Part shown: positions 1-64,000 of the stretch, piece by piece | Layout of the letters: every line of letters begins with the position of its first letter | Position numbering within the stretch: position 1 is the stretch's first letter | DNA from: Pirellula sp. SH-Sr6A | Lineage (GTDB): Bacteria; Planctomycetota; Planctomycetia; Pirellulales; Pirellulaceae | DNA: 64,000 nt | Direction of reading: 5' to 3' | Assembly (NCBI RefSeq): GCF_001610875.1 | Contig: NZ_CP011272.1 | Coordinates: 1,779,988 to 1,843,987 of the forward strand | The notes under the pieces: generated by a model | The model's database searches: none | What the model was told of the DNA's origin: nothing | Seen by the model: only the letters and a program-made list of their open reading frames with translations | Made by a program: the position numbers and the translations under genes

Positions 1-45
1 ACATTACACATACAATCAATCCAGAGAGGAACGAAATGCGGCCGC

Positions 46-747
46 TCATGGGGAGTACGCCGCTTGCAATCGAGTGATCGCTTGGCAGTAGTCCGGCTGC
101 TTGAACAACGCAGACCCCACCACTAGCAAATCGGCCCCAGCAGCAACGCAGGAACCGATTGTTTTTTCATTGACACCACCATCAACTTCCAACAACAAAC
201 GATCGCCGTACTGGTCGTGCAACTGCGAGAGCCGCTCCAACGCAATCGGATTGAACGCTTGCCCGCCAAATCCCGCTTGGACACTCATGACCAGAAACAG
301 GTCACAGAATTCCACGAATGGCGTTACAGTCTCCCAGCCAGTCTGCGGATTGATCGCTAGCCCTGCGAGAACTCCGTGTGACTGGATCGACCTTAGCAAT
401 CCCTCAGGGTTCGACTCCGCCTCGATGTGAAATGTGATCGCGTCCGCCCCTGCCTCAATAAAAGCATGGGCGTACTGGCTCGGATCAGAAATCATCAAGT
501 GAACATCGAGCGCCAAGTCGGTCACCCGGCGAAGGGCTTCGACGATCGGCATGCCGTACGTAAGATTCGGTACAAAGTGACCGTCCATCACGTCCAAATG
601 CAACACGGCGATCCCGGCCTCTTCCAATTGCCGAACTTCCCGCTCCAAATTGGAGAAGTCGCACATCAGAAGGGATGGCAGGATGGCAGGGCTCGCAGAT
701 CGAAACCGATTTCTCGTTTCCGTCGCCTTGCTGGATGGTTCGGACAT
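46..747 (-). CDS. rpe: Ribulose-phosphate 3-epimerase
   Basis: Interconverts ribulose 5-phosphate and xylulose 5-phosphate in the cytosolic pentose phosphate pathway. The 233-residue product has the usual family length and TIM-barrel signatures: LPSLLMCDF near residue 24, LDVMDG with metal-ligand Asp at about 52 and 55, VHLM with His 83, and the C-terminal VDGGV loop with Asp 189. The frame is open 33 codons further upstream to 846, but that extension (hydrophobic, Cys-rich) has no counterpart in the family, so I place the start at the ATG at 745-747. No clear Shine-Dalgarno is visible. It lies 316 bp downstream of the last BMC-operon enzyme on the same strand, so co-transcription is possible but unproven. 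Confidence 0.93.
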   Translation of the reverse strand: MSEPSSKATETRNRFRSASPAILPSLLMCDFSNLEREVRQLEEAGIAVLHLDVMDGHFVPNLTYGMPIVEALRRVTDLALDVHLMISDPSQYAHAFIEAGADAITFHIEAESNPEGLLRSIQSHGVLAGLAINPQTGWETVTPFVEFCDLFLVMSVQAGFGGQAFNPIALERLSQLHDQYGDRLLLEVDGGVNEKTIGSCVAAGADLLVVGSALFKQPDYCQAITRLQAAYSP

Positions 748-1063
748 ATAGACCGCTAGATGGTGGTTTGCAGCAAAGCAGGCTAACGCCAGCAATCCAT
801 CGCTGCAATACACTCCACAATAAACAAGCTCGCAGTGGTTAGGCAAGGGGCAAAATGCCGATCCCTGCCAGCCAACCCACCAGCTGCCCCACCCAAATCC
901 GTAAGTCCAGAATCAGAGAGGACTTACGCGTCATTAAAAAAACAAATACAGCCAGCAATTTTCCCTCCGAACGCGGTCGGTTTGCCGCGCTCGCGGGAGA
1001 GAAACGAAAGGTCCCCGTTTCACGCCCTAGTCCCCTTTCCTTTTCAAGGATTGGGGAATCGCA
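748..1063. other. Intergenic gap between dehydrogenase and rpe
   Basis: About 316 bp without a supported gene. It holds a 9-bp perfect inverted repeat (900-928) listed separately and a short A-rich stretch after it on the plus strand. An rpe promoter on the minus strand would sit here, but I cannot assign -10/-35 boxes with confidence. Confidence 0.5.
900..928. terminator. 9-bp inverted repeat, possible end of BMC operon
   Basis: CGTAAGTCC at 900-908 and GGACTTACG at 920-928 form a perfect 9-bp stem with an 11-nt loop, between the dehydrogenase stop and rpe. In the minus-strand (operon) direction no T-run follows, so it is not a canonical intrinsic terminator. It could be a processing or attenuation hairpin. 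Confidence 0.4.
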
Positions 1064-2002
1064 TTAACCGATTCGCTTGAGGACGGTATCCAAGGTTGGC
1101 TTGATGGCCGCGGCACTCGCTTTAAGCCCCTGCAACTCCTTAGGCCAAAGATCCAACTCAATCCGCTGCAAAGCACCGGTTCGACCGACGACGGTGGGGA
1201 CCGAAATCGCAACCTGATCGATTCCGTAGCAAGCCCCGTCTTGCACGGTGGAGACGGGAAGAATGCGGTTCTGGTCGAGTGCAATAGCATCGACGACATC
1301 TCGTATCGCAATCCCAACCGCGAAACCAGCCCCACCTTTCTTCGAAAGGCACTCCGCTCCAGATCCTTTCGTCCGGGTGAAGATTTTGTCTGCGAGCACA
1401 CTGTTCCATCCTGGATACTTTTCCAACGGCAATGAACCGACTGTCGCGCTCGACCAAACAGGAATCATGCTGTCACCATGCTCGCCCAAAATCAATGCCT
1501 TGGTCTGCGTCGGTGCCGTGCCCAACGCGTCCGCGATCAATGAGCAGAATCGAATCGTATCGAGTTGCGTTCCCAATCCGATGACTTGCGTTGCCGGGAG
1601 CCCCAATCGCTTGGCCGCGACGAAGGTCAAAATGTCGACGGGATTGGAGACAACCAACACAATCGCCGACTTCTTCATTCCTACTTTCTTGATCTCATCC
1701 AGAATCCCTACGAACAAATCGGTGTTGCGATTGATCAAATCGAGGCGGGATTCCTCCGGTTTCCGTCGCAAGCCAGCGGTTATGCAAATGATGTCGGAAT
1801 CAGGAATCTGCTCGTACCCGCCCGAGGTGCATAGTTGATCGGCGACGCTCGGGGTCCCGTGCATCAAATCCAGAGCGTGCCCCGCTGCCAAATTCGCATT
1901 GACGTCGATCAAGCAAATTTCGCGGACGACGCCACCGCACTGCAACGCATACGCAGCGCAAGACCCGACCAAGCCGCCACCGCCGATAATGCTGATTTTC
2001 AT
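1064..2002 (-). CDS. Lactate/malate dehydrogenase family enzyme of the BMC operon
   Basis: NAD-dependent 2-hydroxyacid dehydrogenase, 312 residues. An N-terminal Rossmann GGGGLVGS motif (7-14), the substrate loop GLRRKPEESR (77-86), SNPVD with Asn 120, LDTIR with Asp 148 and Arg 151, and GEHGDS with catalytic His 175 are all present. The residue that separates lactate (Gln) from malate (Arg) dehydrogenases appears to be Arg 80, which favours oxaloacetate/malate chemistry. In this locus type the enzyme is thought to recycle NADH made by the aldehyde dehydrogenase. It has no obvious encapsulation tail. It is the last gene of the operon, 99 bp after the aldolase. Lactate versus malate specificity is uncertain. 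Confidence 0.88.
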   Translation of the reverse strand: MKISIIGGGGLVGSCAAYALQCGGVVREICLIDVNANLAAGHALDLMHGTPSVADQLCTSGGYEQIPDSDIICITAGLRRKPEESRLDLINRNTDLFVGILDEIKKVGMKKSAIVLVVSNPVDILTFVAAKRLGLPATQVIGLGTQLDTIRFCSLIADALGTAPTQTKALILGEHGDSMIPVWSSATVGSLPLEKYPGWNSVLADKIFTRTKGSGAECLSKKGGAGFAVGIAIRDVVDAIALDQNRILPVSTVQDGACYGIDQVAISVPTVVGRTGALQRIELDLWPKELQGLKASAAAIKPTLDTVLKRIG

Positions 2003-2101
2003 AGTATTTGATTTCGAAACGAACGAAGGATTATTGGGTAAAAGGGAACGCGGCCGAATAGGCTCGCCTGGGCCCCGTGCCCAGAATCGTCCCCGCAGCG
2101 A

Positions 2102-3037
2102 TTAACCGTTGAGTTGCTTCAGGACCTGTGCCGTGATGAGCTTGACCAATTGCTCTTGGTCGAGGCCGGCCAATTCCGAACCTTCCGCTGCACCGGAGTT
2201 TGCGGCGGCAGCGCGGAGGACAGGAGCTGCTGACGAAACGGCTTGCGTAACCGCTTGCGCGACGTTCGCGGCAGGTGCCATCGGAGGAGGCGATGGGAAT
2301 GCACGGCGGTCTACACCAGACTCTTTCCATGAGTCGCGGAAAATATCGTTGGCACACACATCGCAGTTCTGGTATTCCGGTGTATTGCGGGGATCTTGCC
2401 ATCCCCACTTCTGCTTGAGGTCCAGCAGTTCTTTTTCCTCTTTGTAGGTAAAGTACGAAACGTTCCCCAGCTGTTTGGCCAACATCAGGATCCGGCAATA
2501 CGCATCGAGGATCTCGGTCCACCAATAGGCTTGCTCGACATCCACGCCGTAACTTACTGTTCCGTGATTGGCCAAGATGATAATGTTGGTCTTGGAAACG
2601 AACGGCAAAATCGTGTCGGCGAACGCTTGTCCCCCCGGGGTCTCGTACTTGGTGATCGGCACGTCTCCGATGAAGACCTCGACCTCGGGCAGAACGCACT
2701 GAGGGATCGGTTCACGGGCGACTGCAAACGCGGTCGCATGGGGTGGATGGCAATGGACCACACTCTTGATATCGGGACGTTGTTTGTAAATTTCCAAATG
2801 CAGGAGAGCTTCGCTTGATCGCTTCTTGATTCCCGAGATTTGCTTCCCGGTCATGTCGATCGACGAGATATCTTCGGGCTTCAGAAACCCCTTGCTGTGC
2901 ATGGTCGGGGTGCACAAGATTTCGTTGTCGCTAATGCGAACCGTGATGTTTCCATCGTTGGCGGCGGCGAACCCTTTGTTGTACAAACGGCGACCGATTT
3001 CACAGATATCCTGCTTGATCTTATGTGCGTTGACCAT
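2102..3037 (-). CDS. BMC class II aldolase with C-terminal encapsulation peptide
   Basis: Class II (zinc) aldolase/adducin family, 311 residues. Zinc ligands are visible as HCHPPH (His 95, His 97) and NHG (His 158), with the catalytic Glu in SSEALLH (Glu 76). The catalytic domain ends near residue 245. A Pro/Ala-rich linker (247-287) then leads to an amphipathic helix (about 288-311, ELAGLDQEQLVKL...) of the kind that targets cargo to BMC shells. By analogy with planctomycete BMC loci it should cleave L-fuculose- or L-rhamnulose-1-phosphate to DHAP and lactaldehyde inside the compartment. A CxxC pair (Cys 225, Cys 228) is unusual and could hold a metal. It sits 54 bp after a BMC-P gene in the same operon. 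Confidence 0.92.
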   Translation of the reverse strand: MVNAHKIKQDICEIGRRLYNKGFAAANDGNITVRISDNEILCTPTMHSKGFLKPEDISSIDMTGKQISGIKKRSSEALLHLEIYKQRPDIKSVVHCHPPHATAFAVAREPIPQCVLPEVEVFIGDVPITKYETPGGQAFADTILPFVSKTNIIILANHGTVSYGVDVEQAYWWTEILDAYCRILMLAKQLGNVSYFTYKEEKELLDLKQKWGWQDPRNTPEYQNCDVCANDIFRDSWKESGVDRRAFPSPPPMAPAANVAQAVTQAVSSAAPVLRAAAANSGAAEGSELAGLDQEQLVKLITAQVLKQLNG

Positions 3038-3091
3038 GTTGCTTTGTAGTGGTGACAGGGGATGAATGAGGTTTGGATGAAGTAGACGGGA

Positions 3092-3373
3092 TTAAGATTG
3101 GATTCGGATTTCGTCGAGAATCGCAGCGTTGTAAGCGTCGACGGGCTTTTGAGCTGGCTTGAACGCCTGCGCCGCCTCCGCGCCGTCGCTCACTGCGATG
3201 ATCGAACCTTCGCTTGCACCGAGGTCGTCCCAGACGACGACCAGATCGGGATCTTTGACGGCTCGGCCTAACAAGGTATCACCATAGGGAACGGTCGCCT
3301 TCAACGAAGCACCTTTGAAACTCGGATGAGCACGACTGAGCGTCACCGTTCCTTCGACTAAATAAAGTTGCAT
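3092..3373 (-). CDS. BMC-P shell vertex protein (EutN/CcmL family), divergent
   Basis: A 93-residue EutN/CcmL-type protein, expected to form the pentamers that cap vertices of the microcompartment shell. The N-terminal beta strands and the WDDLGASEGSIIAV segment correspond to the family's usual VDxVGAGxGExV region, but the GAG core has become GAS, so it is the most divergent of the three BMC-P proteins here. Downstream of the RpiB-like cargo gene (13 bp) and upstream of the aldolase, on the same strand. Confidence 0.85.
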   Translation of the reverse strand: MQLYLVEGTVTLSRAHPSFKGASLKATVPYGDTLLGRAVKDPDLVVVWDDLGASEGSIIAVSDGAEAAQAFKPAQKPVDAYNAAILDEIRIQS

Positions 3374-3386
3374 TGGTAGGGCCTCT

Positions 3387-4136
3387 CTAATTGGTCCGTT
3401 TCAAATGTTCGAAAACAGTCCTCGCCGCATTGCACACGGCGGGGATCGACCAACCGTGTATCGGCAACACGAGCAAATTGAGCGGGACCTCGCGAAGGGC
3501 CCGTGTTACATCGCTCCACTGGGTAACCACCGCTGGGCGTAGCGATTCGATGCGAGCCGCTTGCCATCCGGTCGCATACGCCGACTCGACCCATAGAATG
3601 CCTGCTTGATGACCATGACCCAACGATTCCTGGATCGATCGCAGGGCCGCGGCATCATCGGTGGATCTTGCCAATACCTTGGCTTGCTTTGGACAAAGTT
3701 GTTTCTCGATGGCAGACATCCATGGGGATGTACCTGCCATCACCAATCGCTGCGGGCGCGAACCCGGCGAAGGAGACGATTCCTGCGAGGACAAAGGCAC
3801 CGGAATAGCTTGGTGCGTCGCCGACTGGTCGGCACCGCTATCGCGAACGATGGCGATCCCTTTCTCGCGGCAAAGATCCTTCACGGCTGGAGTCAGAATC
3901 GAGCGTGGAGGAACCCGAAGCGATGCGATCCCTCCCGTACGACCACGCAAACACTCCGTGCTGATCACCGAATCCATGAGCACCAACTCACGAGCGTCTG
4001 CGGAGGGGCTAGCGGCTGGGATCGCAGCGACGCTCGCGACAGGAATCGCAGAAACCGACGAAGACGCGACGCTTCCGGTCCAAGCCTGGAGGGCTTGGCG
4101 AACAAGCTTTTCGACTTCGGTCGCAGTGGGTTTCAC
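3387..4136 (-). CDS. RpiB-like BMC cargo protein with degenerate active site
   Basis: A 249-residue protein with a GTG start. Residues 1-20 form a predicted amphipathic helix (MKPTATEVEKLVRQALQAW) like an encapsulation peptide, followed by an Ala/Ser/Pro linker. Residues about 75-98 hold a short ILTPAVKDLCREKGI motif seen in several BMC accessory proteins. Residues 130-249 match the sugar-isomerase fold of RpiB/LacAB: GIL...GWQAARIESLRPAVV...LNLLVLPIHGWSIP lines up with the true RpiB at 49735-50175. Where RpiB has the CGTG active-site loop this protein has VESAYATG (183-190), so isomerase activity is doubtful. Function unknown; a structural, binding or altered-substrate role inside the BMC is inference. 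Confidence 0.75.
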   Translation of the reverse strand: MKPTATEVEKLVRQALQAWTGSVASSSVSAIPVASVAAIPAASPSADARELVLMDSVISTECLRGRTGGIASLRVPPRSILTPAVKDLCREKGIAIVRDSGADQSATHQAIPVPLSSQESSPSPGSRPQRLVMAGTSPWMSAIEKQLCPKQAKVLARSTDDAAALRSIQESLGHGHQAGILWVESAYATGWQAARIESLRPAVVTQWSDVTRALREVPLNLLVLPIHGWSIPAVCNAARTVFEHLKRTN

Positions 4137-4190
4137 GGTGTTGGTCTGGAATCTGAAAATGGGTTGAAGGCAGTGGCTGCGAAGCGTGCA

Positions 4191-4451
4191 CTATTCGTCG
4201 AGTAGTCCGAGAACGGCCCAACGAATGGGACTGTTCTCCACAGAAAACATTTCCTTGACGGCGCTCCCATCGCTGGTGAGCATGACCAGTTCTCCCGCCC
4301 CGGCACCGAACCGATCGACCGCCACCAAGGGGGCACCATCCGGAGATTTGCCATCCGCCGTCAGGGGCTGACAAATCAGAAGCTTGAGATTCTCAAGCGT
4401 CCGATGCTTCACGGTCGAAGTTGCATTGCCGAGGACGCGGGCTGCCTGCAT
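4191..4451 (-). CDS. BMC-P shell vertex protein (EutN/CcmL family)
   Basis: An 86-residue EutN/CcmL-type pentamer protein. The family hallmark VAVDRFGAGAGELVML is intact in the middle, preceded by the LLICQPL strand and followed by a short C-terminal strand. Located 10 bp downstream of the aldehyde dehydrogenase gene and upstream of the RpiB-like cargo gene, so clearly part of the BMC operon. Confidence 0.92.
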   Translation of the reverse strand: MQAARVLGNATSTVKHRTLENLKLLICQPLTADGKSPDGAPLVAVDRFGAGAGELVMLTSDGSAVKEMFSVENSPIRWAVLGLLDE

Positions 4452-4461
4452 CGCGATGTTC

Positions 4462-5925
4462 CTACTTGGGGTTGCCGAGGATGAACAAATCGTCGATCAA
4501 TGAGCAACGACGTTCGCGCGTGAACGTCAACGGCGTCGTTACCCCTTCACCGGTTGGCCCGGCAATCGAGAACGACAGGTACCCTTCGCCACCAAGCCCG
4601 AGAGCTGCCATGCAGGGTCCGTTTTTGACGAACAAGGTCGTGTCCATAGCTCTCGCCATCTTGGTCATGTTCGACACATTGCGAGAATGGATAATGCTGG
4701 TGTGCCGGTAGCCATGTTCGGACTCTTGGGCGAGTGCGACGGCTTCGTCGAAATCTCGGCAGCGAACGAATGGCAGAAACGGCATCATCTGTTCGGTCTG
4801 TACAAACGGATGATCCTTCGTCGTTTCTCCAAAGACTACCAGCACGCTGGGATCGATCGTCTTGCCAGCCGCCGCCGCCAACTTGTGAGCGTCTTGACCG
4901 AGCAGTTCTTTCTTGGGAGCGAAGTGGACATCGCTCCCTTCTCCGACCTTGGACAACGCGGCATGGGTCAGACGCTCGACTTCCGGTGCATTGAGTCGAA
5001 CGGCTCCTGCCCGCTCCATGGCGGACATCATGGCGTCGAATACGGAGGCCACCACGAAGACTTGCTTCTCCGCGATGCAAAGGAGGTTGTTGTCAAAGGA
5101 AGCTCCATCGATGATGCAGCGTGCCGCGCGATCGAGGTCCGCAGTCTCATCCACGACCACAGGCGGGTTGCCCGGGCCAGCGACGACCGCTCGCTTGCCG
5201 CTATTGAGCGCTGCCCTTGCGACGGCAGGACCGCCCGTGACACAGATCAACGCTACACTTCGGTGCTTGAACAGCTGCTGCGCGGTTTCGAGAGTGGGTT
5301 CGCAGATCAAGGAGATAAGATTATCAATCCCCAAATCAGCGTGGATGGCTTGATTGAATCGACGTACTCCCTCGGCGGCAACCTTCTTTCCGCTCGGGTG
5401 TGGATTCACAACGACGGCATTCCCGGAAGCGATCATACTGACGGCGTTTCCGGTGATCGTAGGCAGGGAGTGAGTGACCGGAGTGATCGCACCAATAACG
5501 CCGAACGGAGCATGTTCGATGACCGCCAGACCGTGATCACCGCTGTAGCATTCGGTTTTGAGGAACTCCACACCCGGGGTCTTCTCCCCCAACGTCTGAA
5601 GCTTTGCGATCTTATGCTCTAACCGGCCGATCTTGGTCTCGTTCATTTCCATCGTGCCGAGTTCCACCGCATTTTCGATGGAGATCCGTCGGATGTGTTC
5701 GATGATCCGGCGACGGTGTTCGATGGGGCGATTGCGCAATTCCTCGAAAGCCGCCCGCGCCGCGCGAACGGCGTCGTCGACTTCCAAGAACAGTCCATAG
5801 CGACCATAAGCCGACGATTGGCTCGCAGCCGGGGCGCTCGAGGTGGCAGCAGCCGCGGAGGACTGCCGCACTTGGTTGATCACTTGCTCAACCACCGTAC
5901 GAATAAGGGTCTCTGAAACTTGCAT
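4462..5925 (-). CDS. CoA-acylating aldehyde dehydrogenase of the BMC (PduP-like)
   Basis: A 487-residue PduP/EutE-type aldehyde dehydrogenase, expected to oxidise lactaldehyde with NAD and CoA to lactyl-CoA. Residues 1-20 (MQVSETLIRTVVEQVINQVR) form an amphipathic helix, then an Ala/Ser linker to residue 40: a typical N-terminal encapsulation peptide. The catalytic domain starts near 45. Catalytic Cys is Cys 283 in NNLLCIAEKQ. The AGPGNPPVVVDE segment (249-260) replaces the ELGG motif of hydrolytic aldehyde dehydrogenases, as expected for CoA-acylating members. It starts 3 bp after the preceding BMC-P stop codon, indicating tight coupling. Confidence 0.95.
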   Translation of the reverse strand: MQVSETLIRTVVEQVINQVRQSSAAAATSSAPAASQSSAYGRYGLFLEVDDAVRAARAAFEELRNRPIEHRRRIIEHIRRISIENAVELGTMEMNETKIGRLEHKIAKLQTLGEKTPGVEFLKTECYSGDHGLAVIEHAPFGVIGAITPVTHSLPTITGNAVSMIASGNAVVVNPHPSGKKVAAEGVRRFNQAIHADLGIDNLISLICEPTLETAQQLFKHRSVALICVTGGPAVARAALNSGKRAVVAGPGNPPVVVDETADLDRAARCIIDGASFDNNLLCIAEKQVFVVASVFDAMMSAMERAGAVRLNAPEVERLTHAALSKVGEGSDVHFAPKKELLGQDAHKLAAAAGKTIDPSVLVVFGETTKDHPFVQTEQMMPFLPFVRCRDFDEAVALAQESEHGYRHTSIIHSRNVSNMTKMARAMDTTLFVKNGPCMAALGLGGEGYLSFSIAGPTGEGVTTPLTFTRERRCSLIDDLFILGNPK

Positions 5926-5928
5926 GGT

Positions 5929-6237
5929 TTATTGACGTTTGTAAACGTTATTTTTTTCGATATGAACGGTGTCCACAATTCCGATGATCACACAATCAAT
6001 CGGAAGCTTGTTTGTCTCTGGTGTGAATCTCGCACTGCTTCCCTGCGTGATCAACACCATATCGCCGACTCCTGCTCCCAGCGTGTCGACGGCGATGAAA
6101 GTCCGTCCGGTCGTCACCAGTTCGTTACGAGCGCTGGGTTCCAATCGATACGGTTCGACGACGAGCAATTTTTGGCCTACCATCGTGTCCACCTTTTGAG
6201 TGGAAACAACTGAGCCTGTCACTTTAGCGACGAACAT
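5929..6237 (-). CDS. BMC-P shell vertex protein (EutN/CcmL family)
   Basis: A 102-residue EutN/CcmL homologue. The start MFVAKVTGSVVSTQK, the KLLVVEPY strand and the IAVDTLGAGVGDMVLITQGSS signature are canonical. The last ~15 residues (VHIEKNNVYKRQ) extend past the family core. Lies between the acetate-kinase-like gene (29 bp upstream) and the aldehyde dehydrogenase (3 bp downstream). Confidence 0.94.
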   Translation of the reverse strand: MFVAKVTGSVVSTQKVDTMVGQKLLVVEPYRLEPSARNELVTTGRTFIAVDTLGAGVGDMVLITQGSSARFTPETNKLPIDCVIIGIVDTVHIEKNNVYKRQ

Positions 6238-6266
6238 AGTTGATTCTCAGCTTGTGCTGGTGAAAG

Positions 6267-7451
6267 TTACTTTTGAATCGCCGCGACCGTTTGACGGGCA
6301 ACGACAATTTCCTCGTTGGTCGGAATGATCCATAGCTGGACCTTGCCTGCTCCATCGTCAATCCGTCTCTCGGGTGCACCTGTTTGATTTTTTTCTTCGC
6401 TGAGGCGAATACCGAAATCGTCCAATCCTTCGCAGATACTGTGCCGAATTCGCTTGCCGTTCTCGCCGATTCCACCGGTGAAGACAATCGCATCGACTCC
6501 GCTCATGGCCATCATCATCCCACCCAACTGCCGCCGGATGTCCGCTACATAGACATCGAGAGCTAGACGGGCATCGGCGTTGCCACCCTCCGCGGCTTGC
6601 TCCAAATCTCTCACGTCCCCCGACAGTCCGCCGGAGAGCCCGAGCAACCCGGCTTGGGTCGCCAGCTTGTGGAGCAATTGGTCCAAGCTAAGCCCCGTAT
6701 GTTCCATCATGAGCGGGAGTGCGAACGGGTCCAAATCGCCGACTCGATTGTTCTGTGGCAATCCAGATTGCGGACTCATCCCCATCGTGGTAGCAACACT
6801 CTTTCCGGCTTGAATAGCACAGAGGGACGAGCTACCTCCCAAATGGCACGAGACGATTCTCGCGTCCTTACGGCCCAAGAGTTCCGAAGCCCGACCTGCT
6901 ATGAAACGATGCGATGCACCATGGAACCCCCACTTCCGGATGGGAAGGGCGGCCGCCAAATCGGTCGGAATGGCGTAGCGTTTCCAAGCTTCCGGGATCG
7001 TTTGATGGAAGTCGGTTTCGAACGCGGCGACCAAAGGGATCTTCGACATCGAAGCCAACTGCTTCATTGCAGCCATGTACGGAGGATTGTGGGCAGGAGC
7101 CACCGAATTCATCTCGTCCATCGCCGACAAAACCGCATCGTCGATGCGGAACACCCCCGAGATTCGACCGCCGTGTACCGCTTTGAAACCGATCGCGCTG
7201 ATTTCGCTGGCATCTCGGATGCAGCCATTCTGCGGGTCGGTTAACTGAGCAATGCACGCATCCACGGCAACCCCGTGGTTGGGTACGCTCTGCATCATCT
7301 CGGCTCGATGCGAGCCGATCTCGACAAAGCAACGACTCTCGGGTGCACCGATACGTTCTACACCACCGCGAGCGAGCTGCCGCTCATCGGTCATGTCGTA
7401 CAGTCGGTACTTGAAACTTGTCGAACCTAAGTTGGATACGAGAACCTTCAT
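6267..7451 (-). CDS. ackA: Acetate kinase family enzyme of the BMC operon
   Basis: A 394-residue ASKHA-fold acyl kinase, about the usual length. It should convert an acyl-phosphate (here probably lactyl-phosphate) plus ADP to the acid and ATP after PduL. Conserved parts: VSNLGSTSFKY with Asn 7 and Lys 14, GFHGASH with His 177, NRVGDLDP with Arg 236, and the late GGIGENG loop. Two residues known to be essential in Methanosarcina acetate kinase appear changed: the Arg 91 position is Lys 90 (GFKAVHGG) and the Asp 148 position is Glu 145 (FETDFHQ). This marks a divergent subfamily, perhaps tuned to a larger acyl group. No encapsulation tail is seen. Confidence 0.9.
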   Translation of the reverse strand: MKVLVSNLGSTSFKYRLYDMTDERQLARGGVERIGAPESRCFVEIGSHRAEMMQSVPNHGVAVDACIAQLTDPQNGCIRDASEISAIGFKAVHGGRISGVFRIDDAVLSAMDEMNSVAPAHNPPYMAAMKQLASMSKIPLVAAFETDFHQTIPEAWKRYAIPTDLAAALPIRKWGFHGASHRFIAGRASELLGRKDARIVSCHLGGSSSLCAIQAGKSVATTMGMSPQSGLPQNNRVGDLDPFALPLMMEHTGLSLDQLLHKLATQAGLLGLSGGLSGDVRDLEQAAEGGNADARLALDVYVADIRRQLGGMMMAMSGVDAIVFTGGIGENGKRIRHSICEGLDDFGIRLSEEKNQTGAPERRIDDGAGKVQLWIIPTNEEIVVARQTVAAIQK

Positions 7452-7479
7452 GGCTTTCCAGACACTCCGTTTACCAGGC

Positions 7480-7842
7480 TTACTTGAAGAATGCAGTCAC
7501 GAGACCTTCAGCAGGTCGTGGAATAATGTGGCTAGCGACCAATTCGCCCACTTGGGCGGCCGCTGCTGCGCCAGCTTCTACTGCCGCGCGGACGCTGCCA
7601 ACGTCGCCACTGACAACCGTCGTCACATAGGCGCCGCCGATATCGACTCGCTTCACAATATCGACGCTGGCCGCTTTGGCCATGGCATCGGTGGCTTCAA
7701 TCAAAGCCAGCAGACCTTTGGTTTCAATCAATCCAATTGCATTTTGCATGTTGCTATCACTCGAGCTTGTAAGTTGTTTCGAAGTTTGTTTGGAATTCGA
7801 TGTTCGCTTGCGGCTCCGCAAGCTCTTCGATTCGGCAGACAT
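7480..7842 (-). CDS. BMC-H shell hexamer protein, second copy
   Basis: BMC-domain hexamer protein. The canonical domain starts at the internal Met 32 (MQNAIGLIETKG, ATG at 7747-7749). An in-frame ATG at 7840-7842 would add 31 Ser/Lys/Arg-rich residues and overlaps the stop of the upstream BMC-H in a TAATG junction, typical of translational coupling. I report the longer form but both starts are possible, and neither has a strong Shine-Dalgarno. The pore loop reads VDIGGAY (about 66-72), unlike the GSG pore of its neighbour, suggesting a different pore. AckA starts 28 bp downstream. Confidence 0.88.
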   Translation of the reverse strand: MSAESKSLRSRKRTSNSKQTSKQLTSSSDSNMQNAIGLIETKGLLALIEATDAMAKAASVDIVKRVDIGGAYVTTVVSGDVGSVRAAVEAGAAAAAQVGELVASHIIPRPAEGLVTAFFK

Positions 7843-8144
7843 TATTCAGCGGAGCTGGAGGCCGCATTGACCTTCAGCACTTTGTTCAAATCATCGTGTG
7901 GTCGTGCAATGACTTGCACACTCATGACTTGACCAACGCGACCAGCCGCAGCCGCGCCCGCATCGGTGGCTGCTTTGACGGCAGCGACGTCGCCACTCAC
8001 AAAAGCAGAAACCAGCCCGCTACCAACTTTGTCCCAACCTAGGAACTTCACGTTCGCCGCCTTCATCATCGCGTCGGTCGCTTCGACCAAGGCGATAAAG
8101 CCTTTGGTCTCGATCATACCGAGCGCTTCGTTGACCTTTGCCAT
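7842..8144 (-). CDS. BMC-H shell hexamer protein, first copy
   Basis: A 100-residue single-domain BMC-H protein that builds the flat facets of the shell. The family start ([20 protein letters not shown]), the pore loop KVGSGLV with GSG at 41-43 and the [15 protein letters not shown] helix are all canonical. A GGAG Shine-Dalgarno lies about 6 nt before the ATG. Its TAA stop overlaps the ATG of the extended second BMC-H. It lies 43 bp downstream of pduL. Confidence 0.96.
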
Positions 8145-8187
8145 TCGAATTCTCCAAACAAAATAGGGAAACTAGACATAGAACCTG

Positions 8188-8886
8188 TTAGTGGTCCTGG
8201 CACTTGCAAGGACCTTGTTTTCGCAACTCGACCAAGGTGGCGTGATCCAGATCACACGCGTTCCCTTCGTCCGTATCGATATGCACCTCAAGCTTGGCCG
8301 CTTTGTCCTCGCGAACAAGCAAATCCTCGAAGACGACCGAACACTGAGGTGATTTCACCACGAGTGACATAAAGTCCCCGTTTTTGACTCCGTAATGCGC
8401 GCAATCCGATGGCCCCATGTGCACGTGCCGGGCCGCTCGAATCACCCCCTCCGTCAGCTCAACCGCACCCGCGGGCCCAACCAGCACACAACCCGGTGTC
8501 CCAGCGATATCACCGCTGTGCCGGACCGGGGCATCAATGCCAAGGGAGATCGCATCGGTGTACGCCAATTCGACTTGACTCGCTTTGCGGGTGGGACCGA
8601 GAACGCGAACATTCGGAAGCATCCGACGCCGAGGTCCCACAATCATGACTTGCTCCGCCGCCGCATAAAAACCATCCTGATAAAGCCCCTTCTCCGGCGT
8701 CAGCTTCTTTCCTTTACCAAACAACTTCTCCACATGCTCGTCGGTCAAGTGGACGTGACGGGCCGATATGCTTACGACCAAATTTGGTTTGCTGCTCGCG
8801 CCCGCTACGCCACCCAACGCTTGGGCAACGGCACTGCGAACCAGCGACTCGATGTGGGATGGATCGATATTCATTGCGCTTGCCAT
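8188..8886 (-). CDS. pduL: PduL-type phosphate propanoyltransferase
   Basis: Moves the acyl group from CoA to phosphate, regenerating CoA inside the BMC and giving acyl-phosphate for the kinase. The 232-residue product starts at ATG 8884-8886; an in-frame TTG two codons upstream is less likely. Residues 1-24 ([20 protein letters not shown] after the first residues) form an N-terminal amphipathic helix resembling an encapsulation peptide. Zinc-binding histidines of the PduL family are visible in [15 protein letters not shown] and [11 protein letters not shown]. The C-terminus ends in CKCQDH, a small possible metal site. Starts 12 bp after the DeoR stop codon, so it is the first structural gene of the operon. 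Confidence 0.95.
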
Positions 8887-8898
8887 ATTCAATGTGCT

Positions 8899-9780
8899 TT
8901 ATGAAGCGGAATTTTTGCTAAGGGAAAGTCGTTCGGACACGACCGTGGACGCGGATACGGGATGGCTGTCTCGAGCCTCCAACGACGACTCCTCCGTGAC
9001 GCTCGGCTCCGCCAGATGGAGAACAACCTTGGATTCATTCGCGAGCCGACGCCAGGATTCGCCAAGACTGTCATCCGAAACCAATGTGTGCACCTGAGAC
9101 CAATCGCACAATCGAGCGAGACTGGAGCGACCGAATTTCGTGCTGTCTGCGATGACCAATACCTGATCAGCGCATTGCATCATCATCCGCTCGGTTTCAA
9201 CCAAAAGCATGTTGCTGTTGTAAAAGCCCTTGGGATTGATCCCCGCAACACTCAGAAATGCTTTCTGAACGTTCAACGATCGAAGCATCTCGTTGGCATA
9301 ACTCCCCAACGTCACCCCGGTCTTGTGATGCACCGCGCCCCCAAGCAATACCAACTCGACGGTATCGCTCGATGCGAACAAATTGGCGACGGGCAAGGAA
9401 TTGGTGACGATCTGCAACGGTCGACCCACCAATTGCCTCGCTAACTCGTAGGTCGTACTCCCACCATCCAGCAGCACCGTCTCGTGGTCCTCGATCAAAG
9501 AAGCAGCCGCAATCGCGATGGACCTCTTCTTCTCCCAAGTCCCCCCCTTCGAACCAAACTGCCGAACACTCGAACTCGGACCCGTGGAAAAGACTCCACC
9601 ATGCGTCCGCTTCGCCTCCCCATTTTCCTCCAACGCTTCCAAGTCCCGCCGGATCGTCGACTCGCTCACCTCGAACGCATCCCGCAAATCCGGTATCGAC
9701 ACGAATCCGTGCGTCCGCACCATCTCGAGAATCTTCTCTCGGCGGCTGAGCGATGCATTAGGGTGAGAGGAAACATTCAT
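8899..9780 (-). CDS. DeoR-family transcriptional regulator of the BMC operon
   Basis: Predicted sugar-phosphate-responsive regulator, 293 residues from the ATG at 9778-9780. The N-terminal DeoR winged helix-turn-helix is clear (SRREKILEMVRTHGFVSIPDL, then VSESTIRRDLEAL, then RTHGG). The C-terminal DeoR sensor domain has the KRSIA...SLIEDHETVLLDGGSTTYELA ligand-loop pattern and the later VLIADSTKFG motif. The frame continues upstream to 9909, but that region lacks homology to the family. It is the first gene of the BMC operon, so it probably controls its own promoter upstream of 9780 in response to a phosphorylated deoxysugar (inference). Confidence 0.92.
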   Translation of the reverse strand: MNVSSHPNASLSRREKILEMVRTHGFVSIPDLRDAFEVSESTIRRDLEALEENGEAKRTHGGVFSTGPSSSVRQFGSKGGTWEKKRSIAIAAASLIEDHETVLLDGGSTTYELARQLVGRPLQIVTNSLPVANLFASSDTVELVLLGGAVHHKTGVTLGSYANEMLRSLNVQKAFLSVAGINPKGFYNSNMLLVETERMMMQCADQVLVIADSTKFGRSSLARLCDWSQVHTLVSDDSLGESWRRLANESKVVLHLAEPSVTEESSLEARDSHPVSASTVVSERLSLSKNSAS

Positions 9781-9961
9781 CCAGATGATAGTTTTCTGGC
9801 TTATTTGGAGAGGAGCTACAACACCACTCCCCCAATATGACCCAAATTGCCTATTCTGCAACGATCCGTGACGGGAGTTTGAAGGAAATCTGTCACAAAA
9901 AGGCGACATGTGAAGGGGCAGCCGTCAAATCCCTCACCGGTGAAGGCCACCGGGAGCAGAA

Positions 9962-10004
9962 AAATCCAAAGGTGGGATAGCCGCGCAGGCGAAGCTGCCC
10001 CACC
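9962..10004 (-). terminator. Probable intrinsic terminator after the DUF1552 gene
   Basis: On the minus strand, a GC-rich imperfect hairpin (GGTGGG at 9971-9976 pairing with CCCACC at 9999-10004, plus an inner AGC/GCT step) begins 6 bp after the DUF1552 stop codon. It is followed by the T-rich stretch TTTGGATTTTTC, as expected for rho-independent termination. Confidence 0.5.
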
Positions 10005-10009
10005 CCACT

Positions 10010-11305
10010 TCAGCTGAGACCGGTCAGAGTCCCGGTACTGGTTGCGAACTGATCGGCCTCAATTCCAACGTTTTGGAGCAAGGATACGAAGAGATTCGGC
10101 AGGGGATAATTCTTCTTTTGATCGAACGCTAAATGCTGACCGTGCCGGAACCCTCCCCCTGCCAACAGCACGGGCATATTGCGATTGTCGTGGTTCGATG
10201 CGTTTCCGAGATTCGAGGTGAGGAGCACACTGGTGTTGTCCAACAGCTTCCCCCTCTGATCCTGGGTCTCCCGCAATGATCGCAGGAATTGCCCCCACTC
10301 CTCGACAATCGCCTGCTCGACGAGCGCGAGCTGCGCGATCTTGGTCTCATCCATCCCGTGGTGGCTCAAATTGTGATACCCCTCCTCCACACCCGGAATG
10401 GGTACCACGCCCCCGGCGCCACCCAAATGGAAGGTGACAAATCGGGAAGAATCCGTTTCCAAAGCCAACTTGATGACGTCGCACATCGTCCGCTGCTTGG
10501 CGATGACGTCGTTGGGGGACCCAACATCTACAGGCGGCTTCGCGTCCACCTTGGGCTTCGGTCGCTTGGTCCACTGCTCGGATTCCTGCATCCGTTTTTC
10601 CAGATCCCGGACGCTTGTAAAAAAGGCATCCAACCGATCTTGATCCCCCGCTCCCAACTTCCGCTTCAGATCCTTCGCATCCTCTCCTACCAAATCCATG
10701 ATCGATACCCCCTGCTGCAACCGTTTGGACTGCAAGGCCCTGGCTGATGGGGTATCGTCCACGAATAACCTCTCAAAAACGGCCCTCGGAGAATTCATTG
10801 CAGGAATCATCGCACCGCTTTCGGTGTAACACGGGCTGTCGCTCCCGTTGGCCGAAAGGACCAATGACGGAAACCGCGTAAAATCGCCCAAATGCTTCGC
10901 CATCAGTTGGTCGATCGATATGGTATTGCGCGAACGCCCCGAACTTCCCTGGGGAGATGCGGTCAAGATGCTGGCTTCGGCGCGGTGGCCCCCTCCAACG
11001 CCTGGGTGCGACGATCCGGAAATGATGGTCATGTCCCGTCGCAAGTCCTGAAGATTCTTGAGATACAACGAGGGCTCGTAGTCAAAGCCGGCCTCCTCCG
11101 GCTTCCAATTGCTTTGATGCAGCCCCAGCCCAAGCGTGATGGCCACAAATCGCTTGGGCGATCCCGCAGGCGAACTCGCGAACGTTCGCTCCATCGCCGA
11201 AAGCCAAGGCAAAGTCATCGCGACTCCCGCACCTCGCAACAAACTACGACGGCTCAAGGGACGTTGGACAGCCCACGGGGCCTGACCGATTCTCACTGGA
11301 TTCAT
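10010..11305 (-). CDS. DUF1552 family exported protein
   Basis: A 431-residue DUF1552 protein of unknown biochemical role, common in planctomycetes and verrucomicrobia next to DUF1592-type cytochromes. The N-terminus has a twin-arginine export signal ([19 protein letters not shown], residues 17-35). The body has the family's [17 protein letters not shown] and [11 protein letters not shown] segments, and a C-terminal [13 protein letters not shown] motif resembling alkaline-phosphatase-like DUF1501/DUF1552 proteins. Starts 18 bp after the stop codon of the upstream cytochrome, so the two form an operon and presumably act together in the periplasm. Confidence 0.92.
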
Positions 11306-11323
11306 TGCACCAACTCCCTTGCT

Positions 11324-13768
11324 TTAGTTTCTAAGAAATAGATCGCTGGCGACCACCGCAACCAAAATGGATCGGATGCCGAACCGACTCGATTCGCTCT
11401 CCGCGACGATTCGATCCACCTCTGCCCGATCCGCGAACCACACAGGAGCACCTGTCCCGTACACCACCAGCTTCTCCGCCAAATTTCGAGCCAGCTTGCG
11501 CGGATCCGAAGCAGCGAGACGAACAAATTCCGGCAAATCGCGAAACGGTTCCCCCGAGGCGATTGTGTAACTCGGGTCGATCACAGCCCCGGGCTTCACT
11601 TTTCCCTCGATCACCGCGGGATAACGGTCGCGCCAACGGCCCGCAGCGTCGAAGTTCTCCAGCGCAAACCCGGGCGGATCCATCTTCACATGACACGACG
11701 CACAACTCGGATCGCTCCGATGCATCTCCAACAACTCGCGAATCGTTGTGGCACCTCGAACGTCGGGCTCGATTGCCGGAACATTTTCCGGCGGCGGCGG
11801 AATCTGATCCCCCAAAATGCGATTGGCAACCCAAACACCTCGCAACACAGGGGAAGTGTTTGTGCCATTTGCCGTCACCTTCAATACCGAACCGTGACTT
11901 AGCAATCCGATGCGCCGATGCTCCGGTTTCAATGCAACCCTTTCCATCTGATCCGTCAAATCAAAAGGGAGTTTATAAAACCGAGCAAGCCGGCTGTTGA
12001 GGTACGTACTGTCTGACATCAATAGCTCGGCCACGGAACGATTCTCTGCCATGGCATCCGACAGAACGGATCGTGTTTCTTCCAGCATCGCGCTCTGCAC
12101 CACAATGTCGAAGTCGGGATGCAATTTGGTATCAGGTTCGGTGAAATCGATTTGGTTGAGTTCCAACCATTGATCCGCAAAATCGAGAATGAATCGCCGG
12201 CCACGTGAAGTGGATAACATCCGATCCACCTGCGAACGAATTTGCTCCTTCGTTTGCAACTCCTTCGCATTCGCAGCACGCATCAACTCGTCGTCAGGCA
12301 TGGACCCCCAAAGGAAGTAGCTGAGTCGCGATGCGATGGAATGCGAGTCCAATGCGCCGAGTGGCTCGAGCAAATAGAGGAATCGCGGCGAACAAAGGAT
12401 TGAACGATAACCGCTCCGCAAAGCCTGGGCGAACTCGTCGGTTCGACGAAATTCATCCTGAGCAAATTCGATGTACTTCTGTAGCTCCTCCGGTCGCGAA
12501 GGTCGGCGAAAGGCACGCCTCGCAAAGGCCGTCATCGCAGTGGCTAAGTGCGATTCGGGGTCCGAAGACGTCAGTGCAACTGTTGGTTCCGAGACCTCGT
12601 TCCCTTTTTTCGATCGGACATCCGAAGCAATCCGGTTCATTTCGATAGGTAACTCATGCAAAAGCCTTCCACGGATCTCCTCCTGCGTGGGTCCTTGGTG
12701 GACTCGCTCGAGCGTCAGCCAGTCTAGCGCAATGCCGGCTACATTCTGTGCCCCTCCTTCCCCATTCGACGCTTGCCCACCCGCGAACTTCGCCTGCTTG
12801 AGGGTGCGATCGTTGGGGCGAATTTCAAACATATGACCCTTGGGAAGCCAAGCGATGAACTCGACAACCTTTGGGGTCTCGGTCGCTTCAAATGCTCCCG
12901 CCCAACCCAGCAGCGGAGCGCTCGATACGCACTGTCCGGTCCGAACCGAACACCATACGCCATGCTTCGCTGGGGTATTGATCGAATGGGCCTGAAATCG
13001 AATCCGATACCATCCCGCCGCTTTTGCTGTCGTGGCAGGAATCCGGCCGTAGAAGATCAGCTGCGAAGCCCACACAATGGCTTGATCGTCAATGCATTCC
13101 GGCTCTCGACATCGGTCGCGCGTGCGCGAGAAGTCCTTCGGGGCAAACTCTCGTTTCGAATAATCGTCGTCTTTTGCCGAAAGTCGGCGAAATGCTTCAT
13201 CGAGCGCTAGATCCACGACCTTCAAATGGCTTTCCAACTGAAAGTGAGACATGGATTGGCTTGCCGAACTGGTCGTAAACTCACCCGTCTTGGGCTCATC
13301 GGGCATCTCCGCTGCCAACGGTATGTCGACACCGAGCAAATCATGGAGCGTTCTCTCCAATTGCAAATGGGTAAGCCGCCTCGCCGTCACCCGGCCGGAT
13401 CGCTCGTATTCCTTCTCTTGAACGGATCGAATTCGCTTGGAAAGTCCGGACACAAAGTCCTCTTGCTCCCTCGCACTCGGACGCGCCTCCCCTTTAGGGG
13501 GCATCTCACCGTTTGCAACCCGATCCAGAATTCTCGTCCAGCGCAGCGCATCTGTCGGCCCCTGAAAATCGACCGACAGCCCCTCCAAATCGAGCCCCGC
13601 CTCAGGGGAATCCGTTGAATGGCAAGCGGTGCAGTGCTGGGCCAAAAAACCCGTCAACCGTTCTTCGGCTCTCGTTGGCAAGGAGAAACAAGCGGCCACG
13701 ATCCACAGCGCGACGAACCGAAAAGACCAAGCAATCCGAGGTCTGCTTGGAGAAGGAGAGCAATGCAT
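11324..13768 (-). CDS. DUF1592/DUF1588/DUF1585 cytochrome c-type exported protein
   Basis: A large planctomycete-type exported protein, 814 residues from ATG 13766-13768 (a second in-frame ATG at 13817-13819 would add 17 residues). Signal peptide at about 11-34, then a cytochrome c haem site CTACH (Cys 46, Cys 49, His 50). DUF1587 follows (RRLTHLQLERTLHDLLG), then a carbohydrate-binding-like insert, DUF1595, DUF1592 (SRLSYFLWGSMPDDEL), DUF1588 (GLLSHGSVL...) with a second CASCH haem-like motif, and C-terminal DUF1585. The role is not established; such proteins are suspected to take part in periplasmic electron transfer or polysaccharide use. Paired with the DUF1552 gene. Confidence 0.92.
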   Translation of the reverse strand: MHCSPSPSRPRIAWSFRFVALWIVAACFSLPTRAEERLTGFLAQHCTACHSTDSPEAGLDLEGLSVDFQGPTDALRWTRILDRVANGEMPPKGEARPSAREQEDFVSGLSKRIRSVQEKEYERSGRVTARRLTHLQLERTLHDLLGVDIPLAAEMPDEPKTGEFTTSSASQSMSHFQLESHLKVVDLALDEAFRRLSAKDDDYSKREFAPKDFSRTRDRCREPECIDDQAIVWASQLIFYGRIPATTAKAAGWYRIRFQAHSINTPAKHGVWCSVRTGQCVSSAPLLGWAGAFEATETPKVVEFIAWLPKGHMFEIRPNDRTLKQAKFAGGQASNGEGGAQNVAGIALDWLTLERVHQGPTQEEIRGRLLHELPIEMNRIASDVRSKKGNEVSEPTVALTSSDPESHLATAMTAFARRAFRRPSRPEELQKYIEFAQDEFRRTDEFAQALRSGYRSILCSPRFLYLLEPLGALDSHSIASRLSYFLWGSMPDDELMRAANAKELQTKEQIRSQVDRMLSTSRGRRFILDFADQWLELNQIDFTEPDTKLHPDFDIVVQSAMLEETRSVLSDAMAENRSVAELLMSDSTYLNSRLARFYKLPFDLTDQMERVALKPEHRRIGLLSHGSVLKVTANGTNTSPVLRGVWVANRILGDQIPPPPENVPAIEPDVRGATTIRELLEMHRSDPSCASCHVKMDPPGFALENFDAAGRWRDRYPAVIEGKVKPGAVIDPSYTIASGEPFRDLPEFVRLAASDPRKLARNLAEKLVVYGTGAPVWFADRAEVDRIVAESESSRFGIRSILVAVVASDLFLRN

Positions 13769-13881
13769 GTTAGGTGGGAAGCTTCCCCCGCTGGAAGGAA
13801 AGGAAGGGCGGGGACTCATTCTACACGAAATGAATCAAGCCACTAAAGAGAATCCCATGGCGGAACGGTTTGTGGTTTCCC

Positions 13882-15000
13882 CTATCTCCACGTAACGAAC
13901 CGCAAAACGAAAGCATCGTCAGGGGTCGCGACACCACTCTCGGTTTCAAACTCCATCTTCCGTCCGAAAACATACCCGACCTCAATGCTGCTGGCACAAT
14001 CGCTATGAGGGCTTCGCAAGCCAAAGAGGAGCCGATAGTCTCGATACGTGAGAACATCCCCCTGACCATCGGGGAATTCGACATCCCAAGTCCCGCCCCC
14101 CAATCTGCCCGCCACGTAAAACGTTCGCCCCGACCCCAGCGCCAACTCGACCTGAGGTCTGGGAAAGACAAGATCGAACCGCATGCTGGGGTGCCGTTCC
14201 GAATGACGAGAAATACCAACCACAGGCAAGATCTTGATGTCCCCTCGATCCAAATAGTCGATTCCAAAAACCCAATCGGTCTCCGGAGATACATGGAGCA
14301 TCCCTACCGCATGCCCAGGGAAACGAACTCCGTCCCGAGCACTCCCCTCGAAATCGCTAAATACCCCGACACTCGCGGCGACGTCGTAACTCCAGAAATC
14401 ATTCCATGCGTCCCGTCGCTGGTATCCCAAACTGAAGTCATAGACTCGTGGCGGCGCATCGACGACGACAGGACCTGCCAGAAGATGCATTCCCATCCCT
14501 GTCGAAATTCCGCTCCGCTGCCCCCTGGATTGATAGGGCGTGGATTCGAAGTCGATCCATCCCAACTCGTCGCCAGTGCCAGGCAAGTAACTAAAGGTGC
14601 TCTCGTCCTGCCGGTATTCCGTGTAAGGGTGATGGGCCGCATGCCGAAGCCTCGGCAAGAAAATCTTGCTCGCTGGATACCGTTCCCACGCCTGACCGAA
14701 GTGCTCAGCGGACGGTAGCTCTAGTTCATCACCACGGCCCGTTGGGACATAGGCCGAATCCATATCCGGACCATCTTCCAAGTTGATGAGTCTTCCCACT
14801 GGAGTTTCACGGTCAGGGGTTTCACGCAGACCCGGAAACTCGATCGATCCGGACGGTTCCGGAAACGAAAAGGGCTGGTCCCCCAAGGCGGACGCTTCGC
14901 CGTCACTCACGACAGGGGCATCCATCCCATTCAACAACGGGACGAAGCAAAGGACCACGCAGGACGCCAAGCAGACCAAGCGGAAGTGCCGTAGGACCAT
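13882..15000 (-). CDS. Predicted outer-membrane beta-barrel-like protein
   Basis: A 372-residue exported protein starting at ATG 14998-15000 (nine codons before it would need a TTG). Hydrophobic signal segment at about 4-25 (RLVCLASCVVLCFVPLL). Residues 165-372 show alternating hydrophobic/polar strands rich in Gly, Asp and aromatic residues, ending in FVLRFVTWR, as in outer-membrane beta barrels. Overall it resembles the DUF6268 planctomycete family, but I cannot confirm that. Stands alone, divergent from the NusG-like gene. Confidence 0.6.
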   Translation of the reverse strand: MVLRHFRLVCLASCVVLCFVPLLNGMDAPVVSDGEASALGDQPFSFPEPSGSIEFPGLRETPDRETPVGRLINLEDGPDMDSAYVPTGRGDELELPSAEHFGQAWERYPASKIFLPRLRHAAHHPYTEYRQDESTFSYLPGTGDELGWIDFESTPYQSRGQRSGISTGMGMHLLAGPVVVDAPPRVYDFSLGYQRRDAWNDFWSYDVAASVGVFSDFEGSARDGVRFPGHAVGMLHVSPETDWVFGIDYLDRGDIKILPVVGISRHSERHPSMRFDLVFPRPQVELALGSGRTFYVAGRLGGGTWDVEFPDGQGDVLTYRDYRLLFGLRSPHSDCASSIEVGYVFGRKMEFETESGVATPDDAFVLRFVTWR

Positions 15001-15285
15001 CGGTTGGACTTGGGGAGAGCGGAACAAAGTGTCGTGAACCCTGCGTCTGAGAAATCCGGTAAGTCAAATTATCGGGCTTATGGCGATTCTTCTACAGCGA
15101 ATTGGGTTGCATTTTCCAATCTGAAGCGATCGCTAGCACTTTCAATGACTCGGACTTGACCTTTCTCATGCTTGCGTATGATTCTTGGAGGATCGATCGC
15201 AGTCGGGAACTATCAGATTCCGAAGAAGAAGGAAAGGTCGCTCCGTTTTATCTTGTCCTTTTGCTGTCAATTGCGGGCCATCGCT

Positions 15286-15849
15286 ATGCCTATTCTGAAG
15301 CCTGAAGCCGATATCTGGCCGCTGGACTTGCTAGAACCTATCGAGCCAGCCAGCTCCACCACTCCACAGACCTGGTTCGCCCTTTACACGCTCGCTCGAT
15401 TCGAAAAGAAGCTGATGCGTCAGCTGCTGGATGAGAACATCCCTTTCTTTGGACCGACGATCGCCAGACGGTATCGATCGCCACAAGGGCGGCTTCGAAC
15501 GAGTCTGGAACCGCTCTTCCCCAACTACGTTTTTATGCGAGGGGACAATGAGCAGCGATACCGCGCCGTCTGCACAGGAAGCGTAAGCCGTTGGATGGAA
15601 GTCGCAAACCCGAATGAATTGGTGGAAGACCTTCGACAAATCCGGAACTTGATCCTCACCGATGCACCGCTCGCTCCCGAAGTCCGACTCCAACCCGGCC
15701 AGAAAGTTCGCGTCAAATCCGGAGTCTTCAAGGGCTTCGAAGGGACGATCCTTCGTCGCGAGAACGAAGTACGCCTCTTGATTGGCGTCCGCTACATGGG
15801 TCGCGGCGCCAGTGTGGCCCTTGACGATTGCCAACTCGAACCAGTCTAA
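15286..15849 (+). CDS. NusG-like transcription antitermination factor
   Basis: A 187-residue paralogue of NusG/RfaH. The NGN domain (TWFALYTLARFEKKLMRQLLDENIPFF..., about 27-125) is followed by a KOW motif (GQKVRVKSGVFKGFEGTILR, about 140-160). Specialised NusG proteins of this size usually bind RNA polymerase and promote read-through of long operons, often for exopolysaccharides; no such operon is adjacent here, so its target is unknown. I start at ATG 15286 because the NGN domain begins soon after and the upstream in-frame stretch has no homology. Confidence 0.8.
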   Translation: MPILKPEADIWPLDLLEPIEPASSTTPQTWFALYTLARFEKKLMRQLLDENIPFFGPTIARRYRSPQGRLRTSLEPLFPNYVFMRGDNEQRYRAVCTGSVSRWMEVANPNELVEDLRQIRNLILTDAPLAPEVRLQPGQKVRVKSGVFKGFEGTILRRENEVRLLIGVRYMGRGASVALDDCQLEPV

Positions 15850-15939
15850 ATCTTCCCCACATCCGCCCGCTCGCGGATTAAAGGGCTATCGGATCGCAAG
15901 GGACGCCTCAGATCGGCTGACACGACACCAAGCTTCTTG

Positions 15940-17115
15940 CTATCGAAACAATGACGCGGGATCGGCCGCCCAAAGTTTGCGAACGGCAAGCAGGCCGCTC
16001 ACGGTGCACATCACAAAGGTAAGGCAAAAGACCAAGGCAACACGCCCGGTCGTCAGCCGCATCACCAAACCGGTCCATTCAGCAAGCCCGTAATAGAGCA
16101 GCCAACTGACGATCCACCCTGGAAAGAAGCCAAACAGACTGAGATAAAACGATTGGGCTAAAATGAACCGCAGAAAGTAGTTGGAACCATAGCCCATCGC
16201 TTTCAATGTGGCGAACTCCGCCAAATGATCACTGATATCGGTGAAGAGAATTTGGTAGCAAATGATGACTCCTACCACGAGCCCCATGACGGTTCCGATG
16301 GAAAAGATCGCTCCGATCGGGGTGTTGCGAGCCCAGAATCCGATTTCCCTCGCGATCAATTCGCTCTTGGTCATGATCTGCACCCCCTGCCCCACCAACG
16401 GCGTCAACTCCTCGCGCGCCGCCTCGATCGACGCTCGATCGCGAGACTTCAGCTTGACCAATCCCAAGTCTGCTCCCGATAACGGAGGCGCGACTCCATT
16501 CCGCGTCGGAAAAAAATGAGCGACCCCTCGCTCCGATAGGATGATCGTCCCGTCGTATACAAAATCGGTGCCGACCTCCACCCAGTCCAACATCCGCGCT
16601 TGCTTACCCGATAGCTCGACCTCTTGCTGTTGAAGCCGCTGCAAGTCTCGCTTCTCAAAACCGTATTTCCGTTTGCTTTTTCGGTCGACGAGGATCTGGT
16701 CGGGCTGGACCAGGAGGGCACATTTCTCATTCATCGCGGGATCGACGAAGATCGGAGCCCCGGTAGGAACGCCGATGGCGCGAATCGAACGAGTCCCATA
16801 TCCCATCACACGTATCTCGGAGACAGCCCGATCGACATAGATGGGATGAACGCTTTCGACTCGCGGGTTCGGCTGGATTCTGTCCAAGATCTTCACATCA
16901 AACCTTTGCTCGCTCGGAACGGTATACCGCGCTGGACTGAGCAGAATGAGATCGGCGTCCAACAACCTTACCACTTGCACAGCGCTATCGAACAATCCAT
17001 TGAGGAATCCAATCTGCATGAACATCAGCAGAACAGCAAACCCGATTCCCGATGCTCCGAGCGCCAGCTTCGAAATGCTCGAAGTCGTGTTCAGCCAAGC
17101 CAACGGCGTTCGCAT
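15940..17115 (-). CDS. DevC-type ABC transporter permease
   Basis: FtsX/MacB-like permease of the DevC family, 391 residues from ATG 17113-17115. One TM helix near the N-terminus (about 18-42), a large periplasmic domain (about 45-255), then three TM helices in the C-terminal FtsX domain (GAIFSIGTVMGLVVGVIICYQI and later). DevC proteins work with a DevA ATPase and DevB adaptor in lipid or glycolipid export; neither partner is visible in the window. The frame extends about 100 codons upstream across the divergent gene's start, which I treat as spurious. Confidence 0.85.
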   Translation of the reverse strand: MRTPLAWLNTTSSISKLALGASGIGFAVLLMFMQIGFLNGLFDSAVQVVRLLDADLILLSPARYTVPSEQRFDVKILDRIQPNPRVESVHPIYVDRAVSEIRVMGYGTRSIRAIGVPTGAPIFVDPAMNEKCALLVQPDQILVDRKSKRKYGFEKRDLQRLQQQEVELSGKQARMLDWVEVGTDFVYDGTIILSERGVAHFFPTRNGVAPPLSGADLGLVKLKSRDRASIEAAREELTPLVGQGVQIMTKSELIAREIGFWARNTPIGAIFSIGTVMGLVVGVIICYQILFTDISDHLAEFATLKAMGYGSNYFLRFILAQSFYLSLFGFFPGWIVSWLLYYGLAEWTGLVMRLTTGRVALVFCLTFVMCTVSGLLAVRKLWAADPASLFR

Positions 17116-17238
17116 AACGTTTGTTTCGATTCTTTTCCGATAGTACCGTTGCAGGATGTCGAGTATCAACCAGACTTTACCTTCTCGCCCCCCTCCTTGT
17201 CTATTTGCATCCCCATTTCGCATTGCTCGTCTTCGAAT

Positions 17239-18459
17239 ATGCCATCCTCCTCTGCATCCAACTTCGCTTCTCCACAGCTCTCTCAGATGGAGCGCCACGG
17301 ACCGAACGATGGCGCTGAGCCTTGGATTGGTCTCGATATTGGCGGAGCCAATATCAAAGGAGCGCACACATGCGAGTGGGCCAAAAGCCTCCCGTTTCCT
17401 CTCTGGAAACATCCGCACGCTCTCGGAGCCGCCATCGCGCAGTTGCTTGAGGATGCCCCTCCCTTCTCGGGAATAGCTCTGACGATGACCGGCGAGCTCG
17501 CAGATTGTTTCCCCACCCGAGCCATCGGCGTGGCCAGCATCCTAGAACAAACAACCACCATCCTCCCCGCTAGCATGGTGAAGGTTTATGGGGTTCAAGG
17601 GAATTGGTATACGGTCTCGCAAGCCGCTCGCGACCCGTGGATGGTCGCTGCGTCGAACTGGCACGCGCTCGCCCGCTTTGTGGGTCAGTCGACTCCTCCT
17701 CGATACAGTTTGATGGTCGATATCGGTTCGACAACAACCGATCTGATACCGCTTCGCAATGGCCATGTGACCATCGACGCCTGCACGGATTCGCAACGAC
17801 TGCAATGCGGAGCGTTGGTCTATACGGGTATCGAGCGATCCAATGTGAGTGCAATTTCCCCGAGGCTTCCTCTTTACGGGAAATGGTGCCCGACGATCAA
17901 CGAATGGTTTGCCAGTGCTCGGGATGTGCATCTCTGGTTAGGGGACCTGCCTGACGCCCCCGATGACTGCGAAACCGCCGATGGTCGTCCCGCGACACGC
18001 GACGGCGCTCGCTTTCGATTGGCTCGCCTCGTAGGTGAAGACGGATCCACCCTGGCCGACAGCGATATCGACGCAATTGCCTCCCAAGCGAGACAGGATC
18101 AAGTCGCATTGATCGCAAAAGGGATGCAGCAAGTCATCCAAACTGAAATAAGCCAACTCGCGTTGAAGACGAAGAAATCGAAACGATCGATATCGAAAGA
18201 AACCGAGAAGAGTCGAGCTACCCTCGAGTCGATGGAATCGCGAGATAATCCCGAGAAACCGGCGGAGCTCCCGCAACCTGGCCAAATCATCGTCTGCGGA
18301 CACGGGGGATTCCTAATCGAAGACGCCTTGCGTTTCCTCCGTTGGGACGTCGACCGAATCGATTGGTCGCAAGCGTACAACAGCGATATCTCGCGATGCG
18401 GTCCAGCATTTGCCGTGGCTAAACTGGCCCAACAAAACGCTCCCACCCACGGAATTTAA
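17239..18459 (+). CDS. H4MPT-linked C1 transfer family protein (hydantoinase A/MfnF-like)
   Basis: ASKHA-type protein of the family found in organisms with tetrahydromethanopterin-linked C1 metabolism, related to methanofuran biosynthesis enzyme MfnF. 406 residues from ATG 17239 (17287 also possible). Evidence: WIGLDIGGANIKGAH (N-terminal phosphate-binding loop), LTMTGELADCFPTRAIGV, SLMVDIGSTTTDLIPL, and C-terminal ICGHGGFLIEDAL. Planctomycetes are known to carry H4MPT C1 genes, often scattered, which fits this isolated copy. A Lys/Ser/Glu-rich insert lies at about 300-335. The open frame back to 16624 lies inside the opposite-strand permease and is not credible. Confidence 0.85.
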   Translation: MPSSSASNFASPQLSQMERHGPNDGAEPWIGLDIGGANIKGAHTCEWAKSLPFPLWKHPHALGAAIAQLLEDAPPFSGIALTMTGELADCFPTRAIGVASILEQTTTILPASMVKVYGVQGNWYTVSQAARDPWMVAASNWHALARFVGQSTPPRYSLMVDIGSTTTDLIPLRNGHVTIDACTDSQRLQCGALVYTGIERSNVSAISPRLPLYGKWCPTINEWFASARDVHLWLGDLPDAPDDCETADGRPATRDGARFRLARLVGEDGSTLADSDIDAIASQARQDQVALIAKGMQQVIQTEISQLALKTKKSKRSISKETEKSRATLESMESRDNPEKPAELPQPGQIIVCGHGGFLIEDALRFLRWDVDRIDWSQAYNSDISRCGPAFAVAKLAQQNAPTHGI

Positions 18460-18507
18460 TTCGTCGCAGGCTTCGTCGAGTCCCTCCGATCCATCAACTC
18501 CCTTCCA

Positions 18508-21075
18508 TCACTTGCTTGGGAAACGCCCGCGCCAAAGCGCATCGATTCCGGGGGTCGTAGCCAGCACAAGTTCCGCAAGCTGGTTCGCCTCTTCGGTGCG
18601 ACCGCTTGTTCGCAGCAACCGAACTTGTCGGGCTCGGCATTCCAGCCAACCGACCGAACCAACAGGAACCGCCGCCGCCAAACGTTTCCAACTCAACTCC
18701 GCACTCGCCCTCTTCTCTGGTACTCCCGATAGAATCAAGGCGGAGTAATAAGACCACCAGGGATCCCGGGGATGGTTCCTTTCGAACTCGATCAATCGCT
18801 GCAGTCCCCCTCCCGAGGGGTCCGCATAATGCTCCAAGACACATTGCAAATACGATGTCGAGCGCCGAACGGATCGCATCAACGCGGTGTCGTTCGCTGA
18901 ATCCGTAGGCAAGGCGTCTCGCGTGGAAGTGACCCGTCGATTCAATTCCTTCCAGTCTTCTATATTGCCAGAGGGACTTGGAGAAGCATTGGACAATTGG
19001 AGCGCCAACTGATGAGCGGGTACCCACGCCACCAGCCACTTCGGTGCATCGGACAGTTCTGCCAATCGATCGGCAAACTCCCAACCCGCGGAGCTCCGCC
19101 ATCGCATCAATCGATCCCACTCCATGGCGATGTCTTGTGCTGCATCTTTTGCATTGGCGTCCTTGGTTCTCGACATCCATCGATCCCACTTGGCTCCATC
19201 CTCGGAATTGACGATCGAAGAATCGAGCCACGACTCATGAAGCAGCCACGCATAAACTCGAAGAGCTTCGAGCGACCGCAGCGCGACGACATGGATGGCT
19301 TCCCGCGATGCGAGCTGATTTCCGCTCGTACTGGATGCACCTGCTCCGGATGCTAGCTTCTCCCAACGACCGACCCAAAGCTCGCACCAATCGTCGATCT
19401 GGTCGGTTCCAAGATAAAAATCTGCCAGCGAATCTGCGGCGGTGGAGGCTTGCTCCGAAACGGGCCATCGCTCGAGAAGCTCTTTCCAAATCTCGGTTCG
19501 CAGTCGAAGCCACTCCTCGCGTTGCTCTTGCCTCTGCACGTCGGTGAGTTCCGCAGCCTGCGAGAGCTTTACCAATCCTGCCTGGACCATGGACACCCCA
19601 TTCATGGCGGATTTTGGCGCCAATGGCGAGTCAGCATAGGTGACGGCAGCGCGATAAAACTCATTAGCCGAAGCCATCGGGTCCCCCTGCAATCCCCACA
19701 GCGCAGCGATCTGCATGGCAAAACTCATCGCACTGTCGATGTCCTTTTGTTCGGAGCTTGCCAATTCTGCTTGTTGCAATCGATCGATGGCTTGCTCCCA
19801 TCGTTTCCCAGCCAATAATTGCCGGACCTCCGCTTTAATCAGCTCATTGGCCACCGATGCATTCGTGGGCCCCGGTGAGCCAGGCATCTTGGGCGAATTC
19901 GAGACACCCGGCGCTGCACGATTGGAGGCGATGAGCAATGCGTCGGCACGATTCGACCAATAGGTACCAAATCGATCGGAAATGTCTCGCTTGAGATCGA
20001 GAACTCTCTGAAGCGATTGGGAGTCGGTTGCTTGGGTTCGTGCAAGCTCAATTGCGAAATGCTCAATCGCGAGACTCGGATCCGTCTGCCATCCCCCTCC
20101 ACGCTCCAGCCACTCGCTTGCCCCCGACAGATTCCCTGTCCTCCGCAGCGACTCCGAAGCGATGGCGCAAAGCGTTGCTCTCCAACGTTCGGTCGCCTGT
20201 CTGTCCCCTTTCGCATCCCAGTCCCCCAAGGTGCTCTGTACCGCTTCGATCACTTTCGAGTGCTGTTGCAAATAAAGCCAAGCGCGGCAGCGGGCGATCT
20301 CGATTTTAGGATAGTCCCTCCAATTGACTCCAATTCTTTTTTCCGCTTCCTCCAACAACGCGAGCATGCTGGTACCCGCAGCAGACTGCTCATCTCCGTT
20401 ATCGCGGTACAAACTGGCCCGTAGAACGAGCAAATCGCACCGAAGAAGTTTGGAATCGGCAATCAAGGAACTGACTTCTGTCGCCGTCGGAGTTTCATGA
20501 AGTGGATTCGGGCGCGAAGCGGTCGCGATGGAAGCGGCATCCTGCTCGATTCGCTCGAGAATCTCGAGGGCTCGACGAATCTCCGTCAGCGCCCACTCCG
20601 AAAGCACCGTCCGCGTAGGGCTGGCCAGATAGGAAGATACGGCGGACCGAAGCAGTAGCCACCGGCAGCGTGCTGATTGAAATTGAACCCATGGCCCGCG
20701 CACTCCCGTTCGATCAAGCTCGGCTTCTCGATCAATTTCCTCGAGGAATTGGGTGATCTCGCTCGGATTGTCCAACCAAGTTCCGGAATTGGAAATGCGT
20801 TGATAAGTGCATGCCTCCATCCAGAGCATTCGCCAATGGGCTTTCTCGTTGACGGAACTCGACAGACTGGAATCGTTGCCTCGCCGTTGGCAGATTTCGA
20901 TAGCGACCTCATGCAATCCAGCCTGGGAGATTTGCTCGATGAGAATGCGATCGGGGTGATTTTCCGGCCAAGGAGTTCCATAACCTTCGATGCCAAATAC
21001 AGGGCCAATTCCTAGAAAAAGAGATGCCAGAAGGACAACAGTGATCCAAGAAAAAAAGCGGTTATCGGTGAGCAT
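18508..21075 (-). CDS. Large exported alpha-helical repeat protein (TPR-like)
   Basis: An 855-residue protein from ATG 21073-21075 with a signal peptide (RFFSWITVVLLASLFLGIGPVFG, about 5-27). The rest is mostly alpha-helical with Ala/Leu/Trp-rich helix pairs, for example RAWLYLQQHSKVIEAVQSTLGDW and ALWGLQGDPMASANEFYRAAVTY, that look like degenerate tetratricopeptide repeats. No catalytic motif recognised. Planctomycetes encode many such periplasmic scaffold-like proteins. Divergent from the kinase gene, with 129 bp between the two starts. Confidence 0.7.
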   Translation of the reverse strand: MLTDNRFFSWITVVLLASLFLGIGPVFGIEGYGTPWPENHPDRILIEQISQAGLHEVAIEICQRRGNDSSLSSSVNEKAHWRMLWMEACTYQRISNSGTWLDNPSEITQFLEEIDREAELDRTGVRGPWVQFQSARCRWLLLRSAVSSYLASPTRTVLSEWALTEIRRALEILERIEQDAASIATASRPNPLHETPTATEVSSLIADSKLLRCDLLVLRASLYRDNGDEQSAAGTSMLALLEEAEKRIGVNWRDYPKIEIARCRAWLYLQQHSKVIEAVQSTLGDWDAKGDRQATERWRATLCAIASESLRRTGNLSGASEWLERGGGWQTDPSLAIEHFAIELARTQATDSQSLQRVLDLKRDISDRFGTYWSNRADALLIASNRAAPGVSNSPKMPGSPGPTNASVANELIKAEVRQLLAGKRWEQAIDRLQQAELASSEQKDIDSAMSFAMQIAALWGLQGDPMASANEFYRAAVTYADSPLAPKSAMNGVSMVQAGLVKLSQAAELTDVQRQEQREEWLRLRTEIWKELLERWPVSEQASTAADSLADFYLGTDQIDDWCELWVGRWEKLASGAGASSTSGNQLASREAIHVVALRSLEALRVYAWLLHESWLDSSIVNSEDGAKWDRWMSRTKDANAKDAAQDIAMEWDRLMRWRSSAGWEFADRLAELSDAPKWLVAWVPAHQLALQLSNASPSPSGNIEDWKELNRRVTSTRDALPTDSANDTALMRSVRRSTSYLQCVLEHYADPSGGGLQRLIEFERNHPRDPWWSYYSALILSGVPEKRASAELSWKRLAAAVPVGSVGWLECRARQVRLLRTSGRTEEANQLAELVLATTPGIDALWRGRFPSK

Positions 21076-21204
21076 GGCGGAAACACTGTCTGCGCATCGC
21101 GATGGACAAAAAAGGGAATCTCGGGTCCGAATCTCTTGTCGTTGGGATCGAATTGCATCAGGATTAGATGGCCTCCTCAACCCAGCGGAGCGGCTTTTCC
21201 TCTC

Positions 21205-22338
21205 ATGGATGATTTTATGCAAACCACCACCTACGCGGGAGACCTCCGTTCGAGAACGATTGGAGGGGATTCCCTTCCAGTATGCAATCCAGAATTGCTC
21301 GATCGTTATCAGCATTTGCTGGAGGATCGCCGTCTGCAGTGGATGAGCTATCACAAATTGGATCGGGTACTCGGCAGCGGCGGTCAAGGTGTCGTGTTTC
21401 TTTCGGAACGCAGGGGTGCAGATGGCTTCGCACTCCCTGTTGCAATGAAAGTCTTCTCACCGGAGCGTTACGGCTCGCAATCGGCATACGACGAAGCGAT
21501 GCTGCGGATAGGTAAAGTCGCTTCGTGTGTCGCTCGCATTCAGCATGAAGGGGTTCTCAGCGTTCATGATTTCATCGATCGCAATCGGATTCGACTCCTG
21601 ATCATGGAGTGGATCGACGGATACGATCTCAAGGATCTGCTTCGATCCGAAAGGCTTTCTCGCATTCGCGGGAGATTGCCTTCCAAGCGTTGGGAATACA
21701 TCAACAATGTCATCGCCACGGCCGGCCCCATTCATGCACGATTCAAAGCAGGTGTCGCAGTGGCGGTCGTTCGCGATTGTTTAGCTGCCCTCGCAGCGCT
21801 CCATCGCGAGAACCTCGTGCATGGCGACATCAAACCGTCGAATATCATGATCAAGCGAACGGGACATGCGAAGCTGATCGACATCGGATCGGCCTTTTCC
21901 ATGGACAACCAACCCAACATCTTCACTTGTACGCCTGTCTACGCCGCTCCTGAAGTCCTAGAAAACGCTCAGGTTTCCCCTCGCAGCGACTTGGCCTCGC
22001 TCGGTTACGTACTAGTCGAACTCCTCTCCGGGCAACCATGCTTTTCAGAAACCGATTCCTACCGCGCTCTTCTGGAGCAAAAACGATCGCTACCGAATCG
22101 ATTGCACGAGTTGTTGCCACCAGAGGTGAGTTGCAATGCTCTTCTGATGAATTTTTGCCGGGGTCTCATTTCGCCCGATCCTGCGAGAAGGTTCCCGAGC
22201 GCCGAAGCGGCCGAATTGCTTCAGGAGGGAGCGGCCTCTTTTCATCGGCAACTAGTCCTCAGTGATTTGGCTAGCGAGTACGATAACGACATTCGAGTTT
22301 GGATTGAAGAACTCAAAGAGCTGGACGAATCCGAATGA
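21205..22338 (+). CDS. Serine/threonine protein kinase (Hanks type)
   Basis: A cytosolic protein kinase of 377 residues (ATG 21205; ATG 21217 is an alternative). Kinase subdomains: glycine loop GSGGQGVVF, VAMK invariant Lys, catalytic loop HGDIKPSN, and LIDIGSAF in place of the usual DFG, then APE as YAAPEVL and a DLASLGYVLVELLSG segment. A Leu/Arg-rich insertion of about 35 residues (RSERLSRIRGRLPSKRWEY...) separates subdomains V and VI. No TM helix or sensor domain follows, unlike many planctomycete kinases. Followed 32 bp later by an amino acid permease. Confidence 0.9.
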   Translation: MDDFMQTTTYAGDLRSRTIGGDSLPVCNPELLDRYQHLLEDRRLQWMSYHKLDRVLGSGGQGVVFLSERRGADGFALPVAMKVFSPERYGSQSAYDEAMLRIGKVASCVARIQHEGVLSVHDFIDRNRIRLLIMEWIDGYDLKDLLRSERLSRIRGRLPSKRWEYINNVIATAGPIHARFKAGVAVAVVRDCLAALAALHRENLVHGDIKPSNIMIKRTGHAKLIDIGSAFSMDNQPNIFTCTPVYAAPEVLENAQVSPRSDLASLGYVLVELLSGQPCFSETDSYRALLEQKRSLPNRLHELLPPEVSCNALLMNFCRGLISPDPARRFPSAEAAELLQEGAASFHRQLVLSDLASEYDNDIRVWIEELKELDESE

Positions 22339-22370
22339 ATCGGTCGTTTTGAAATCCATTGAAAGCAAAG

Positions 22371-24074
22371 ATGCCTTCTCAATTATTCCGCAGGAAACCT
22401 CTCTCCTCACTCCAGAGCTCCCCCGATGTCAGCGTGAGCGGGCATTCCCTCGCGAAAAGCCTCGGACTGCTCGATTTGACATGCTTCGGCATCGCAGCCG
22501 TCATCGGCGCAGGTATCTTTTCCACTATCGGAAAAGCCGCTGCGAGCGGAGGCCCTGCGGTCAGCGTCCTATTCGTCCTCACCGCGGTCGCGTGCATGTT
22601 CTCCGCCTTGTGCTACGCCGAGTTCGCCTCGCGTATCCCGGTCAGTGGTAGCGCGTACACGTACTCCTATGCAACCTTTGGCGAAATCTGCGCCTGGCTC
22701 ATCGGCTGGAATCTCTTGTTGGAATACGCCATAGGCAATAGCACCATCGCCTTCTCTTGGTCGGACTACTTTGTGAACCTCCTGCGAGGGATCCATATTC
22801 AATTGCCCGAGTGGATGATTACCGACTACTACTCCTGTTCCTTAGCGGTGCAAGCCTCCGAGCCGACCGAACGTCAGCAAGCGCTGCGCGATGTCTGGAA
22901 CAACGCTCCGCAAATCGGAGGACTTCGGATCATCGCCGATCTACCCGCCCTGCTCATCAACTTCCTGGTTTCGATTCTGGTGTTCATCGGAATCCAAGAA
23001 TCCAAAGTCGTTGCGAATGCGATGGTGTTTTTAAAAATGGCCGTTGTCCTATTGGTCATCGGGGTCGGCTTCCTCTATGTGAAGCCTTCGAATTGGAGTC
23101 CTTTTGCACCCAACGGAGTGACTGGAGTATTGGCAGGTATATCGTCCGTCTTCTTCACCTACATCGGTTTCGATGCAATCTCCACCACCGCCGAGGAATG
23201 CCGCAATGCGAAGCGCGATCTCCCCCTGGCTACATTATTGACGCTGGGTATCTGCACGTTGCTCTATGTGATCCTTTCCTTTGTCCTCACCGGGATGGTT
23301 TCCTACAGCGAGTTGAATGTCGAAGACCCGCTGGCGTTGGTCTTTGAGAAGTACGAGTTGCATTGGCTGGCTGGCATCATCTCGATCAGCGCGGTCGTAG
23401 CGATCACCAGCGTGTTTCTTGTATTTCAAATCGGCCAGCCTCGGATTTTCATGAGCATGGCTCGCGATGGGCTTCTGCCCAAACGCTTTGCGAAGATCCA
23501 CCCTCGATTTCGCACACCCGCTTTTGCAACCTGGGTAACATGCTTGGGAGTTGCATTGCCAACGCTGTTCTTGAACGCCGATATCGTTCTCGATTTATGC
23601 AGCATGGGGACTTTATTTGCGTTCATGTTTGTTTCGGCTGGGGTTCTTCGACTCGAAGCGGATCCATCCGAGGCCGCGCAATCGTCTTTCCGCGTCCCTT
23701 ACATCAATGGTCGCTGGATTATGCCTGCCCTGCTTTTGCTCTACTCGATATTTACCCCGAAATTGCCTGTGAATCACCGCGTGTGGGACTTGTCCCACTG
23801 GAGCACTTTGGTGCAGTCTCTGTTTACGGATGCCCCCACCGATCCGTCACGCATTCCCTATCTTGTCTTCTACATTGTCTTCGTCGTGCTTTCGTATGGC
23901 GCCTGGTTGCACCGGTGGTCATTGATTCCCGTTTTGGGAGTTTTGACCAATTTGTATCTCATCGCCGGAATCGGTCCTAAGAACTGGCTTTTGTTTTTGA
24001 TATGGTGTTCATTTGGTTTCTTGGTCTATTTCCTGTACGGTTACTGGAACAGCCATCTGCGGAGGAGTTTGTAG
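22371..24074 (+). CDS. APC-superfamily amino acid permease
   Basis: A 567-residue cationic amino acid transporter-like permease in the cytoplasmic membrane, with about 12-14 TM helices. The conserved first helix GIAAVIGAGIFSTIGKAA, the ALCYAEFASRIPVSGSAYTY second-helix motif and GFDAISTTAEECRNAKRDLP between helices 7 and 8 are characteristic. Two extra C-terminal helices (about 490-560) fit the CAT subfamily. Substrate not determined. ATG at 22371 chosen over a TTG four codons upstream. Confidence 0.93.
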   Translation: MPSQLFRRKPLSSLQSSPDVSVSGHSLAKSLGLLDLTCFGIAAVIGAGIFSTIGKAAASGGPAVSVLFVLTAVACMFSALCYAEFASRIPVSGSAYTYSYATFGEICAWLIGWNLLLEYAIGNSTIAFSWSDYFVNLLRGIHIQLPEWMITDYYSCSLAVQASEPTERQQALRDVWNNAPQIGGLRIIADLPALLINFLVSILVFIGIQESKVVANAMVFLKMAVVLLVIGVGFLYVKPSNWSPFAPNGVTGVLAGISSVFFTYIGFDAISTTAEECRNAKRDLPLATLLTLGICTLLYVILSFVLTGMVSYSELNVEDPLALVFEKYELHWLAGIISISAVVAITSVFLVFQIGQPRIFMSMARDGLLPKRFAKIHPRFRTPAFATWVTCLGVALPTLFLNADIVLDLCSMGTLFAFMFVSAGVLRLEADPSEAAQSSFRVPYINGRWIMPALLLLYSIFTPKLPVNHRVWDLSHWSTLVQSLFTDAPTDPSRIPYLVFYIVFVVLSYGAWLHRWSLIPVLGVLTNLYLIAGIGPKNWLLFLIWCSFGFLVYFLYGYWNSHLRRSL

Positions 24075-24113
24075 ATTTTCATAGCGTATTCTGAGATCTT
24101 TATTGTCGTCGCC

Positions 24114-25397
24114 ATGATTTTTGTGAACGGTGTGTTCGCATCCTATGAGATCGCGCTCGCATCGGTGAGCGTTGCGAGATTGCAATCGCTCGTGCACGAG
24201 AAGCGACGTGGGGCATCGGCCTCGCTCTACATGAAGCAGGAAATCGAAAAGAGTCTAGCAGTGGTCCAGCTCGGGATAACCCTAGTTGGACTCATTGCCG
24301 GGGCGACGAGCGGCGCGAGCGCGACCGAGGACTTGGCGCCTCTCCTCGAAACCTTCGGACTGGGAGAGAGCACGGCTGAAATTGTTGCCATCGCAGTCGT
24401 CGTCGTTCCCTTGACCGCACTCACCATCGTAGCCGGTGAGTTGATGCCGAAGCTTTTTGCGTTGCGTCACAAGGAGTGGGTCTGCCTTCTGCTCTCCCCC
24501 TCGATGCGATTCTTTTCCTTAAGCGTCCTGCCTGTTGTTTGGTTCCTCGAATACTCCGCGTCGTCCTTGATCGATGTGATCGAGAAACTCATGCGACCTA
24601 AAATGCATGGCGACTCCCGTGTCGAAGCATTGGAGCTACAAGAACTTCGGGCGATTGCCAGCATGGCCCGCGCTTCGCGACTTATTGGGGCCCGCGAAGA
24701 GAACATCATCGTGGGAGCCGCACGTCTATCGGTCCGCCCATTGCGAGAGATCGCACTCCCGGCAGAACATATCCGCATGTTGCATGCAGATGAAAATCTC
24801 GGCTCCAGTCTCATCGCAGCCCACTTGGATCTCCATACGCGATTCCCCGTAACGGAAAAGGAAGGCGATCCCCAAGGGATCGTTGGCTATGTGACCTTCA
24901 AAGATATTGTCACAGCTCTCAAGCTCAGTCCGACCGAGCCAACCTTAAGAGGGATCTTGAGAGAGATTCCCAGCCTTCAAGCGGACTTGCCAATCGCCAC
25001 CGCCCTGGAGTTTCTCCTCAAAGAGAGGACGCACATTTCACTCGTCCGCGATGCCTCTGGGACCGTTCTCGGCATGATCACGCTCGAGGATATCGTCGAA
25101 GAGCTCGTAGGGGACATTCAAGACGAACATGATCAACTCCCCATCCATGTCATTCGGTCCGGAGGGGGTTGGGTAGTCGGCGGGGGAGTGACCTTGTCCC
25201 GCCTGCGCGATCTCACGGGTATCGACCTCGGGGTGACGGAGACTCCTCGGAATCTAAGCTCGTGGATTATGGAGAGACTCGGTCAACAAAACCTGCAGGG
25301 GAGCGAGACGATCCAGTTCGAAGACGTCCGAATACTCGTTCGTAAAGTTCGCCGGCAGCGAGTTCTCGAGGCCTATCTGTCGGTGCTCGCAAATTAG
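24114..25397 (+). CDS. CNNM/HlyC-CorC family membrane protein with CBS domains
   Basis: Magnesium/cobalt-efflux-type (CorB/CorC) membrane protein: DUF21 TM domain (about 1-180), CBS pair (about 205-330), and C-terminal CorC/HlyC transporter-associated domain (about 345-425). 427 residues from the ATG at 24114. The first TM helix looks cut short by this start. In the same frame the 13 codons before it, back to the TAG stop of the upstream gene (24072-24074), encode a hydrophobic FIAYSEIFIVVA segment that completes the DUF21 helix, with no ATG/GTG/TTG. A non-canonical ATT or ATA start or coupling to the permease stop is possible. Function inferred from family only. Confidence 0.88.
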   Translation: MIFVNGVFASYEIALASVSVARLQSLVHEKRRGASASLYMKQEIEKSLAVVQLGITLVGLIAGATSGASATEDLAPLLETFGLGESTAEIVAIAVVVVPLTALTIVAGELMPKLFALRHKEWVCLLLSPSMRFFSLSVLPVVWFLEYSASSLIDVIEKLMRPKMHGDSRVEALELQELRAIASMARASRLIGAREENIIVGAARLSVRPLREIALPAEHIRMLHADENLGSSLIAAHLDLHTRFPVTEKEGDPQGIVGYVTFKDIVTALKLSPTEPTLRGILREIPSLQADLPIATALEFLLKERTHISLVRDASGTVLGMITLEDIVEELVGDIQDEHDQLPIHVIRSGGGWVVGGGVTLSRLRDLTGIDLGVTETPRNLSSWIMERLGQQNLQGSETIQFEDVRILVRKVRRQRVLEAYLSVLAN

Positions 25398-25470
25398 CTT
25401 AACCGTAAGCGATCACCGTTTGCTCTCCATGGCCAACACAACGTGTTCGTATCGCGATCGGTCCATTCAA

Positions 25471-25509
25471 ACGCAAAGAGCCCCAGCGACTGCTGGAGCT
25501 CCTGCGTTA
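25471..25509. terminator. Imperfect hairpin between convergent genes
   Basis: AACGCA (25471-25476) pairs with TGCGTT (25504-25509), and inside it AGC-CCAGC pairs with GCTGG-GCT around a GACT loop. It lies between the converging ends of the CNNM gene and the Cys-rich gene and could stop transcription from both sides. No T-run follows. Confidence 0.35.
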
Positions 25510-25577
25510 GACCAAGCGTCTAAGTCATTTTATAAGTCGTCGCCGACTGTTGTTGAATGAGCCGAAGCTCGGTGCAA

Positions 25578-26069
25578 CTAGTTGCAACCGCAGCTAGGAG
25601 CAGCTGCTTCGCAGCATACAGGTGCTGGCTCGCAGCAGCTAGCCTTACGGCCGTGGTGCTTAGCGAACAAGCCCTTGAGGTGGTGCTTGCGAGCTGGCTT
25701 GCAGCAAGGATCAACGTCGCAGCAGCTTGGAGCTGCATCGCAGCAAGGTGCTGGTGCTGGAGCGGGAGCTTGGCAGCAAGGAGCTGGTGCAGGAGCTTCG
25801 CAGCATGGTGCTGGTTCGCAGCAGCTGGACTTCTTGCAGTGGAGCTTCGAGAGCAAGCCCTTGAGGTGATGCTTGCGAGCTGGCTTGCAGCAAGGATCAA
25901 CGTCGCAGCAAGTAGGTGCTGGCTCGCAGCAAGCGACAGGAGCGGGTTCACAACAAACAGGTGCTGGCTCGCAACAAGCATTCTTCTTGCAGAAAAGACC
26001 AGCGGAAGCGGTGGACGAGAAGCTAATTGCAACAGCAGCCACTGCCAAGGAAGCGATCAAACGACGCAT
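25578..26069 (-). CDS. Cys/Pro/Ala-rich repeat secreted protein (CCEPAP type)
   Basis: A 163-residue exported protein with no enzyme motif. Signal peptide: MRRLIASLAVAAVAISFSS, ending at TASAG. The mature part has repeated CCEPAP, CCEAPAP and CCQAPAP units and two copies of the module CCDVDPCCKPARKHHLKGL, about 35 Cys in total. I choose the ATG at 26067-26069 because a GGAG Shine-Dalgarno sits about 10 nt upstream; the ATG at 26100-26102, 11 codons earlier, has none. Such Cys-rich proteins are typical of planctomycetes; a structural or metal-binding envelope role is inference. Confidence 0.8.
   Translation of the reverse strand: MRRLIASLAVAAVAISFSSTASAGLFCKKNACCEPAPVCCEPAPVACCEPAPTCCDVDPCCKPARKHHLKGLLSKLHCKKSSCCEPAPCCEAPAPAPCCQAPAPAPAPCCDAAPSCCDVDPCCKPARKHHLKGLFAKHHGRKASCCEPAPVCCEAAAPSCGCN
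25669..25910 (-). repeat. Internal duplication in the Cys-rich gene
   Basis: Two near-identical DNA segments of about 55 bp, 25669-25724 and 25854-25910, encode the two CCDVDPCC/KPARKHHLKGL modules. High nucleotide identity, not only protein identity, indicates recent duplication or gene conversion. Confidence 0.85.
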
Positions 26070-26351
26070 GGATGTATCTCCAAACACAAACGAGGGTTTC
26101 ATTTACCGCGTCCGGAACATTCTGGTTGCCTGCCGTCCTGGCCTTCATCCAGTCGCCATCGTCATGGATGGTCAATGACGCGAACTCCTAAGACATTCCC
26201 CAAGGAACAGGAAACGCAACCTAAATGGTAAAAATTGCCCAAAAGTAAAGTGGGAAGCTCGGGACAACGTAGCGGTTGTAACGGATATGATCAGAAACGC
26301 TTGGAACGCAAACATTGGATTTCACTCGTCAATACCGGAACCGAACACGCT

Positions 26352-27245
26352 ATGAAGGACACTGGATTCACGATTGTGGGACTAGGGGAAGTGCTTTGGG
26401 ATGTCTTCCCCGATGGCCCTCGATTCGGCGGAGCTCCCGCGAACTTCGCGTCGACCTGCAAACAGCTTGCAGGCGACCGAGCGGATGTTTACGTATTGAG
26501 CGCTGTAGGCCGCGATGCCCTCGGAGATGCCGCGCTGCGCGAGCTATTCCGTCTATCCGTCCGGACAGAACTGGTTCAAAGGAATGAACGGGAAACCGGG
26601 CAAGTCCTCGTGGAACTCGATTCGCAAGGCAAAGCGTCCTATCGCTTTATCGAATATCCGGCCTGGGACGAACTGACTTGGACCGACACAGCCCGCACAC
26701 TCGCCTCGCAAACCGACGCCGTCTGCTTTGGCACACTGGCTCAGCGTTCGCAAATTTCTCGTCAAACAATCGAGAAATTTCTGGACCTTTGCCCCGAAGA
26801 GTGTTGGAAAGTTCTCGATCTGAATTTGCGTTTCCCCTATTTCACCGAGGAGTGCATTGTGGCTTCCTTGAAGCGAGCCAATGCCCTCAAATTGAACGAA
26901 GACGAACTCCCCGTTGTCGCAGAAATACTTCAGATTTCAGGCAGTGAACGAGAGATGTTGGAAAAGCTCCAAGCCAAATTTGGGTATCGGTTTGTAGCGC
27001 TTACGCAAGGTGCAAAGGGCTCCGCGGTTCAAACAGATCGGTGGACAGAGCAGCCCGCGAACCCCGTGACAATCCAGGACACGGTCGGTGCGGGCGATGC
27101 GTTCACCGCCGCCCTCGTCCTCGGAGCACTTTTGCAGCAGCCTTGGGATAGCGTCCAATGTTGGGCGACCGATGTCGCCGGCTATGTGGCTTCCCAAAGC
27201 GGTGCGACTCCGGCATTGCCAAACGAACTTTGTTTACCACAATAG
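26352..27245 (+). CDS. PfkB-family sugar kinase (fructokinase-like)
   Basis: A 297-residue ribokinase-like kinase from ATG 26352. The N-terminal GLGEVLWDVFPDGPRFGGAPANFA segment is typical of fructokinases. The C-terminal GAGDAFTAALVLGAL anion-hole loop holds the catalytic Asp. Expected to phosphorylate a hexose such as fructose in the cytosol. An upstream extension of 39 codons to 26235 has no family match. Followed after 70 bp by tyrS. Confidence 0.88.
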   Translation: MKDTGFTIVGLGEVLWDVFPDGPRFGGAPANFASTCKQLAGDRADVYVLSAVGRDALGDAALRELFRLSVRTELVQRNERETGQVLVELDSQGKASYRFIEYPAWDELTWTDTARTLASQTDAVCFGTLAQRSQISRQTIEKFLDLCPEECWKVLDLNLRFPYFTEECIVASLKRANALKLNEDELPVVAEILQISGSEREMLEKLQAKFGYRFVALTQGAKGSAVQTDRWTEQPANPVTIQDTVGAGDAFTAALVLGALLQQPWDSVQCWATDVAGYVASQSGATPALPNELCLPQ

Positions 27246-27315
27246 CGTCTCCTCGGTCTTGGAAAGCCCAGCCGACGGTACATCACCCTCCGCGCCAATC
27301 ATCCTTCAATACACC

Positions 27316-28581
27316 ATGTCGATCATTCAAGAACTTCAGTGGCGAGGCCTCATCCACCAATGCACCGATCTCGATGCCGTCACCAAACAACTTGAATCCC
27401 CCACTGTGGTTTATGCCGGCTTCGATCCAACCGCGGATTCGTTGCACTTAGGACATCTACTCCCATTGACGCTGCTCCGCCGTTTTCAACGGGCAGGTCA
27501 CAAACCGATCGCCCTCGTAGGAGGTGCAACCGGAATGATTGGAGATCCTAGCGGCAAAAGCGATGAACGGAACCTTCTGTCCAAAGAACAATTAGCCAGC
27601 AACGTCGACGCTATTCGATCGCAGATGACGAAGTTCTTGGACTTTGACGGCGAATCAAGTGCTCGACTCGTCAATAACTTCGACTGGATGCACTCGTTCT
27701 CCTATCTCGATTTTTTGCGCGATGTCGGAAAGAACTTCCCGGTCAATGTCATGCTCAGCAAAGACAGCGTGAAGAGCCGTCTCGAAAGAACGGATAGCGG
27801 ACTAAGCTACACCGAGTTCAGCTACATGCTCTTGCAAGCCTACGACTTTGTCTATCTGGCCAAGAACATGGACTGCCGCATGCAATTAGGCGGAAGCGAC
27901 CAGTGGGGAAATATAACCGCCGGAATCGACCTCGGTCGTCGCATGCTGGGCAAACAGCTATTCGGACTCACCAATCCATTGCTCACTACCTCGGATGGTA
28001 GAAAGATGGGAAAAACAGAACGAGGTGCAGTATGGCTGTCAGCCGAACGAACCAGTCCCTATGAGTTCTATCAATACTTCATCAACGTCGCCGATGCGGA
28101 TGTCCTTACCGTCATGCGATTCCTGTCGGACATTCCACACGAAGAGTACCTTCAAATCGAATCGGAACTTGCATCGAAACCAGGCGAAGCCCAACGCCGA
28201 TTGGCACAATCCGTTACGCAAATTGTCCACGGGATCGAAGGGTTAGAGTCCGCGCAGCGCGCTTCGCAAATCCTCTTCGGAGGTGAAATCGACCGCTTGT
28301 CCGATCACGAGTTGCTGTCCATCTTCCAAGATGTTCCCAGCTCGACGCTGCAGAAGGCCACTCTCGCCGCAGGCCTCGGAATCATCGACGCACTGGTAGC
28401 CGCTGGCCTGGCTCCTAGTAAAAGCGAAGCCCGCCGAAGTATCGAAGGGGGTGGCGTCTACATCAACAATCGTCGCTGCCCAGGTATCGACAAAACTCTT
28501 GGTGTCGACGACCTAGCGAGCGAGTCGGTCATCGTGCTCCGTAGCGGCAAAAAGAAGTATGCACTTTTGAGATTCGAATAA
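27316..28581 (+). CDS. tyrS: Tyrosyl-tRNA synthetase
   Basis: Charges tRNA-Tyr. 421 residues, family length. Class I motifs: HLGH (44-47, HIGH equivalent) and KMGKT (230-234, KMSKS equivalent). Tyr-recognition residues in YAGFDPTADSLHLG and LGGSDQWGNI fit the TyrS1 type. A C-terminal S4 RNA-binding domain (about 355-415) is visible in ALVAAGLAPSKSEARRSIEGG. The start at ATG 27316 matches the family N-terminus (MSIIQELQWRGLI). Confidence 0.97.
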   Translation: MSIIQELQWRGLIHQCTDLDAVTKQLESPTVVYAGFDPTADSLHLGHLLPLTLLRRFQRAGHKPIALVGGATGMIGDPSGKSDERNLLSKEQLASNVDAIRSQMTKFLDFDGESSARLVNNFDWMHSFSYLDFLRDVGKNFPVNVMLSKDSVKSRLERTDSGLSYTEFSYMLLQAYDFVYLAKNMDCRMQLGGSDQWGNITAGIDLGRRMLGKQLFGLTNPLLTTSDGRKMGKTERGAVWLSAERTSPYEFYQYFINVADADVLTVMRFLSDIPHEEYLQIESELASKPGEAQRRLAQSVTQIVHGIEGLESAQRASQILFGGEIDRLSDHELLSIFQDVPSSTLQKATLAAGLGIIDALVAAGLAPSKSEARRSIEGGGVYINNRRCPGIDKTLGVDDLASESVIVLRSGKKKYALLRFE

Positions 28582-28644
28582 CCAACCCAACGCTTCCCCC
28601 TCCCGCGCCCCCACTATGAGGGGCCGGAAAATCACTCGCTCAAT

Positions 28645-28680
28645 CTACCTGTACCGTTCAAGCACACTGAACACAGGTAG
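28645..28680. terminator. Long hairpin overlapping the 3' end of the DksA-like gene
   Basis: CTACCTGT (28645-28652) pairs with ACAGGTAG (28673-28680), with an inner GTTCA/TGAAC step and a 7-nt loop. It overlaps the last codons of the DksA-like gene and sits between it and the converging tyrS. A bidirectional terminator is possible, but no T-run is present. Confidence 0.4.
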
Positions 28681-28981
28681 TGGCCCATGGGAGCACACTC
28701 AAGCGCGCTTTTGGAATTGATTTGTGACATCGCGAGCATCGCCCATACTCCCCCTTGGCAATGCGTTCGAGTGCCAGTCGGATGTCACCGATTTCCTTTT
28801 CCGTTGCCCCTCCTAGAGCGACCAAGGTTTCTTGGTTTTCAAGAACGACCGCATTCTCGCTCCAATCGCTGTCGCCAGGCTCGCGCAGCTTGTTTTCTAG
28901 CGTTTCGGCCCTTTCCAGCAATTCCGATAGCTTGGCTTCCAAGTTCGCTTTCAGTTCGGCAAGTTCTTGTTCCGTCATCAT
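28658..28981 (-). CDS. DksA/TraR-type zinc-finger protein
   Basis: A 107-residue protein with an N-terminal coiled coil (about 3-40) and a C-terminal DksA/TraR C4 zinc finger: CSRCHKSIPKARLSVLPWATTCVQC with four Cys. DksA proteins bind the RNA polymerase secondary channel and act with ppGpp. The usual DxxDxA tip of the coiled coil reads DSDWSENA here, so full DksA function is uncertain. A second ATG one codon downstream (28976-28978) is equally plausible. Convergent with tyrS. Confidence 0.85.
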   Translation of the reverse strand: MMTEQELAELKANLEAKLSELLERAETLENKLREPGDSDWSENAVVLENQETLVALGGATEKEIGDIRLALERIAKGEYGRCSRCHKSIPKARLSVLPWATTCVQCA

Positions 28982-29057
28982 GTCATTTCATAGTTGGAAG
29001 GAATGATTCGTTCGAGCTATCTTACCATAAGCAAAACACGTGCCCGAATAATGCAGA

Positions 29058-30290
<1,233 letters not shown>

Positions 30291-30514
30291 CTAGAACACG
30301 ACGAATACCGCAAGGTTTCGGAGAGATTTAGAATTTCTTGAATGTTCCAACTAAGCCTCCGCAGTTTGCTAAACTGGTCCGGATGAGCAGCTCGGTTGTT
30401 CTGCCAAAAGGGAAAACGACGCAGTGACGCCCGCTTGGGACGCGCATTCGATCCCTTTCGTCTACGAATCAGGCTATATCCGGCTAGACCAAACTCCCCG
30501 TTGAGGAACATGCA

Positions 30515-31003
30515 ATGTTGATCTCGGATCAAATGGCGAAGGAGCTTGCGATCGAGTCCGCCATGACTCGTTCCCTTCTATCAAAGATCCCTAGGGACCT
30601 GCTGGCGTGGCAACCCAGTGCCGACCTACACTCGATCGCATGGAACGCCAATCACTTGGTAGAGATCATGAGCTGGCTGCCCGATATCCTTTCAGGAAGT
30701 GAGTGGGATATCGCACCAACAAACGGTGAAGCGTATAGCACTCCCGATTTAGCAAATCAGGGAAAGTTGATCGAAACATTGGATGCCTACTGCGGTAAGG
30801 CGATGCAAGCACTTCAGGGCGTCGATGATTCCGTCATGGATGAGAATTGGTCTCTCAAAATGGGAGGACAAACCCTTTTCACGATGGCGAAAGGGGCTTG
30901 TTTAAGGAAGTGGGTATTTGGCCACTCAGCGCATCACCGAGGCATTCTTTCGGTCTACCTACGAATGGCGGGAGTCCAATTCCCGTCCGTGTACGAAGAA
31001 TAA
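30515..31003 (+). CDS. DinB-like four-helix protein
   Basis: A 162-residue DinB/DUF664-type four-helix-bundle protein. Metal-binding histidines of the family appear at NANHLVEIMSWL (His 47) and at HSAHHRGIL (about 137-141). Family members bind a divalent metal and some act as thiol-dependent S-transferases; no specific reaction can be assigned. The start MLISDQMAKELAI fits the family. Divergent from the CE1-type esterase gene. Confidence 0.82.
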   Translation: MLISDQMAKELAIESAMTRSLLSKIPRDLLAWQPSADLHSIAWNANHLVEIMSWLPDILSGSEWDIAPTNGEAYSTPDLANQGKLIETLDAYCGKAMQALQGVDDSVMDENWSLKMGGQTLFTMAKGACLRKWVFGHSAHHRGILSVYLRMAGVQFPSVYEE

Positions 31004-31144
31004 TCGACCGTCTTGAAAATGGGTCATCCACCTCAAGGAGACATCCAGCTCGTGGATGTCTCCTAACGGGGACGCAGCTCATCGGGGCATCCCGTTCCTC
31101 ATTGCATCCGATTGGCCTCCGCTCCAGAACTGAGCATAGACTCG

Positions 31145-31513
31145 ATGCGAATCCTATACTTGATACTTTCCATCTTGGGGTTCATTGCACCCATGGTTTG
31201 TTTCGGCGTTCACTTCGGCTCGCGTGGCGAAACCGCTTGGTCCGAATTCTTTGCGGCACCCTATGCCACATGGGTGATTTCGGGTTTCTCCTGGGATCTG
31301 ATGGTAACCGCTACTGCAGCGACACTTTGGATGCACCAAGAATCGAAGCGACTTCGAATGAAGGGCTTCATCTGGCACTTGCTACTGATCTTCGCAGTGG
31401 GGGTCTGTTTTTCCCTCCCCACCTTTCTATACCGCCGCGAAAAGCACTTGCGACACCTCCCCAACGTGCACCTCCCCAAGGTGGTTGCCCCCAATCTCCC
31501 CTCCCCCAATTAG
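31145..31513 (+). CDS. DUF2834-like membrane protein with repeat-derived C-terminus
   Basis: A 122-residue small membrane protein with three TM helices (about 3-22, 46-68 and 78-97), matching the DUF2834 pattern (LILSILGFIAPMVCFGVHFG; APYATWVISGFSWDL). Function unknown. ATG 31145 chosen; an upstream TTG at 31112 is weaker. The last ~19 residues (HLPNVHLPKVVAPNLPSPN) are encoded by a degenerate repeat copy (31478-31495), and its TAG stop (31511-31513) is the first three bases of the next repeat unit. The tail thus looks altered by repeat insertion. Confidence 0.8.
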   Translation: MRILYLILSILGFIAPMVCFGVHFGSRGETAWSEFFAAPYATWVISGFSWDLMVTATAATLWMHQESKRLRMKGFIWHLLLIFAVGVCFSLPTFLYRREKHLRHLPNVHLPKVVAPNLPSPN

Positions 31514-31623
31514 GTGGGTGCCCCTTATCAATTAGGTGGGTGCCTTCTATTCATATACCAACTCATAAGGTGGGTGCCCCCTATTCCCCGGCCTTGGTTA
31601 GATGGGTGCCCCAATCTCCGATC

Positions 31624-31676
31624 GCGACCTTGCGCCGTCGCGCGAAACCTCCCTCCAAAAGGTGGGTGCCTGCTAT
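31624..31676 (+). repeat. Composite repeat unit 1 (most diverged)
   Basis: A degenerate GCGTCTTGGCGCC-type element directly followed by a GGTGGGTGCC unit. It differs from the others (GCGACCTTGCGCC, then CGCGAAACCTCC), indicating drift. Confidence 0.75.
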
Positions 31677-31788
31677 CAAAAAGGTGGGTGCCTCTTATTC
31701 TCCTCCTGGTTTCAACAAGTTTTCAATACGTGGGCGCCACCCAACGCTGGTGATGATTTATAAAAAGGTGGGTGCCTCTTATTTCCCT

Positions 31789-31850
31789 CTCTCGTTAGGT
31801 GGGTGCCCCGAATCCCCGCTCTCTCGTTAGGTGGGTGCCCCGAATCCCCG
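31789..31850 (+). repeat. Tandem duplication inside the left array
   Basis: A 30-bp segment (CTCTCGTTAGGTGGGTGCCC and the following 10 bases) occurs at 31789-31818 and 31821-31850, identical and with 32-bp period. It shows recent local duplication of a repeat unit. Confidence 0.9.
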
Positions 31851-31880
31851 ATTACCCCGAATCCCCGCCCCTCCCCTTTT

Positions 31881-31940
31881 GCGTCTTGGCGCCTTCGCGA
31901 GAAACCTCCCTCCCCCCCATTAGGTGGGTGCCTTCTATTT
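31881..31940 (+). repeat. Composite repeat unit 2
   Basis: GCGTCTTGGCGCCTTCGCGA at 31881 leads through GAAACCTCC and a C-run into a TAGGTGGGTGCCTTC unit, about 59 bp in all. Same layout as units 3-5 on the far side of the transposase. Confidence 0.88.
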
Positions 31941-32037
31941 ACCCCTCTCCAAAAAGTTCACCTATTTGGTTGCATCCCTTCCCTCAATCCCATAAGGTGA
32001 TGGGATCTACACCCCGAACTTCTTGGAGAGATCCACC

Positions 32038-33195
32038 ATGTCCAGCACGCTCCGCTGTGAGCAGTTCGTCAGCGACGAAATCTGCCTTGTTCATTGCTAC
32101 CATCGCTGTGTCCGTCGCGCCTTCCTCACAGGCATCGATGAGCTCACCCAGAAAGACTACACCCACCGCAGAGAATGGATTCGCCAGCGCCTGGAGTCCC
32201 TGGCCTCTGTCTTCGGTATCGACGTTCTCCAATATGCCGTCCTATCCAATCACCTCCATGTCATCCTCCGCAATCGCCCCGATGTCGTGAAGACTTGGTC
32301 CGACGTAGAAGTCGCCACCCGCTGGCTAAGACTCTTTCCAGGCACCCGAATCCTCGATGTCTTGGCCGAGCCCAACGAGGAGGATGTCCGAAGCGCTGTA
32401 GCCAATCCCGAGAAGATCCAAGAGTATCGCAGCCGACTCTCCGATATCTCTTGGTTCATGCGTTCTCTCGCAGAAGTCATCGCCAGGCGAGCCAATGCAG
32501 AAGATGAATGCAGTGGCTGCTTCTGGGATGGCCGATTCAAAGCGAAGCGGCTTCTCGATGAAGCGGGTTTGCTGGCCTGCGCCATGTATGTGGATCTCAA
32601 TGTCTTGCGCGCGAACCTGGCCGCAACAATCGAACTCTCGATGCACACGTCGGTGTTTGATCGAATCGAGGCTGCCAAGGGAGCGATGATCGAATCCTCG
32701 GCTCTGGATCGTATTCCCTTGTCCCGGGAGGAATCGATCGCGAGGAGGACCAAGATGACGCTCGAGGAGCAGAAGAAGGCTCGTAAGCAGACTGGCCCCC
32801 GTCCACTGGTCCCCCGAGACGCCTGGTTGGCCCCTTTGACGCTCGACCCCGGAGTGGACGCGTTTGATCCGCAGGCCAGCACCAATGGTCTGCGCGCCAG
32901 CAACCGAGGGTTCTTGACGATGAACCTGGAGGACTATGTGAAGTTGTTGCAATGGACTGCTAAGCAGAAGGATCATCCGCCAGGGAGCGTGTGTCGGGTT
33001 CCTGAATCCTTGGAGCCCTTGTTTACCGGCTTGGGAGTGGAACCGAGCATGTGGTGCGACTTGGTGTGGAACTACACGAAGTACTTTGGGACAAGCCGTT
33101 GTAGTGGGAATCCCAAGGCGATGATCGCCGACGCGGAGCGGACCCACAAACGCTGGAGTCGCGGCCAGCGCCAAGCTGCCGCTTGCTTCGCCTAG
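32038..33195 (+). mobile_element. Y1 (HUH) transposase, REP-associated (RAYT) type
   Basis: A 385-residue tyrosine-1 HUH transposase. The metal-binding HUH motif is NHLHVIL (His 72, His 74). GCFWDGRFKAK and CAMYVDLNVLRANL follow, with Tyr 184 as the likely catalytic tyrosine. Start at ATG 32038 is backed by a GGAGAG Shine-Dalgarno 7 nt upstream. The long C-terminal region (about 215-385) is planctomycete-like and lacks known domains. Unlike IS200/IS605 elements no TnpB accompanies it and no obvious LE/RE hairpins are adjacent. Instead it is bracketed by same-orientation short repeats, so it resembles the domesticated RAYT transposases that act on REP sequences. Whether it is active is unknown. 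Confidence 0.85.
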
Positions 33196-33365
33196 CGGGC
33201 AGCGCTTCGCGGCAACTGGCCAGTAGCAAGGAGCAAGGAGCAAGTGGCTCCGCTAGCTCCGGTTCCCCACCTTGGAGCCTGAGCCAGAACCCCGCTCTCC
33301 AGTCTCCCGCTCTTCGCCCTCCTGCATTCTCGGGTCCGGCTCGCCGCTGCGCCCATCCGAGCCCA
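33196..33365. other. Spacer between transposase and right repeat array
   Basis: About 170 bp directly after the transposase stop. It begins with a short direct duplication AGCAAGGAGCAAGGAGCAAG and continues as C-rich, low-complexity sequence. No gene or repeat unit is seen. Confidence 0.5.
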
Positions 33366-33711
33366 ATCCCTCCGAATTCCAGCCCCCCAGGCCAATCCCG
33401 CCCCCACTTCCACCCCACCCTCCGTCCCAGCCCCCTCCAAAAGATGGGTGCCTACTATCAAAAGGTGGGTGCCTGCTATTGGGAATGCTTGCGTCTTTGC
33501 GCCGTTGCGAGAAAACTCCTCCCCCCAACAAGGTGGGTGCCTGCTATTTGAGGAACGATTGAATAGATGGGTGCCCTTAATTGAGAGCGCCATCCCTCCG
33601 AATTCCAGCCCCCCAGGCCAATTCCGCCCCCAATTCCCCCCAACCTCCGTCCCCACCCCCTCCAAACGATGGGTGCCTGCTATCAAAAGGTGGGTGCCTA
33701 CTATCGGGAAT
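33366..33711 (+). repeat. Approx. 120-bp direct duplication in the right array
   Basis: 33366-33485 and 33592-33711 are copies of one segment: a 31-bp identical start (ATCCCTCCGAATTCCAGCCC and on), a C-rich middle, then two adjacent GGTGGGTGCC units each. The copies differ by a few substitutions and small indels. Confidence 0.88.
33491..33549 (+). repeat. Composite repeat unit 3
   Basis: GCGTCTTTGCGCCGTTGCGA, then GAAAACTCC, a C-run, and an AAGGTGGGTGCCTGC unit. Confidence 0.87.
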
Positions 33712-33765
33712 TGGGAATGATCGGGGATGATTTGAATAGGTGGGTGCCTGCTATTGGGAATTTCT

Positions 33766-33824
33766 GCGTCTTGGCGCCTTCGCGAGAAAACTCTTCCCCC
33801 CAAAAAGGTGGGTGCCTGCTATTT
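33766..33824 (+). repeat. Composite repeat unit 4
   Basis: GCGTCTTGGCGCCTTCGCGA, then GAAAACTCTT, a C-run, and an AAGGTGGGTGCCTGC unit. The first 20 bases are identical to unit 2 on the other side of the transposase. Confidence 0.9.
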
Positions 33825-33906
33825 GAGGAACGATTGCGCCGCAATGAGTGGGTGCCTCGGATTTGGTGATGGGTGGGTGCCTCGGATTTGGTGATCGCGT
33901 TTCGTT

Positions 33907-33964
33907 GCGTCTTGGCGCCTTTGCGAGAAAACTCCCGCCCCCCAAAAGGTGGGTGCCCTTAATT
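33907..33964 (+). repeat. Composite repeat unit 5
   Basis: GCGTCTTGGCGCCTTTGCGA, then GAAAACTCCC, a C-run, and an AAGGTGGGTGCCCTT unit that marks the end of the right array. Confidence 0.9.
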
Positions 33965-34127
33965 GAGAGCGTTGTGAGGAGGGGTGGGGAGATGGTGGGG
34001 TATCCGGTTGTGTTCATGTCGCATGCTCCCCGTGGCCGATCGCAAACGTACCGGGGAACAAAGAGGGGTCCGGACAATTGTGGACAATGCGGACTATTTC
34101 GTGGCGTATCGCACGCGTATCGGGGAA

Positions 34128-36011
34128 CTAGAGGCCAACGAGTTCGAGGAGTTTGAGAGCATTGGTGGTTGGGGTTACACCAGGTCGCATTTTGTAATCA
34201 AACCGCATGATTTGCTTTCCATCGATTTGCTCAAAGTACTCGCGAAAATGAACGATCTGCGCGTAAGTTCTCATTTGATCACTGGATGCCAGCTCCAAAT
34301 CGTGGGTGCTTGCTAATACCACACACCCCAGATCGATCAATCTCCTCAAAACGGAATCGACCGCAATTTGACGTTCGCGAGAATTCGTGCCTTGCAGGAT
34401 TTCATCGAGCAAGACGAGCATACGGTGCCCCCCTTCTCGATCCTCCTCCACAGCCTTGTCGACCACCCGCCGAAGTCGCTTCAACTCCGCCATAAAGAAC
34501 GACACACCGTCTTGCAAAGAATCCTGGACCCGAATGCTCGATGCGATGTCCAGCGACTCACTGACCCAACTCTTCGAACAAACAGGTGCACCTATCCTAG
34601 CCAACAACACGTTCACACCGACCGATCGTAACAGCGTCGACTTCCCAGCCATGTTACTGCCCGTTACCAACAGAAGCCGCTGCTTTTCATCGATAGCAAG
34701 ATCGTTCGGAACACGTTGATCATCGCGGAGCAAAGGATGTGCGAGACCCGTTGCCGTAATCATCTTGCCTCGTTGGCCGACAGACGGATAACTCCACTCG
34801 GAATTCTCATCCGCAATCGTCGCTGACGAGTTAAGTGCCTCAAGTTGCCCAATCGCTTCCACCCAACGCGGCGCTAGGGCCTGGTACTTCTTTTTCCAGC
34901 GTTCCAGTCCTTCCAAAACGCGCACATCCCACAGGATCGCAATTTGCAACGTGACATACGGAATGAAAAACAATGGACTCTTTTGGAAACCTGCTAGCGT
35001 CATCCAATGCTGTAGTCTGCTAATCCCATCTGATGCGTTGGGTAGCGAATCTCCAGGTGTAAGGAGAGACCGGTGAATGCTGTTCAACATCGAACTCTTC
35101 CGAGGCATTTCCCCCGCGCAGGTAATCCAGTCACTCAACAGTTGGAGCTCGCGGTTTGCATATCCAATTCGATTGAACAGATCATGAATCGGGCCCAATA
35201 TGATCATGGTTAGCACAAAGTTAATAGCCAACCCAAAGAGCAAAACACTTACTCCAACTAGTTGCCCAACCCCGACTCCCAGAAAGAACGCCCCTACCAA
35301 TCCGATCGCTCCCAGAATCACGAGAGAGGGTCCTAGACAAGCGAGGGCGTAAATCCAACGCCTTCCCTCAAAAAAGTCTTGCGAGGAGGCCCACTCCGCG
35401 ATGGCTTCGGGATAGGTCCTTTGAGATCGGAGCCCGCACGCAATACGGTAGAAATCCAATCTCCACGACCGCGTCTTCGACAATTCGCGAACTGCCTCCT
35501 GCCTCATTTGAATCTCTTCGGGGCTCGCCCATTCCGTAATCCACTGAGCAAGCGTCTCGGCTCCGGTCCGCGTCATTGCAAGGGACGCCCAACGAAACAA
35601 ACTTCTTTCACCGAATACATCGAGATCCTGCGTCCACTCCGCAGTGTATGGAACCACGTAATCTTCAGAGGGTAAGGGTGCCAGCTCCTTCCAATTACGA
35701 TTGCAACGATCAATGAGTCTCACCAACCCAAACAACTGCGAATGCAGATTTTGCATTCGATATTGGATGGTTTCGTACCAGGTGGCAAAAAAGAGGAACA
35801 CTCCGATGAGCAGAAGTCCTACTTTCCAAGTCCAACTTCCAAGCGAAGGTTCTGCAACTCCCACCACGATCATGGCCAGTCCTGGTATTGCAGATCCGAC
35901 TCGACAGCGAACCAATACCTTCGACAGTCGCTTCGAACGCTCGATCGTTTCCTCAAAGGATTCGACAAGCGACTGGTAGGTGTTGACCGCCGATTTCGAA
36001 TCCGATGTCAT
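34128..36011 (-). CDS. Membrane-anchored MutS-family ATPase
   Basis: A 627-residue MutS-related protein without the mismatch-recognition domain I. Two TM helices lie near the N-terminus (about 38-53 and 63-78) and two more at about 220-244 and 248-273. A MutS lever/core region follows, then the ATPase domain: Walker A GSNMAGKST (451-459), Walker B VLLDEILQGTNS and the STHD motif. MutS ATPases normally scan DNA; a membrane form may act on membrane-linked DNA or not on DNA at all. Start ATG 36009-36011 has an AAGGA Shine-Dalgarno and overlaps the ribF stop (ATGA), so it is coupled to ribF. Confidence 0.88.
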   Translation of the reverse strand: MTSDSKSAVNTYQSLVESFEETIERSKRLSKVLVRCRVGSAIPGLAMIVVGVAEPSLGSWTWKVGLLLIGVFLFFATWYETIQYRMQNLHSQLFGLVRLIDRCNRNWKELAPLPSEDYVVPYTAEWTQDLDVFGERSLFRWASLAMTRTGAETLAQWITEWASPEEIQMRQEAVRELSKTRSWRLDFYRIACGLRSQRTYPEAIAEWASSQDFFEGRRWIYALACLGPSLVILGAIGLVGAFFLGVGVGQLVGVSVLLFGLAINFVLTMIILGPIHDLFNRIGYANRELQLLSDWITCAGEMPRKSSMLNSIHRSLLTPGDSLPNASDGISRLQHWMTLAGFQKSPLFFIPYVTLQIAILWDVRVLEGLERWKKKYQALAPRWVEAIGQLEALNSSATIADENSEWSYPSVGQRGKMITATGLAHPLLRDDQRVPNDLAIDEKQRLLLVTGSNMAGKSTLLRSVGVNVLLARIGAPVCSKSWVSESLDIASSIRVQDSLQDGVSFFMAELKRLRRVVDKAVEEDREGGHRMLVLLDEILQGTNSRERQIAVDSVLRRLIDLGCVVLASTHDLELASSDQMRTYAQIVHFREYFEQIDGKQIMRFDYKMRPGVTPTTNALKLLELVGL

Positions 36012-37006
36012 GGCAATTCCTTGCGAAGGCTCTGAACTGGGTGAGACTTGTGAGCCAAACAAATCTCGCGAGTCGTTTGAATGTCCTTCGACAGCTGGGC
36101 ACGCAATGCCTCGATCGACGGAAACTTCTGGACCCCTCGTATCTCCGAGAGCAATTCCAATTCCATCGATGCGCCGTAGAGATCCGCACTAAAGTCAAGT
36201 ATGTGCGCTTCAACCTTCTTTGCATCCTCTCCAAAGGTCGGGTTGGGACCGATGTGCAGCGCAACAGGTTGATGCATTGCTGACTTTGCAATCGAGGCCT
36301 CTATCCCCTCAACGTTTGACACACGCGCTGCGTAGACTCCATGCGCCGGAACGAGGACGGAAATTGCGTCGAGATTCGCGGTTGGGAATCCTAGCGTTCG
36401 ACCGCGTCGAGCGCCTGTCCCCACAACTCCATGAATGCGATAGGGTTGTAGCAATAATCGATTGGCTGCTTGAATAGCTCCGAGCTCGATCTCTTTCCGA
36501 ATACGTGTACTCGAAATCCAATCTCCCGAATCCATTTCGACTGCCGCTAACTCAAACTCAATTCCAAGCGTTCGACATCGTTGATGGAGATAGTCCACAT
36601 CTCCTCGCCGGTCACGTCCGAACCGAAAGTTTGGTCCTTCGATAATTCCTTTTGCCCCCAAAGCTCCCACTATCACTTGATCGAAAAAATCTTCCGCAGA
36701 CAGCTGGAGCAATTCGTGTGAGGTCCTCAATGCGACGACGAAGTCCGCTCCAGCCTCCCTCAGTAGTCTGCATTTGGATTCGTGCGTCGTCAGGGGCTTT
36801 GGGGATAGTTCCGGACGAAGAATGCGGAGGGGGGGTGGATCAAAAGTCACAACGACCACGGGCCCATCTGTTCGTTTGGCGAGGGATTTCAGCTGGATCA
36901 ACAAACGGCGATGGCCGCAATGCACGCCATCGAAATTGCCGATTGCGATGGCTCCACCTTTCGCATCCTTAGTTACTGGTTTATCGAAAAACATCAATTG
37001 GTCCAT
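36008..37006 (-). CDS. ribF: Bifunctional riboflavin kinase / FAD synthetase
   Basis: Converts riboflavin to FMN and then FAD. 332 residues. The N-terminal FAD synthetase nucleotidyltransferase domain shows IGNFDGVHCGHRRL and later a STRIRKEIELG motif; the C-terminal riboflavin kinase domain shows GVVGTGARRGRTLGFPTANL and HIGPNPTFGE. Its ATG (37004-37006) immediately follows the PAP2 stop codon, and its own stop overlaps the MutS-like start by four bases. Confidence 0.96.
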   Translation of the reverse strand: MDQLMFFDKPVTKDAKGGAIAIGNFDGVHCGHRRLLIQLKSLAKRTDGPVVVVTFDPPPLRILRPELSPKPLTTHESKCRLLREAGADFVVALRTSHELLQLSAEDFFDQVIVGALGAKGIIEGPNFRFGRDRRGDVDYLHQRCRTLGIEFELAAVEMDSGDWISSTRIRKEIELGAIQAANRLLLQPYRIHGVVGTGARRGRTLGFPTANLDAISVLVPAHGVYAARVSNVEGIEASIAKSAMHQPVALHIGPNPTFGEDAKKVEAHILDFSADLYGASMELELLSEIRGVQKFPSIEALRAQLSKDIQTTREICLAHKSHPVQSLRKELP

Positions 37007-37732
37007 TTACTCTGACGCATTTCGTATGGTCGTTAGATCCAATTCGGTCGAAGCATTGCGCTCAAATCGAGGTTGAACACGAGGCCAGAAAATCAAACCT
37101 GTGAACAGAGTGATTGCGACCCCCGACAGGACATCCGAAAAATAGTGTGAGGCGCTTTCAACTCGTTGCACCGAAGCGACGACTGCGAGCGAAACAAAAA
37201 ACCACTTACCCCGCGGATAAACGGCAGTAAGAGCGATGGCGACAGCCATGGCTGTCGCTGCATGGCCAGATGGGAAGCTACGGAAATGCTCATCCAACCA
37301 GGAACCTGAAAGGGGAGCGCCCCACACGTCCAAACTGCGTTCAGGCAAAAGCTCGAGGGGCAATAGATCAATCGCGTTTGGCCGAACACGGGGAATTATG
37401 GCTTTAGCCGCGTTGGCCACCGCCCCGCACAACAGAACGAATGCGAGACCGATGAGAAGCCGGGACCGATTGCGAACATCCGTCCATAGCAAGCAACCGA
37501 ACACGAAAGCGATCGTTAAGAAATGTGCGAACGCTTCGCTCATCTGAATGAACTTATTGAGGTCACCGGGAATTTTCAGGGAGCGAAACCAGTAGGAAAG
37601 CTCAAGATCCCAAGGCAAGCACAGGATCGCCGCGCCCATGCAAGCGATCAATAGGACCCAAGAACGCCTGCGACTTCGCGAATCGAGCACGGTTAATTTC
37701 CCGTCGTCCGAACTACTGAGTTGACCGATCAA
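37007..37732 (-). CDS. PAP2-family membrane phosphatase
   Basis: PAP2/lipid phosphatase-type membrane protein, about 241 residues with several TM helices. The three-part phosphatase signature is present: [16 protein letters not shown], and R-x7-H ([13 protein letters not shown]). Likely dephosphorylates a lipid or undecaprenyl pyrophosphate. The frame stays open into purF with no ATG before the first TM helix. I start at TTG 37730-37732, whose last bases overlap the purF TGA stop (TTGA), as in translational coupling; a GTG at 37688-37690 is an alternative. Confidence 0.8.
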
Positions 37733-39318
37733 ACCACTGGGTTTAGTTCGTAGGTTCGCGAATCGCTTTTTCCGGACAGGTGGTTCGCTTGCGCGATGCT
37801 GTAGAGCTGCTGTCCGACAGGAGTGGGGTATTTGCCTGTAATGCACGCTTGGCAAAGGTGGTTTGAAGGAAGATCGATTGCTCGAGCGATCGATTCCACA
37901 GGCAGGTAGCGAAGGGAGTCGCACCCGAGTTGTTCGGCCATCCGATCCTGGCCTGCTTCCGTCAGCATCCCGTTTTCCAAGAACTTCGGTGCAAAGAGTT
38001 CGTCGATGGTCGACATATCGATGCCATAGAAGCAAGGAGCAATAATTGGCGGACAAGCGACGCGGACGTGGATTTCTTTGGCTCCGCCGAGCTCGCGTAT
38101 GCGGTGCAGCAGTACTTTCATCGTCGTTGAGCGAACGATGGAATCCTCGACGAGGATCACGCGTTTGCCATCGAGTACCTCGCGCAAAGGAGTGTATTTG
38201 CTCGACGCTTTCGCTTTGCGTGCTCGACCACCTTCGATAAACGTCCGACCGCTATAACGATTGCGGATCAAACCTTCACGGGAAGGAATCCGCATGCGGT
38301 ATGCCATAGCATCGGCCGCCGCTTTGCTCGTATCGGGAACCGGAACGACAATCGTATCGTTGTCGATCGGAATCTGGTTTCTAGAAAGTTCGATACGCGC
38401 TAATTCTTCACCTAGCCTCGTTCTCGAAAGATAAACACTTCGTTCATCGAGGGTGCTCGCCACGTTTGCGAAATAAATCCATTCGAAGAAGCAGTGAGCA
38501 GGCTTAGGCGTTTCGCAATATCTCTCGATTTGGATGCCATCGGGAGTGACCAAGATCGCATGCCCTGGGGGAACCGATAGAATCGCATCTCGATCGAAGC
38601 CGAGGTTGAGTAACGCGACGCTCTCGCTGGCTGCAGCAAAAAGCCGCCCGTCGGTCGCATAACACAATGGTTTGATCCCGAGTGGATCGCGAGCTAGGAG
38701 CAGCTCCCCTTTGGCATTCAAGATCGCAATCGAAAACGCTCCGTCGAACTTCTTCGCGGCGGAAGCGAATACGTCGATCAACGAACGATTGGCAGAGAGC
38801 GTTAATTCGCGTCCAAGTTCGTGCATGATAATCTCGGTATCGGTGTCTCGCGCCAGATGGTGTTCTCCATCTTTCATCAACCGATCGCGAAGGTCAGTAT
38901 AGTTCGCTAATTGCCCATTGAAACAAAAGCTGAACCACTTGTTTTTATGGATATGCTGTCGTTCGAAAGGTTGTGCATAGCTGCGGTCGTCTTGACCGCA
39001 AGTTGCATAGCGCACGTGTCCAATCGCGGCGCGGCCTGCATAGGCCTCCATGATCGCCTCGCTTTTTCCGCGATGGGACAGCCGGAAGACTTCCGCGACT
39101 GTTCCTATATCCTTCATTGTGTCCAGAATGAGGGATCGATCTGGATTGTAAGTCGTCATCCCCGCCGCGAGCTGTCCGCGGTTTTGGATATCCTGCAGCA
39201 TGCGAGGAAGCAGATAAGAGATCGAGTCGCGGCCCGCATCGGGGCTCAGACGGCTTTCATCACCACCGGGTAAGTGATAAATGGCCGCAACACCGCATTC
39301 ATGGTGCAGTTCGCTCAT
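37729..39318 (-). CDS. purF: Amidophosphoribosyltransferase (PurF)
   Basis: First enzyme of purine synthesis: glutamine plus PRPP to phosphoribosylamine. 529 residues. Cys 8 ([14 protein letters not shown]) becomes the N-terminal nucleophile after removal of a 7-residue propeptide. The glutaminase domain runs to about 250, then the PRTase domain with the PRPP loop [14 protein letters not shown] motif usually written HRGQEAAGI reads NRGQLAAGM here, and a Gly/Asp/Ser-rich insert follows the nucleophile strand. Overlaps the PAP2 gene by 4 bp. Confidence 0.96.
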
Positions 39319-39420
39319 GAGATCGGATCAAGCCTCGACTAGCAGGAATTCGAGCAAAGGGGACTGGATTTGTGTTGGGTTTGTCGCACCCTACCCCAAG
39401 GAATCGTAGCGGATGAGCCT

Positions 39421-40746
39421 CTACTTGTCGACAAGCTCTTTTTTTGCAAAGGTCTCGATCGCCTCGAGTGCGCGCAGCAATTGCGGGTCGTTCGTCAAAG
39501 TCGGATCGCGCAGGATCCAAGGGTTTATTTCCCCTGTTTCGGCCGGTTCCGGTACAAATCGGGGATCAGCTCGAAGGCGAAAACGCTCGCCGATCGCGGC
39601 TAGTTCCGGCTCGTTGACCTCTACGGTGAATCCTTCGCTCGGAACCACGCCCCAAGGATCTTCCGGCTTGGCGTCTTTGCGTCTGTGGATCAACCGTCCC
39701 TTGGGGGGGTAGTAGTAGGCCGTAGTGAGTCGCATCGCCGCATTGCCACCCTCCAACGGTATCACATTTTGGACACTTCCTTTTCCAAATGTTCGGGTCC
39801 CCACAATGATAGCCCGCTCGCGGTCTTGCAAACACGCGGCTAAGATTTCGCTTGCCGAAGCGCTCTGATCATTGACGAGCACGACAATCGGGATTTCGGG
39901 GGGCACTAGCGCACCGGGAGTTGCCTCGTACACTTCATCGACGCTGCCGTTGCGTCCTTTCGTGCTTACGATCTCTCCACCTTCGAGAAAAAAATCGCAA
40001 ATGTCGGTGGCTGCGAAGAGCAATCCACCTGTGTTATCGCGGACATCGATGATCAGTGCCTTCCAGGAGGTGCTCTTCGATTCGATCGCTCGTTTGAGCT
40101 CATCGGCTGTCTTTTCTCCGAAAAGTTCGATATGAAAATAGCCCACATCTTCGTCGGCTTGCATTCGGAACTCCCATCGCCCGTTTTCCAGTCGTCGGTC
40201 GCCCAATACGGATTCCACTTCGATGCGAGCTCTCGTCACGGAGATCAAGAGAGGCTCGGATTCACCCGGCCGTTCCAACTTCAAGCTGGCCGTTGTTCCT
40301 TCTTTGCCTCGAAGCCGCTGCGACGCTTCCGCGAATTTCAAATCTGCGACCGGGAAGCCATCTACTTCCAGGATAATATCTCCGGGTTTGACTCCCGCCC
40401 GATAAGCGGGTGAATCATAAAGCGTGCTGACGATCGTCAATCGATCGCGACGGGGCGGTCCATCCAGACTGACCCCGAGGCCTCCAAATTCTTGCTCCAA
40501 GATCGCTTGGAAAGGCTGGAGGGATTCCGGCGGAATGTAACCTGAATAAGGATCGAGCGACGCAAGCATCCCTGACATCGCCGCGCTATACAGAGCCTGC
40601 GGATCGGCAGGATCAACGTACTGCTGCTCGATCAAGTCCATAACCAATCCAAGGTCCCCGAGCTTCCTCAACCGTACAGAATTTGCATAGCAAAAGAGGC
40701 AGACCACCGTCACGATTCCGAGAACTCGAAGGTTAAAGGTTGTCAC
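39421..40746 (-). CDS. C-terminal processing peptidase (S41 family)
   Basis: A 441-residue periplasmic serine protease with a GTG start at 40744-40746. N-terminal membrane/signal segment (about 7-22), a PDZ domain (GGLGVSL...SPAYRAGVKPGDIILEVDG, about 88-155), and an S41 catalytic domain with Ser/Lys dyad in DQSASASEILAACLQD and GTRTFGKGSVQ. Members trim or degrade envelope proteins. Lies in the minus-strand run between pyruvate carboxylase and purF. Confidence 0.93.
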   Translation of the reverse strand: MTTFNLRVLGIVTVVCLFCYANSVRLRKLGDLGLVMDLIEQQYVDPADPQALYSAAMSGMLASLDPYSGYIPPESLQPFQAILEQEFGGLGVSLDGPPRRDRLTIVSTLYDSPAYRAGVKPGDIILEVDGFPVADLKFAEASQRLRGKEGTTASLKLERPGESEPLLISVTRARIEVESVLGDRRLENGRWEFRMQADEDVGYFHIELFGEKTADELKRAIESKSTSWKALIIDVRDNTGGLLFAATDICDFFLEGGEIVSTKGRNGSVDEVYEATPGALVPPEIPIVVLVNDQSASASEILAACLQDRERAIIVGTRTFGKGSVQNVIPLEGGNAAMRLTTAYYYPPKGRLIHRRKDAKPEDPWGVVPSEGFTVEVNEPELAAIGERFRLRADPRFVPEPAETGEINPWILRDPTLTNDPQLLRALEAIETFAKKELVDK

Positions 40747-40803
40747 GGCAGCGACTCGACGGATTGGTGTTAAGGTATCTCATTGATCGACGTAGGAGCT
40801 ATT

Positions 40804-43800
40804 TCATTTGAGAACGAGCAACAGGTCACCCGTCTCGACTTGATTGCCCGACTGCACGTAGAGCTTTGCGATCTCGCCATCCCGTTCTGCAGTCATGATC
40901 GTTTCCATCTTCATCGCTTCGAGCGCCAGAAGCTTCTGACCCTTTTGCACTTTATCCCCAACCGCGATCGAAACGCCGATCACCATACCCGGCATCCCTG
41001 CTCCGATATGGGTTGGATCGGATGGGTCTGCTTTAAGTCTGGCGACGGCTTTATTCTCGATCGATTGGTCGACGATTTCAATTTCGCGAGGTTGCCCATT
41101 AAGCTCAAAGTAAACGGCCCGAGTTCCATCCGGTCGGGCTTCTCCCACCGCAAGAAACTTGACGATGAGCTTCTTTCCAGGTTCGATGTCGACCGAAAAT
41201 TCCTCTCCGATCGCAGGTCCATAAAAGAATATGGGTGTCGGAAGCAGCGAGACATCACCGTAGCTCCGGACATGCGCGAGAAACTCATCGAATACTTTGG
41301 GGTAGAGAGCCGAGGTTACCCTTTCGCGTCGATTCGCGGCTCGCCCCAGCTTGGACTCTAAATGTTTGCCGATCTGTTCGAAGTCAACAGGCGGCAGCGT
41401 TTCTCCGGGCCTGCTTGTGACTTCGGGGTTATTCCGAAGGATATTCTTTTTGACGTTTGCGGGGAAACCACCAGGCGGTTGTCCCATCATTCCCCCGACC
41501 AGATCAAGAACGGAACCGGGATAGGAAAGCTCGCGGCGTCCCTCGGCGATGTCCTCCGCAGTGAGTTGATTCGCCACCATGAAAAGCGCCAGGTCGCCGA
41601 TCGCTTTGCTCGTCGGGGTCACCTTGACGATATCCCCTAACAATTGGTTGGCGTCCGCATATCGCTTGCATACGTCTGCCCATTGATATGCGAGCCCCAA
41701 TGCCTTGGCTTGCTGGTAAAGGTTCGTGTACTGTCCACCGGGCATCTCGTGCTGGTACAAGTCACCGCCAGCGACGAGCGATTCGCTTTCAAACGGTGCA
41801 TAGAACTGACGCACCCCTTTCCAATATTCTGAGATCTGGGTCAATGCATCGGTTTCAAGCTTGCTTTCTCGATCCGAGCTTCGCAATGCCTCCACCAGCG
41901 TATTCAAGTTGACCTGCGATGTTCCGCCGGACATCGACGCGAAGGCTCCATCGATCACCTCTACTCCTTGCTCGGCAGCTTGCAGCAACGAAGCCGCTTG
42001 GATCCCCGCGGTATCGTGGGTGTGGAAGTGAATTGGAATTCCAATCTCTTGCTTGAGGGCATGAACCAGTTGCTTGGCAGCTGCTGGCTTGCAGAGCCCC
42101 GCCATATCTTTGATGGCCAGCATATGGGCCCCCATGCGTTCAAGCTCTTTGGCTAGATCGACATAATAACCGAGTGAGTACTTTGGACGACTCGGATTGG
42201 TGATATCCCCTGTGTAGCAAATGGCCGCTTCGCATATCATGCCCGATTCCAGGACCGCATCCATGGCGACTCGCATGTTCTCGGTCCAGTTGAGGGCGTC
42301 GAAGACACGGAAAATATCGACCCCTGCCGACGCCGCTTCCCGAACAAACTCCTGCACCACATTGTCCGGATAGTTGGTATAGCCTACCGCGTTTGACGCT
42401 CGCAACAACATTTGAAACAAGATATTGGGGACGCGTTCTCGCATCGCGCTGAGGCGTTGCCAAGGGCTCTCTTTCAAAAACCGCATCGCGGTATCGAACG
42501 TGGCACCACCCCACATTTCCAGCGAAAAAAACTGCGGAGCAAGCCGTGCGTACGCATCCGCGATCGCGACCATATCCGCGGTTCGCAATCGAGTCGCGAG
42601 AAGGGATTGATGGGCATCCCGCATCGTCGTGTCCGTGAACAATAGCTCTTTGGAGTCACGGATGCTCTCGCAAAACTTCTGTGCCCCGAGCTTCAAGAAT
42701 CGGTCGCGGTATCCCTCCGGTAAAGGAATACTCTTGTCCGTAGCTGGTATCGCTGCTGGTTCGCGACGAATGGATTTGGAGGAGCCTTCGATGAGCTTGT
42801 TCCCATTGACGACTGTTTCCGCGATGAAGCTCAAGATGCGTGTGGCTCGGTCGCGTCGACGCGGTAGCTCGAACAGCTCTGGCGTCTTATCGATCATCCG
42901 AGTCGTCGCATTTCCCTCCAAAAACGTGGGATGGGTAATGAGGGATATCAGGAAAGGAATGTTGGTTTTAACCCCCCGAATCCGGAACTCTTGCAAGCAT
43001 CGTTCCATGCGTCCGGCAGCTTCCCCCAAATTGCGACCGCGCGCGGTCACTTTGACCAATAGCGAATCGTAGAAGGGGTTGACGACCGCACCGCTGAAGG
43101 CACTTCCTGCATCAAGCCGAATGCCTAGCCCACCTGCGCTCCGGTAGTGCGAAATCTTTCCATAATCAGGACGAAACTGATTGGAAGGATCCTCGGTCGT
43201 AACCCGGCATTGAATCGCGGATCCGACGACTTGAACATCCTTTTGAAGAGGCAGACCAAGGCTATCGTCACCTAATCGCTCTCCTTGCGCTACAAGAATT
43301 TGAGCCCGCACCAAGTCGATCCCGGTGACTTCTTCCGTGACGGTATGCTCGACTTGAATACGCGGATTGACTTCGATGAAATAGAATTGGTTCGAGTCGG
43401 TATCGAGAAGGAACTCGACGGTCCCCGCACAGTGATAGCCCACTTCACGACCAATCGCGAGCGCCGCTTCATGGAGCTCCGCCGCAACACGTTTTTCAAG
43501 GTTCGGTGCAGGTGCTAGTTCAACAACCTTTTGATGCCGCCGTTGCACCGAACAATCTCTCTCGTGCAGATGGATCAGATTGCTATGGAGATCTCCAAGA
43601 ATCTGGACTTCCAAATGCCGCGCGCGGGCCACGAGTTTTTCGAGAAAGACTTCATCGCTGCCGAAGGCGTTTTTCGCCTCGCGTTGAGCTTGCTCCAAGT
43701 TGATAGCCAGTTCCGATTCATTTTCAACGATGCGCATCCCTCGGCCCCCGCCCCCTTTGGAGGCTTTGAGCATGATAGGATAGCCCATCGTTTTGGCTGT

Positions 43801-44247
43801 CTCGTGCGCTTCATCGAGCGAGCGGACGGCACGCGTGGAGCCCTCTAAAACAGGAACACCGACTTTCTTAGCGATCCCGCGAGCTGCGACTTTGTCTCCC
43901 AGAAGCTCCAGAGCGCGCACGCTCGGACCGATAAAGGTAATCCCGTTGGCTCCAAGGGCTTTGGCAAACTCCGCATTCTCGGAGAGAAAGCCATAACCGG
44001 GATGAACGGCGTCAATTCCGTTTTCCAAGCAGAGACGCACGATTCCATCGATATCCAAGTAAGAACGAATTGGTTCCCCTGGTTTTCCGATTTGATAGGC
44101 TTCGTCTGCTTTGAATCGATGGAGTGCGAATCGGTCTTCGTGCGAATAGATCGCGACCGTCCGGATCTTGATTTCGTGAGCGCTTCGAAAGATACGGGTT
44201 GCGATCTCGCTGCGGTTGGCAGCGAGGATTTTTTGGAATGCCGGCAT
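40804..44247 (-). CDS. pyc: Pyruvate carboxylase
   Basis: Biotin enzyme making oxaloacetate from pyruvate, bicarbonate and ATP. 1147 residues with all domains in one chain: biotin carboxylase (1-450, ATP-grasp KASKGGGGRGMRI), carboxyltransferase (about 530-800, DTTMRDAHQSLLATR and the metal-binding HFHTHDTAG), PC tetramerisation region, and C-terminal biotinyl domain with LALEAMKMETIM carrying the biotinylated Lys. It feeds the TCA cycle and could supply oxaloacetate for a malate-type dehydrogenase. Starts 3 bp after the M16 peptidase stop codon. Confidence 0.97.
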   Translation of the reverse strand: MPAFQKILAANRSEIATRIFRSAHEIKIRTVAIYSHEDRFALHRFKADEAYQIGKPGEPIRSYLDIDGIVRLCLENGIDAVHPGYGFLSENAEFAKALGANGITFIGPSVRALELLGDKVAARGIAKKVGVPVLEGSTRAVRSLDEAHETAKTMGYPIMLKASKGGGGRGMRIVENESELAINLEQAQREAKNAFGSDEVFLEKLVARARHLEVQILGDLHSNLIHLHERDCSVQRRHQKVVELAPAPNLEKRVAAELHEAALAIGREVGYHCAGTVEFLLDTDSNQFYFIEVNPRIQVEHTVTEEVTGIDLVRAQILVAQGERLGDDSLGLPLQKDVQVVGSAIQCRVTTEDPSNQFRPDYGKISHYRSAGGLGIRLDAGSAFSGAVVNPFYDSLLVKVTARGRNLGEAAGRMERCLQEFRIRGVKTNIPFLISLITHPTFLEGNATTRMIDKTPELFELPRRRDRATRILSFIAETVVNGNKLIEGSSKSIRREPAAIPATDKSIPLPEGYRDRFLKLGAQKFCESIRDSKELLFTDTTMRDAHQSLLATRLRTADMVAIADAYARLAPQFFSLEMWGGATFDTAMRFLKESPWQRLSAMRERVPNILFQMLLRASNAVGYTNYPDNVVQEFVREAASAGVDIFRVFDALNWTENMRVAMDAVLESGMICEAAICYTGDITNPSRPKYSLGYYVDLAKELERMGAHMLAIKDMAGLCKPAAAKQLVHALKQEIGIPIHFHTHDTAGIQAASLLQAAEQGVEVIDGAFASMSGGTSQVNLNTLVEALRSSDRESKLETDALTQISEYWKGVRQFYAPFESESLVAGGDLYQHEMPGGQYTNLYQQAKALGLAYQWADVCKRYADANQLLGDIVKVTPTSKAIGDLALFMVANQLTAEDIAEGRRELSYPGSVLDLVGGMMGQPPGGFPANVKKNILRNNPEVTSRPGETLPPVDFEQIGKHLESKLGRAANRRERVTSALYPKVFDEFLAHVRSYGDVSLLPTPIFFYGPAIGEEFSVDIEPGKKLIVKFLAVGEARPDGTRAVYFELNGQPREIEIVDQSIENKAVARLKADPSDPTHIGAGMPGMVIGVSIAVGDKVQKGQKLLALEAMKMETIMTAERDGEIAKLYVQSGNQVETGDLLLVLK

Positions 44248-44250
44248 GGA

Positions 44251-47061
44251 CTAAGGCTTGGAGGGAGGGGGAGGAGTGGGAGCTTGGAAATCTCCCGCCG
44301 TCGCGACAACGAGCGTGTCAGGATCAATGTACTCCGCGATTGCGTCATTGACGGCATCGACGGTCAGTTGCGAGACAGCGGATTCCAATTTTTCGTAATA
44401 GCTCATGTCGCGGCCGGTAAAAATGTTGTTCGCCAACAATCCAGCAAGACCGACATCGCGACTGCGAATCAACTGTTGATTTTGCAAATAACCTTGAACC
44501 GTGTCCTGGAGCTCTTGGGAGGTGATGCCATCTTTAACGAGTTTGCGTACCTCCTCGTCAATCGTCGCCACCAACTTGTCCCGATTTTTCGGATTGGCAA
44601 TCGCGGTGATGTAGAAGACTGTTCGTTCATCGATCGAACTGGATGCGAGATTGCTGTTGACTCCGTACGATAGACCTTCCTTCTGTCGGACACGGTCCCC
44701 GAGACGCGATGAGAGCGCACCGGCGCCGAGCACTTGGTTGCCGATCAATAGAGCAGGATATTTCGGATGATCATCGCGCAGTGCGTACTGTTGGCTGGCG
44801 AAATAAACCGAATTTGCTTTGTCGGGAGTTTCGATGGACTGCAGCGGCAACTTCACATCGGTGGTCGCGGACGTCGCAGCACGCTGGAATGGGACTTTGG
44901 ATTTCCAGTTTCCTAGCATCTTCGAAAGTTTGGGCTCGATCTCTTCCGCGTCAAAATCCCCGACAATAGCGACTTCCCCCTCGGTCCCCGAAAGATACTT
45001 GGCGTGCAAATCCACGATGTCAGCAATCGAGAGTTTTTGAAAGTCTTCGATTTCTTCGTCGATCGTGGGTAGATACCGGATATCTCCGCGTTTGTATGGG
45101 TTCAAAGTTCGTGAGACCGCTAGGTTCGCCAAAGCCTGCGGCTCGCTCTTTTGGCTTTCCAAGGACGTCAGCACTTGATCGCGAATAAGCTCGAATTCTT
45201 TTTCTTCGAATGCAGGATTTCGCAACATCTCTTCGATGACTTCCAAGACTTCCGCCAAATGTTCACGGCGTGTTTCCAATCCAATTGTGAGAGACTGAGG
45301 GCGCGAAGACGCTCGCACTGTCGCTTTGAGAGAAGCCAACTTGTCGTTGAACTGTTGCAAAGGCAGGTTCTTCGTGCCTCGCATCAGCATCTCACCGAAG
45401 AGATCGCAAGCCGCCGATTTTCCGAAGAGAGATTTCTCGTCACCGAACCGAAGATTCAGGGTGAGATTGACCGTTGCTCCCCGAGTCTTCTTCGCCAAGA
45501 AGGCGTAGGGCAGCCCACTGGCCAATTTGCCGCGGACCAATCGAGACTCGATATTGGCGGGAGAGGGATCGAATTGCTCACCTTCGCTGATCGCTTCTCG
45601 CCCTTTGTAATCCTTTACCAACTCGTTGACGTCCGGCCGTTCAGGGATTTGGATTCGATCGGATCGATCCGCCGGCATGAACCGTCCAACTGTTCGATTA
45701 TTGCGAACTAGGTACTTTTGCGCAGCGACCTGCACTTGGGCAGCCGTCGTCTTTTCGATCCCATCGCGGTAGAGGAAATAAAGCTTCCAATCCCCTTGGG
45801 CTGCCCAATCGCTCAAGCTGATAGCAAGACTATCGCTACGTGCTGCAGCGCGTTCGCGTTGGTTGAGAATCTTTTGCTTTGCGCGGGAGACTTCTTCTTC
45901 AGTGACAGGAGCATTGACTAAGTTTTCTAATGTCTCCAGCATGGCCGACTCAGCCTTTTCCAGAGACTTCTCAAGGGGAACTTGGGCGAGGAACAGGATC
46001 GTGCCTGGATCGTGCAGCCCCTCGGCTCCGCCGAAGACACCGGTCGCCAATTTTGTCTCGATCATCGACTTGTAGAGTCGACCGCTCGGCTCATCGGTAA
46101 GAACTTCCGCGAGCAGATCGATAGCAGGGTATTCGGGATCTCCTCCGGCTGGAACATGGTATACCGCTCCAACCGCTTGGATGTCCGCGACTCGCCTCAC
46201 CATGGTGATACGTTCGCCGTCTTGCGGAGGCTCCACCGTATAGGTGGCGGGAAGAGGCTGCTTGGGTCGCGCGAGCACCCCGAAGTACTTTTGAACGTAT
46301 TCGAGCGCCTTGGCCTCCTCGAACTTGCCAGCGACGATGACCATAGCGTTGTCTGGGCGATAGTATTTGCGGTAGAACGCTCGCAAATTATCGACAGGTA
46401 CACGTTCGATATCCGTGCGGTTACCGATGGTCGATTTCCCGTAGTTATGCCATTGGAATGCGGCCGACAGCATGCGTTGTCGGAGAACACCGATGGGGTT
46501 GTTTTCACCCCGCTCGAATTCGCTGCGGACAACGGAGAATTCGCTAGCCAGATCCTCCCCTAAAATCTTGCTGTTGACCAAGCGGTCCGCCTCCAACCGA
46601 ATGGCGAATTCCAAGTTCTCATTCGAGGCGGGTAGGGTTTCGTAATAGTTGGTTCGATCGACCCACGTTGTCCCATTAAACGTCGCCCCTCGGTCCTTGA
46701 GTGCTTTGGGAATTTCAGGGTTGAGATCGGTTCCTTTAAAAACCATGTGTTCCAGAAGGTGCGCCATGCCGGCTTCCCCGTAGCCTTCGTGGCGAGAGCC
46801 GACGAAAACCGTGCAGTTCACGGTGACTTTGGGCTGGCTGTTGTCGACGAAGAGCAATACTTTGAGCCCGTTGTCGAGTCGGTATTCGTTGATTCCTTCT
46901 ACGGAAGCGACTTTCGTTGGCATATTTTCGGCTTGTAAGTGGGGGCGGTCGGAAAGGTATGTGCCTAGAACCAAAAACATAGCTAAGCAACTTCGCAATG
47001 CCCGAGATGGCCAATCGCTTTGTAGATGGTCTATCGATTCCGTCGTGAACGCGCTTTTCAT
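44251..47061 (-). CDS. M16 family zinc metallopeptidase (double domain)
   Basis: A 936-residue exported M16 peptidase (ATG 47059-47061) with an N-terminal hydrophobic stretch (ALRSCLAMFLVLGTYL, about 21-36) as signal or anchor. First M16 half: HLLEHMVFKG (inverted HxxEH zinc motif) and a distal Glu in the RLEADR region; a second, inactive half follows, as in pitrilysin/PQQ peptidases. Degrades peptides in the envelope. Another ATG at 47095-47097 would add 12 residues. Leads directly into pyruvate carboxylase. Confidence 0.93.
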   Translation of the reverse strand: MKSAFTTESIDHLQSDWPSRALRSCLAMFLVLGTYLSDRPHLQAENMPTKVASVEGINEYRLDNGLKVLLFVDNSQPKVTVNCTVFVGSRHEGYGEAGMAHLLEHMVFKGTDLNPEIPKALKDRGATFNGTTWVDRTNYYETLPASNENLEFAIRLEADRLVNSKILGEDLASEFSVVRSEFERGENNPIGVLRQRMLSAAFQWHNYGKSTIGNRTDIERVPVDNLRAFYRKYYRPDNAMVIVAGKFEEAKALEYVQKYFGVLARPKQPLPATYTVEPPQDGERITMVRRVADIQAVGAVYHVPAGGDPEYPAIDLLAEVLTDEPSGRLYKSMIETKLATGVFGGAEGLHDPGTILFLAQVPLEKSLEKAESAMLETLENLVNAPVTEEEVSRAKQKILNQRERAAARSDSLAISLSDWAAQGDWKLYFLYRDGIEKTTAAQVQVAAQKYLVRNNRTVGRFMPADRSDRIQIPERPDVNELVKDYKGREAISEGEQFDPSPANIESRLVRGKLASGLPYAFLAKKTRGATVNLTLNLRFGDEKSLFGKSAACDLFGEMLMRGTKNLPLQQFNDKLASLKATVRASSRPQSLTIGLETRREHLAEVLEVIEEMLRNPAFEEKEFELIRDQVLTSLESQKSEPQALANLAVSRTLNPYKRGDIRYLPTIDEEIEDFQKLSIADIVDLHAKYLSGTEGEVAIVGDFDAEEIEPKLSKMLGNWKSKVPFQRAATSATTDVKLPLQSIETPDKANSVYFASQQYALRDDHPKYPALLIGNQVLGAGALSSRLGDRVRQKEGLSYGVNSNLASSSIDERTVFYITAIANPKNRDKLVATIDEEVRKLVKDGITSQELQDTVQGYLQNQQLIRSRDVGLAGLLANNIFTGRDMSYYEKLESAVSQLTVDAVNDAIAEYIDPDTLVVATAGDFQAPTPPPPSKP

Positions 47062-47241
47062 AAGTATCAAAACGTCCTTTCGTTTCAAAACGACCATGGC
47101 AAGGCGACGCCAGTGATAAGGCAGCGGACCGCGATCAAGGGCTTCGATTGTAAACCAATTTTCCTTTTCCGTTGAACGGATGCCGCGATCAGAACCCAAA
47201 AGACTTAGAAACCTCTTGAATCCCTTTATGGACTAAATGTT

Positions 47242-47556
47242 ATGGCTTGGACAAGAGTCTGCGAATCCCACATGCTTCCCGAGGGAAGCTCGCACGAAGT
47301 TTTGGTGGGAAGCGATGTACTGGCGATCTTTCGCCACCAAGGGGTGCTGTACGCGATCGATGGGATTTGCATGCATCAAGGTGGCCCGTTGGCTCGGGGG
47401 AAATTGATGGACGGCACGGTGACATGCCCTTGGCACGGCTGGCAATACGACCTCCGAACCGGTTGCAATGCGGCGACATGCAAGCCGATGCTAAAGACCT
47501 ATCCCATTCAGGAATCGGACGGGATTATTGAGGTTGACCTTGCGGGCGCGAGTTAA
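47242..47556 (+). CDS. Rieske [2Fe-2S] protein
   Basis: A 104-residue soluble Rieske protein of the NirD/ferredoxin type. Cluster ligands CMHQGG (Cys-X-His) and CPWHGW (Cys-X2-His) are intact. Small standalone Rieske proteins carry electrons to oxygenases or reductases; no partner is adjacent. Divergent from the M16 gene. Confidence 0.93.
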   Translation: MAWTRVCESHMLPEGSSHEVLVGSDVLAIFRHQGVLYAIDGICMHQGGPLARGKLMDGTVTCPWHGWQYDLRTGCNAATCKPMLKTYPIQESDGIIEVDLAGAS

Positions 47557-47745
47557 CTAAAGTCCGGGTTGAATCGGATTGTGGATTTCGTTGCTAACGC
47601 GAAGGCGTTGGAACGTCGCGGACACGACTGGGGTTCTCCCCACGCCGGATACGCACTCGTTTGGGATGCGGTGTTCACAAGCTGTGAGGCGAGCGCGGTA
47701 CGCTTCGTTCGCCATGCCTTCTTCGAAGAGGTCAGGAGGACCGAA

Positions 47746-49110
47746 GTGCAAACACTCAAAACTGCTGTTGTCGTCGTATTGCTTTTGTTCGTGATCTATG
47801 GGGGATTTATCGCTCTCAACGGATCCAACAACACCTCCTTCAATCCGGAGATCGAAGGGCTCGATCTGTCGGCGGATGCCCCGGACATAACGGGCGTAAC
47901 TGGGCCTGTTGCGCCTGCCCCGGCTGCCCTGCCCCCGGGTACTCCGGCAGCTGCGCCCCAATCGGATCCCTGGGCGGCGTTCCAAAGCGCCCCATCGTCC
48001 GGTTTCAGCAGCGCTGCAACTCCTCCCACCAGCCCACTCCCTGGCCTTCCAGTGAGTTCTTCTCCGTCGCCTCTCTCGCCTCTGCCGGCGTCCCCCTCCG
48101 ACGTCGCACTTCCGAGTCTGCCAGGTGCTCCTGCGAGCGATCTCGCTAAGCCAGCCGATTCCCTGCAAACGCTGCCTCCGCTCCCCTCCACACTTCCTGG
48201 GGCCGCAGGCAACGACGATGGAAAATCAGAACCAACTAAAGAGGATCTGAAAACAACCAATAGTCCTGATTTCGGAATTGCCCTCCCGCCATCGGCAACG
48301 GGCCTCCCCAAACCGGATTCGTCCGAATCTCCTAAGGACGAGTCGACGGGACCAGACGAAAACAGTGTCGATCCAACCGACGCGAAACAGACGGGCGATA
48401 GCAAGCCGATCGGTCCCAGCAAATCGTATGAAAACGCCAAGGAAACAGCTCTCTCGCAATCCAAACGCGGCCAGCTGAAGGAAGCTCTCGCGACGCTCAG
48501 CCTCTTTTACAACGACAACGAGCTGACAACCGAACAACGGCAAGACCTGTTGGATTTTCTCGATGCGTTGGCGGGAGAAGTCGTTTACTCCCGGCAGCAC
48601 TTCCTGGACATCGCTTACTTTCCTGTCCCCGGCGAGACACTCGAAGACGTTGCCAAGAAGTTTGAAGTCCCGGCCGAAATCCTTGCCCGTATCAACGCGA
48701 TCGAACCAAAGGGCCCTTTACAAACCGGTACCAAACTCAAAGTGGTGCCAGGCCCCTTTCGTGCTGAAGTCGACTTGAGCACGAGCGAACTGACGTTGTT
48801 CGTTGGCGATTTGTATGCGGGCCGTTACCCGGTCACGATTGGAAAAGATCCCGCCCCCAAGACGGGCGACTACAAAGTGGTCGATAAGCAAAAGGATCGT
48901 AACTATTATGGCAGCGGAGCCCCTATCCCCGGCTCCGACCCACGCAATCCTTATGGTGGCTTCTGGATGGATCTCGGAGGAGATCTCTGCATCCATGGTT
49001 CGTCGCCCGATGCGAGCGGCCCCCAAGGCTGCATCAGCTTGTCTCCCCAAGATGCGGCCGACGTCTTCGGCATGCTCTCGCATGGCTCCCCTATTGTCAT
49101 TCGCAATTAG
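47746..49110 (+). CDS. LysM / L,D-transpeptidase (YkuD) envelope protein
   Basis: A 454-residue membrane-anchored protein. The GTG start at 47746 is decided by a perfect AGGAGG box 6 nt upstream; the frame is open earlier but has no such site. One TM helix (about 4-22), a long Pro/Ala/Ser-rich low-complexity stretch (50-235), a helical segment, a LysM domain (about 300-345, FPVPGETLEDVAKKFEVP) and a C-terminal YkuD domain with HGSSPDASGPQGCISL holding catalytic His and Cys. The usual GCIRM is GCISL. Planctomycetes have thin peptidoglycan, and such enzymes can crosslink it or attach proteins. A strong terminator follows. Confidence 0.9.
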   Translation: MQTLKTAVVVVLLLFVIYGGFIALNGSNNTSFNPEIEGLDLSADAPDITGVTGPVAPAPAALPPGTPAAAPQSDPWAAFQSAPSSGFSSAATPPTSPLPGLPVSSSPSPLSPLPASPSDVALPSLPGAPASDLAKPADSLQTLPPLPSTLPGAAGNDDGKSEPTKEDLKTTNSPDFGIALPPSATGLPKPDSSESPKDESTGPDENSVDPTDAKQTGDSKPIGPSKSYENAKETALSQSKRGQLKEALATLSLFYNDNELTTEQRQDLLDFLDALAGEVVYSRQHFLDIAYFPVPGETLEDVAKKFEVPAEILARINAIEPKGPLQTGTKLKVVPGPFRAEVDLSTSELTLFVGDLYAGRYPVTIGKDPAPKTGDYKVVDKQKDRNYYGSGAPIPGSDPRNPYGGFWMDLGGDLCIHGSSPDASGPQGCISLSPQDAADVFGMLSHGSPIVIRN

Positions 49111-49156
49111 GGTAGTATTCCCACAACACCCGCGCATTCGTGTTTCCATAAACCAA

Positions 49157-49190
49157 CAGGGATGTTGCCGTGAAGCAACATCCCTGTTTT
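49157..49190 (+). terminator. Rho-independent terminator
   Basis: A perfect 12-bp stem, CAGGGATGTTGC (49157-49168) with GCAACATCCCTG (49175-49186), 6-nt loop CGTGAA, followed by TTTTCGTTT. It lies 46 bp after the L,D-transpeptidase stop. Confidence 0.93.
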
Positions 49191-49350
49191 CGTTTGAACA
49201 CTGCGAACGCGAGAGAAAAATGAGCTTTCGCCTGCGTTTCAGTGCGTTTTAGCCCCTCCCTCACGACAAGCGCGACCTCTAGGGAACAGCCTTTGCGATT
49301 AGCCTGCTGCACAAACAACGGCTGGGAATGACGGGTCCGTTCCAAGAGAA

Positions 49351-49734
49351 ATGGGGTGTCGGGGCAAGATGGTGCAGCGATTTGTTCACAAGGGAGCTTG
49401 GTTATTTTTGGGAAGCCTGCTGGCATTGATCTGGGCGATCGATTGGCCCTTTGTTGCCGCCGAAGGTATCGAATCGACCGCCGTCGCATCGAGCGCAAGC
49501 CGCTTCACCAAGAAATATGTCGCTGATGTTCGTGCCACGGAAACACGGCAGGACAACGCCCGCTCGTCGCTTGTTCTATTCGATGGACCAACCGCAGAGT
49601 GGGCGGAAGCAAAGCGTGCTTGGTACCGTTACCACCGTTACATCTTGCCGATCGCAGTGGCGTCGTTTTTTCTTAGCTTCGGTCTATGGAGCTTGCTAGG
49701 TGTCGAGAACCTGGCCGTGCGTCCGCAGAAGTAG
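49351..49734 (+). CDS. Small membrane protein of unknown function
   Basis: A 127-residue protein with two TM segments (about 16-35, LFLGSLLALIWAIDWPFVA, and about 97-116, ILPIAVASFFLSFGLWSLLG) separated by a hydrophilic loop rich in Glu, Arg and Ser. No family recognised. ATG 49351 with a weak AAGAGA site; ATG 49369 is an alternative. Its TAG stop abuts the stop of the convergent rpiB (TAGCTA), an unusually tight tail-to-tail junction. Confidence 0.6.
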   Translation: MGCRGKMVQRFVHKGAWLFLGSLLALIWAIDWPFVAAEGIESTAVASSASRFTKKYVADVRATETRQDNARSSLVLFDGPTAEWAEAKRAWYRYHRYILPIAVASFFLSFGLWSLLGVENLAVRPQK

Positions 49735-50175
49735 CTAAGTCGACTCGATCGCCCGAATCTTTTCGACTCGCCGTTGGTGTCTACCTCCTTCAAATTCGGT
49801 TGCGAGCCAGACTCGAACCAAATCACCGACGGGGCGGTCCCCGATCAAGTCACCGGGGAGGCACAGGATATTGACATCGTTATGGCGACGGCACATTTCC
49901 GCCATGACTTCATCGCTGCAGGCCGCAGCGCGAACCCCTTTGAATTTGTTGGCTGCGATAGCCATTCCAAAACCTGTTCCACAAATCAGGATCCCGCGTT
50001 CGACCGCCCCTTCCGCAACCCGCTTTGCCACCGTGACTGCAAAATCCGGGTAATCGACTGGTTGATCACTGTGCGTACCATAATCCTCGACCTCGTGCCC
50101 ATCCGCTGTAAGCAACGTGATCAGTTTGCCTTTTATTTGAAAACCCCGATGGTCGCTTCCTAGGGCAATTCTCAT
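49735..50175 (-). CDS. rpiB: Ribose-5-phosphate isomerase B
   Basis: Interconverts ribose 5-phosphate and ribulose 5-phosphate. 146 residues, family length. RGILICGTGFGMAIAANK contains the catalytic Cys of the CGTG loop, and SDHRGF near the N-terminus and RRHNDVN complete the site. Useful as an in-window reference for the degenerate RpiB-like BMC cargo at 3387-4136. Its ATG overlaps the stop of the Sua5/phosphatase fusion (ATGA), so the two are coupled. Confidence 0.96.
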   Translation of the reverse strand: MRIALGSDHRGFQIKGKLITLLTADGHEVEDYGTHSDQPVDYPDFAVTVAKRVAEGAVERGILICGTGFGMAIAANKFKGVRAAACSDEVMAEMCRRHNDVNILCLPGDLIGDRPVGDLVRVWLATEFEGGRHQRRVEKIRAIEST

Positions 50176-51332
50176 TGCTCGCCTTTTTTGTCTTGGGGAT
50201 CGTTCCAGAGAATCAAGTCACCGAGCTTCAGTTGTTCGATCCAGTGATTCGTGTATTCATCCAGTTGGGAGGCACATCGCTCGTAAGCGTCGAAGGGCCC
50301 ACCGAAAGGGTCGGTGATCTCCGAGCCCGTCGGCGAGATCATGTGCACTTTGTTCGCAATGGTAGGCCACTGCGAGACGATCGCATGCTTATGGCGACTT
50401 CCCATCGTCAGAATCAAGTCCGCTTGCTCCACCATTTCTTGCGATAGCTGCGAACTGGAGTGGGAGTCGAGATTTGTCCCATACTTTTGGATAGCGTGAA
50501 CGGCACCAGGCGACGCGGGGTCTCCACCGTAAGCGGAAACACCGGCCGAGAACGCGACAATCGGCACTTGCTCCCCTGGGAACAAGTCCGCGAATCGCTC
50601 TTGAATTTTTTTGTTCATCAAGGCTCCTGCCATGGGTGAGCGACAGGTATTACCGGTGCAGACGAAGAGGATCGTGATTCGCGAAAGGCTTTTCAAATAA
50701 TCTGCCGTCACGATTCCCTCTCTGGTGATGGACGCTACGTTCTTTTCGAATTCGACCAAAGTGGGAAGTCCGATCTCGCAAGTCTCGCCATCATGGATGG
50801 CAATCGCATGCAAGTCCGAGGAGATCGATTCCACGGTTCGTGCCAGTTTCCCATTTTGCGTGGTCGCGGGAGCTGCGACCAAAGGCCCCGCCAACAACCG
50901 CCCCATTTGTTGAAAGACGGGGTGGTAGGGTTGAGAGGTTCGCAGCTTTTTGTTCGGTCGCATCAGCTTGGACACGACATCCGGCTTCATGCAGCGCAGC
51001 AGGCTATTAGGCTGGGAATCGGCGAGATCGATTGTAATCGGCCCGGGCCACACCTTCGACGCAAAACGTCGTATGGAGGAAGAGACATCCGGGAAATAGT
51101 CCAAGAGTTCGGATGAAGAACGCAGCATGAGGGTCAAGCCATGTTGGTTCTTATCTTGACCGGCAATCTCGGCCAGTTTGTCCACCGCCGACTCATGCAT
51201 GCCTGATCCCACGAGCAAGTAAGAGCAGTCTCCTGGAACTGCCACAATGTGCCCTTCTGCAACCGCTTGAACGGCCAAGTGGACAACGTCCCTGGGATCT
51301 TCGGTGTTTTTCCAATCGAACTGCTTGACCAT
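50172..51332 (-). CDS. Sua5/YrdC domain fused to low-molecular-weight tyrosine phosphatase
   Basis: A 386-residue fusion from ATG 51330-51332 (a GTG nine codons upstream is possible). Residues 1-210 are a Sua5/YrdC-like domain (AVAEGHIVAVPGDCSYLLVG, WPGPITIDL), the fold that makes threonylcarbamoyl-AMP for tRNA t6A. Residues about 220-345 are a low-molecular-weight protein tyrosine phosphatase: CTGNTCRSP (nucleophile Cys 225) and the general-acid loop ITDPFGGP. The YrdC half lacks a clear KxR motif, so t6A synthesis by it is uncertain. Coupled by overlap to rpiB. Confidence 0.88.
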   Translation of the reverse strand: MVKQFDWKNTEDPRDVVHLAVQAVAEGHIVAVPGDCSYLLVGSGMHESAVDKLAEIAGQDKNQHGLTLMLRSSSELLDYFPDVSSSIRRFASKVWPGPITIDLADSQPNSLLRCMKPDVVSKLMRPNKKLRTSQPYHPVFQQMGRLLAGPLVAAPATTQNGKLARTVESISSDLHAIAIHDGETCEIGLPTLVEFEKNVASITREGIVTADYLKSLSRITILFVCTGNTCRSPMAGALMNKKIQERFADLFPGEQVPIVAFSAGVSAYGGDPASPGAVHAIQKYGTNLDSHSSSQLSQEMVEQADLILTMGSRHKHAIVSQWPTIANKVHMISPTGSEITDPFGGPFDAYERCASQLDEYTNHWIEQLKLGDLILWNDPQDKKGEQ

Positions 51333-51584
51333 GCGTCGTATTTGCCGGCTCCCTAGCACCCGTTAATCTGTAATCGCCCCTATGGTACCAGAGTTGCCGA
51401 AGTTGCGAAAAGCCCCTCGCGCGACTCCAAGGTGTTGCGGGACTTTCCCCAGGGGGATTCCGTTATTTTCCCAAAATGCTTGACGCTGCGACCGATTCTT
51501 TGGGAGACTGACAAAACATCCTGAGTCCGCATCTATCTCGAGGGCGATCTTCCTCTTTCAATCCTTGTTCAAAGGAGGGTTTGG

Positions 51585-52034
51585 ATGATGAGCAACAACA
51601 GACGCGACGTTTCGGGCATTCGCATGTGCTTGAATCATAGTCAGAGCGGCATCGAAGAAGGCTTGGTGGAGCTGGAGCAAGACTTCCGAATCTGGTTTGA
51701 GCATCCGCACCAGCGTCCATACTGGAGCAAGCTCATGGAACATTTGGTGAGCTTTCGATGGGTTCTCGATCAACACTTTACTCGCGTTGCCGGGGAAGGA
51801 TATTTGGAACATGTTGCATGCCAGCGTCCCGGATTGTATTCCGATCTTCGGGACATCGAGTGTTGGCAATGGCGGTTGATCGACCGGCTGGACTCGATCA
51901 TTCACGATGTGCAGACTTTTGACTCACAGCGCGACGAGATCGCGGACATCGAAGATGAGTTCCGTCGGCTTCATGGCGAGATTTTGGACGAGGAATCGCA
52001 GGAACGATTGCTTGTCGAACGTGGGTTGGCGTAA
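51585..52034 (+). CDS. Hemerythrin-like helical protein
   Basis: A 149-residue, all-helical protein. The pattern EHLVSFRWVLDQHFTRVAGEGYLEHV and the C-terminal HDVQTFDSQRDEIADIEDEFRRLHGE with spaced His/Glu fits the hemerythrin/HHE fold, though the iron ligands are not fully convincing. Start ATG 51585 is set by an AGGAGG box 6 nt upstream. Located just before cutA. Confidence 0.65.
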   Translation: MMSNNRRDVSGIRMCLNHSQSGIEEGLVELEQDFRIWFEHPHQRPYWSKLMEHLVSFRWVLDQHFTRVAGEGYLEHVACQRPGLYSDLRDIECWQWRLIDRLDSIIHDVQTFDSQRDEIADIEDEFRRLHGEILDEESQERLLVERGLA

Positions 52035-52072
52035 TCGTATTCCGCTGGATTCTCTGACTTCGAGGTGGCACC

Positions 52073-52423
52073 GTGGTTTGTCCCAATATTGTCGAGCTCG
52101 TTACTACTGTTTCGACGGCGGAGGAGGCGGAGACGCTGGCACGAAATGCAGTCGAGCAGCGACTGGCGGCCTGCGTGCAGGTTGATGGTCCGATCCTCAG
52201 TGTCTATCGCTGGCGTGGCTCGGTCGAAACAGCGTCGGAACACAGGCTTTCATTGAAGACCACGGCCGACAAACAAGAGATGCTGGTTGCATGGTTAATA
52301 GCTAGTCATCCCTATGAGCAACCCGAGCTGTTGGTACGGCAAGTCGAAGCGTGCCGTTCCTATGCGGAATGGGTCGCCCAGGAAACGTGCGATGGCCCGA
52401 CCAGCTCAAGCACCTCGACGTAA
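52073..52423 (+). CDS. cutA: CutA-type divalent-ion tolerance protein
   Basis: A 116-residue CutA1 homologue forming a trimeric ferredoxin-like fold. IVELVTTVSTAEEAETLARNAVEQRLAACVQV, VYRWRGSV and HPYEQPELL are family hallmarks. GTG start with a GAGG site 6 nt before it. Linked to copper tolerance in enterics, but its function elsewhere is uncertain. Confidence 0.94.
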   Translation: MVCPNIVELVTTVSTAEEAETLARNAVEQRLAACVQVDGPILSVYRWRGSVETASEHRLSLKTTADKQEMLVAWLIASHPYEQPELLVRQVEACRSYAEWVAQETCDGPTSSSTST

Positions 52424-52489
52424 ACGCCGCCGCCTTTTAGGCAACCCTTCGATTGGCTTGGGCGCTGTTTCCTACAAGATTCCAAGGGA

Positions 52490-52879
52490 TCAGTTTTTTG
52501 CGATCTTCTTGGCGGCCCTTTTGGCAAGGACCGGAAGCGACGCGAAGATGCGATGGAAGTCGGGGAGTGCGTCCTTTTTCGGTCGAATCACGTAATCCAA
52601 CGGAGGAATCTGTTCGCGTTGCTTGCGAAACGCTTCGCGGATGAGCCGCTTCCACCGATTGCGAAGGGGTGCGTGGCCGACGCGTTTGGAAACACTAATC
52701 CCCAATTGGGGCGTTTTCGATGCCTCGCTTTTCGCCGGCGGCTCGCCGGAATTGTCCGCTCGAGGGATAGCGTGAAGAACGAGGACATCATCTGCCACCA
52801 CGATACCTCGCTTGAAGACCCGTTCGAAGTCTCGGGAGGATTTCAAGCGTATTGAAGCGGGTAGCGACTCGTCCTTCAT
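52490..52879 (-). CDS. rnpA: Ribonuclease P protein component
   Basis: Protein subunit of RNase P, which trims the 5' ends of tRNAs. 129 residues. N-terminal RLKSSRDFERVFKRG and the RNR signature in RNRWKRLIRE (73-82) are clear. Usually rpmH precedes rnpA; here the upstream neighbour is rho, 24 bp away. Confidence 0.95.
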   Translation of the reverse strand: MKDESLPASIRLKSSRDFERVFKRGIVVADDVLVLHAIPRADNSGEPPAKSEASKTPQLGISVSKRVGHAPLRNRWKRLIREAFRKQREQIPPLDYVIRPKKDALPDFHRIFASLPVLAKRAAKKIAKN

Positions 52880-52903
52880 GCTGCCTCACATCTCGAACGC
52901 AGG

Positions 52904-54253
52904 CTAATCCATCACTTTTGCGTTAGCGATGAGCTTCAGGAATTCTTGATTGCTCGGGAATCGAGAAAGCTGCTTCGTCAGTTGCTCCATCGCTTCCACC
53001 GGATGCATCGAGTTGAGAGTCCGGCGAATCATGGTGACCGAATGGTACGTATCAGGATCGTGAAGCAATTCTTCACGGCGTGTTCCGGACTGAGTGATAT
53101 CGATCGCAGGCCAAACGCGACGGTCTGCCAGCTTTCGATCCAGAACCAACTCCATGTTCCCCGTACCCTTGAACTCTTGGAAGATCAACTCATCCATACG
53201 GGACCCCGTATCGACCAGAGCGGTACCGACGATTGTGAGCGAGCCACCTTCCGCGAAAGCGCGAGCGGTTGCAAAGAGCTTTTTGGGTATATCCATGGCC
53301 TTGATGTTCACCCCGCCGCTCATGGTAGGACCGCTATTACCAACATATTTGTTGAACGCGCGGGCTAGGCGAGTGATGGAGTCCATGAGCAAGAAAACGT
53401 CCTTGCCCATCTCCGCGAGTCTTCTGCAGCGATCCACCACCAACTGGCTGATGCGAACATGTGACTCAACGTCCTCATCCAAACTGCTCGCGATCACCTC
53501 GCCACGTTGGATGTTTCGACGCATGTCCGTCACTTCTTCGGGACGTTCATCGATGAGCAACACAATGAGCTCGACTTCGGGATAATTTTGCGCAATCCCT
53601 TGTGACATGTGCTGCAGCATAATCGTCTTCCCGGATCGGGGAGGGGCGACGATCAAGCATCGTTGGCCGCGTCCGATGGGAGCGAGCAAGTCGATCACGC
53701 GGTTGGTGATCGGTTGTGTTCCGATCTCTAGTCGGAGCCATTGCTCCGGGTTGATGGGGGTGAGGTTCTCGAAGCTCTTGATATTGACATACTCGTCTGG
53801 CTTCATCCCTTCGATGTCGAGAATCTCTTTGACGCGGGGACCTTGCGATCGCCGGGTCTGCTGCATGAGGGCGCGAATCTTGAGCCCCTGCCTCAGTCGG
53901 AATTTCTCAATCATCGTTCCAGGAACGAAAGGATCGGTCCGGAGCCGGGAGTAATTGTTTTCAGGGGACCGAAGGAACCCATAGCCATTGGGATGCATTT
54001 CCAGGAGCCCGTAAAACTCCTGACCTGGCTCTTCGTTCGCCGCAGGAGAATCCGAATCCGATGCCATCGCACCCTCGGCCCCTTCCACTGGTTCACCGGT
54101 CACTACGGGGTTTTCCTCTCCACCATCGCCGAATGCCTGCTGATAGTTCGGGCCGTGACGGCGGCGAGGCCTCTTGACCCGAGGGCGAGGGCCGGGAGCT
54201 GCCCCCGAGTTGTCATCATGAAATCGAGTGCGGAAGCGCTTTTTCTTGGGCAT
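52904..54253 (-). CDS. rho: Transcription termination factor Rho
   Basis: Hexameric RNA helicase that ends transcripts. 449 residues from ATG 54251-54253. An N-terminal basic/Pro-rich extension (1-80, MPKKKRFRTR...) precedes the RNA-binding cold-shock-like domain (about 80-155, FYGLLEMHPNGYGFLR) and the ATPase: APPRSGKT Walker A (203-210), LLIDERPEEVTDM, and the C-terminal GGSLTIVGTALVDTGSRMDE. Upstream of rnpA on the same strand, likely one transcript. Confidence 0.96.
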   Translation of the reverse strand: MPKKKRFRTRFHDDNSGAAPGPRPRVKRPRRRHGPNYQQAFGDGGEENPVVTGEPVEGAEGAMASDSDSPAANEEPGQEFYGLLEMHPNGYGFLRSPENNYSRLRTDPFVPGTMIEKFRLRQGLKIRALMQQTRRSQGPRVKEILDIEGMKPDEYVNIKSFENLTPINPEQWLRLEIGTQPITNRVIDLLAPIGRGQRCLIVAPPRSGKTIMLQHMSQGIAQNYPEVELIVLLIDERPEEVTDMRRNIQRGEVIASSLDEDVESHVRISQLVVDRCRRLAEMGKDVFLLMDSITRLARAFNKYVGNSGPTMSGGVNIKAMDIPKKLFATARAFAEGGSLTIVGTALVDTGSRMDELIFQEFKGTGNMELVLDRKLADRRVWPAIDITQSGTRREELLHDPDTYHSVTMIRRTLNSMHPVEAMEQLTKQLSRFPSNQEFLKLIANAKVMD

Positions 54254-54999
54254 ACCACCAAATCCGAGTAAAAACAAAGTGGGGATCTTGGGATCGCCAC
54301 CGGACCGAGAACCTGGAGACCCAAGGAAAATCCATTCCTTCGATCTGCCACCTAGGGTTAGCGTGAGTCGATCGCCACCGCGAAGCCATCCATTCGGAGT
54401 TCCTCGTGAAGGCGATTCTGGATTCGCGAGGAATCCAAGTACCAGCAAGGGCCTCGTGAGGGCCCCGCATTTTCCGTTCATGCTTCGACGTGCTCGTGAA
54501 AACGCGATCGCCGCAGAACCGGTCGATGTGGATGCACAAACGCGAAAAGCAAACCTATTTCTGGCGGGAAAGTCGCTACGACAAGGAGAAACCAGCTTCG
54601 GAACCTGAGCCCCACGGCCCGGATCCGATCCGAAGCGAAACCATCCCAAACTGCCAATCTTCCGGGCTTAGCTGATCTCGACGCAAGAAAATCGAGTGAT
54701 CTCTCATCCGAAGAAGGCTCTAACGTGTCGAGGGAAATCCATTCCCTCAGCAAGGCTCTGTGCCAATTGCCGTGGTCCGGTACCAAAATCAAATGACCGG
54801 CGAACGAAGTCCCAACACGGTTCGACAAGTTTTGCACACGCCGAGACCGGTGTCAAGCGACCTGCCACCGGAAGCATCCATCGATTTCTGAATTTATTCC
54901 AATCGAAGCGTTCCGCCTCGACGCTTGCCTTGTCGCTAACCTACTTCTGCTCGACAGCGACGATCGCTCGCGGAGCACTCGTAACGGGAAAACAAAGCA
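54254..54999. promoter_or_regulatory. Long region upstream of rho, no gene seen
   Basis: About 746 bp between the divergent rho and SDR genes. It should hold both promoters and a long rho leader. Small hairpins are visible: GGATTC/GAATCC at 54420-54436 and GGGCC/GGCCC at 54449-54465. Reading frames here are composition-driven and show no family similarity. Confidence 0.5.
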
Positions 55000-55734
55000 A
55001 TGCGTGCTGTCGTCGTAGGAGCAACCGGCGGGATCGGTGAGGCAGTCTGCCAGCAACTTGCCCAAGCCGGTGGGATTGGCTTTTTGATTGGAAGGAACGA
55101 ACTCAAACTTCAGGAACATTCCCAACGATTCGGTTGGAATTATTCCGTCGCGGATGCTGTGGATTGGCCCTCCCTGGAAACTGCGATTGGACGGGCGGAA
55201 GAGACGCTTGGAGGTCTCGATGCGGTCATCCATTTGGCGGGATCCGTTTTGCTAAAGCCGATGCACCTGACAAGCTTCTCCGAGTGGCGTGCGACCCTGG
55301 ACACCAACCTGACTTCAGCGGCCGGGGTCATCAAGTTCGCGGCTCCTCGTATGTTCGGGGAGGGTGGAAGCATCGTCTTGATGAGTTCGGCTGCTGCCTC
55401 GATCGGCCTTCAAAATCACGAGGCAATCGCTGCCGCAAAAGGTGGCATCGAAGGGTTGGTCACCTCTGCCGCGGCGACGTACGCAGCGAAGAAGATCCGG
55501 GTGAACGCGGTCGCGCCAGGACTCACGAAAACCCCGATGACTCAGCGAATATGGGACAATCCCAAAAACGCAGAACACTCCTTATCCATGCACCCACTGG
55601 GCCGTTTCGGCGAACCCGACGAGGTGGCTCGAGCGATTCTTTGGTTTGCCTCCCCCGAGAACTCGTGGGTGACCGGGCAAGTCCTAGCGGTCGATGGAGG
55701 CTTGAGCTCGATCAAAACCGTCGCCGTCCGCTAA
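55000..55734 (+). CDS. Short-chain dehydrogenase-like protein lacking catalytic Tyr
   Basis: A 244-residue SDR-fold protein. The cofactor loop GATGGIGEA (7-15), the NAG-like HLAGSV region, Asn 103 and Ser 130 are present. At the YxxxK position the sequence is NHEAIAAAK: Lys 147 is kept but the Tyr is Ile 143. It may be a non-enzymatic or altered-mechanism SDR, or the catalytic base may come from elsewhere. C-terminal APGLTKTPMT and the DGGLSS end are family-typical. Substrate unknown. Confidence 0.85.
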   Translation: MRAVVVGATGGIGEAVCQQLAQAGGIGFLIGRNELKLQEHSQRFGWNYSVADAVDWPSLETAIGRAEETLGGLDAVIHLAGSVLLKPMHLTSFSEWRATLDTNLTSAAGVIKFAAPRMFGEGGSIVLMSSAAASIGLQNHEAIAAAKGGIEGLVTSAAATYAAKKIRVNAVAPGLTKTPMTQRIWDNPKNAEHSLSMHPLGRFGEPDEVARAILWFASPENSWVTGQVLAVDGGLSSIKTVAVR

Positions 55735-55782
55735 GGCCGGCGGTGAGCGCCAAGTCCGGCGATTATCTGCTGAGCCTAGCGG

Positions 55783-57216
55783 TTAGCTGTAGAGCTGAAT
55801 GGCTTTGACGATTGCATCGACATCGTTCGGGACTGCGACGGCTCGGTTGGCGAACGACGCTCGGGTCACACCACGGCTGCCAAGGACTTCGTTGAATTTG
55901 TCTTGATCGGTCGTGTGATAGGCGACCGTGGCGGTCGGATCTTTAAGTTGATGCCCCGTCAGGATGCAGACCACTCGATCGTCCATACCGATAACCCCTT
56001 GCTGACGCAGCAGCTTGGCACCGGCCACGCTGGCCGCACTCGCTGGTTCGCACCCGATCCCCCCAGCCCCGACCTGAGCTTTCGCGTCGAGAATTTCTTG
56101 ATCGGAGACCTGCCGGACCACACCATCGCAAAAATCGAGCGCCCGTAGGCATTTCTTGAGATTCACCGGTCGGTTGATTTCGATAGCGCTGGCGATCGTA
56201 TCGGCTTTTACTTTTCCTTTGTCCAATTCATCGTAGTACCAGCAAGCGATATCCATGCGGGCGCGGCCGCGATTCCAACGCAAGTTCCGCTGGTTGTAGA
56301 GAACATCCAACGTGTCGGCACCGCCGGCATTGATGACCGCTAACCGAGGAATGCGGTCGATCAGCCCCAGTTCCTTCAGCTCGATAAAGGCCTTGCCAAA
56401 AGCGCTGGAATTCCCAAGGTTTCCACCGGGGACGACGATCCAATCCGGGGACTCCCAACGAAGCGCCTCGAGAACTCGGAACATGACCGACTTTTGTCCT
56501 TCGAGGCGGAAGGGGTTGATACTGTTTACCAGATAAATTCCCAGTTCCTTCGAGACCTCTTTCACGCGGGCCATGGCGTCGTCAAAATCGCCAGCGATCT
56601 GAACCGTCAATGCTCCGTACTCCAGCGCTTGTGAAAGCTTTCCGTAGGAGATTTTTCCCGTACCGATGAAGATGACCGCTTTCATCAATTGCGTCACGGC
56701 GCAGTACATCGCCAAGGAAGCAGAGGTATTGCCAGTCGACGCGCAAGCCGCCCGTTTGGCCCCCACCATGTGCGCGTGAGTGAATGCGGCGCACATCCCA
56801 TTGTCCTTAAAAGACCCCGAAGGATTCATTCCTTCATATTGCAAGTAGAGTTTGCCGGGACGAATCCCAACATACTTCGCCACCGAGTCCGCTTGCTGAA
56901 GCAACGTTTGGCCCTCCCCCACGGTGACGATTTTGTGGTGGGGTGCAAACGGGAGCAGTTCATGAAACCGCCAGACACCGCTGAAACGTATGGGATTGTG
57001 GCGTTCCAACCACTTGGATTCGAACTCTCGAAGCGATTTTGGAACCGAAACTTTGTTCCAATCGTATGCGACGTCAAGAAGATCGTGACACTTCGGGCAA
57101 CTTGTCAGCACTTCATCGATCGAGTAAGTGGCACCGCAATCGACATTGATGCATTTCTGGTGGGCGACTTCGTAGGTAGTTGACATGGGGACTGCGGTAG
57201 CGGAGAGCGTCGACAT
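55783..57216 (-). CDS. thrC: Threonine synthase
   Basis: PLP enzyme turning O-phosphohomoserine into threonine. 477 residues from ATG 57214-57216; ATG 57184-57186 is a shorter alternative. A zinc-ribbon-like N-terminus ([10 protein letters not shown]...SCPKCHDLL) is typical of plant-like threonine synthases. The PLP lysine lies in [10 protein letters not shown]; the ASTGNTSAS and PGGNLGN phosphate-binding loops are clear. Divergent from the coiled-coil gene at 57605. Confidence 0.94.
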
Positions 57217-57604
57217 GATAATGGAACCTGATTCTGGAACTGGGCGGCCGAGCATCGCCGCCGCGGGAGGCTCCCTAATGTACCTCCTACAATCGGCAGG
57301 ATGTAGTCGGATCTCCCATTGAATAAGGACAACGCGACAGGAACAGTCCGCCCAATCGCTCCGGTCGCTCCAAGCCTACGAAAAATTTGCCCCTTCCCGA
57401 TCGACCATGACACTTGCGCCGGAAAAACCGGGGTATGCGTTCCGGTCGAGACGGCATTCTGGGAAAATGAAGAAGGATGGGTAAGAGAATGTTTGACGCT
57501 AGGGAGGGCGGGATTTAGGATGCATGTCCAAGGTGTAGCCAGGTCCCGAGCGAGTTTTTGAAGGCTACCAAACTTATCCCTATCTATCTCTCGTCGAGGA
57601 ATTC
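57217..57604. promoter_or_regulatory. Divergent promoter region thrC / coiled-coil gene
   Basis: Nearly 390 bp between two divergent starts without a supported gene. Both promoters must lie here. A GAGGAATTC Shine-Dalgarno sits just before the ATG at 57605. No repeat or clear operator seen. Confidence 0.55.
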
Positions 57605-59113
57605 ATGGCTCGCGATCGCAATGTGACAGTCTGGCAAGCCTATGTCACGGTCATGTCCATCGTCAGCTTTCTCTGCTTGGGCGCTCTCGCCTACATGATG
57701 TTCACCTCAGGAACCAACTTGAAAACAGCGGAAGCGGCGATCAAGGATAAACGGGATGCTGAGGCCAATTTGCGAAAAGTGACCGAACGAAACCAACTCC
57801 TCCAAAGCATTTTGGGAGTTGGAAAACCGATCAGTGAAGCAGAATTCAATCAGCTGAAAAGCAGCGTGACCGGGGACCCGGAAATCGATGCAGCGGTCAA
57901 AACCTACACCAATCACATGGGATTGTTCGGAGTCAACGAGCCGGAGAAAAATTACGCCAAACTGGTCGACACGCTGATGCAGGAACTGCGATCTCGAAAC
58001 ATCGCACTCTCGAATGCAGCCGCCAAAGCGATCCAGGACACAGAGAATTACGATCGCAAAATCAAGGTAGAGACCGACCTACGAGCCCAAGCTCAACAGG
58101 AAAAAGAGCAAATCTCGCTCAAAGCCAAGAACGACTTGGACAACTACACCGCCAAAATTGCTGAGCAAGTCAAAGCATTCGAAGCCTTGGCTGCCGAAAA
58201 GCTCAAACAATTCCGAGAATTCCAAGATGAAAAAGGCAAATTGAACGCCAAGATCGCCGAAGCCACGCGACGCAATGAAGAACAAGCTCGCCGCATCGAT
58301 TCATTAGTCCAAAAAATCAACGAAGTCCAGAACGAAAGCTTCCAGACCGTTCAAGGGGAAATCACCGACGTACAAGTCAGCAAGTACCCGGGAGATGGGC
58401 CCGGCCAAGTTTGGATCAATCTCGGACGAGCGGACGGTCTACGCCCCGGCGTGAACTTCGTAGTCTTTGATTCGGATGTCACCCAGGCGAGCCAAGGAAA
58501 AGTGAAGGCGAAGATTGAAATCGTCGAAGTGCTCGCGGGCGCGGAACACCTGTCGCGAGCCAAGATTCTCGACGATAGAAACTTCACCGCAATTCTGCGA
58601 GGGGACAAGGTCTACTCACCCTTCTGGCAACCAGGCTCGAAAGTCCAAATCGCATTGCTAGGCAAAATCGATTTCGACGGAGACGGCAAAGACGACCGAG
58701 ATCGCATCAAAGGATTACTGGACCAAAATCAAGTCACCTTGGCCATGGATATGCTCCCGACCGGTGAAGTCACCGGTCAGCTGACCGAAAAAGTCCGCTG
58801 GTTGGTCGTGGGAGAGGAACTCAAGTATCGTGTCGACGAGGATGGCAAGGGAGATCCAGCGATGCTGGCAGCCTCGAAAAGACGTCGGGACATCGAAACC
58901 CAAGCCCGTTCGCTGGGAATCACCATCATCAATCCCAATAACTTGATGAGCTGGCTCCAAGTGGGAGCGGACTCGTCTCCACTGGGAGATGCCGCTCGAC
59001 CCCGTGTCGATGAATATCGCCCACGGGTCCCGCGAGGAATCGAACGTGGCAAAGTTTCGGAGATGTACCAGTCCACAGACGGGCGGCTCAATCGCAACCC
59101 CCCGCCCGAATAA
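57605..59113 (+). CDS. Membrane-anchored coiled-coil protein, planctomycete type
   Basis: A 502-residue protein of unknown function. One TM helix at about 12-34 (AYVTVMSIVSFLCLGALAYMMF), then two coiled-coil stretches (39-64 and about 125-250, rich in Lys/Glu/Ala), then a globular beta-rich domain (about 255-420) with an EF-hand-like DFDGDGKDDRD loop that could bind calcium. The C-terminus is basic and Pro-rich. Layout suggests an envelope structural or tether protein; this is inference. Confidence 0.75.
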   Translation: MARDRNVTVWQAYVTVMSIVSFLCLGALAYMMFTSGTNLKTAEAAIKDKRDAEANLRKVTERNQLLQSILGVGKPISEAEFNQLKSSVTGDPEIDAAVKTYTNHMGLFGVNEPEKNYAKLVDTLMQELRSRNIALSNAAAKAIQDTENYDRKIKVETDLRAQAQQEKEQISLKAKNDLDNYTAKIAEQVKAFEALAAEKLKQFREFQDEKGKLNAKIAEATRRNEEQARRIDSLVQKINEVQNESFQTVQGEITDVQVSKYPGDGPGQVWINLGRADGLRPGVNFVVFDSDVTQASQGKVKAKIEIVEVLAGAEHLSRAKILDDRNFTAILRGDKVYSPFWQPGSKVQIALLGKIDFDGDGKDDRDRIKGLLDQNQVTLAMDMLPTGEVTGQLTEKVRWLVVGEELKYRVDEDGKGDPAMLAASKRRRDIETQARSLGITIINPNNLMSWLQVGADSSPLGDAARPRVDEYRPRVPRGIERGKVSEMYQSTDGRLNRNPPPE

Positions 59114-59228
59114 GTGAAGTTTGCTAGCAAAATCTCATTTTTTGACCCTTTTTGCTTGAAAAACTCCTACAACCGATATATCAATAAAGGTCAACGTCAA
59201 TTAGCCCGGTTATCACAGGAATCACATC

Positions 59229-60398
59229 ATGAAGTCCAGCTCCTTGAAAAGGACAGCTTTTCTCGCAGCATTTGGAGCGGGATTGGCATTCGCTCCGATC
59301 TCCGTCAATTCGTCGCGCGTTCTCGGTCAGGAGGCTGCAGTTGTCTCCGCTTCGCCAAAGGTGGAGCTTGTCAATGAGCTGTTTTCCCGCCAGTGGGTCA
59401 CAGCAAACGAGATGGGTGACGTGACCGGCTCGGTAGTCGGACTCGTTCCCAACGACAAGACCACTGCCGCAGACCTTGCTGTTTATTTGGTAAGAGACTC
59501 CAAGGTGGAGCTAAAGACCAAGGCCGATGCAGAAGGCAAGTTCACATTGGTGGGAGTGCAACCGGGCACTTACTCGTTGATCGTTCGCGGTGATGAGGCC
59601 TTCGGTGCATTTTCGCTGAAGGTGTTAAGCCGAGAGAAGGGTCTTCATCTCTCCTCCGACGTCGAAGTACGCGTTGTCAAGCCAGCGGACAAAGTCAACG
59701 AGATTCTGAGAGGTCAGACGTTGCCACCTTATGCGATGCGAGTTGAAGCTAGCGTCGAAACCGATTCCGATCCGCTCGGACCTAGCCGAAGCTTTTCCCC
59801 TAGCCAAGTCGTAAACGCCGATGCGGAAGGACGATTGGTCGGGACGGTTGGCTCAGTCAAAGGTGACAAGGACTTGAGCGATCTTACCGTGTTCATCTTG
59901 AAGGATGGCGAAGAGATAGCGAAAGCTTCGGTTGCACCAAGCGGCGAATATGTTGTCGCGGGATTGGAGCCAGGAGTTTACGGGTTTGTTGCCGCTGGAG
60001 AGTCAGGCTTCGTTGCAACCTCTTTTGAGTTTGTTCCCAACAAAGCGGATCCTGTAAGTGCTAAGGGTGAGAAGCTGATCGGTATTTTCCGACCTTGTCA
60101 TCGATTGAATGCAGAAGTCGTTCCTTGCTGTGACACCGCATCGATCGATGTTGTATCGGCCGAGGTTGTAGAAGTTGTCGAGGCACCAGCCGAGGTTCTT
60201 TGTGAATCGACCCAGCCAGCAGCGAGCTGCTGTGGTGGCATGGGTTGGGGTGGTTACGGTGGCGGCGGCGGTGGTGGCGGAGCACACGGCGGTGGCTGGG
60301 GTGGAATCGCCGGAATCGCGGGTCTCGCTGCAGTAGCTGGAATTCTCGCAGCCGAAGACGACAACAGCGCCCCTGTTGTCAGCCCTGCAGCTCCCTAA
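59229..60398 (+). CDS. Exported protein with two carboxypeptidase-regulatory-like domains
   Basis: A 389-residue exported protein. Signal peptide at about 4-30 (LKRTAFLAAFGAGLAFAPI). Two beta-sandwich repeats of the carboxypeptidase regulatory / SdrD B type: VTGSVVGLVPNDKTTAADLA... and LVGTVGSVKGDKDLSDLTV..., each ending in the GxYxF / PGTYSL pattern. The C-terminal ~60 residues hold a Cys pair and a Gly-rich run (GGYGGGGGGGG). An AGGA Shine-Dalgarno precedes the ATG. Function unknown; likely surface-exposed. Confidence 0.78.
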   Translation: MKSSSLKRTAFLAAFGAGLAFAPISVNSSRVLGQEAAVVSASPKVELVNELFSRQWVTANEMGDVTGSVVGLVPNDKTTAADLAVYLVRDSKVELKTKADAEGKFTLVGVQPGTYSLIVRGDEAFGAFSLKVLSREKGLHLSSDVEVRVVKPADKVNEILRGQTLPPYAMRVEASVETDSDPLGPSRSFSPSQVVNADAEGRLVGTVGSVKGDKDLSDLTVFILKDGEEIAKASVAPSGEYVVAGLEPGVYGFVAAGESGFVATSFEFVPNKADPVSAKGEKLIGIFRPCHRLNAEVVPCCDTASIDVVSAEVVEVVEAPAEVLCESTQPAASCCGGMGWGGYGGGGGGGGAHGGGWGGIAGIAGLAAVAGILAAEDDNSAPVVSPAAP

Positions 60399-60430
60399 GC
60401 TGGATGGGCGTGATATCGAGTCAAAATCGA

Positions 60431-60461
60431 AAAGGCCGCTGTTATCCAGCGGCCTTTTTTT
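60431..60461 (+). terminator. Rho-independent terminator
   Basis: AAAGGCCGCTG (60431-60441) and CAGCGGCCTTT (60447-60457) form a perfect 11-bp stem with a 5-nt loop, running into a T7 tract. It ends the transcript of the preceding gene. Confidence 0.94.
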
Positions 60462-60536
60462 ATTGGAGTCTGGATCGATCGCGGATGGCCATCGATCGCT
60501 AGGGAAACCGAGAACGCACGCGAAGGAGCGGCCGCG

Positions 60537-61391
60537 ATGGTGGGTGAGTTAGTCAGTACGGAGACCGTCGATGGCGTAAGGCTCGATGGGTTTTGGGTAC
60601 GAGGGAGTTCCGACGATTGCTGGTTGGTAACACACGGTGTCAATGGAAATTTCTACGGTTCCAGTTTGCTGAAGGAGTTCGCACAGACACTTTCCTTTAC
60701 TGGGTCCCACGTTCTGTTGGTCAACTCTCGCGGGCATGACATCGTCTCATTCAATTCGGGATCTGTTCCGATGCGTTTGGGATCCCAATACGAAATGATT
60801 TACCAATCGCTAAGTGACTTGAACGCTTGGGAGTCGTTTTGCCGAGAACATGGGATACGACTCCTAGGAATCGGAGCGCATAGCTTGGGCGCGTTAAAAA
60901 CGGCGTACTGGCTATCGGAATCCCTCGGAGTTGGGGTGGAGCGATACATCTCGCTTTCTCCGCCTCGACTAAGTACTTCCATTTTGGCGGAGGATCCCAA
61001 ACGGGGCGAAGTCTTTTGCAAGGATCTACAACTGGCGAAAGAGTTATGCGAATCAGGCAAATCAGATCAGGTGATTCGGGTTCGCTATCCTCTGCCGAAC
61101 TGGCTTTCGGCGGCAACCTTTTTGGATAAATACGGATCGAACGATCGCTACGATTATTTCGGGTGGCTCGAGAAGATTTCCCAGCAGACATTGTGGGTCT
61201 TCGGGGAATCGGAAGTACGGAACGGGTCTGGCAATTTCCGCGACGCGGACTTGAACTTATCGCATCGGTTTGCAGAGAAATCCCTCTATCATCATTCCGT
61301 CGAAGTCATTGAGGGAGGGGATCATTCGTACCGAGGAGTACGCCAACCTTTGTGGCAGACGATTACCAGCTGGTTGACACGGTCGCTTTAG
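60537..61391 (+). CDS. Alpha/beta hydrolase
   Basis: A 284-residue cytosolic alpha/beta-hydrolase. DCWLVTHGVNGNFYGSS gives the oxyanion region and GIGAHSLGALKT the nucleophile Ser in AHSLGA; the catalytic His is in the C-terminal GGDHSYRG. Substrate unknown. AAGGAG Shine-Dalgarno about 9 nt upstream. First of a three-gene group with an adenylating enzyme and an aldehyde dehydrogenase. Confidence 0.85.
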   Translation: MVGELVSTETVDGVRLDGFWVRGSSDDCWLVTHGVNGNFYGSSLLKEFAQTLSFTGSHVLLVNSRGHDIVSFNSGSVPMRLGSQYEMIYQSLSDLNAWESFCREHGIRLLGIGAHSLGALKTAYWLSESLGVGVERYISLSPPRLSTSILAEDPKRGEVFCKDLQLAKELCESGKSDQVIRVRYPLPNWLSAATFLDKYGSNDRYDYFGWLEKISQQTLWVFGESEVRNGSGNFRDADLNLSHRFAEKSLYHHSVEVIEGGDHSYRGVRQPLWQTITSWLTRSL

Positions 61392-61478
61392 CGAGTCTTG
61401 AACAGTCGTTACAATGGGCGAGCGATTGCAGTATTCGTCCTGCACGCACATTTCTCCCACCCTTACCCAACCATAACC

Positions 61479-62609
61479 ATGACAGTGGCAAATCCATCCT
61501 GGGTTGCGGGCGACTCGCAAGTCGCCGAGGCTCGCAAGGCGCTCGATCAACATGTGTACGAAACGGTCCAATGGCACTTTCACGAATCGACGGGCTCACC
61601 CTTTTGGTTGGGTAAGAAATCCGAACTGAAGTTCGATCCCCTCAAAGAAGTGAAGGGGTTCGATGACTTGAAGAAGTTCCCAGAATTCGAGGACGAATGG
61701 CTGCGCGGAGGCCCTGTCAATCGTTGGATCCCAAAGGGGCTTGCAGGAAAACCAACCTACGTTTTTGAAACTGGTGGAACCACCGGAATCCCAAAGAGCC
61801 GGGTCGTGATCGATGACTTCCGCATCGACTATGAGAACTTCAGTTACACATTGCCCGACGAGTATTTCCCCAAGGGTGCGAATTGGCTGATGCTCGGCCC
61901 GTCAGGCCCGCGTCGCTTACGCCTGGCAGTGGAACATCTCTGCCAATTTCGAGGCGGCATCTCCTTTTGTATCGACTTGGACCCACGATGGGTTATCAAG
62001 TTGATCAAGAAGGGTTGGATGGAGCATCTCGAGGAGTACAAGAAGCATTGCATCGACCAAGCGATCACGATCTTGACAGCAGGTCACGACATCAAGTGCA
62101 TGTTCACCACCCCCAAGCTCCTCGAGGCACTCGCATCGGGATTGGCGGACAAGGGTACCTCGATCCAGGAAGTCGGAATCACGGGCATCTTTTCAGGGGG
62201 CACGGAGTTCACACCGCAATGGACACGGTTCTGCGTGGAAGAAATGCTCGGCGGGCCCGTCGAGGAGAGCGGTGTTTACATGACCCCCACATACGGTAAT
62301 ACCTTGATGGGATTGGCTTGCTCGCGGCCCATCACCGCCGACGACGGCTATACGATTGCCTATTACGCTCCTCAACCGCGAGCGGTAGTCGAAGTAGTCG
62401 ATTTCGACGACTACAACAAATTGGTCCCTTACGGTGAGACAGGGCGGGTCAAGCTGTACACGATGACCAAAGAGTTTTTTGTACCGGGTTTCATGGAACG
62501 AGATGAGGGAGAGCGAGAACTTCCCTTCAACAAATATCCATGGGATGGTGTTAGCGGCGTAAGGCCCTATCGCGGCTTTGCATCGAGCACCACGGTGGGT
62601 GTTTACTAA
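61479..62609 (+). CDS. PaaK/LuxE-like acyl-adenylating enzyme
   Basis: A 376-residue AMP-forming enzyme from ATG 61479, close in length to LuxE acyl-protein synthetase and to PaaK phenylacetate-CoA ligase. The adenylation P-loop is FETGGTTGIPKS; YGNTLMG and a YGETGRVKLYTMT segment follow. Likely activates a carboxylic acid as an acyl-adenylate. With the aldehyde dehydrogenase immediately downstream it may form an acid-to-aldehyde reducing pair (inference). Confidence 0.82.
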   Translation: MTVANPSWVAGDSQVAEARKALDQHVYETVQWHFHESTGSPFWLGKKSELKFDPLKEVKGFDDLKKFPEFEDEWLRGGPVNRWIPKGLAGKPTYVFETGGTTGIPKSRVVIDDFRIDYENFSYTLPDEYFPKGANWLMLGPSGPRRLRLAVEHLCQFRGGISFCIDLDPRWVIKLIKKGWMEHLEEYKKHCIDQAITILTAGHDIKCMFTTPKLLEALASGLADKGTSIQEVGITGIFSGGTEFTPQWTRFCVEEMLGGPVEESGVYMTPTYGNTLMGLACSRPITADDGYTIAYYAPQPRAVVEVVDFDDYNKLVPYGETGRVKLYTMTKEFFVPGFMERDEGERELPFNKYPWDGVSGVRPYRGFASSTTVGVY

Positions 62610-62738
62610 TTTCTTCAGGTTGATCACGCGAGTGAGTCGCGGTTCATTCTTCTGTGCGTCGAGCCTTGTTCTCCGAACGAGGCTCGATGGCTTCTGCAGC
62701 GGCATCCATCAAGAACAATCAAATTCGGAAGGTCAGGC

Positions 62739-64000
62739 ATGTTAACACTCAATCCGCTTCGCTGGGGTAAGCAATACAAGTCGTTGGAATTCCAGGACGT
62801 CATCCATTTCGACACAGGGGAGCCAATTGCTCGCATTGGACAAGTCAACGGGTCCATGGTTCAAATGGACATCCGAAAGGCTGACAACGCGAGGAAGGCA
62901 TTGCGCAAGCTGCCGATCGTCGATCTTATCGAGCGATGCAAGAAAGCGGCTTATCTGTTCGAACACGAGACGCTTCCATTGGGAGATGGCGTTCAATCGG
63001 TCGACGACTTCGTACATCAGCAGTCGGCCAGCACGGGACTTCCAGAGATCATGTGCCGCAACAACATGCAGAAGAACTGCTTTGTGTTGAGCAATATGGA
63101 CAAGATCCTGGATGCACTGACACGCGGTCTCAATCCTGAGATCTTCTCGCGCGGTTTCGGGGAAGAAGGACGCAATGTGATTGTAAGTTATCAATGCCAA
63201 ACTCCGGTGCTGGGTGCTGTTCTTCCGAACAACTCTCCTGGTGTTCACACCCTCTGGCTTCCCGCAGTTCCGCTCCAAGTGGGATTGGTACTCAAACCAG
63301 GATCGCAGGAGCCATGGACACCTTACCGCATGATCAGCGCGTTCATTGAAGCGGGGATTCCGGCCGAGGCATTTTGCTTGTATCCCGGCGGGCATGACGT
63401 CGGTTCCACCTTGTTGAGCAAGTGTTCGAGGAGCATGATTTTTGGAAGTGCGCAAACGGTCGAACAGTATTCCGGCAACCCACGCGTCCAAGCCCACGGT
63501 CCCGGCTTCTCGAAGATTTTGCTTGGAGATGACATCGTCGATGCTTGGGAAGATTATCTGGATGTGATGGTCGAAAGCGTGGTCATCAATTCAGGGCGAG
63601 GATGCATCAATGCGTCCGGTGTTTGGGCGTCTCGTCACACGAAGGAAATCGCGGAAGCGCTGGCTGCAAGACTTGGACCAGTCGATATCTCGTCACCGAC
63701 TGATCCGAAGGCCGCACTGGCAGCCTTCACGAACAAGAACATGGCGACGGGGACATGGGGAATGATCCAACAGGATTTGGCCGAATCGGGAGTGACCGAC
63801 ATGACCGCATCCTACGGTGAGCGACTGATTGAGAAAGAGCATTGCGCGTATCTTCGCCCGATGGTGGTGCATGCGGATTCTCCGCAGCGAGGCGTCGCGA
63901 TGAAAGAGTACATGTTCCCATTCGTATCGGTCGTACAATGTCCGCAAAAGGATATGATCAAATCGATTGGCCAGACGTTGGTGGGGACTGCCATCACGAA
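62739..64000 (+). CDS. Aldehyde dehydrogenase family protein (truncated by window end)
   Basis: Starts at ATG 62739 with a GGAAGG Shine-Dalgarno and stays open to the end of the window, about 420 codons seen. Aldehyde dehydrogenase fold: LPNNSPGVHTLWLPA, KPGSQEPWTPYRM, and catalytic Cys 289 in NSGRGCINAS. The usual ELGG motif (with the hydrolytic Glu) reads HGPGFSKILL, as in CoA- or protein-linked acyl reductases, so it may reduce an activated acyl group rather than oxidise an aldehyde to a free acid. Function otherwise unassigned. Confidence 0.82.
   Translation, partial: MLTLNPLRWGKQYKSLEFQDVIHFDTGEPIARIGQVNGSMVQMDIRKADNARKALRKLPIVDLIERCKKAAYLFEHETLPLGDGVQSVDDFVHQQSASTGLPEIMCRNNMQKNCFVLSNMDKILDALTRGLNPEIFSRGFGEEGRNVIVSYQCQTPVLGAVLPNNSPGVHTLWLPAVPLQVGLVLKPGSQEPWTPYRMISAFIEAGIPAEAFCLYPGGHDVGSTLLSKCSRSMIFGSAQTVEQYSGNPRVQAHGPGFSKILLGDDIVDAWEDYLDVMVESVVINSGRGCINASGVWASRHTKEIAEALAARLGPVDISSPTDPKAALAAFTNKNMATGTWGMIQQDLAESGVTDMTASYGERLIEKEHCAYLRPMVVHADSPQRGVAMKEYMFPFVSVVQCPQKDMIKSIGQTLVGTAIT

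Follow-up and report, generated by a model that had tools for sequence, protein, structure and literature searches.

Among the TnpAY1 transposases, class 2 genes are low in copy number with the exception of subclass 2.3, for which the survey by Quentin et al. (2018, PMC6006769) reports no REP-like sequences. A second described arrangement, the TIRYT or TIRtron, consists of a RAYT-like gene within terminal inverted repeats, with some of these clustered (Di Nocera et al. 2013, PMC3733652). R. baltica is described there as having numerous genes for tyrosine transposases, together with flanking repeats.

The locus studied here lies in a 64-kb window (the whole stretch of DNA analysed, 64,000 nucleotides) of a Pirellulaceae genome that consists of a single contig of 6,534,136 bp. 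A transposase gene, tnpA, is flanked on both sides by arrays of a short repeat that we call R, with the following features in window coordinates:

31479 to 31941, plus strand: upstream array of 10 R cores (RRTGGGTGCC) and 1 degenerate copy at 31479
31881 to 33925, plus strand: second interspersed motif, GCGTCTTGGCGCCTT-like, starting at 31881, 33491, 33766 and 33907, among the R copies
31919 to 31941, plus strand: innermost upstream R, with its core at 31923-31932, at -100 from the tnpA start
31951 to 31969, minus strand: possible relic of an ancestral inverted left end, AAAAAGTTCACCTATTTGG, with CACCTATT at 31959-31966
32023 to 33195, plus strand: tnpA, HUH/Y1 transposase, RAYT-like, 390 aa, TTG start
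33196 to 33442, plus strand: the unit's 3' untranslated region, parts of which reappear in downstream arrays
33443 to 33957, plus strand: downstream array of 11 R cores

Exact RRTGGGTGCC cores number 21 on the plus strand of the window and 0 on the minus strand; they span 31513-33957, 10 upstream and 11 downstream of tnpA. With up to one mismatch, AGGTGGGTGCC gave 20 matches, all on the plus strand and all inside 31479-33957, whereas 100 dinucleotide shuffles of the window averaged 0.64 and never exceeded 3. The original prediction had placed about 23 plus-strand copies on both sides of a lone transposase and nowhere else in the window; the exact cores and the degenerate copy at 31479 make 22, their strand and two-sided placement agree with that description, no copy lies outside 31479-33957, and the predicted consensus is close to the logo of 150 copies from 11 loci, A[AT][AT]A-RRTGGGTGCC-[TC]NNTAT[TC]. 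The GCGTCTTGGCGCCTT-like motif also recurs between R copies across the 11 tnpA loci of the genome (33 forward, 0 reverse), and was found 3 times in 800 kb of sampled genome, a sample that overlaps one of these loci.

The window protein carries NHLH, YVDLNV and FWDGRF motifs. Across 22 aligned proteins the HUH motif reads NH[LM]H with N76, H77 and H79 invariant, Tyr189 of YVDLN is kept in 21, and the relatives mostly have YVDLNP and FWEGRF. A Pfam search with the window protein returned zero matches, Y1_Tnp included; that profile matches 16 of the 22 aligned proteins weakly (best E 0.0027). The AlphaFold model of the window protein is poor (pLDDT 55), and with this poor model as query the top PDB folds were ISDra2, a Sulfolobus transposase and IS608 TnpA, at E values of at least 0.069.

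A canonical RAYT/REP system (REPtron), in which a domesticated transposase mobilises palindromic REPs, would fit the multicopy cognate repeats around the gene and the match of NF047646 (REP_Tyr_transpos) to all 22 aligned proteins (best E 4.5e-10). The window protein itself, however, scores only 28.1 bits against this profile (E 1.5e-6) and does not reach the 80-bit cut-off. Palindromy is likewise wanting: five single-repeat foldings of R gave z-scores of -0.40 to +0.64 relative to shuffles, and no clear pairing covariation was found in the flank columns of 150 copies. Columns -2 and 13 do have the highest mutual information (0.26 bits) and are complementary in 73% of copies, as a hairpin would have it, but column pairs that are rarely complementary are linked nearly as strongly (0.24). 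Neither folding nor covariation thus supports the palindromic REP reading, and R is, as had been proposed, not evidently one of the usual palindromic REPs. Among the element ends of two relatives, folding beat the shuffles upstream at L031 (z -3.25), did not clearly do so downstream of it (z -1.21), and gave no excess at an L048 end (z 0.47). Since tnpA is also present in 11 near-identical copies, against the low copy number of class 2 genes other than subclass 2.3 in PMC6006769, we regard a REPtron as improbable here.

While tnpA is the only such transposase in the window, it is not alone in the genome, where its 11 copies are 98-100% identical at the amino acid level and each has R repeats on both sides. 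Genome-wide, the 11-base R core occurs 88 times on the plus strand and 54 times on the minus strand (142 in all), and the reversed pattern, used as control, 2 times on each. All 11 copies have in common a stretch that begins at the -100 R and extends at least about 210 bp beyond the stop codon. The innermost upstream R is at -100 in every copy and whole in 8; in L106, L111 and L112 it is cut by another IS, with GTGGGTGCC kept. The first downstream R core lies +237 to +278 past the stop codon in all 11. Beyond this unit the outer arrays differ among the copies and are mosaics; three loci (L105, L106 and L112) have 2 full upstream R cores each within reach, with at least one upstream core each beyond inserted ISs. 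Further R arrays, each running in one direction, stand at places to which the genome-wide search for tnpA assigned no gene: L306 with 14 cores, L309 with 17, L120 with 4, L121 with 8 and L122 with 3. At L113, a short tandem tract lies ~2.4-2.8 kb upstream of tnpA, and its translation repeats FNA.

We then compared the locus with its relatives in 241 Pirellulaceae genomes. Relatives of tnpA are present in 152 of these, the window genome included and often with several per genome; those of the other 151 are at most 57% identical among the matches listed. The exact unit GGTGGGTGCCYNCTATT occurs 58 times in the window genome and was not found in the other 240 family genomes searched, many of them incomplete, and R was not found in genomes lacking this transposase. 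The expected association of repeat and transposase is thus borne out, by these genomes and by the repeats on both sides of all 11 copies.

Closer inspection of 54 relative loci (48-57% amino acid identity) revealed that the commonest 7-mers upstream of the gene spell GGTGCCACCCACC and the commonest downstream spell GGTGGGTGGCACC, its reverse complement. Counting GGTGGGTGGCACC with up to two mismatches at 52 of the 54 loci (two were dropped, their gene starting at a contig end) gave 9 forward and 67 reverse copies upstream and 50 forward and 3 reverse copies downstream, with never more than two forward copies upstream. Seven of the 52 have no match to the end motif on either side, and several L032-like loci carry a near-palindromic variant of the end whose direction is ambiguous. 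Several others have two to four copies on one side, so multiplied ends are not unique to the window genome. GGTGGGTGGCACC is present in 97 of the 241 genomes and not in the window genome; relatives of tnpA are found in 52 of the 54 genomes with at least three GGTGGGTGGCACC and in 100 of the remaining 187, the two motif-rich genomes without a match (G008 and G222) both being fragmented, and the reversed-pattern control itself has 3 matches in each of two genomes and 4 in a third. For the 11 copies in the window genome, where the motif counted (GGTGGGTGCC, up to one mismatch) was shorter and the upstream search range longer than for the 52 relatives, there are 86 forward and 3 reverse copies upstream and 106 forward and 0 reverse copies downstream. 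The upstream R copies therefore point opposite to the relatives' upstream end motif.

The motif extends beyond the family. A tblastn search of a plasmid collection gave relatives in 13 records, from Pseudoalteromonas, Shewanella, Saccharobesus, Catenovulum, Photobacterium, Vibrio and Aeromonas; these 13 gammaproteobacterial loci, one of them a 119-codon fragment, have CACCCA at -140 to -40 in 9 and TGGGTG at +120 to +320 in 7, with shuffle means of 0.49 and 0.77, respectively, and 0 of 500 shuffles reaching the observed counts. The closest contig match, a contig-edge fragment from 'Pirellula sp. Prado168' (80% over 59 aa), is followed, on the downstream side seen, by three R-like copies in a row on the gene's strand, as judged by eye. 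Viral contigs gave 18 pattern matches, none of them a relative, and the accessible portion of the open-access literature searched held no previous report of this end motif. In sequence, the window repeat resembles the inverted ends of a Y1 element family that is widespread, and it probably goes back to that end motif. This resemblance tells against the suggestion that R represents a new class of transposase-driven repeat. The flanking arrays are shared by all 10 paralogous loci in the window genome, while short inverted ends prevail at related loci of other genomes.

A trace of the inverted arrangement may persist beside the gene. The minus-strand sequence at 31951-31969 has a counterpart in all 11 copies, within about 10 bp of the position of GGTGCCACCCACCTATTG in the relatives, and may be what is left of an inverted left end in the ancestor, the homology resting on 8 shared bases. 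A second transposase family (family 2; that of the window is family 1) is present in the same genome in 6 copies of 432 aa, with 39% identity to the window transposase. Its repeat, GTGAGTGTCCCC, occurs in 3, 20, 33, 25, 0 and 13 copies upstream and 3 to 6 downstream, all in the direction of the gene with no reverse one on either side. Among 29 relatives of family 2 (43-68%), GTGTCCC was found in 5 forward and 36 reverse copies upstream and in 44 forward and 3 reverse copies downstream; reverse copies stand upstream in 15 of the 29 and forward copies downstream in 13, and the closest relative, L229, has both. Exceptions are L248, with one forward copy per side, and several loci with none. The comparison shows an inverted-to-direct change of repeats in two transposase families of one genome.

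Using one unit as query, we found same-direction pieces of the element in the downstream arrays of 5 of the 11 family-1 loci, the window copy among them. At L111 the intact gene is followed by a left-end piece of 34 bp (97%) and then a 3' piece of 218 bp (90%), an arrangement resembling a tandem second unit with an internal deletion. Further 3' pieces, at about 85%, are 165 bp long at L105, 115 bp each at L103 and L107, and 66 bp at L109. A right-end module stands upstream of tnpA at 6 of the 11 loci (L103, L107, L108, L109, L110 and L113), these modules being only 31-37 bp long and mostly R itself. No inverted pieces were present among the listed matches of the unit query in family-1 loci, and the family-2 arrays yielded no element pieces beyond one 28-bp repeat match. 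Because same-direction element pieces occur in some arrays, the family-1 evidence, on which the stacking model chiefly depends, suggests that the element stacks head-to-tail at its own end motif.

The explanation that we consider somewhat better than an even bet is an IS-like element with R as its end motif that inserts head-to-tail at R, followed by gene loss and reshuffling. Such an element, active or recently active, would carry a single Y1 (HUH) transposase gene, with the end motif R repeated on either side of it. TnpA would probably recognise R in single-stranded DNA, cut it and excise the stretch between the ends, and the excised unit would be pasted, in the same orientation, beside an R already present. 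The end motif is mostly inverted at the two ends of relatives; here, the left end in that orientation has apparently decayed. Right-end-like R on both sides would then result from units inserted head-to-tail at R; older units may have lost their genes, with tandem duplication and R-by-R recombination reshuffling what remained. This order of events is inferred, as are self-targeting, the single-stranded pathway and the binding and cutting of R by TnpA. Insertion beside R was not itself seen because no empty site was available: at none of the 23 relative loci checked did the window's left neighbours stand beside the mutS-like gene.

Same-strand arrays can also arise by tandem duplication and ordinary recombination, and it is possible, though on balance doubtful, that R is an end motif whose arrays grew passively, by replication slippage and unequal recombination with no internal action of TnpA. 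The near-perfect 19-bp tandems of the family-2 upstream arrays have this character, as do the window's own tandem blocks (32, 21 and 25 bp) and the solo array L121, whose 8 R fall into four modules about 260 bp apart. The irregular R spacings of family 1 do not. Moreover, slippage alone cannot convert an inverted upstream end to a direct one, nor can it account for L111, where an intact gene is followed by a left-end piece and another 3' piece.

The R arrays also harbour another insertion sequence, with a DDE_Tnp_1 transposase (PF01609) and inverted ends GAATGGCACTGTAATC. Seven near-identical copies, 3 of them interrupted, are all inside R arrays (in contig positions: L103 at 321133; L105 at 763464/766193; L106 at 1152717/1154427; L111 at 4212875; L112 at 4401661/4404056; L306 at 4566581; L113 at 6156080), and one 41% relative lies at 130201. 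GTGGGTGCCYY abuts the right junction in all 7, as it does the left junction in the 6 that a script could match, and this IS appears to target the R repeat. Its placement parallels that of ISPpu9, which is found in REPs according to PMC8450116.

We also weighed a role of the arrays in host biology, with tnpA as a passenger; they could, for instance, be bound by a protein that organises the chromosome or acts in regulation. Same-strand arrays would suit such a role, as would the finding that, with dnaA at 631 bp, 10 of the 11 family-1 genes follow one strand rule per chromosome half. This rule was noticed after the fact (Fisher p 0.015), and as neither the motif copies nor the related genomes form independent samples, p-values for it and for the motif tests overstate the case. 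Local GC skew (20 kb on each side) did not confirm it, being negative on the R strand at 7 of 11 family-1 and 2 of 6 family-2 loci, and long-ORF strand bias was uninformative for the replication strand. A mechanism that targets one strand of the replication fork would also predict a strand bias, and for it too the chromosome-half rule (10 of 11) and local GC skew (7 of 11) do not agree. Sampled in 40 stretches of 20 kb, GC skew stays mostly below zero as far as about 3.3 Mb; beyond that point it reverses sign several times, as would be seen after inversions. Seven of the 11 tnpA loci have other ISs in their repeats, the exact unit is confined to one of 241 genomes, and R occurs at only about 20 places among the matches listed; these points likewise argue against a host function, which we consider very unlikely.

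Beyond the preferred reading of an IS-like element stacking at R, we put forward, tentatively and as a proposal that may well fail, that a Y1 family has come to move with direct ends and to insert at its own end motif, which would pile units up head-to-tail in one orientation as arrays, and that two families switched in parallel. If true, a parallel switch would point to a host factor or a replication feature driving it; the change is seen with two different repeat sequences in the one genome. Within a single family, relatives with inverted ends can be set beside the direct arrays found here and their 11 near-identical open reading frames, a comparison that bears on the origin of transposase-linked repeat families such as REPs.

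Set against the known systems, the element is a variant of a known Y1 element kind rather than a palindromic REP system. The window protein resembles TnpAY1 subclass 2.3, by sequence likeness rather than formal placement. Shared with that subclass are a long Y1 protein with a C-terminal extension, and several copies per genome (here 390 aa and 11), and the plasmid-collection relatives overlap the Alteromonadales, where PMC6006769 puts subclass 2.3. At the YVDLNP and WE motifs of the subclass, relatives mostly read YVDLNP and FWEGRF, the window protein YVDLNV and FWDGRF. The survey and its table differ from our locus in giving NHYH (the window protein has NHLH, the 21 relatives NHLH or NHMH), a median length of 325 aa against 390 here, a mean identity of 74.8% against 98-100% among the copies here, and no REP-like sequences, where we find an inverted end motif in relatives and direct arrays in this genome; for subclass-2.3-like proteins this end motif offers candidate substrates. 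Compared with the TIRYT or TIRtron, the family-2 GGGGACAC fits the GGGGWSAS motif of PMC3733652, but both families here have direct repeats in arrays, the terminal inverted repeats being mostly those of relatives elsewhere. RAYT/REP systems (REPtron, E. coli TnpAREP) share the HUH/Y1 motifs and a repeat of its own for each transposase family; R, however, is not clearly palindromic and has no GTAG foot followed by a hairpin, only an internal GTGG without a stem after it, and the transposase is multicopy and near-identical. As for IS200/IS605 elements (IS608, ISDra2), HUH motifs are present, but Y1_Tnp matches are weak in relatives and absent for the window protein; no hairpin was seen at R, and the protein is about 2.5 times the IS200 median of 152 aa given in PMC6006769.
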